DNA of 23,844 bases, from positions 1-23,844 of IMG/VR virus record IMGVR_UViG_3300009545_000639. One strand, written 5' to 3'. Source of the DNA: a virus. Positions 1 through 23,844 of the stretch are shown here, piece after piece. Every line of letters starts with the position of its first letter. The stretch's first letter is position 1. The translations under genes were made by a program, and so were the position numbers. The notes under the pieces are model-generated. The model had not been told where the DNA came from. It worked only from the letters and a program-made list of their open reading frames with translations, and did no database searches.

Positions 1-459
1 ATGAACCAATCTTATCGTACCAGAAAATCTATGTTTAAAAAGCGCATTACAGATTATTTTAAATCTGTAAAAGGTGAGTTTCACCTGGAGCCTAAACTTG
101 ACAAGGATGGCCGGGAACTGCCCGGTGTTACTCAGAAAGTGTGGGACCGCGAACCGGCGAAAATTACGGTTGCCGGCCTGGCCCTGGCCCTGGGTTTTAA
201 TAGCCTTGATGATTTTGATAATTATCTTAAAAACGGCGAATTTGCGAAAACGTTACAATGGGGCCAATTACACATTATAGCAGATTACGAACAAAAACTG
301 CAAGGGCCCGCAGCTACCGTATTTGCCCTCAAGCTAATGGGCGTGCATGAACGCGAACCATTAAACACACAGGATGATGCTGAAAACAACAGACTGATAG
401 TAGAAATATTGGAAAGCGGCCCCAAACCTGCAGGGACAGAAAAAGAGGTTATATTATAA
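1..459 (+). CDS. terS: Terminase small subunit, gp3-package-like
   Basis: Probable small terminase subunit, which recognises phage DNA and hands it to the large terminase for packaging. The 152 aa protein is basic at the N-terminus. Around residues 50-75 it has a helix-turn-helix-like segment (REPAKITVAGLALALGF followed by a D/Y-rich helix), which is the pattern I know from the DNA-packaging gp3 family. A charged helix (ADYEQKL) and an acidic/variable tail follow. The ATG is the first base of the window, so an upstream start cannot be excluded; Met11 is an alternative. terL follows only after two inserted minus-strand genes. The stop overlaps the stop of the convergent lipoprotein gene by 6 bp. 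Family call is from motif memory; the position next to terL supports it. Confidence 0.75.
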   Translation: MNQSYRTRKSMFKKRITDYFKSVKGEFHLEPKLDKDGRELPGVTQKVWDREPAKITVAGLALALGFNSLDDFDNYLKNGEFAKTLQWGQLHIIADYEQKLQGPAATVFALKLMGVHEREPLNTQDDAENNRLIVEILESGPKPAGTEKEVIL

Positions 460-906
460 TTGTTTGGCAAACGTAAAGTCGTCTATCTCGGTGTTAAACT
501 TGCCCTGAACTACGGGGTCCGGAATCTGTGATTCATAGTGTATCGCCAACTCATTTTCGGTGAGCCTGGTGATGGTTTCATCTACACCATGGCCGCCATC
601 AACAAATATGGTGATAACGTTATTTTTAATTGTATAATGAAAAATGGATAAGCTTGCAGCAGGTGCGCCTTGTTTAGACTGATAGCCCGTCCCGTCTTCC
701 AAAAATTGAGCAAAATCATCTTTGGTGTAGCTGGTACGGATGGTTTCGCCAATCTGTACGCCGTCTTTTACCAGCTTAAGGTTATGCTGTTTAACGTACC
801 ATTTGCCTATCACTGTTATTTTAGAAGATAGTACAGGCGGGTCGGTCTTGCAACCAAACAAACACAACAATGCAGGAATAAAAAAAAGTATTTGTTTGTG
901 TTTCAC
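454..906 (-). CDS. Lipocalin-like lipoprotein (moron 1)
   Basis: Secreted lipoprotein of 150 aa. A signal peptide (MKHKQILFFIPALLCLFGC) ends in a lipobox with the acylated Cys at residue 19, so it should sit on an outer or inner membrane. The mature part looks like a small lipocalin-like beta domain: a GKW start motif (about residue 34), an xxDGTG turn, a Y-x-I-x-x-N-x-I-T strand, then ITRLTENELAIHY, as in Bacteroidota lipocalin-like families. The start codon is GTG. It lies antisense between terS and terL and its stop overlaps the terS stop by 6 bp, so it looks inserted as a self-contained unit. The neighbouring lipoprotein (971-1531) has the same architecture and may be a diverged paralogue. 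Function unknown; superinfection exclusion or surface modification are guesses. Confidence 0.75.
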   Translation of the reverse strand: MKHKQILFFIPALLCLFGCKTDPPVLSSKITVIGKWYVKQHNLKLVKDGVQIGETIRTSYTKDDFAQFLEDGTGYQSKQGAPAASLSIFHYTIKNNVITIFVDGGHGVDETITRLTENELAIHYESQIPDPVVQGKFNTEIDDFTFAKQL

Positions 907-911
907 GGCTT

Positions 912-957
912 TACATTTATTGCTTAAATGTAGCGATAGTTTTAATTAAAAAACAAC
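912..957 (-). promoter_or_regulatory. Likely promoter with overlapping palindrome for lipoprotein 1
   Basis: On the minus strand a -7-like element TACATTTA (925-932; one base off TAnnTTTG) lies 20 bases after TTGT (953-956), which fits Bacteroidota sigma-70 spacing. Initiation would fall about 12 bases before the GTG start. The -7 element is one arm of a perfect palindrome, TACATTTA-ttgct-TAAATGTA (912-932), which could be an operator or a short hairpin at the 5' end of the transcript. Inferred from sequence only. Confidence 0.45.
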
Positions 958-970
958 AGCCTGCCGATAT

Positions 971-1531
971 TTACCGGGTAAAGTAATAATCAAGCACGCT
1001 TTTATAGGTTTTGGTATTGCTGTCTACCGTTTGGGTGGTCTCGTATTCAACATGCAGGGTCAAAGCCGAAGCCGTTAACTGAACTATCGTTGCAGACTGC
1101 GATACCAGGTGCGTAACCGGCACGGAGCCGGTGCCGGTCGAAAATGAACCCGTACCGGTAATAAAGCCTGGCAATAAAGGATTGGTTAAGTTAAGTGCAG
1201 AACCCGAAAAGCTGTAATTGCCTCTTAATGTATCAACTGCAACCACATTTGAAAGTGATGTGCTGCCCATACCACCGGAGTTATAAAAGCTTACAGATAT
1301 AAAATTATTATCTGGGTTAAACTGTGTGTAATTATATCCCTTGTCCGACGCATCAGTGGTTACTGTGGGCTGCTGTACACCATCTATATACCCTATAGCA
1401 ACCTCTTTTTTTAAGTTCCACTTACCTAATATCATTTTTTGCTGCTGACCTGAGGGGCTGCTGCCATGTTTTCCGCAGGAGTAAATCAGCAGGGCTGCTA
1501 TTGCAAACATGAAAATGTAAATGTGTCTCAT
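971..1531 (-). CDS. Lipocalin-like lipoprotein (moron 2)
   Basis: Lipoprotein of 186 aa counted from the ATG at 1531. A longer reading frame begins at 1606, but it would overlap the terL start and put 25 non-signal residues ahead of the signal peptide. The signal peptide MRHIYIFMFAIAALLIYSC ends in a lipobox Cys at residue 19. The mature domain opens with ILGKWNLKKE, contains a Gly/Ser/Thr-rich middle, then TIVQLTASALTLHVEYE and a C-terminal LDYYFTR. This is the same order of motifs (GKW, LT..L..H.E, D..F.[KR]) as the adjacent 454-906 gene, so the two are probably old tandem paralogues of a lipocalin-like family. It has its own promoter in the 64 bp divergent gap to terL. No enzymatic motif is visible; function unknown. 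Confidence 0.75.
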   Translation of the reverse strand: MRHIYIFMFAIAALLIYSCGKHGSSPSGQQQKMILGKWNLKKEVAIGYIDGVQQPTVTTDASDKGYNYTQFNPDNNFISVSFYNSGGMGSTSLSNVVAVDTLRGNYSFSGSALNLTNPLLPGFITGTGSFSTGTGSVPVTHLVSQSATIVQLTASALTLHVEYETTQTVDSNTKTYKSVLDYYFTR

Positions 1532-1557
1532 ACCTATGGGGCGCTTATTACCCCTAA

Positions 1558-1565
1558 CAAATATA
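1558..1565 (-). promoter_or_regulatory. -7 promoter element for lipoprotein 2
   Basis: On the minus strand the sequence TATATTTG matches the Bacteroidota -7 consensus TAnnTTTG exactly and lies 26 bases before the ATG at 1531, predicting a leader of about 20 bases. The -33 region is A/T-rich without an exact TTTG. It lies in the divergent gap between lipoprotein 2 and terL. Confidence 0.5.
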
Positions 1566-1594
1566 AAATTTATAAAAGATAAACTAAAATAACT

Positions 1595-2818
1595 ATGGTC
1601 CCGCAAAAGGCATCAGTATTATTCAAGCTCAATTACCATTCCGATAAACAAGTTGTCGTAAATCAAGGTGGAACAAGCTCCGGCAAGACTTTTTCGATTT
1701 TGCTTGCATTATTTTGTAAAGCCTGCGAGGCCTCCGGCCAGGTTATAACAGTGGCAGGGCAGGATATTCCGAATCTGAAAGCAGGCGCCTTGCGCGATGC
1801 ACAAAATATATGCGACTCATGGCCGCAATTTCGTAAGCTGATAAAAAAATATAACCGCACCGATCGTGTCTTTGAATTTAACAATGGCACAGTGATCGAG
1901 TTTAAAAGCTATAAAGACGCACAGGATGCCAAGTCGGGCAAGAGGGATTACCTGTTTGTAAACGAGGCAAATGGCATCGGCTATGATGTTTATTGCGAGC
2001 TGGCACTCCGCACGCGCTCCAGGATCTTTATCGACTATAACCCGAATACCGAATTTTGGGTACATGGCAAGATTATGGGCCGCCCGGGTGTGGAGGTAAT
2101 TATTTCCGATCACCGCCATAATCCTTTCCTTTCTAAACAAACTAAAGAAACGATTGAGGCAGTAAAAAACGAGGATGAGGAGCGGTGGAAAGTATACGCC
2201 AGGGGCTTAACAGGCAAGGTGTCGGGCCTGGTGCTAAACAATTGGCTGGTTTGCGATGGTATTCCGCCGGAAGCTAAGTTGGTTGCAGGGGGGCTCGATT
2301 TCGGCTTCTCTAACGATCAAACCGGCTTTATAAACGTGTATAAACAAAATGGCGAACTTTGGGTGGATGAAATTTTGTACGAAACTGAGCTTACCAATAC
2401 CGATATCTCTGCAAAACTTACTGAAAACAAGATCAGTAAAAACACCGATATTATAGCAGACAGTTCGGAGCCGAAGTCGATAGAAGAGCTGCAGCGCCTT
2501 GGATGGAAAATTATAGGCGCGAAAAAGGGCGCCGACAGCGTGAATAATTCCATTGATATTTTGAAACGGTACAAGATCAATATCACCCGGCGCAGCGTCA
2601 ACCTGCATACCGAGCTAAGCCGCTATAAATGGCGCACCGACCGCGCAGGCCGCGCGCTAAATCAGCCGGTTGACAAATGGAACCACCTGATAGATCCGCT
2701 GCGTTATGTAGCGCTCAATAAGCTGGGATCGCCGCATAAAACCAGCAGAAAAAGTTGGCTGGTGCCAAAGCCGCAGGTACACAACGGGTGGTCGGTGGCG
2801 GCTAACTTGTTCACCTAA
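1595..2818 (+). CDS. terL: Terminase large subunit (packaging ATPase-nuclease)
   Basis: The DNA packaging motor, which threads concatemeric DNA into the prohead through the portal and cuts it. The 407 aa protein is of normal length for a terminase_3/6-type large subunit. Visible motifs: Walker A GGTSSGKT (residues 25-32), a Walker B-like DYLFVNEAN (118-126) with Asn before the catalytic Glu124, and a DYNPNTEFWVH segment (147-157) typical of the ATPase-coupling region. The RNase H-like nuclease acids are D235 (GGLDFGFSNDQTG), D289 (IIADSSEP) and D367 (WNHLIDPLRY). The gene starts 64 bp from the divergent lipoprotein. Identification is secure from motifs; the finer subfamily is not. Confidence 0.96.
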   Translation: MVPQKASVLFKLNYHSDKQVVVNQGGTSSGKTFSILLALFCKACEASGQVITVAGQDIPNLKAGALRDAQNICDSWPQFRKLIKKYNRTDRVFEFNNGTVIEFKSYKDAQDAKSGKRDYLFVNEANGIGYDVYCELALRTRSRIFIDYNPNTEFWVHGKIMGRPGVEVIISDHRHNPFLSKQTKETIEAVKNEDEERWKVYARGLTGKVSGLVLNNWLVCDGIPPEAKLVAGGLDFGFSNDQTGFINVYKQNGELWVDEILYETELTNTDISAKLTENKISKNTDIIADSSEPKSIEELQRLGWKIIGAKKGADSVNNSIDILKRYKINITRRSVNLHTELSRYKWRTDRAGRALNQPVDKWNHLIDPLRYVALNKLGSPHKTSRKSWLVPKPQVHNGWSVAANLFT

Positions 2819-2841
2819 TAGTATTTATCTAACTCAATAAT

Positions 2842-3534
2842 ATGTTACAAAAAACACTTAAAACCACAACAGGTAAGCTGTTAGTTCAAATCCCGTCGTC
2901 CCTTGCTGAAGTTACGCTGGGGCAGATGATTGAACTTCAGGACGAACCCGACCTAAGCGACCTAAAAGCCATCAGTATCCTTTCAGGCATACCGGTTGGA
3001 CAATTACAAAATGTAAAAAATGTTGCCGATTTTACCGTATTCGGCGAAGTGGTGCTAACATTATCGCACCAGATAAAACACCTGTACAACAGCGACGACA
3101 TCCCCAAAAAGGTCACTTTCGCGTCAGGAAAAACGGTGAATGTTTTCCATAACTTATCAGTCGAGCCCGTTGGCGCATTTATGGCCGCCCGCGATATTAT
3201 CAGCGAAGAAATTGCTGAACATATTAAATTATACGGCAATGAAGACTGGCAGCAAAACTTCAACCCATCGCTAAAAGCCTGTTGCCAGGTACTTGCTCAT
3301 TATTTTTATTGCAGGGCAACCGGCAAGCCTTATAACGAATACGAAGCCGACGAATTTGTTACTGAAATAAAAAAACTAAGGGTAACGGAGGCGCTGCCCA
3401 TCTCGAAGCATTTTTTTACCTGTTATCCCAGCTTATCGAAAGCGAAAATAAGCTTCTGGCGTCGCCCGTTACAGCGTTGGAACGACGTGCGGGAATACAT
3501 CAATTTGAGAAATTTAAATATGTCAACACTGTAA
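2842..3534 (+). CDS. Tail assembly chaperone-like protein, zero-frame product
   Basis: A 230 aa protein with no clear enzymatic motif. It begins with a short beta segment (LLVQIPSSLAEVTLGQMIEL), followed by helices and a segment SLKACCQVLAHYFYCRATGKPYNEYEADEFVTEIKKL..ALPISKHFF. That layout resembles gpG/gp15-type tail assembly chaperones, which hold the tape measure protein during tail assembly. The strongest argument is the -1 frame overlap. Residue 192 falls on a TTTTTTT heptamer, after which a second frame stays open to 3674. The zero-frame tail after that point (about 38 residues, rich in W and R) reads like out-of-frame sequence. It lies 23 bp after terL and far from the tape measure gene (10099), which is unusual for a chaperone. 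Chaperone function is inference. Confidence 0.6.
   Translation: MLQKTLKTTTGKLLVQIPSSLAEVTLGQMIELQDEPDLSDLKAISILSGIPVGQLQNVKNVADFTVFGEVVLTLSHQIKHLYNSDDIPKKVTFASGKTVNVFHNLSVEPVGAFMAARDIISEEIAEHIKLYGNEDWQQNFNPSLKACCQVLAHYFYCRATGKPYNEYEADEFVTEIKKLRVTEALPISKHFFTCYPSLSKAKISFWRRPLQRWNDVREYINLRNLNMSTL
3411..3454 (+). promoter_or_regulatory. Candidate -1 ribosomal frameshift signal
   Basis: The heptamer T_TTT_TTT (3411-3417) is phased as X_XXY_YYZ in the zero frame of the 2842 gene. Twelve bases later comes a perfect 7 bp stem, AGCTTAT (3430-3436) with ATAAGCT (3448-3454) and an 11-base loop. A second heptamer, A_AAA_AAA at 3369-3375, is phased the same way. The -1 frame is open only from 3366 to 3674, so both heptamers fall in the permitted window. 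The alternative is a homopolymer indel or sequencing error. Confidence 0.55.
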
Positions 3535-3674
3535 ATTCCCTGGCCGGCGGCGATATCACCAAATGGGATACCGTGCTTAACTTGCCTTATGAGCGCGTGC
3601 TCACCAAGCTGCTGCTCAACAAAACCGAAGCAGATTATCAAAAACGTTATTCAGAACTATTGTCGTCACAATAA
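3417..3674 (+). CDS. Frameshift extension of tail assembly chaperone (gpT-like)
   Basis: This is the -1 frame segment that would be joined to the first 192 residues of the 2842 gene, giving a fusion of 277 aa with 85 residues from this frame. Its sequence looks like real protein: SQLIESENKLLASPVTALERR, then EKFKYVNTVNSL and DITKWDTVLNLPYERVLTKLL, ending KRYSELLSSQ. The only ATG in the frame (3477) would discard the first part, and there is no sign of separate initiation, so translation by frameshifting is favoured. In lambda, gpG and gpGT arise in the same way and both are needed for tail assembly. That parallel is established for lambda and inferred here. Confidence 0.55.
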   Translation, partial: YLLSQLIESENKLLASPVTALERRAGIHQFEKFKYVNTVNSLAGGDITKWDTVLNLPYERVLTKLLLNKTEADYQKRYSELLSSQ

Positions 3675-3713
3675 ACTTTCTCCAATCACTAATTCACTAA
3701 TTATCTCCTCCCC

Positions 3714-4163
3714 ATGCCCATACGAAACCAAATTGAAGCGGTAGTACAAACCCTCACTGGCTCACCGACATTTATTTATGGTACTGCCAATGAGCTTAAC
3801 CAGCTGGCCGACGATGCATCTTTCCCCTGCGTTTTTATGTACCCATTGCAGCCTGTCGAGGTTTCTCCCCAGGTAAATGGCTCGGTTAATAACACGTTTT
3901 CGATTTATCTTGAATTTTTATTTAAAACCGACTTCGACGAGTACACTTCGGCAAATGAAAACTATGTAAACCAGGCACTTGCCCTTGCCAATGAATTTAT
4001 TGTAAAAGCTTCAAAATATCGTGAAGGCGAAGGCCGCTACTTCCGGATAAAGGTAGGCGATAAAGCCAAATGCATGCCGGTATATAATAAATTCGATGTG
4101 AACTCGACTGGCTTGAGTTTAACCATTACCCTGGCTGCAATGTATTATGATTTTATCGGTTAA
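3714..4163 (+). CDS. Tail terminator/completion-like protein
   Basis: A 149 aa protein without signal peptide or membrane segment. It has an N-terminal helix (RNQIEAVVQTL), then FIYGTANELNQLADDASFPCVFMYPL and a beta-rich remainder (YLEFLFKTDFDEYTSANENYVNQALALANEFI), ending in LTITLAAMYYDFIG. The size, the alternating beta pattern and the position between the chaperone-like gene and an HK97-gp10-like gene suggest a tail terminator or tail completion subunit at the head-tail joint. I see no diagnostic motif, so this is positional inference. The 39 bp spacer before it contains TCACTAAT-type short repeats next to the ATG. Confidence 0.4.
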   Translation: MPIRNQIEAVVQTLTGSPTFIYGTANELNQLADDASFPCVFMYPLQPVEVSPQVNGSVNNTFSIYLEFLFKTDFDEYTSANENYVNQALALANEFIVKASKYREGEGRYFRIKVGDKAKCMPVYNKFDVNSTGLSLTITLAAMYYDFIG

Positions 4164-4213
4164 CTCTTTAAAAACGATAACGCCAGTTAAAAATCACCTT
4201 TAACACACGCCCA

Positions 4214-4645
4214 ATGAATAACGCTCAGCTAACTATTTTCCTCGACTCCCTCAAAACCGACCTCGTCAATTCCATGCAAGCCAAAGGCTCTTACGGCAGC
4301 GGGCAAACGGCAAAAGAGATAACCATAACAACCGATGGCAATAAGGCACAACTGCAAATCCCTTTTGTTTTACAGGTACTTGAAAAAGGCCGCGGGCCGA
4401 CTGGCAAAAACGCCGCCCAAGGCTCACCACCAATGATTGACCGCATCAAACAATGGTGCCAGCAAAAAGGCATTCCGGAAAGGGAAGCCTGGGCCATAAA
4501 AAAAAGCATCGACAAATACGGCTTTAAAGGAAAACCCGGCCTACTTACCGAACCGCTAAGCCCGGAAAACATCGATCAAAGACTTCAACCTGCTATGGAA
4601 AGTTTAGCAAATGAGCTGATTGGTGATGTATTGAAGAAGTTGTAG
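4214..4645 (+). CDS. HK97 gp10-like tail completion protein
   Basis: A 143 aa protein. After an N-terminal helix and a beta strand pair it shows LEKGRGPTGKNA, then PPMIDRIKQWCQQKGIP, AWAIKKSIDKYGFKGKPGLLTEPL and a C-terminal amphipathic helix. The order 'E.GRGPT...I..W...KGI...A..I...I...G..G..G.L' is what I associate with HK97-gp10-type and virion morphogenesis proteins, which sit at the connector between head and tail. It follows the terminator-like gene after 50 bp, consistent with a small module of tail-neck proteins. Confidence is moderate because only the pattern, not a catalytic motif, supports it. Confidence 0.5.
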   Translation: MNNAQLTIFLDSLKTDLVNSMQAKGSYGSGQTAKEITITTDGNKAQLQIPFVLQVLEKGRGPTGKNAAQGSPPMIDRIKQWCQQKGIPEREAWAIKKSIDKYGFKGKPGLLTEPLSPENIDQRLQPAMESLANELIGDVLKKL

Positions 4646-4735
4646 GGAGTGTAAATCTCGCTTCTTATAAACCGCCTAAGCTCAACTAATTTTCTAAAAC
4701 TATTACAACCACTACGACCTTTACAACTAACCAAA

Positions 4736-6856
4736 ATGACACTCATAGCCAAAATTGATTATTCGCACACCTATACCACCGGCACCCAGGTTAACGGCCA
4801 GGTATACGTAGCCCTGTTTGATGCCGATACCGGCGAACCCGCAAACGGTAATTATGCCACTGTAAGCTATACCCAAAATATAAATGGTACCATAACCAAC
4901 TCCAGGGTTATTATACCAGGTCAAAGCATGGCAATCTTTACCGGGCTAATACGGGATACTAATCCCTTTAACTTGTTTTTCTCCAGCTTTACGATTACCG
5001 GTATCGACGCTCCTTCCGATACGCCCCCACCCGTAAATACCTGCGATTTGTCGATAATATATATATCCGTCGACAAGCAGGAATCAGCACCGGGTGCAAT
5101 CGATGCACAAATCGCCGTCAATGCCACATCAAGCTATGGACCTATACAATATAGCCTGGACGACATCTCTTTTCAAACCTCTCCAACATTCGCCGGCTTA
5201 GCCGGCGGCGTGAAAACAGTTTACGCCAGAGATGCTAACGGCTGCACCACCGAACTTAACGTAACGGTGCCTGTTCAAACCAGTATCTTGGTAAACACCC
5301 CGGCTGTAACACTGCCCGGCGGGAATGTATCCTGCTGGAACGCAGCCTTTAACCCCATAGTTTTCACCTATCAGCGTAAAGACTTCGAAGTGATTGATGC
5401 AATAGCAGACACGGCAACAGGCAACGCTATTATATCGGTAAACTGCGATACGACAATTATTAAAAGCGTGCTCGATGCTAACAAAACGGCAGCAGACAAT
5501 GCCAAACAACTGAACGTGGTATTAACCAACTATAACCCGGTGTATGTTTATATCGATACTAACACCTATAAAGGCACTTACGAGGTTATCGGCGTACCGC
5601 AAACCGGCAGGCTGCTTGTAAAAACATCTTTCATAGCAACAGCAACCGGGTTTATGAATATTAACCTGCTGCGGCCCTATTACCAGGTTCGCACCCAAAT
5701 AACATATATCGATGCTATAACCGGGCAGCAATCTGTCATTACATCTACCAACCGGCCCGACAACACGGGCCTTGTAAAAGCCGACCTATCTAATTTTTTA
5801 CAGAGCCTGCTGCGTGCAAAAGATGGCAGTAATTATGCCGCTGTAAACTATCGCGATGCCGACCTTAGCGCCAGTTATCAAATCTCGTACGCCGAATACT
5901 GGGATGGTAAGCTAACCGGAACCCAGTCGTTAACCTACAGCCAAATCCCCGAAACGTTTTATGTGCTTTATGCGGCCAAACAATTGGGCGAACGTTATGG
6001 CGGCAACCTGGCAGCGTATGTACCTTTCAGCTCGGTGTTGGACGATAGCCAAAGGGCTAAATGGATTACCGACTTTAGCGAGCCTGCTTATTCAAACAAC
6101 TATCCGTTCGACATTGGCTTTATTTACGGTGAAGGCCTGCTCGGCCGTCAATTATATTGCGAGCTTACACCGCTCGACGTGAACCGTAATCCGTTACCCG
6201 GTGGCGCGCAAAATAGTTATTTGCTAAATGAAGATGGCAGCTGGCTGTTGAACCAGGACAGCAGTAAACTCATTATTGCCGGCCAAAATGCCGCAAGCTT
6301 TGATGTGCCCGCGCAGTTAGGTTTAAACCGTCTCCGCATCAATACCTCCTTTACCCCGGAAGTATATTTCTTCACCATTGCTCTTAAATATGATGACGAT
6401 GAAAATACACATACTGTTACCCAAACTCAAACAATACGTGTTGATGATGCCGTAGATGACCAATCGGTTTACCTGCGCTGGATTGGACTGAGCGGAAGCT
6501 GGAACTATTATCGTTTCGTTTACAACCAGGAGGTTTCGCTGGATGTGCAGAATGCCGTCATTATTAAAAATTACGTGTCCGACTGGGAGCAACAGGACGG
6601 CATTGAACAAGTAATAAGTAAAAGCGCCGGGCAAAAAATGAAAGTGATGGCTGAAGACTTACCAGTGGCCGATATTAAGGGTCTGCAATCCATAAAATAT
6701 TCGCCAAAAGTGCAAATGCTTATAAACAAAAACCCTGTAAAGTGGCAAACTATAGTAATTAACACCGCTACCTATAGCGAATACGAAACCCGTAACGGCC
6801 AGGCGCCATTCAGCATAACTTTTAACCTGCCATCAATAAATATACAGGCGCAGTAG
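4736..6856 (+). CDS. Large tail-tip protein with SprB-like repeat
   Basis: A 706 aa, mostly beta-rich protein, most likely a distal tail or baseplate-hub protein. The N-terminus (about 1-90) reads as a beta domain. Residues about 105-180 form one SprB-type repeat: PIQYSLDDISF, then SPTFAGLAGGVKTVYARDANGCT. This module is common in Bacteroidota adhesins and surface proteins. The C-terminal quarter holds SVYLRWIGLSGSWNYYRF (from about residue 578) and VAEDLP..DIKGL-like strands, a pattern I recall from structural proteins of Bacteroidota phages. No signal peptide, so it is virion-borne rather than secreted. The next gene (7014) encodes a similarly large tip protein. A Dit/hub-like assignment is inference; a structural tail role is likely. 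Confidence 0.6.
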   Translation: MTLIAKIDYSHTYTTGTQVNGQVYVALFDADTGEPANGNYATVSYTQNINGTITNSRVIIPGQSMAIFTGLIRDTNPFNLFFSSFTITGIDAPSDTPPPVNTCDLSIIYISVDKQESAPGAIDAQIAVNATSSYGPIQYSLDDISFQTSPTFAGLAGGVKTVYARDANGCTTELNVTVPVQTSILVNTPAVTLPGGNVSCWNAAFNPIVFTYQRKDFEVIDAIADTATGNAIISVNCDTTIIKSVLDANKTAADNAKQLNVVLTNYNPVYVYIDTNTYKGTYEVIGVPQTGRLLVKTSFIATATGFMNINLLRPYYQVRTQITYIDAITGQQSVITSTNRPDNTGLVKADLSNFLQSLLRAKDGSNYAAVNYRDADLSASYQISYAEYWDGKLTGTQSLTYSQIPETFYVLYAAKQLGERYGGNLAAYVPFSSVLDDSQRAKWITDFSEPAYSNNYPFDIGFIYGEGLLGRQLYCELTPLDVNRNPLPGGAQNSYLLNEDGSWLLNQDSSKLIIAGQNAASFDVPAQLGLNRLRINTSFTPEVYFFTIALKYDDDENTHTVTQTQTIRVDDAVDDQSVYLRWIGLSGSWNYYRFVYNQEVSLDVQNAVIIKNYVSDWEQQDGIEQVISKSAGQKMKVMAEDLPVADIKGLQSIKYSPKVQMLINKNPVKWQTIVINTATYSEYETRNGQAPFSITFNLPSINIQAQ

Positions 6857-6875
6857 GTTTTTGTTGAAATGAATT

Positions 6876-6969
6876 GTAAAACTTGTAGTGGTTATAATAG
6901 TTAAAAAAGAAGATCCCTTAATTCAACCACCTAAACACCACGGTCTTTATAACCACTACAACCTTTTAC
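6876..6969. repeat. Long inverted repeat in tail-tip spacer
   Basis: Arms at 6876-6897 and 6947-6969 are reverse complements over 22/23 bases apart from a short mismatch near one end (core TTGTAGTGGTTATAA against TTATAACCACTACAA). They enclose 49 bases. The right arm continues into TTTACAAC/CTACAACC direct repeats (to about 7010) that end 3 bases before the ATG of the next gene. Similar TTACAACCACTACGACC text precedes the gene at 4736. No T-run follows, so it is not a standard terminator. Confidence 0.75.
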
Positions 6970-7013
6970 AACATCTTCACCTTTTACAACTTTTTACAAC
7001 CCCTACAACCCAA

Positions 7014-9056
7014 ATGGACCAACTCCAACTATACCTTAACGATCAGCTCGCCGATTTGAGCGGCGACCAGCCGATAGCACTTACTTTCCAAATAAATAAC
7101 CTGGCCGATGTAAAAAATCAGCAGAGCAACACCAGTAATCAATTTAAATTGCCGCTTACGCAGCGTAACAGGCAAATATTGGGTTTTCCGGATGATATTG
7201 CCATCTGCACCAATCTGCCTTATCAAAAATATCAGGCGAAATTGGTCCAGGATGGTTTGGAAATAATTCCGTACGGTATCGCAGAATTGAACGGTATCGA
7301 GCTGGATATGGCAAATATTACCATCCTAAGCGGTAATGTCGACTTTTTTGACGCAATAGACGGCAAATTATACGATATGGGCGATAGCACCAGCATAACC
7401 AGCAATTACGGCCAAACCCTTTTATGGAAGCAGTACGACCATGTTTGGAATGTTGATAATGTAGCAGACTCGCAATTGCGTACCGAAGGCTGGATATGGC
7501 CTGTGGTTGATTATGGAGCAATTGATACGGTTGATTTCACAAAACCTATCGATGTACATTACCAGCGTCCCGGTTTTTTTATTAAAACAGCCATCGAAAT
7601 TATGCTTCAATCATCCGGATATAAAGGCGCCGGTTCGCTGCTTGCCGACCCGCTTTACCCGTTAATGATATGCCAGTTTAGCAATGGCAGCTTTGAGCAT
7701 GGTACCAATTACCAAAACCAACAGGATATTTTTGGCTGTACGGTATCACTTGCCCAGGATTTGAATGTTCAGCATCCTGATACGTCAGGCAACGTCGGAA
7801 CTATCATATTCCCATCTGTACAATCTAATCCAAGCGGTTATTACGACGCTGGAACAGGTATTTTCACGGCGCTGCAGCCTTTAAATATATCCATAAAGCT
7901 CACTATACCCTCGTTTTATCTTCACGGCCATTTTGATAATTCGTACGGTTCAAACGTAGATATTTATGCCATCTACACCGACCCGGTTAATGGAGATACG
8001 CCATTACCCGGAGATGTGAACTTTTATTTGTTAAATAATCCAACGTTTAAAAAAGACCCCGGCCCTGTAGTATTTGGCAGCTCCGTTACCGAAAAAACAA
8101 CGTTAACAGTTGAAACGGAATTGCCCCAAAACGGCAAAGTGCGAATAGTATATGAGTTTAAGGGCTTTACCAAATCGGCTTTTTCGATTCAAAAAGACGC
8201 CGTACTTACGATTACAACAACCAATAAAAAAGTGCTGTACGGCCAAACCATACAGTGCGAGCGCATCTTCCCCGATATCAGTCAAAAAGAGCTGTTAAAA
8301 GATACACTGCAACGTTTCGGGATTATTTGCCAGACCGATAATGCCAGCAAGACCATTTCGTTTAATTCGCTGCGCGATATCGTAAATAATATTCCTGTTG
8401 CTAAAGATTGGAGCGGAAAAGTGCTCGACCAGGGCAAGCAGGTTGCCTACCAGTTGGGTAGTTATGCACAAATAAATTACATGCAGTACCAGGACGATGA
8501 TAATATCCCTAAGAAATTCGGCTGGTCGCAGATAACAATAGCAGACCAAACCTTGCCCGCTGGCGCCGAACTGTTTACCAGCCCCTTTGCTCCTACTTTA
8601 AACCGGCCATTCACAGGCGGTACTATTTCCCAAATTAAAACCATCGACGATAACAGCGATACTAAAGACTTCAGCATCAATGTATCGCCGAGAATATTAA
8701 TCGACCATAAAACCACACTACCAAAAGACAAGCCGGTTACCTTTACCGACGGCAACGGGCATACCCGCATAGTTAACGACGTGATAAGCACGCCATATTT
8801 TTATCGCGGTAACAATAGTGAACCCAACCTGATGTTTGATAATTTGCGTAAAAAGTATTACCCAGAGTTGGAGAAAATACTTACGCAAACCAAAAAGGTA
8901 GTACGCTATATCCTGCTCACCCCGCGCGATATACTGGAGCTTGACTTGCTTATTCCTGTATATATCGCGCAGGACAGCGCTTACTATTACATCAATAAAA
9001 TTGACGCCTGGCGCAAGGGGCAGCCAACGAAAGTAGAATTGGTAAAACTGGGGTAG
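7014..9056 (+). CDS. Large tail protein (tail-tip/Tal-like)
   Basis: A 680 aa protein counted from the ATG at 7014. A longer frame opens at 6888, but its first 42 residues are translated spacer repeat (Lys/His/Thr/Leu low-complexity), so 7014 is preferred. The start reads MDQLQLYLNDQLADLSGDQPIALTFQINNLADVKNQQSNTSNQF, a pattern I know from large Bacteroidota phage tail proteins. The middle is beta-rich, and the C-terminus (YILLTPRDILELDLLIPVYI, YYYINKIDAWRKGQPTKVELVKL) looks like a hub or knob domain. It probably forms the tail tip with the 706 aa protein. Its stop is only 7 bp from the stop of the convergent lipoprotein gene. No peptidase motif seen; host-binding or hub roles are inference. 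Confidence 0.6.
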   Translation: MDQLQLYLNDQLADLSGDQPIALTFQINNLADVKNQQSNTSNQFKLPLTQRNRQILGFPDDIAICTNLPYQKYQAKLVQDGLEIIPYGIAELNGIELDMANITILSGNVDFFDAIDGKLYDMGDSTSITSNYGQTLLWKQYDHVWNVDNVADSQLRTEGWIWPVVDYGAIDTVDFTKPIDVHYQRPGFFIKTAIEIMLQSSGYKGAGSLLADPLYPLMICQFSNGSFEHGTNYQNQQDIFGCTVSLAQDLNVQHPDTSGNVGTIIFPSVQSNPSGYYDAGTGIFTALQPLNISIKLTIPSFYLHGHFDNSYGSNVDIYAIYTDPVNGDTPLPGDVNFYLLNNPTFKKDPGPVVFGSSVTEKTTLTVETELPQNGKVRIVYEFKGFTKSAFSIQKDAVLTITTTNKKVLYGQTIQCERIFPDISQKELLKDTLQRFGIICQTDNASKTISFNSLRDIVNNIPVAKDWSGKVLDQGKQVAYQLGSYAQINYMQYQDDDNIPKKFGWSQITIADQTLPAGAELFTSPFAPTLNRPFTGGTISQIKTIDDNSDTKDFSINVSPRILIDHKTTLPKDKPVTFTDGNGHTRIVNDVISTPYFYRGNNSEPNLMFDNLRKKYYPELEKILTQTKKVVRYILLTPRDILELDLLIPVYIAQDSAYYYINKIDAWRKGQPTKVELVKLG

Positions 9057-9063
9057 CTTTTAA

Positions 9064-9717
9064 CTATATATCTTTTTTTGTTTGGGCTTTTGAACTGTCC
9101 GCAGTGGTGTTATCCTGCTTTTTCATTTCCTCGGCAACCGGCATGTTAATATATTCCGCCACGGCGCCGTCAACATTTTCGTGAAGAAATATCTGCAAAT
9201 TGTTTTTTATGAAATGATAAGCGTGGTTACTACCATCAAGGGCATTAGCTTCTTTAAACATTTTATAGTCGCTATATTTTTTCATATAAGTTGCGGCTGC
9301 CTGCAGATAAACAGTTTCATTGGTGGCGTCCTCCTGATCCGGCATTATCACTAAAGAAATCTTATACAACTTATCGTTATTAAATTCAGGTGCTATGGCA
9401 GCTTTAGCCTTAACCAGTTCAAAAGCCATCGGATACACATAATGGTTACGCTCATCCTTTATCAACTTTTTCCCCTTTACCAGTTCATTATAATGATCTA
9501 TAGCCTGCTTTTTAGTCATTCCGAAAGTAAACCCTAAAAAAGCTGTATCAATTTCAGGCTGGTTATGAATGTTGGCATCAATCAGCGCCTGCAATGTATT
9601 TTCAGATTTGGTAATGCTATCGGCCATTACGGCAGCTTTTTCATCGCTCTTTTCTTGTTTCGATTCTCCGCAGCTTAAAAGCAAAACCGGTAATACCAGG
9701 AATAAATATTTTTTCAT
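9064..9717 (-). CDS. Lipoprotein of unknown function (moron 3)
   Basis: A 217 aa lipoprotein from the ATG at 9717. The signal peptide MKKYLFLVLPVLLLSC has its lipobox Cys at residue 16. The frame extends 20 codons upstream, but those residues precede the signal peptide and are unlikely to be used. The mature part has a charged linker, then PEIDTAFLGFTFGMTKKQAIDHYNELV, a motif like the 'G..lGm...e' modules in small secreted proteins. A mixed alpha/beta body and a Lys/Ser/Thr tail follow. It is antisense to the tail genes and converges on the 7014-9056 gene with 7 bp between stops, the same geometry as lipoprotein 1 against terS. The region is A+T-richer than the tail genes. No clean -7 element seen. 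Function unknown. Confidence 0.7.
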   Translation of the reverse strand: MKKYLFLVLPVLLLSCGESKQEKSDEKAAVMADSITKSENTLQALIDANIHNQPEIDTAFLGFTFGMTKKQAIDHYNELVKGKKLIKDERNHYVYPMAFELVKAKAAIAPEFNNDKLYKISLVIMPDQEDATNETVYLQAAATYMKKYSDYKMFKEANALDGSNHAYHFIKNNLQIFLHENVDGAVAEYINMPVAEEMKKQDNTTADSSKAQTKKDI

Positions 9718-9804
9718 GAATTTATAATTGTGAAAGATTAATAACGCTAAGGTCAAAAATTCAAAGTGTAATTGCAAAAAAAATTAGCAATTTTAATTAT
9801 GCCA

Positions 9805-9836
9805 TTTGGAATATAATTCATGAAAGGTTATATTTG
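9805..9836 (+). promoter_or_regulatory. Consensus Bacteroidota promoter, rightward
   Basis: TTTG (9805-9808), 20 bases, then TATATTTG (9829-9836) is an exact match to the Bacteroidota -33 TTTG / -7 TAnnTTTG consensus with proper spacing. It predicts a plus-strand start near 9843. The transcript would run antisense through the small minus-strand ORF (9849-10043) and reach the tape measure gene after a leader of about 255 bases. Confidence 0.6.
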
Positions 9837-9848
9837 CATATCCAAAGC

Positions 9849-10043
9849 CTAATTCCATCCGAATAGCGACTTGCTCTTTTCTTTAACGTTCGGATCACCA
9901 TAATAATAAATCACGTAACTGCCAGAGGACGCTACAGTGTATACAACTATGTTCAGAATATCTTCCCTTTGGATACCATTATAATTAACAAATTCTGCCA
10001 ACAATCCTGAAGTTGTGAATTCGTGGCTTTTTAAAATCTTCAT
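9849..10043 (-). CDS. Small hypothetical protein
   Basis: A 64 aa ORF reading MKILKSHEFTTSGLLAEFVNYNGIQREDILNIVVYT, then a SYVIYYYGDP segment, ending KSLFGWN. Composition and codon pattern look like a genuine small soluble protein, with a helix then a beta hairpin, and the ATG sits behind an A/T-rich stretch as is usual here. It is transcribed toward lipoprotein 3 and could share a transcript with it. A consensus rightward promoter lies just beyond its 3' end, so its mRNA and the rightward transcript would be antisense to each other. I do not recognise the family. It could instead be a fortuitous ORF inside a long leader. Confidence 0.45.
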   Translation of the reverse strand: MKILKSHEFTTSGLLAEFVNYNGIQREDILNIVVYTVASSGSYVIYYYGDPNVKEKSKSLFGWN

Positions 10044-10098
10044 AAATAATCAATTAAATAAAACATCGAAAAATAAATAAACTACTCAATTAAAAAAA

Positions 10099-12102
10099 AT
10101 GGAAAGCGACATTAACAAAAAAATAACTATCGATGTTGAAGTAAATACCGATGGCCAGCAACAGATCGCGCAGTACAAGGCGGCTTTTGATAATCTGCGT
10201 ACTTCTATAAATAATTTATCAAACCCTTTAGGCGGTTTATCCAATAATATTTCATCACTGGATAAGAACCTTTCAAAGGTTAATGATTCGCTCAATAAGC
10301 TAAGTAAACAAAATAAAGAAACTGAGTCATCAGGGCAAAAAGTAAAAGAGAGTATCAAAGGCGTAGGCGAAGCATCTGATACTGCCGATAAGATTATTAA
10401 ATTGTTAAAAGCAAGTTTTACCAGTTTAGAGGGGGCTCTTACTGGTGGGATATCGATAATTATTGCGTACCTGCCAGAACTAACAAACTGGATCTCTTCA
10501 TTGATTAAGGGCAAGGAAGCTATAGATGCAGCCAAACTAAGCGCCGATACAATGAATCAGGCCATTGATAATTCCGATTATTCTAATGCTATTGAACAAA
10601 TAAATAATCTAAAAATAAATGTCGGGCTGGCGAAACAGGGCCTGATTAATAAAGAAGAAGTATTACAGCAATATAATGATACCCTGGGTAAAACAATGGG
10701 GCAGGCAGGTAGCCTGGGGCAGGTTGAGTCATTATTAACTAAAAATGGGCCAGCTTACATTAAAATGACGCTGTTAAAAGCCGCCGCACAAACAGCCTTG
10801 CAAAATGCTGCAAAAAAAGCTGTTGAAGCAGAAGAAGACAAAAGAAAATCTGACGAAGATTCACTCACTTTTTGGGATAAAGCAAAGGGCTATATTAAAA
10901 CTGGCGTGGCAGCTGTTGCCAACCCGGTTTTGGGTTTAGAGGAATATAATAGTGTACAGGTTGAAAATATTGCAACCGCAAAAAAACGGCGAAAAGAAGC
11001 AGTTGATGATGCAGATAAACAAAAAGATGAATACCTGAAAATTGCTGAAACTTTTACCAAACAAGCGGCAGACATAGCTAAAAAATCAGGCTTCGATTTT
11101 TTTAATGGAGAAATAGTTCCCAAAGGTACAGCAGCCACAAAAAAGAAGCCGAAAATTGAACGCCAGGAGCCGGTGGAGTTAAGTGCGCCGGTTGCCAAAA
11201 TACCCAATGCTAAAATAACGGAGAATTTAAACGCAGTAAAAAATCTACAGCTAACAAATGAGCAGGATACCGCAAACAAAACCGTTGATATCAAAAAAGC
11301 GGCTTTGGATAAAATTGAAGACTACGCCAAACAGAACGCACAGAAAATTGCAACGGATACGATAAAATCACTAGCCGATAGTGTGAAGCAGCAAGAAGCC
11401 GCAAAACTTGCGTCGCTCGATAAGGATAAATCAGCCGAGCTGGCAAACAAAAGCCTTACCTCGGCACAGCGCCTGGCTATCGAAAACAAATATCAAAAAC
11501 AAGAAGCTGCCGTAAAAGCAAAAGCATTTAAGCAGGAACAAGAGCTTTCGATCGCCCAGGCAATAATTAACGGCGCCCAGGCAGTAACTAAAGTAACTGC
11601 ACAGGCCGGTGTTCTCGCCCCATTTGAAATTGGAATTGTCGTTGCCGAAACAGCAGCGCAGGTAGGTAAAATTGCGGCTCAAAAACCACCTGCCATGGCG
11701 AAGGGCGGGTATTTTAAATCGGACGGCAAAGGCGCTTTATTGCCTGGCTACAGCCGCACAGATAATACAAATGCTTACCTGCGTTCCGGCGAAGCTGTTG
11801 TAGTATCAGAAGCGATGCAAGTACCATGGGCACGCAATCTCGTGAGCGCCATTAATGTCGGCTTCGGAGGACGGGATTTTTCAATGTCTAATCCTGGTCG
11901 TGGCTACGCTGTCGGCGGCATATTTACTGACGGCGGTGATGCTAACCGATATTACAGCCAACCCGTTAACGACCAGAAAAACCTGGCCAATACAATAGCT
12001 TATCAAATGATTAATAACTTTCCGCCGGTTTATGTGGACGTAAAAGACGTAAACAACCAGCAAAACATTCTGGCACAGACCATTAACAGGGTGAACCTGT
12101 AG
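10099..12102 (+). CDS. Tape measure protein
   Basis: A 667 aa protein that spans the tail tube lumen and sets tail length; a short-to-medium tail is expected. Typical features are long Lys/Glu/Ala-rich helical stretches (about 20-110 and 230-520) with coiled-coil character and many Gln/Asn. A hydrophobic helical segment GGISIIIAYLPELTNWISSLI lies at about 116-137. A Gly-rich C-terminal region (AKGGYFKSDGKGALLPGYSRTDNTNAYLRSGEAVVVSEAM) resembles the end of many Bacteroidota tape measure proteins. The start ATG follows an A-rich leader. Tail-tip genes precede rather than follow it, which is the reverse of the common order. No peptidoglycan hydrolase domain is visible. Confidence 0.85.
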   Translation: MESDINKKITIDVEVNTDGQQQIAQYKAAFDNLRTSINNLSNPLGGLSNNISSLDKNLSKVNDSLNKLSKQNKETESSGQKVKESIKGVGEASDTADKIIKLLKASFTSLEGALTGGISIIIAYLPELTNWISSLIKGKEAIDAAKLSADTMNQAIDNSDYSNAIEQINNLKINVGLAKQGLINKEEVLQQYNDTLGKTMGQAGSLGQVESLLTKNGPAYIKMTLLKAAAQTALQNAAKKAVEAEEDKRKSDEDSLTFWDKAKGYIKTGVAAVANPVLGLEEYNSVQVENIATAKKRRKEAVDDADKQKDEYLKIAETFTKQAADIAKKSGFDFFNGEIVPKGTAATKKKPKIERQEPVELSAPVAKIPNAKITENLNAVKNLQLTNEQDTANKTVDIKKAALDKIEDYAKQNAQKIATDTIKSLADSVKQQEAAKLASLDKDKSAELANKSLTSAQRLAIENKYQKQEAAVKAKAFKQEQELSIAQAIINGAQAVTKVTAQAGVLAPFEIGIVVAETAAQVGKIAAQKPPAMAKGGYFKSDGKGALLPGYSRTDNTNAYLRSGEAVVVSEAMQVPWARNLVSAINVGFGGRDFSMSNPGRGYAVGGIFTDGGDANRYYSQPVNDQKNLANTIAYQMINNFPPVYVDVKDVNNQQNILAQTINRVNL

Positions 12103-12154
12103 TTTGCATACTCAATCCTGCCTAAACTATTTTGTTTAAAATAATCTTACCCAT

Positions 12155-12188
12155 AATCGCTGAAATCATTCTTATAATCTGTGAAATC
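12155..12188 (+). repeat. AATCNGTGAAATC spacer repeats, two units
   Basis: Two units, AATCGCTGAAATC (12155-12167) and AATCTGTGAAATC (12176-12188), 21 bases apart and ending 6 bases before the ATG at 12195. The same family occurs before the portal gene (17290-17385) and the fibre gene (19458-19490). Read in frame, it gives a false N-terminal extension (IIAEIILIICEII) to the downstream ORF. Confidence 0.75.
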
Positions 12189-12194
12189 ATAAAT

Positions 12195-12431
12195 ATGAAT
12201 ATCAAACTCGCAAATACCCTTTTTAACGACGGCATATTTTCCGAAATGTACAAAGCCGGCTTTATTACCTATAAAATATTCATCTACCGCGAAATTTATT
12301 TGTGGGTACAAGCACAGGTACAGGCCCGCGGCTTATCTAAAAAACAAGCAGTACTTGAAGCCGGCGGTAAATTTAACAGGGATGAGCGAACTGTTTGGCG
12401 GGCGCTGAATAGTTTTGAAGAAGCAATTTAA
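12195..12431 (+). CDS. Small helix-turn-helix protein
   Basis: A 78 aa protein from the ATG at 12195. The frame is open from 12132, but the upstream part is translated spacer repeat. The N-terminal half (MNIKLANTLFNDGIFSEMYKAGFITYKIFIYREIYLWV) is helical. The C-terminal half carries a helix-turn-helix: KKQAVLEAGGKFNRDERTVWRALNSFEEAI, with the RTVWRAL recognition-helix pattern. This type of small protein turns up often in Bacteroidota mobile elements. Between the tape measure and the head module it may be a DNA-binding regulator of late genes or of the downstream cargo gene. The DNA-binding role is inferred from the motif only. Confidence 0.6.
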   Translation: MNIKLANTLFNDGIFSEMYKAGFITYKIFIYREIYLWVQAQVQARGLSKKQAVLEAGGKFNRDERTVWRALNSFEEAI

Positions 12432-12439
12432 TTTGATAT

Positions 12440-12470
12440 TTTGCTATGAGGATTGCTTATCATATCTTTA
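12440..12470 (+). promoter_or_regulatory. Promoter of TPR lipoprotein gene
   Basis: TTTG (12440-12443), 19 bases, then TATCTTTA (12463-12470), one base off TAnnTTTG. Initiation would fall at about 12475-12478, on the ATG itself at 12475, so the mRNA may be leaderless or nearly so. It shows that the cargo gene has its own promoter inside the late region. Confidence 0.5.
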
Positions 12471-12474
12471 TTAA

Positions 12475-13131
12475 ATGGCAATCAAGAAAATCAAACTACT
12501 GCTGACATTATTAACTTTAAGCTTCTATTTTTCGTGCGCTCAGCCGAAATATAAAGTTAACCCTGAAGTAAAAAAATTAAATAATTCAGCTATCAGCATG
12601 GTATCTCATTCCAGGCCAACAGATTCGGTTACGTATAAAAATGCTATCGCCCTGCTTAATCGCGCAACCAGGATCGACAGTAATTACGTAGCAGCATGGT
12701 GGAACAAATTTTCATATGAAAACGAAATAAAAGATTATAGAGCGGCTTTATCTACAGCAAAAAAATTGCTCGCTCTAAAGCCAAATGATCCTGTTATAAT
12801 ACTATTTACAGGAGAAACTTATGAAAAGGCCGGCGACAGTTTGTCGGCAGTAAAATATTATAAAGAGGTCTTGCTAAAATACAACCAGGTGCTTGACACG
12901 ATGAACGTAAAAAATTATAATTATAAATCAGTTGTAACATCCAAAGCTGTAATACTAATTTTATTAAATCAGCAAAAGCAAAGCCGGGATTTGCTGCAGC
13001 CTTTATATCAGAAAGAAACTGATTCCCTTTATAGGTCGTTTTACCGGGATATTATGAGCTACACCAGGAAAGAGGCATTGTTTGGAAAGCATATTGACGT
13101 GTCGGAAGACGCTAAGCCAATAAAACACTGA
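12475..13131 (+). CDS. TPR-containing lipoprotein (moron 4)
   Basis: A 218 aa lipoprotein. The signal peptide MAIKKIKLLLTLLTLSFYFSC has its lipobox Cys at residue 21. The mature part holds about two to three tetratricopeptide-like repeats (about 57-135): AIALLNRATRIDSNYVAAWW, YRAALSTAKKLLALKPNDP, then SAVKYYKEVLLKY. These form helical hairpins for protein-protein contacts. It is the only lipoprotein cargo gene on the plus strand here, has its own promoter, and is A+T-rich. Its TGA stop (13129-13131) lies inside the first palindrome of the 161 bp tandem repeat array, so the repeat defines the end of the gene. Partner and role unknown; phage exclusion or envelope functions are possible. Confidence 0.75.
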   Translation: MAIKKIKLLLTLLTLSFYFSCAQPKYKVNPEVKKLNNSAISMVSHSRPTDSVTYKNAIALLNRATRIDSNYVAAWWNKFSYENEIKDYRAALSTAKKLLALKPNDPVIILFTGETYEKAGDSLSAVKYYKEVLLKYNQVLDTMNVKNYNYKSVVTSKAVILILLNQQKQSRDLLQPLYQKETDSLYRSFYRDIMSYTRKEALFGKHIDVSEDAKPIKH

Positions 13132-13610
13132 CAAAACAGTGTCAGCACTTTATCGAAAAACATTTCCGATATTTGTATAGTTCATTGTCTGAACCGGAAT
13201 TCATAGAATTTAGGAATTACCCGAATCAACGTCGCCATAAAGGCAAATTCCAGAAATTCATTAATTCCAAAAATTCAGGTTCAGACTACTGACAAAATGA
13301 TGTCAGCACTTTATCGAAAAACATTTCCGACATTTGTATAGTTCAATCGCCCGGACCGGAATTCATGAACTTAAGAATTGCCAGAATTACCATCCGCAAA
13401 TCAGAGAATCCTCTAATCAGGAAAATCAAGGTTCAAACAAAATTACCGACTGACAAAATGATGTCAGCACTTTAACAAAAGATAGTTCCGATATTTGTGT
13501 GGTCCGATCACCCGCGCCGGAATTTACGGAACTTAGGAATTGCCAGAATTACAATTCCACTTGCAAATCAAAATTCAATAAATTCATTAATTCCAGGAAT
13601 TCGGGTTCAG
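13128..13610 (+). repeat. Three tandem 161 bp structured repeats
   Basis: Three units start at 13128, 13289 and 13450, exactly 161 bases apart. Each begins with a palindrome CTGACA-n6-TGTCAG, then a conserved stretch (GCACTTTATCGAAAAACATT, followed by CCGAYATTTGTATAG; unit 3 is more diverged). Next comes a variable half rich in GAATT/AATTC that forms an imperfect inverted repeat: GAACCGGAATTC-like on the left, GAATTC[AG]GGTTCAG-like on the right. Unit 3 runs on slightly to about 13620. No ORF of note. This array occupies most of the 616 bp gene-free stretch before the protease gene. Confidence 0.85.
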
Positions 13611-13747
13611 ACAAAATTCAATTATGCCAATAGGCATATAAAACATTAAACTCCTTCTTTACTGATTTTCTGGATTTTCCGGACTTTCCCGACTTTACTG
13701 GCTAAATAAATCTCACTACTCACATCTAAAATCTCATATCTAAAACT
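13611..13747 (+). other. Leader spacer before protease gene: hairpin and short repeats
   Basis: The rest of the gene-free stretch. It holds a perfect small palindrome TATGCC-aata-GGCATA (13623-13638). Then come about four degenerate 9-10 base units of the type ATTTTCTGG / ATTTTCCGG / ACTTTCCCG / ACTTTACTGG (13665-13702), and TCTCACTACTCACATCT / ATCTCATATCT text running to the ATG. No consensus promoter or T-run terminator seen. Confidence 0.55.
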
Positions 13748-14635
13748 ATGCCCTACAAAATTTACCTCTACGACACAGATACCGACAGCATCGGTTCCGG
13801 CAGCCTGACTTCCGCAAATATTCAGCAACAGCTTGACGCCGCCGCCGGTCAGGATGTGGAAGTGCATATCAGTTCAGCAGGCGGCAGCGCGTTTGATGCC
13901 ATCGCCATTTATGATTTACTTAAGAAATACGAGGGCAATGTAACCACCTATATTGACGCCCTGGCCGCTTCGGCTGCTTCGATAGTTGCCATGGCGGGCA
14001 AAAATGTGGTGATGAGCAAATACGCTCTACTGATGATACACAAGCCTTTGGTAGGCTCCGGTGGTAACGCCGATGAACTTTTGATGGACGTGCAAATGTT
14101 GAACAAAGTACAGGCACGCCTCGCGCAGATTTATATAGATAAAACCGGGTTGGACGGAGTTACAGTTAATAGTTTAATCAACTCCGTCACCTGGTTATCT
14201 GCCGACCAGGCGCTCGATCTCGGCTTTATCGACCAGGTGGAAGATTACAGCACACCCATCATCAACCCAAATAAAACCGTAGTAAAAAACTTTTCCAGTA
14301 CCGCACCTGCGGTATACCAGCGATGCATTAACAGAATCTTAACTAATAAAAGCAACATGAACATCGAAAACAAAGAACTTATCGAAAAAACCACGTCGGT
14401 TTTAGATAAGATTATGAACTTCTTTAAGAAGGTAGTAAACAAGCAAACCATTACAGACAAAGGCACGCTGCACCATGCCGGTGAACTGTGCGAAGGCGCC
14501 GAAGTGTACCAGGACGAAGACATGACTACCCCCCGCCCCTGCCGACACCTACACTACGGCAACCGGCAGCAAGGTTGCCGTAAAAGGCGGGCAAGTAGAA
14601 AAAGTAGTGCCACAAGACCCGGACGCGGTTCCTGA
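13748..14635 (+). CDS. ClpP-type prohead protease, zero frame
   Basis: Head maturation protease of the S14/ClpP-like phage type, which cleaves scaffold and capsid proteins during head assembly. Residues 35-100 carry the family signature: VEVHISSAGGSAFDAIAIYDLL, DALAASAASIVAMAG with nucleophile Ser75, and LLMIHKPLVG with His98. TWLSADQALDLGFID closes the domain at about 155-170. After a linker, an in-frame ATG at 14357 begins MNIENKELIEKTTSVLDKI, a possible separate scaffold start. After residue 262 the zero frame runs into an Arg-rich out-of-frame tail of about 33 residues. Sensible coding resumes in another frame at 14535, so the intended product is probably a 401 aa protease-scaffold fusion. 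Confidence 0.88.
   Translation: MPYKIYLYDTDTDSIGSGSLTSANIQQQLDAAAGQDVEVHISSAGGSAFDAIAIYDLLKKYEGNVTTYIDALAASAASIVAMAGKNVVMSKYALLMIHKPLVGSGGNADELLMDVQMLNKVQARLAQIYIDKTGLDGVTVNSLINSVTWLSADQALDLGFIDQVEDYSTPIINPNKTVVKNFSSTAPAVYQRCINRILTNKSNMNIENKELIEKTTSVLDKIMNFFKKVVNKQTITDKGTLHHAGELCEGAEVYQDEDMTTPRPCRHLHYGNRQQGCRKRRASRKSSATRPGRGS
14529..14534 (+). other. C6 run: +1 frame change between protease and scaffold
   Basis: Reading ATG ACT ACC CCC in the protease frame, skipping one C (14534), then GCC CCT GCC GAC joins the protease frame to a 139-codon open frame. The P-site CCC could re-pair one base forward on the same run, the mechanism described for the +1 sites of Listeria phage PSA. A 6-versus-5 C indel, real or from sequencing, is an equal or better explanation. 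Confidence 0.55.
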
Positions 14636-14954
14636 CGCATCCGATGATGACGACGAGGTAGCAACCGACAAGCTAAAAGCCGCCAAAAAGCCATTAGCAG
14701 TACAAAACAAACTGCAGGAAATTAAGGCCAGGCTGCATGCACAAAACGCCCTGCTGTCCGAAGCAAAACAGGCGCTCGAAAATGCAAATGCCCGTCTCAA
14801 ACAAACCCGTGAGGAAGTAAAAAATGAAATCAAATCAGACTTTACCCCCGAAGGCAGCAAACGCAGCAACAAAGCCCGCACCGAACCGGTTGCATTTTTC
14901 GCACCACAAACAACACTTGCTAAAAATGCGGTGAAAAAAGCGGTTGCCCCCTAA
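14535..14954 (+). CDS. Scaffold domain of prohead protease (out of frame)
   Basis: Open frame joined to the protease by a +1 frame change at the C-run. It reads APADTYTTATGSKVAVKGG, then QVEKVVPQDPDAVPDASDDDDE. A long Gln/Lys/Ala coiled-coil segment follows (KLQEIKARLHAQNALLSEAK and onward), then a Lys-rich end. This is what a capsid scaffold looks like: acidic linker, coiled coil, basic C-terminus that contacts the capsid protein. A GTG at 14607 could start a shorter product, but the well-formed sequence before it argues that the frame is normally fused. The TAA stop (14952-14954) lies inside the first REPIN-like element, so the last residues come from that repeat. Confidence 0.65.
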   Translation, partial: APADTYTTATGSKVAVKGGQVEKVVPQDPDAVPDASDDDDEVATDKLKAAKKPLAVQNKLQEIKARLHAQNALLSEAKQALENANARLKQTREEVKNEIKSDFTPEGSKRSNKARTEPVAFFAPQTTLAKNAVKKAVAP

Positions 14955-15066
14955 CCCCCTAAAGGGGGAACGAATGTCCTCAAGCATACCCAACCTTGTA
15001 CAATCTAAAATCCCTATAACATCCACATTAAAATCAAACGCTCCCCCTTTAGGGGGCTGGGGGGCT
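14946..15066. repeat. REPIN-like element A
   Basis: Inverted pair: left arm GCCCCCTAACCCCCTAAAGG continuing GGGAA (14946-14970), right arm CTCCCCCTTTAGGGGGCTGG continuing GGGGCT (15041-15066). Each arm contains the palindrome CCCCCTAAAGGGGG or its complement, with about 70 bases between the arms. It lies between scaffold stop and capsid start and supplies the scaffold stop codon. Two relatives lie at 16285 and 18675. Confidence 0.85.
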
Positions 15067-15075
15067 AAACCTTTT

Positions 15076-16284
15076 ATGGCTCAATTTACATTCACAAACA
15101 ACACCTATGCCGGCGAAGCGCTGGCAGGATTTATGGCAAGCACACTGCTGGAGGCCGACTCCGTTAAGCGTGGATTGCTAACCGTTATCAATGACGTTAA
15201 GGCACGCAAGATAATTCTTGATGTCGACGATGATGTGGTATTACAAGACCCTTCGGGCATTTTCCACGACCAGGGCACTACCGCCTCGCAAAACGAAAGC
15301 TACCTTGACCCGGTAGTGTACGAATTTATGAAACAGGAACAATGGGACAAGCTCATCCAAAGCTGGGAAGCCCAAAGCCTGAAACCGGGCGCGTTCCTTG
15401 ACTATGAGGGCGTGGTTGACCTAAGCGACTTTATGGTGCAACGCTATCTAACTAAAATACAAATCGCTAATGAGCGTTTGTACTGGCTTGGCAAAGGCTC
15501 CACTAAAGAGGCTACTTTTACCGCCGCTTTCCCCGGCTTATTGCCAACTATTGCGGCAGCATCGGGCGTCTACAAAGTCGGTCTGGCAAAACCGGCAACC
15601 TCAATGGCCGCAACAGCTATCAGCGCATCGGGCATAGTAACCGTATCTGATACTTCAAACCTTGCCGATGGCGATGTGGTAACTATTACCGCACTAACCG
15701 GCACCAGTAAGGACACCACCAACGGCGGTTCAGGTATCGACGTACAGGGTCAATCGTACTTTATACAGGTAGCAAGTGCAACTACGTTTAAGCTGGTACG
15801 CAACTACAACGAGGTTAACAGCCGCAAGCCGGCTACTTTTAGCAGTACCTCAACAGCTGCAACAATAAACTTCATCAACGTAAGCAACGTGCTATCGGTA
15901 TTAGGCGGCGTTTACGCCCAGCTCGACCCGGCAGACCGTATCCAGGACGACTTTAACCTGCAGATTCCACTGCATGTAGGTTACGCCTATGCACAGGCAC
16001 AGGCTAACAAAGCACTGAACGTTATCAACGCCTTTACCGACATGAAGAAGATGGATTACCTCGGCATTCCGCTGCAAATCATGAACCACTGGCAGGCCAA
16101 CACCATCCTGGGCGCCCGTTCGTCGAACCTGTTCTTAGGAGTTGATTTATTGGGAGATGCTTCGGAGCTATCCACAGTTTACATGAAGCCCTACACCAAC
16201 GACAATGTTGTCCGCATGAAGGCCCGCATGAAAGCCGCCGTAAACTACAAATTTGCTAACGAGATATTTTACCTGAGCGCGTAA
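15076..16284 (+). CDS. Major capsid protein with inserted beta domain
   Basis: A 402 aa protein from the ATG at 15076. The frame is open from 14944, but those 44 residues translate the REPIN-like element. It forms the icosahedral shell. Support comes from position after protease/scaffold, size, the start MAQFTFTNNTYAGEALAGFM, an N-arm and helix (EFMKQEQWDKLIQSWEAQ), and a C-terminal VRMKARMKAAVNYKFANEIFYL strand typical of capsid ends. Residues about 175-265 look like an insert: ATAISASGIVTVSDTSNLAD, then GDVVTITALTGT and QSYFIQVASATTFKLV. This resembles the FCCH-like beta modules found on many phage surface proteins and probably projects from the capsomer. The fold assignment is inference; the capsid call itself is solid by context. 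Confidence 0.85.
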   Translation: MAQFTFTNNTYAGEALAGFMASTLLEADSVKRGLLTVINDVKARKIILDVDDDVVLQDPSGIFHDQGTTASQNESYLDPVVYEFMKQEQWDKLIQSWEAQSLKPGAFLDYEGVVDLSDFMVQRYLTKIQIANERLYWLGKGSTKEATFTAAFPGLLPTIAAASGVYKVGLAKPATSMAATAISASGIVTVSDTSNLADGDVVTITALTGTSKDTTNGGSGIDVQGQSYFIQVASATTFKLVRNYNEVNSRKPATFSSTSTAATINFINVSNVLSVLGGVYAQLDPADRIQDDFNLQIPLHVGYAYAQAQANKALNVINAFTDMKKMDYLGIPLQIMNHWQANTILGARSSNLFLGVDLLGDASELSTVYMKPYTNDNVVRMKARMKAAVNYKFANEIFYLSA

Positions 16285-16373
16285 GCCCCCCAGCCCCCTA
16301 AAGGGGGAGCAATAAACATTATCAATTCATAATCCCCCCTTTCCATTCCCCCCCTTTAGGGGGTCAGGGGGCT
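16285..16373. repeat. REPIN-like element B
   Basis: Begins one base after the capsid stop. Left arm GCCCCCCAGCCCCCTAAAGG continuing GGGAGC (16285-16310), right arm TTCCCCCCCTTTAGGGGGTC continuing AGGGGGCT (16346-16373). A partial extra copy AATCCCCCCTTT lies at 16331-16342. It ends 12 bases before the tail tube ATG. Confidence 0.85.
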
Positions 16374-16385
16374 AACAATTAACAC

Positions 16386-16970
16386 ATGTCAATCTACAAC
16401 AAAATAAATGCAGGGTTTAGCCTGGGGACAGGCTCACCCGTTACAGCCGGTATCGAAGATGTGATATACATCTTTAACCAGGATGATATCACGCTCACTT
16501 ACGATACCGTAAACCCGCTGATAGTTAAAGGCCTTACAGCAATCGACACAGCTAAGGTTTACAAATTTGAAGGCACCAATAACAGCTTCAACACCGTGTC
16601 AAAACTGGCGAAGACATCTGTCGGCCCGCGTTACACTGAGGAAATAGACTTTAACGTTGCCGGTTTCTCTGTCGATGTTAAAACACAGTTGCAGGCCATG
16701 GGTTACGGTCGGGTCTGCGCCATTGTAATAAACAACTACAAATCCAGCGATTCTGCTATTGAATTATTCGGGGCTGTAAACGGCTTAATACTAACCGATG
16801 CCGAACGCAGCGCAGCCGACGAAACAATGGACGGCGGCTACAAGCTTAAATTAACCAATCCCGATAAACTAAGGGAACCTTATCCACCCCGCGCAGTATC
16901 AATAGCTCCCGAAAGCGGTTCGGCAACGTACGCAAGTACCCTGGCAGCTTTGGAAGCATTGACTGCGTAA
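16386..16970 (+). CDS. Major tail (tube) protein
   Basis: A 194 aa beta-rich protein, likely the tail tube subunit that polymerises around the tape measure. It reads MSIYNKINAGFSLGTGSPVT, IEDVIYIFNQDDITLTYD, then GPRYTEEIDFNVAGFSVDVKTQLQAMGYGRVCAIVINNYKS. An acidic FGAVNGLILTDAERSAADETMDGGYKLKLTNPD region and a Pro-rich PYPPRAVSI end follow. The 'TEEIDF..AGFS....QLQ.MG..R..AIV.NNYKS' pattern is one I associate with tail proteins of Bacteroidota siphophages. It sits between capsid and portal genes, and both flanks are repeat-filled spacers. The exact family is from memory, so the role is moderately sure. Confidence 0.65.
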   Translation: MSIYNKINAGFSLGTGSPVTAGIEDVIYIFNQDDITLTYDTVNPLIVKGLTAIDTAKVYKFEGTNNSFNTVSKLAKTSVGPRYTEEIDFNVAGFSVDVKTQLQAMGYGRVCAIVINNYKSSDSAIELFGAVNGLILTDAERSAADETMDGGYKLKLTNPDKLREPYPPRAVSIAPESGSATYASTLAALEALTA

Positions 16971-16972
16971 CA

Positions 16973-17052
16973 GTTCATGGTTGATGGGTCATAGTTCATA
17001 GCCAAACCTTCAACCTAAACCGGCTATGAACTATAAACCATTAACTATGAAC
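16973..17052. repeat. 31 bp inverted repeat spanning a spacer
   Basis: Arms at 16973-17003 and 17022-17052 match as reverse complements at 27 of 31 positions (inner part ATAGTTCATAGCC against GGCTATGAACTAT) around an 18-base loop. The left arm starts 2 bases after the tail tube stop, and the right arm contains the ATG of the next gene (17047). A very stable hairpin could hide that start codon. Confidence 0.8.
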
Positions 17053-17298
17053 TCAAAGAAATACACCCTAAAACCCGGCAAGCACCAGTTCGCCCCGGGT
17101 TCACCTGCGGAACATGACAACGATAATTCGAGCGATGAAGAGATTGCCTGGTACCTGAAAGCCTATCCGCATATAGCAACACTGCTTGAAAAAAGTCCGG
17201 AAGTCGGAAAGACCGAAAGCCCGGAAGAAGCCCCAAATAAAATGTCGAAAGCAAAACGGATGCGAATCATTTCAAAATCAACTCCCGCCAATCACTGA
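17047..17298 (+). CDS. Small phage protein of unknown role
   Basis: An 83 aa protein from the ATG at 17047. An upstream in-frame ATG at 17026 lies wholly in the inverted repeat and is less likely. It reads MNSKKYTLKPGKHQFAPGSP, then HDNDNSSDEEIAWYLKAYPHIATLLEKSPEV, and a basic tail (KMSKAKRMRIISKSTPANH). The 'PGKH.F.PGS...DN..SDEE..WYL..YPHI' pattern looks conserved and probably marks a small head/tail accessory protein of Bacteroidota phages; I cannot name it. Its TGA stop is supplied by the first AATCACTGAAATC unit of the following repeat array, and its ATG lies in the preceding inverted repeat, so both ends are framed by repeats. Confidence 0.6.
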   Translation: MNSKKYTLKPGKHQFAPGSPAEHDNDNSSDEEIAWYLKAYPHIATLLEKSPEVGKTESPEEAPNKMSKAKRMRIISKSTPANH

Positions 17299-17385
17299 AA
17301 TCATCTTAATCAGTGAAATCCAAAAACAATCAAAGAAATCACAATAAAAAAATCGGTGTAATCATTCCCTAATCGGTGAAATCCC
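17290..17385 (+). repeat. AATCNGTGAAATC spacer array, about five units
   Basis: Units AATCACTGAAATC, AATCAGTGAAATC, AATCAAAGAAATC, AATCGGTGTAATC and AATCGGTGAAATC recur every 18-25 bases between the small gene and the portal gene, ending about 11 bases before the portal ATG. The first unit contains the TGA stop of the upstream gene. Confidence 0.85.
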
Positions 17386-17396
17386 ATTAAAAAAAT

Positions 17397-18692
17397 ATGA
17401 AAACCTATCTACCACAAATTGAGCGCCGCATCTTCGTTCGTCCGAATCAAACTTTCGGGATTCTTAACTATGATGCGGACAACGCCTACCCGCAACGCAT
17501 GCTTGAGCTGGTGGGCGCCTCTCCTACTGCTAAAGACTGCTGGAATAAGCGCGCTAAATTTATTGGCGGCAATGGTTTCGGGGAGCCGGAACTGGGAAAA
17601 CAAGTTGTGAATGCTAAAGGACTCACGCTCGCCAAACTGCTGAAAGCAGTTGCTACAGATAAAGCGCTGTTTACCGGCTTCGGCATTCACGTTAACTACA
17701 ATGCCAATTTTAAAATAGCATCAGTAAATTATGTGCGGTTTGAAGACATCCGCCTCGGCGATACCGATTCACCGGAAACGGCTGATAAGTACGCTATCTA
17801 CAATGATTGGGGCCGCAAGACCTGGAAAAACATCATGCGCAGCAAGATTACTTTCCTTGATAAATTCAATCCTGGCAAGGATGCGATAACGCAACAGGTA
17901 ACGGCAGCAGGCGGCTGGGAAAACTACAAAGGGCAATTGTTTTATTTCAACCCGGAGGTGGATGATTACCCCTTAATTGAAGCCGACAGCGTTTGGGAAG
18001 ATTTTGAAACCGAAGCGGGCATAAAAGTATTTAACAACCGGGAAGTAACAACCGGCTTCCTTCCCTCAACCATGCTGTTTATGCAAGCCCGACGGGAAGA
18101 AGCCGATAACAGCAGTCCGGATGACGATGAACAGCCTTACAATAATGTGCCGTCGCAATTGGAAAAAGACCTTGGCGCTTTCCAGGGGGCCAAAAGCGCA
18201 CAGAAGATTATCGTTATCGAATATGAAGACGAGGCATCCAAACCGGAGTTTAAGCCTTATTCAATTCAAAATAACGATAAGCTTTTCGAGACGACTGAAA
18301 AATCAGTTGAAGCACGCATTATCAAAGGGTTTTCCATTCCGAAAGAATTAATCAATGCCGAGAAATCATCCGGACTAAGTAATGGCGGCGAAAAGAAACA
18401 GGCCATTTGCGAATTCAACGACAATACCGCGCCCGACAGGCTGGAACTCTCGGAAGTGTTTGAGGAGATATTCAGTAATTTTTATATCGATATCAACCCT
18501 GAAAACAACTGGAATATACTGCCTGTCCCAGCTAATGTTGCTGATGACTCAGCAGGCCTGAAAGCAGGCAACAGCATTAACCAACTGCTGCTATCCAACA
18601 TCCCCGCCGAAAACAAAATAGCCATACTGGTTTATGCCTACGGCTTTAGCCAGGCAGAGGCGGGGGAGATGGTCAGCCCCCTGGCCCCCTAA
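17397..18692 (+). CDS. Portal protein
   Basis: A 431 aa protein forming the dodecameric DNA gate at the capsid vertex and the docking site for terminase and connector. Evidence: size, the N-terminal RPNQTFGILNYDADNAYPQRMLELV with KDCWNKRAKFIGGNGF, a PLIEADSVWEDFETEAGIKVF region, and the clip/stem-like segment FETTEKSVEARIIKGFSIPKELI. SGLSNGGEKKQAICEFNDNT then leads into the long helix; this last part is typical of Bacteroidota portal-like proteins. The last residues (about SPLAP) and the TAA stop come from the REPIN-like element C. It lies far from terL and after capsid and tail tube, an unusual place. Confidence 0.8.
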   Translation: MKTYLPQIERRIFVRPNQTFGILNYDADNAYPQRMLELVGASPTAKDCWNKRAKFIGGNGFGEPELGKQVVNAKGLTLAKLLKAVATDKALFTGFGIHVNYNANFKIASVNYVRFEDIRLGDTDSPETADKYAIYNDWGRKTWKNIMRSKITFLDKFNPGKDAITQQVTAAGGWENYKGQLFYFNPEVDDYPLIEADSVWEDFETEAGIKVFNNREVTTGFLPSTMLFMQARREEADNSSPDDDEQPYNNVPSQLEKDLGAFQGAKSAQKIIVIEYEDEASKPEFKPYSIQNNDKLFETTEKSVEARIIKGFSIPKELINAEKSSGLSNGGEKKQAICEFNDNTAPDRLELSEVFEEIFSNFYIDINPENNWNILPVPANVADDSAGLKAGNSINQLLLSNIPAENKIAILVYAYGFSQAEAGEMVSPLAP

Positions 18693-18777
18693 AGGGGGAA
18701 TAATAGCGGGGATAATTTAAAAACGAAAATATCAACTTAACTAATCAAAAATTCCCCCTTTAGGGGGTTAGGGGGCT
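18675..18777. repeat. REPIN-like element C
   Basis: Left arm AGCCCCCTGGCCCCCTAAAG continuing GGGGAA (18675-18700), right arm TTCCCCCTTTAGGGGGTTAG continuing GGGGCT (18752-18777), with 51 bases between. The portal TAA (18690-18692) lies within the first CCCCCTAAAGGGGG palindrome, and the next ATG (18779) begins one base after the element. Confidence 0.88.
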
Positions 18778-18778
18778 T

Positions 18779-19381
18779 ATGCAACTAATCAACCAAACAA
18801 CATTTCAGCGATACGAGGATATCTCTGTAAACATAAAGCCGGAGCGGCTTTATGTATTCATTAAAAAAGCACAGGATCTCGACTTGAAGCCATTTCTGGG
18901 TCACGCTTTATATTATGATTTTATTCAACATTTTAATGACGACGGCGCTATTAAAGATGATGCACCACAGCAATACAAAGACCTGTTTAATGGTAGCGAA
19001 TACCTGGACAAGCGCGGTCACATTGTTTTATATGAGGGAATGGCGCCGACGCTGGTGTACTTTACCTTCGCCCGGTTTATAGAAGCTGATGCTGTACATT
19101 ATACATCAACCGGCCCGGTTATAAAACATCACGACAATGGCGATGCAGTTGCACCCAAAGACATCATTAAACTGGTGCAACAGCAACGCAGCGTAGCCAA
19201 CGCTCACGCTAACGAGATTGAAAAATTCCTGTTCGATCACCGGGCTGATTTTCCCCTATGGCAATACAATGGCAAAAACAAAACCAGCCGCCAGGCCGGT
19301 CCGCGCATACGAAGTATCGACAGAACGGATTTCAACAACGAGTTAACCGACTTGAGAACGATTTCACAGATTCTGAACTAA
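18779..19381 (+). CDS. Head-tail adaptor-like protein
   Basis: A 200 aa, largely helical protein following the portal. It opens MQLINQTTFQRYEDISVNIK and continues LYVFIKKAQDLDLKPFLGHALYYDFIQHF. It then shows LYEGMAPTLVYFTFARFIEADAVHYTSTGPVIKHH and a basic C-terminus (YNGKNKTSRQAGPRIRSI). This resembles the Bacteroidota family annotated as DUF6712, and gp6-like head-tail adaptors that form the ring under the portal. Role is inferred from position and helical layout. The ATG sits one base after the REPIN-like element. Confidence 0.6.
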   Translation: MQLINQTTFQRYEDISVNIKPERLYVFIKKAQDLDLKPFLGHALYYDFIQHFNDDGAIKDDAPQQYKDLFNGSEYLDKRGHIVLYEGMAPTLVYFTFARFIEADAVHYTSTGPVIKHHDNGDAVAPKDIIKLVQQQRSVANAHANEIEKFLFDHRADFPLWQYNGKNKTSRQAGPRIRSIDRTDFNNELTDLRTISQILN

Positions 19382-19457
19382 GACTTATAAGATTAAAAGA
19401 TATATGATCTTATCACCGCTTGCTATTCTCATCAAATAAGTCAAATTCTATCAAAAT

Positions 19458-19490
19458 AATCGGTGAAATCATTCTCAAATCGGTGAAATC
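19458..19490 (+). repeat. AATCGGTGAAATC spacer repeats, two units
   Basis: Two identical 13-mers, AATCGGTGAAATC, at 19458-19470 and 19478-19490, ending 16 bases before the fibre ATG. The text before them (CAAATAAGTCAAATTCTATC) is similarly low in complexity. The frame through them gives a false N-terminal extension to the fibre ORF. Confidence 0.8.
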
Positions 19491-19506
19491 CAAAAAAAAT
19501 ATAATT

Positions 19507-22173
19507 ATGTCAACAGATAAAAAAATAACCGAACTACCAATAGCCACATCGGTAAGCGCGTCCGACGTCTCGGTGCTGGTTAATAGCGGCACCGACTACC
19601 AATACACATTCACCGTGCTATTGCAGTTTTTGCAAAGCAACCTTAGCACCGGCGCAAGTATTTCGTTCGGAACGGTGCTGCCTCAAAACACCGCAGGTAA
19701 AAACGGGGACGTGTTCGTAAATACATCATTGGGTTCATTCGCACAAAAAATATCCGGCACCTGGACGATCGTTTATACACTGCCCACCGCCAACGCCGCC
19801 GATGGAACGCTGCTCTACGGCGCAGGCATACCAGGCTCCGGAAGCGGCAAAAACTCCGATAGCTATATCAATACCCTAACCGGCATTTTTTATAAAAAGT
19901 CGGCAGGTGCATGGTCGCAGGTATTTTCGATGGCAACAGGGCCGCAGGGTCCGCAAGGTACTGCCGGCACCAACGGAACGAATGGATCCGATGGCAACAC
20001 CATCCTCTTCGGAATAACAAATCCGTCCAATACTTTAACAGGCGTTAATGGCAACTTTTACATCAATACATCAACCTATACACTGTTTGGCCCGAAAACA
20101 GCCGGCGCCTGGGGTGATAGCGTCTCGCTCATCGCCCCCGGCTTACCTGATGGCGGCGCTGCAGGCCAGGTATTAGCGAAAGTTGACGGCACAGACTTCA
20201 ATACAGAATGGCGGGACAACTCATTTGCAACCCTCAGCGGTGAACCCGGCGACAACACAAATCTTGCAGCAGCGCTGGATACAAAACAAGATCAATTAGG
20301 CTTTATTCCCGAAAATATAGCGCATAAGAATGCTGCAAACGGCTACGCAGGCTTAGATAGTTCGGGCAAGGTTGCGGCAGTGCAGCTTCCCTCTTATGTG
20401 GATGATGTGTTAGAATTCGCCGATTTTGCAGCCCTGCCTGCTACCGGTGAAACCGGGAAAATTTACGTCACCCTGGATACCAATGCCGAATATCGCTGGA
20501 GCGGCTCAGCTTATATACAAATAGTTGCATCGCCGGGCAGTACAGACTCTATAACCGAAGGTACAACCAATCTTTATTTTACAGTAGCCCGGGTGTTGAC
20601 CACTATCTTAACGGGGATTGGTTTTAGCAGCACTACTGCTGTAACGGCAACTGACACAATTTTGGCGGCGATAGGTAAACTGCAGGCGCAGATAACGGGC
20701 CTGTTTAAGATACCCTCTGGCGGAACAACCGGGCAGGTGCTGGCGAAGGTTGACGGAACAGATGGCAATGTGGAGTGGATAACAGTTACCGGAGGGAGTG
20801 GTACGCCAGGAGGAACAGATAAGCAAATACAGTTTAACAGCTCCGGAACATTTGCAGGCAGCCCTAACTTAACCTGGGATAGTTCAAATAAAAGGCTGGG
20901 GGTTGGCGGAACCGCCAATTTACCATTTGAGGTTAAATATGACGGCGGGTCTGACAATCCATCTTTTGCTGCAAGGTTTACAAATACATCCCCGGTGAAT
21001 GGTCCTTCGCCAGGTATTGTACTATCAGGCGCAAATAGCACTAACCCGAATGACAGGAATTGGGCCAGCGCTATCAATGTTTTCCAGCACGGCGATTTTG
21101 CCATAACTTGTTCAGATAACTCGTCCGGTGATCCCGTGCTTGGCAATCCAAGGCTCAGTATTCTCAGGAACGGCTTCGTTGGCCTTGGCGGGCAAACAAA
21201 TCCCCAGGCACTATTGCAGATGGATTCTACTGAAAGTGGTATCCTGATACCCCGCATGACGGAGGCACAACGCTTGGCTATTAGCTCCCCGGCTGTTGGC
21301 TTGCAGGTTTACCAAACCGACGCCGGCACTTACGGCGAGGGTGTTTATCAATACCGGTCAACAGGATGGGCCTCAAGCAGCGGCGGCGTGGCCGGGACGG
21401 ATGGGCAGATACAATTTAATAGTGGGGGATCATTCGCCGGAAACTCAAAAATGACATTCGACCCTGCGACGAGTGTTTATAAGGTTGTTACGAAACCCTA
21501 TGACGGATATCAAATAGATGCAACAAGTCCCTACTATTCAGGAATAAGCTTGCTAACTAATGGTATTAAATATGGTTATATAGGCTCTGGTAATAGCAAT
21601 GTGATAGGTAACGCGAACGATCTTTCCATACAAGCCATAAATGGTGGTCGCGTTAGTATAGAAGGCGCACAAATTTATTTTTCCGGAGTCGTTAACTATG
21701 ATAATTCAGCTAACTATGGCACAGGAAGCGGTGGCACATGGGCATATGCATGTTATGGATTCGGCAGTTTAAAATCTGTGAATATGGATTTTTCCTTCTC
21801 TGGTGGAACCATGGAAATGGGAAACGCTGGCGGCGTGCTAAATAGTTGGCAGAATTTTAACGATTGGCTTTTCAAAAATTCCAATATCGGTTTTGCCAGT
21901 AGCGGATTAACCCAAAGTGATGTGTATGCACAGTTCATGGCTTCTTCAAAATCGTTAATAATTAACGGCGGGGACACAGCCGGCTTTACAGCCGATACAA
22001 GTGCACTTTTGCAATTGGATAATACCTCACGAGGTTTTTTGCCGCCCCGTATGACAACCAGTCAAAAAAATGCGATTAGCAATCCAGCTGAAGGCTTAAT
22101 AGTTTACGATACCACCTTGCATAAACTTTGCATTTATACAGGTTCAACATGGGAAACGATAACATCTATTTGA
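19507..22173 (+). CDS. Tail fibre / receptor-binding protein with repeat modules
   Basis: An 888 aa protein from the ATG at 19507; the longer frame from 19420 starts in spacer repeats. It is probably a trimeric fibre that binds the host surface. The N-terminus (ITELPIATSVSASDVSVLVN) is a typical phage attachment segment. Residues about 145-163 hold collagen-like GXY repeats (GPQGPQGTAGTNGTNGSDG). Two AGQVLAKVDGTD..EW modules and two DxQIQFNSxGxFAG modules follow. Two copies of LLQxDxTxxGxLxPRMTxxQxxAISxPAxGL close the sequence, each before a CIYTGSTWE or YQYRSTGW end; these are common in Bacteroidota surface and fibre proteins. No chaperone domain, reverse transcriptase or template repeat is visible, so it is not a diversity-generating target here. 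Confidence 0.78.
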   Translation: MSTDKKITELPIATSVSASDVSVLVNSGTDYQYTFTVLLQFLQSNLSTGASISFGTVLPQNTAGKNGDVFVNTSLGSFAQKISGTWTIVYTLPTANAADGTLLYGAGIPGSGSGKNSDSYINTLTGIFYKKSAGAWSQVFSMATGPQGPQGTAGTNGTNGSDGNTILFGITNPSNTLTGVNGNFYINTSTYTLFGPKTAGAWGDSVSLIAPGLPDGGAAGQVLAKVDGTDFNTEWRDNSFATLSGEPGDNTNLAAALDTKQDQLGFIPENIAHKNAANGYAGLDSSGKVAAVQLPSYVDDVLEFADFAALPATGETGKIYVTLDTNAEYRWSGSAYIQIVASPGSTDSITEGTTNLYFTVARVLTTILTGIGFSSTTAVTATDTILAAIGKLQAQITGLFKIPSGGTTGQVLAKVDGTDGNVEWITVTGGSGTPGGTDKQIQFNSSGTFAGSPNLTWDSSNKRLGVGGTANLPFEVKYDGGSDNPSFAARFTNTSPVNGPSPGIVLSGANSTNPNDRNWASAINVFQHGDFAITCSDNSSGDPVLGNPRLSILRNGFVGLGGQTNPQALLQMDSTESGILIPRMTEAQRLAISSPAVGLQVYQTDAGTYGEGVYQYRSTGWASSSGGVAGTDGQIQFNSGGSFAGNSKMTFDPATSVYKVVTKPYDGYQIDATSPYYSGISLLTNGIKYGYIGSGNSNVIGNANDLSIQAINGGRVSIEGAQIYFSGVVNYDNSANYGTGSGGTWAYACYGFGSLKSVNMDFSFSGGTMEMGNAGGVLNSWQNFNDWLFKNSNIGFASSGLTQSDVYAQFMASSKSLIINGGDTAGFTADTSALLQLDNTSRGFLPPRMTTSQKNAISNPAEGLIVYDTTLHKLCIYTGSTWETITSI

Positions 22174-22322
22174 TACCTGCAAATAGCAACCACGTTTGCG
22201 TTTTAACTATTACACAATCAAAGCTTATCACGTATTATTTACACTTATTTTTTGGGGTAAACATCTTTTATTTTTGCTGAAGAGCTAAGTTTTAATACAA
22301 AAAGAATTCTCATATCAATTTC

Positions 22323-23444
22323 CTAATTCGATCTAAATTTGGTTTTATATTTAAGGAAAAACCTTTCGAAATAGGTATATGATAAATAGGCAATGACGAT
22401 CAATAGAGTCATTCTTAGAATTATTGCGTAGGGGAAGTCAAGAAAATACCAATTTTGTTTACTCGTAAAAAATTGTTGCCAAATATATAAACTGTAAGAT
22501 AGTACACCGACTTTAACCATTATAGTGTTGTCTAATATATGCCTAAAAAAATTGCCACCTTTCAAATTAAGTAAAATTACGTAGCCTATTATAAAAGGGA
22601 AGATAATCGACGACAAATACGCTATATTCAAAGTAGTTGCCACAGTTAGGAAGCAACCCGCTATAATGAACAATACAAAGCTTGTCAAATAATAATTCTT
22701 TAGTCTTTCAACTGCAATAATTTTCTTAAACAGCATTATGGAATATAGCGAGCCGATTAAGATGCTTACAGTTCCTTTGCCAAAAAGAAATATTGATCCA
22801 GTTGCTACAAGATGAAGAATATGGTTTGAATAAAATATACCTATGTTATTGTATATCAGAAAGTTTAAAATTGGCATAAGTAATATCAACGCCAAAGCGA
22901 AGCAAATAAATTTATTTGTCTTTAAAACTATAAAAAAGGGAAACAGAAGATAAAATTGTTCCTCTACTGAAAGTGACCAAAAATGTCCGGTATACCACTC
23001 ATAAAAATTCTTGAAAGGTATATTTCTGATATAAAAAAAAGAGTATAAAAAATTTAAATTAGGGATATTTAATTGAAGCGGTCTATTAAGCACAATTAAA
23101 ACCAGCAACAGCAAATAAGAAACAGGTATTATCCTGAGAATTCTTCGAATATAAAACTTACTAAATGAAACGCTGCCATGCCTTACTCTTTCTTTGAGCA
23201 AAAGTGTGGTTATTAAAAATCCACTTATAACGAAAAAAATTTCGACGCCAACATCGCCGCAAAAATAGCGAGTCACGGATGTGTCTGCTGCTAAATGGGA
23301 TGCGATAACAATAATAATAGAGACCCCCCTTAAGCCGTCTAAACCTGAGAAATGCGCAGATTGTAAAATACAAGGCGTTTCTGATATATCAGCAAAAATC
23401 CGTTCTGTAAAGGCTCGAAGACTTGGGCTAAAAGACAGTTTCAT
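22323..23444 (-). CDS. Membrane O-acyltransferase (acyltransferase-3 family)
   Basis: An integral membrane acyltransferase of the OafA type that usually acetylates cell-surface polysaccharide; about 373 aa with roughly ten membrane helices. Family signatures (numbered from the ATG): GLDGLRGVSIIIVIASHL with His50, GDVGVEIFFVISGFLITTLL (63-82), FYIRRILRIIP (97-107), HFWSLSVEEQFYLLFPF (154-170) and a C-terminal YSLYIWQQ. A TTG start at 23474, preceded by AAGGAGG, is an alternative adding ten residues. The gene is A+T-rich, minus-strand and opposed to the fibre gene across 149 bp that holds only a weak hairpin (GCAAA/TTTGC). This looks like a lysogenic-conversion gene that alters O-antigen or capsule and blocks phage attachment; the exact substrate is unknown. 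Confidence 0.88.
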   Translation of the reverse strand: MKLSFSPSLRAFTERIFADISETPCILQSAHFSGLDGLRGVSIIIVIASHLAADTSVTRYFCGDVGVEIFFVISGFLITTLLLKERVRHGSVSFSKFYIRRILRIIPVSYLLLLVLIVLNRPLQLNIPNLNFLYSFFYIRNIPFKNFYEWYTGHFWSLSVEEQFYLLFPFFIVLKTNKFICFALALILLMPILNFLIYNNIGIFYSNHILHLVATGSIFLFGKGTVSILIGSLYSIMLFKKIIAVERLKNYYLTSFVLFIIAGCFLTVATTLNIAYLSSIIFPFIIGYVILLNLKGGNFFRHILDNTIMVKVGVLSYSLYIWQQFFTSKQNWYFLDFPYAIILRMTLLIVIAYLSYTYFERFFLKYKTKFRSN

Positions 23445-23535
23445 TACTTCAAATAAACACAAATTAATGCTCAATCGACTACAACCTCCTTACTTCTTTA
23501 TCATAAAATTAATCTAAGGCAAAGTTCTTCTCACC

Positions 23536-23844
23536 ATGACCACACTCGAAAACCACCAAATAAAAGGCATAACTGTAAAAAATATAATCGTCACGCTAAT
23601 TAGTACGGTTAGTATTGTAGTTTCAGTTATGACAGCTTATTATGGATTAAAATCTGACATCCAAAAAATCAGTGCAGATCGGATTTCAGAAACCCGTTTA
23701 GCAAACCTCCGGCTTACATTGCTTGAAAACGAGGTTGCCTTGCTACAAAAAGAAGTAAATGCGATAAAGTTTTCCGAAAACAGCAAACCGCTCACTGTCA
23801 ATACAACTAAAGGGAACCAACATCTACTGACTACGGTTAAATGA
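23536..23844 (+). CDS. Small membrane/coiled-coil protein, lysis-module candidate
   Basis: A 102 aa protein with one transmembrane segment at about 14-36 (VKNIIVTLISTVSIVVSVMTAYY). A helical, coiled-coil stretch follows (about 45-80; SETRLANLRLTLLENEVALLQKEVNAI) and a polar tail. This layout suits a holin-like or spanin-like lysis protein, or a small membrane anchor found just before phage lysozyme genes. It follows the acyltransferase divergently, with 91 bp from the ATG start of that gene, and ends at the last base of the window, so the next gene cannot be seen. Function is inference from topology only. Confidence 0.5.
   Translation: MTTLENHQIKGITVKNIIVTLISTVSIVVSVMTAYYGLKSDIQKISADRISETRLANLRLTLLENEVALLQKEVNAIKFSENSKPLTVNTTKGNQHLLTTVK

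Follow-up and report, generated by a model that had tools for sequence, protein, structure and literature searches.

The closest described counterpart of the gene analyzed here is the tail assembly chaperone pair gpG/gpGT of bacteriophage lambda (Xu, Hendrix, Duda 2004, as given in PMC5009743). In that phage, G is the partner of the tape measure protein, and the T domain, encoded in the -1 frame, binds the tube protein (PMC5009743). For the chromosomal setting of the gene, the closest systems are gene transfer agents, viriforms such as RcGTA and BaGTA. Their definition is taken here from PMC9662315, and the parts of it that can be tested on sequence are proteins derived from tailed phages, full endogenisation, and mostly vertical inheritance with co-divergence. 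By the same definition, the particles package host DNA at random, have no capacity for their own complete genome, and bring DNA into other cells.

The analyzed DNA is the IMG/VR virus record IMGVR_UViG_3300009545_000639, positions 1-23,844, and this whole stretch is called the window below. Its closest relatives are Mucilaginibacter genomes. Profile searches with Pfam and PHROG recognized genes for the terminase, portal, head protease, and tape measure; all features given below are on the plus strand. The large terminase gene terL (positions 1595-2818; Pfam Terminase_3 and Terminase_3C, PHROG terL) is directly followed by two overlapping frames: a zero frame of 230 aa at 2842-3534, and a -1 frame without stops from 3366 to 3674. 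As described in an earlier note on this DNA, the overlap holds two correctly phased heptamers: A_AAA_AAA at 3369-3375 (A7) and T_TTT_TTT at 3411-3417 (T7), both in X_XXY_YYZ phase. A slip at T7 leads to an 85 aa extension (3417-3674) and to a 277 aa fusion ending at 3674, with the residues ...SKHFFYLLSQLIE... in the join region.

The preferred reading, to which we assign a probability of about three in four, is that one start in the gene at 2842-3674 would give two proteins. Most reading would stop at 3534 (230 aa), and a fraction of the ribosomes would slip back one base on UUUUUUU and stop at 3674 (277 aa), the slip rate setting the ratio of the two products. On the model of lambda gpG/gpGT, the N-terminal part common to both products would bind the tape measure protein, and the -1 part would bring in subunits of the tail tube. 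The gene is part of a phage-derived, vertically inherited cluster. We infer that the ribosome slips, and not RNA polymerase, and the same holds for the product ratio and for the chaperone role.

A scan with one genome per species yielded 12 relatives, and a family-level search gave matches in 90 of 401 genomes, mostly with the two halves at one locus. T_TTT_TTT is in phase and at the same spot in all 75 distinct loci, a set that was deduplicated and chosen for both halves in the -1 register. The run consists of seven T in 51 of these loci, eight in 7, and nine in 17. TTC never occurs in either Phe codon of the slip site in the 75 loci, against 533 TTT to 193 TTC in the gene's own usage. Outside this set, L080 has its two halves in another register and an early stop in the zero frame, and the second half is lost in a few loci. 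An in-phase T-run was also present in 134 of 136 further IMG/VR locus records, a set that contains duplicates of about 80 contigs. Both records that disagree come from a single contig, which has an upstream break. Close relatives retain the two-frame layout. By this comparison, the split frame is real and conserved. It is very likely that a -1 shift at the T-run, as had been proposed for this gene, produces the 277 aa fusion.

It is highly improbable that the layout reflects a former single-frame gene broken by an indel in the T-run, through decay or a sequencing error. A single-frame relative does exist (L271, see below) and decay is seen in some copies of the cluster, but the same frame change is found in the 75 distinct loci and in 62 distant ones, which rules out sequencing error, and the -1 part is under purifying selection.

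The position at which coding switches frame was located from pN/pS values, pooled over all pairs and uncorrected for relatedness. Before the T-run, pN/pS was 0.45 in the zero frame vs. 1.62 in the -1 frame; in codons 20-40 after the slip, it was 0.16 in the -1 frame vs. 1.95 in the zero frame. Because the constraint lies in the zero frame before the T-run and in the -1 frame after it, the switch is placed at T7 and not at A7. The low value after the slip supports the earlier view of the -1 frame as real protein. The tail of the zero frame had been taken for noise, and this is ruled out by the dual constraint in its first 20 codons, where the pooled pN/pS was 0.57 in the zero frame, 0.47 in the -1 frame, and 1.67 in the +1 frame. 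Past the slip, the zero frame is open for 38 codons on average, compared with 12.5 expected when -1 codons are drawn by usage. Since its first 20 codons are constrained in both frames and it stays open for so long, the tail of the 230 aa product, which is rich in W, K, and R, may matter. Between close species, dN/dS of both gene parts is mostly below 0.15 (mostly 0.03-0.15 for the -1 extension), pointing to protein-level selection on each of them.

Two further elements had been proposed as parts of the signal. A7 at 3369 was found in only 14 of the 75 loci and no -1 coding signal precedes T7; a slip at A7 was dropped, and this heptamer is probably unused. The perfect 7 bp stem 12 bases after T7 (AGCTTAT at 3430-3436 with ATAAGCT at 3448-3454) is present in the window, but its role in the signal did not hold: all 7 pairs are intact in only 7 of the 75 loci, and RNAalifold finds no consensus RNA structure after the slip (energy zero). 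The stem was dropped as a stimulator, and the lack of a conserved downstream structure counts against the preferred reading. An unusually conserved stretch of DNA, GGTAACGGAGGCGCTGCCCAT, was found upstream at 3381-3401 and includes GGAGG at 3387-3391. GGAGG precedes the slip in 58 of 58 loci with T7 or T8 vs. 1 of 17 with T9. Synonymous change is strongly reduced at the GTA and GAG codons of this stretch, with almost none at the GAG within GGAGG. GGAGG could be a stimulator required by the shorter T-runs, and the stretch as a whole is a possible stimulator or recombination site. The presence or absence of GGAGG largely tracks the tree, so the split may be a single event. The spacing from GGAGG to the T-run is 19 bases, which is long for such an upstream ribosomal stimulator, usually located at 10-14 bases.

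The same two products would result from transcriptional slippage, in which RNA polymerase inserts an extra U at the T-run and the altered mRNA is then translated without a change of frame. We regard this as improbable. It would fit the pure homopolymer, the runs of T8 or T9 in 24 of the 75 loci, and the failure to find here the conserved RNA structure that is often present at strong ribosomal sites. However, 51 of the 75 loci stop at T7, which is short for polymerase slippage, and the GGAGG found upstream of every T7 and T8 run suits a ribosomal stimulator, despite its long spacing. Against the ribosomal slip, which we continue to prefer, it has to be counted that U_UUU_UUU is a weaker slip site than A_AAA_AAG in E. 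coli (PMC5009743).

For structural comparison, the two parts of the fusion were folded apart. The AlphaFold model of the N-terminal part (residues 1-192, up to the slip site) is confident, with pLDDT 89.6, and the model of the -1 domain is poor. The N-terminal model matches only uncharacterised phage proteins, including one of 175 aa from Nonlabens phage P12024S (BFVD entry I6R9M9, E 2e-4), presumably gp38, going by length and phage. In the genome of this phage (NC_018271), gp38 comes after terL, and gp39 extends it in the -1 frame, with an in-phase T9 at the transition. The two are annotated as separate hypothetical genes; gp38 and gp39 (L133:23136-23830) are probably one frameshifted gene, which annotation has split in two in this one annotated phage looked up. 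In the P12024S branch, an in-phase T7 was found at the corresponding place in 62 of 62 IMG/VR loci examined. The -1 extension has at least 60 residues in 58 of them and is shorter in 4, apparently where the stretch ends. P12024S shares with the window the site behind terL, the in-phase T-run, and the -1 extension; it differs in being an isolated marine phage, not a chromosomal cluster, and in having about 16% identity. If the frameshift is as proposed, Bacteroidota phages have a frameshift of the chaperone type that uses a bare U-run and is conserved between very distant branches.

Single-frame relatives were also found. In the remote relative L271, the join lies within a single uninterrupted frame (ALPLVNFFLEQFE, compared with ALPISKHFFYLLSQLIE). 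The -1 domain matches single-frame proteins encoded after terL, one in Elizabethkingia phage TCUEAP1 (96.5% probability) and, weakly, one in a gut phage (62%). A protein search of viral contigs with the zero-frame protein alone gave no match, nor did a tape-measure DNA search in phages. Among the loci collected, L005 (PP511318.1, Dulem virus 31) is 35.8 kb long, carries terminase and portal genes, and is filed as Microviridae; it looks misclassified.

Compared with lambda gpG/gpGT, the gene has the same general organization: a short and a -1 extended product from one start, a slippery heptamer late in the first frame, and a location in one structural gene module. As is characteristic of G/GT-type genes, the -1 frame overlaps the first one and the overlap holds a slippery heptamer in phase; the two-frame layout is conserved across strongly diverged phages. 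In a G/GT-type pair, the short product is also made in excess over the long one, both are missing from the virion, and they bind the tape measure and tube proteins. The differences are the U_UUU_UUU slip site, the location directly behind terL, and the relation to known chaperones, which was undetected here in sequence or fold. G/GT-type genes are expected immediately upstream of the tape measure gene; here the latter is at 10099-12102 (PHROG 1506 tail length tape measure, E 6e-10), and four forward genes lie between 3674 and 10099. The distance is about 6.4 kb (7 kb in the earlier note). No relation to known tail chaperones was found by Pfam or PHROG, and the N-terminal model had no fold match in PDB. 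Both the distance and the missing family or fold match count against the preferred reading. Chaperone families diverge fast, and a missing match is weak evidence.

For these reasons, the proposal of a tail chaperone is favored by the two-frame architecture and disfavored by position and by the search for a known family or fold. We infer a chaperone role by analogy. The gene would work like G/GT and is not filed as a proven member, because the tests of position and homology fail. An unlikely competitor is that the frameshift is real and the gene encodes a different assembly factor, for the head or the tail, that is linked to the terminase. The gene comes after terL alike in Mucilaginibacter, Nonlabens, Elizabethkingia, and gut phages, which would suit such a factor, as would the remote tape measure gene and the lack of a fold match. 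On the other hand, the hallmark of G/GT is a small protein without enzymatic function that has a -1 extension and is encoded in the structural module, and a non-exhaustive look at the open frames of the window revealed no other two-frame candidate pair. The tail chaperone is retained as the preferred reading.

The gene was found in 110 of 150 Mucilaginibacter species genomes, normally at one locus each. An intact cluster is present, for example, in Mucilaginibacter sp. OK268. In many species, the cluster is flanked by the same host genes; of four host families upstream, at least one lies no more than about 8 kb away in 65 of 72 loci. The protein distances measured for terL and for the frameshift gene correlate with those of neighboring host genes (Mantel r 0.43-0.82, 0 of 2000 permutations), the host markers in this test being neighbors of the cluster and not genome-wide genes. 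The GC content of the cluster is close to that of its flanks. A functional temperate prophage carries integrase, repressor, and replication genes; none of these was found among the window proteins scanned, and the window may be incomplete. Taken together with the low dN/dS, the cluster looks domesticated, and these comparisons indicate that it is inherited vertically in Mucilaginibacter, unlike a plain prophage. The whole record is probably a piece of this chromosomal cluster, called a virus by IMG/VR.

Much of the cluster has been lost repeatedly, with one deletion end close to the slip site. Seven genomes (L007, L013, L053, L058, L081, L131, and L335) lack about 20 kb at one identical junction, in which the base matching 3404 is joined to the base matching 23614. 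The left end, site A, is located between 3404 and 3405, 6 bases before the T-run; the right end, site B (23613/23614), is inside the last gene (23536-23844). The -1 half was searched for in these seven genomes and was not found. In trees of terL and the frameshift gene, as well as of the genes right of the junction, broken copies are placed beside different intact sisters. Therefore, at least five independent deletion events with one junction have to be assumed, which rules out a single inherited deletion. Deletion by homology was also rejected, as any sequence common to sites A and B is at most 8 bases long in six intact sisters. A site-specific enzyme is the likely cause, judging from the junctions.

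One more locus, L336 (genome G434; L336:2865-2885), is cut at site A and joined elsewhere, inside an acyltransferase gene. A tyrosine-recombinase-like gene, judged by eye, is located at 5117-6424 of this locus, about 2.2 kb downstream of the cut. Other internal deletions of the cluster were observed in L105/L117 (G342, from clpP codon 102), L087/L129 (G394, from capsid codon 95), L061 (G106, gene 149 to portal), and L103 (G288, after the chaperone-like gene).

The frameshift gene also draws attention to a phage-like cluster that most species of a soil genus carry at a fixed place. Tentatively, and at slightly less than even odds, the gene could have its chaperone role in a so far unreported gene transfer agent of Bacteroidota (or in some other domesticated particle), selected in most Mucilaginibacter species and repeatedly lost by site-specific deletion ending just before the frameshift site. 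No gene transfer agent of Bacteroidota was found in the literature searched, which is not proof that none has been published. Should the cluster make particles that carry DNA, the phylum would have its first described gene transfer agent, as far as this literature shows, and this reading is directly testable in cultured strains.

With respect to the definition in PMC9662315, terL, portal, protease, and tape measure are derived from tailed phages, as judged from the genes. Endogenisation is seen in the same locus with common flanking host genes, and mostly vertical inheritance with co-divergence is seen in the distribution among species and the Mantel correlations. On these sequence-testable parts, the cluster is a candidate gene transfer agent of Bacteroidota. 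It differs from RcGTA and BaGTA in belonging to another phylum and in being a candidate recognized by its genes. It resembles them in that no integrase was seen in the window and in being a tailed-phage structural cluster, fixed at one chromosomal place and co-diverging with host genes.
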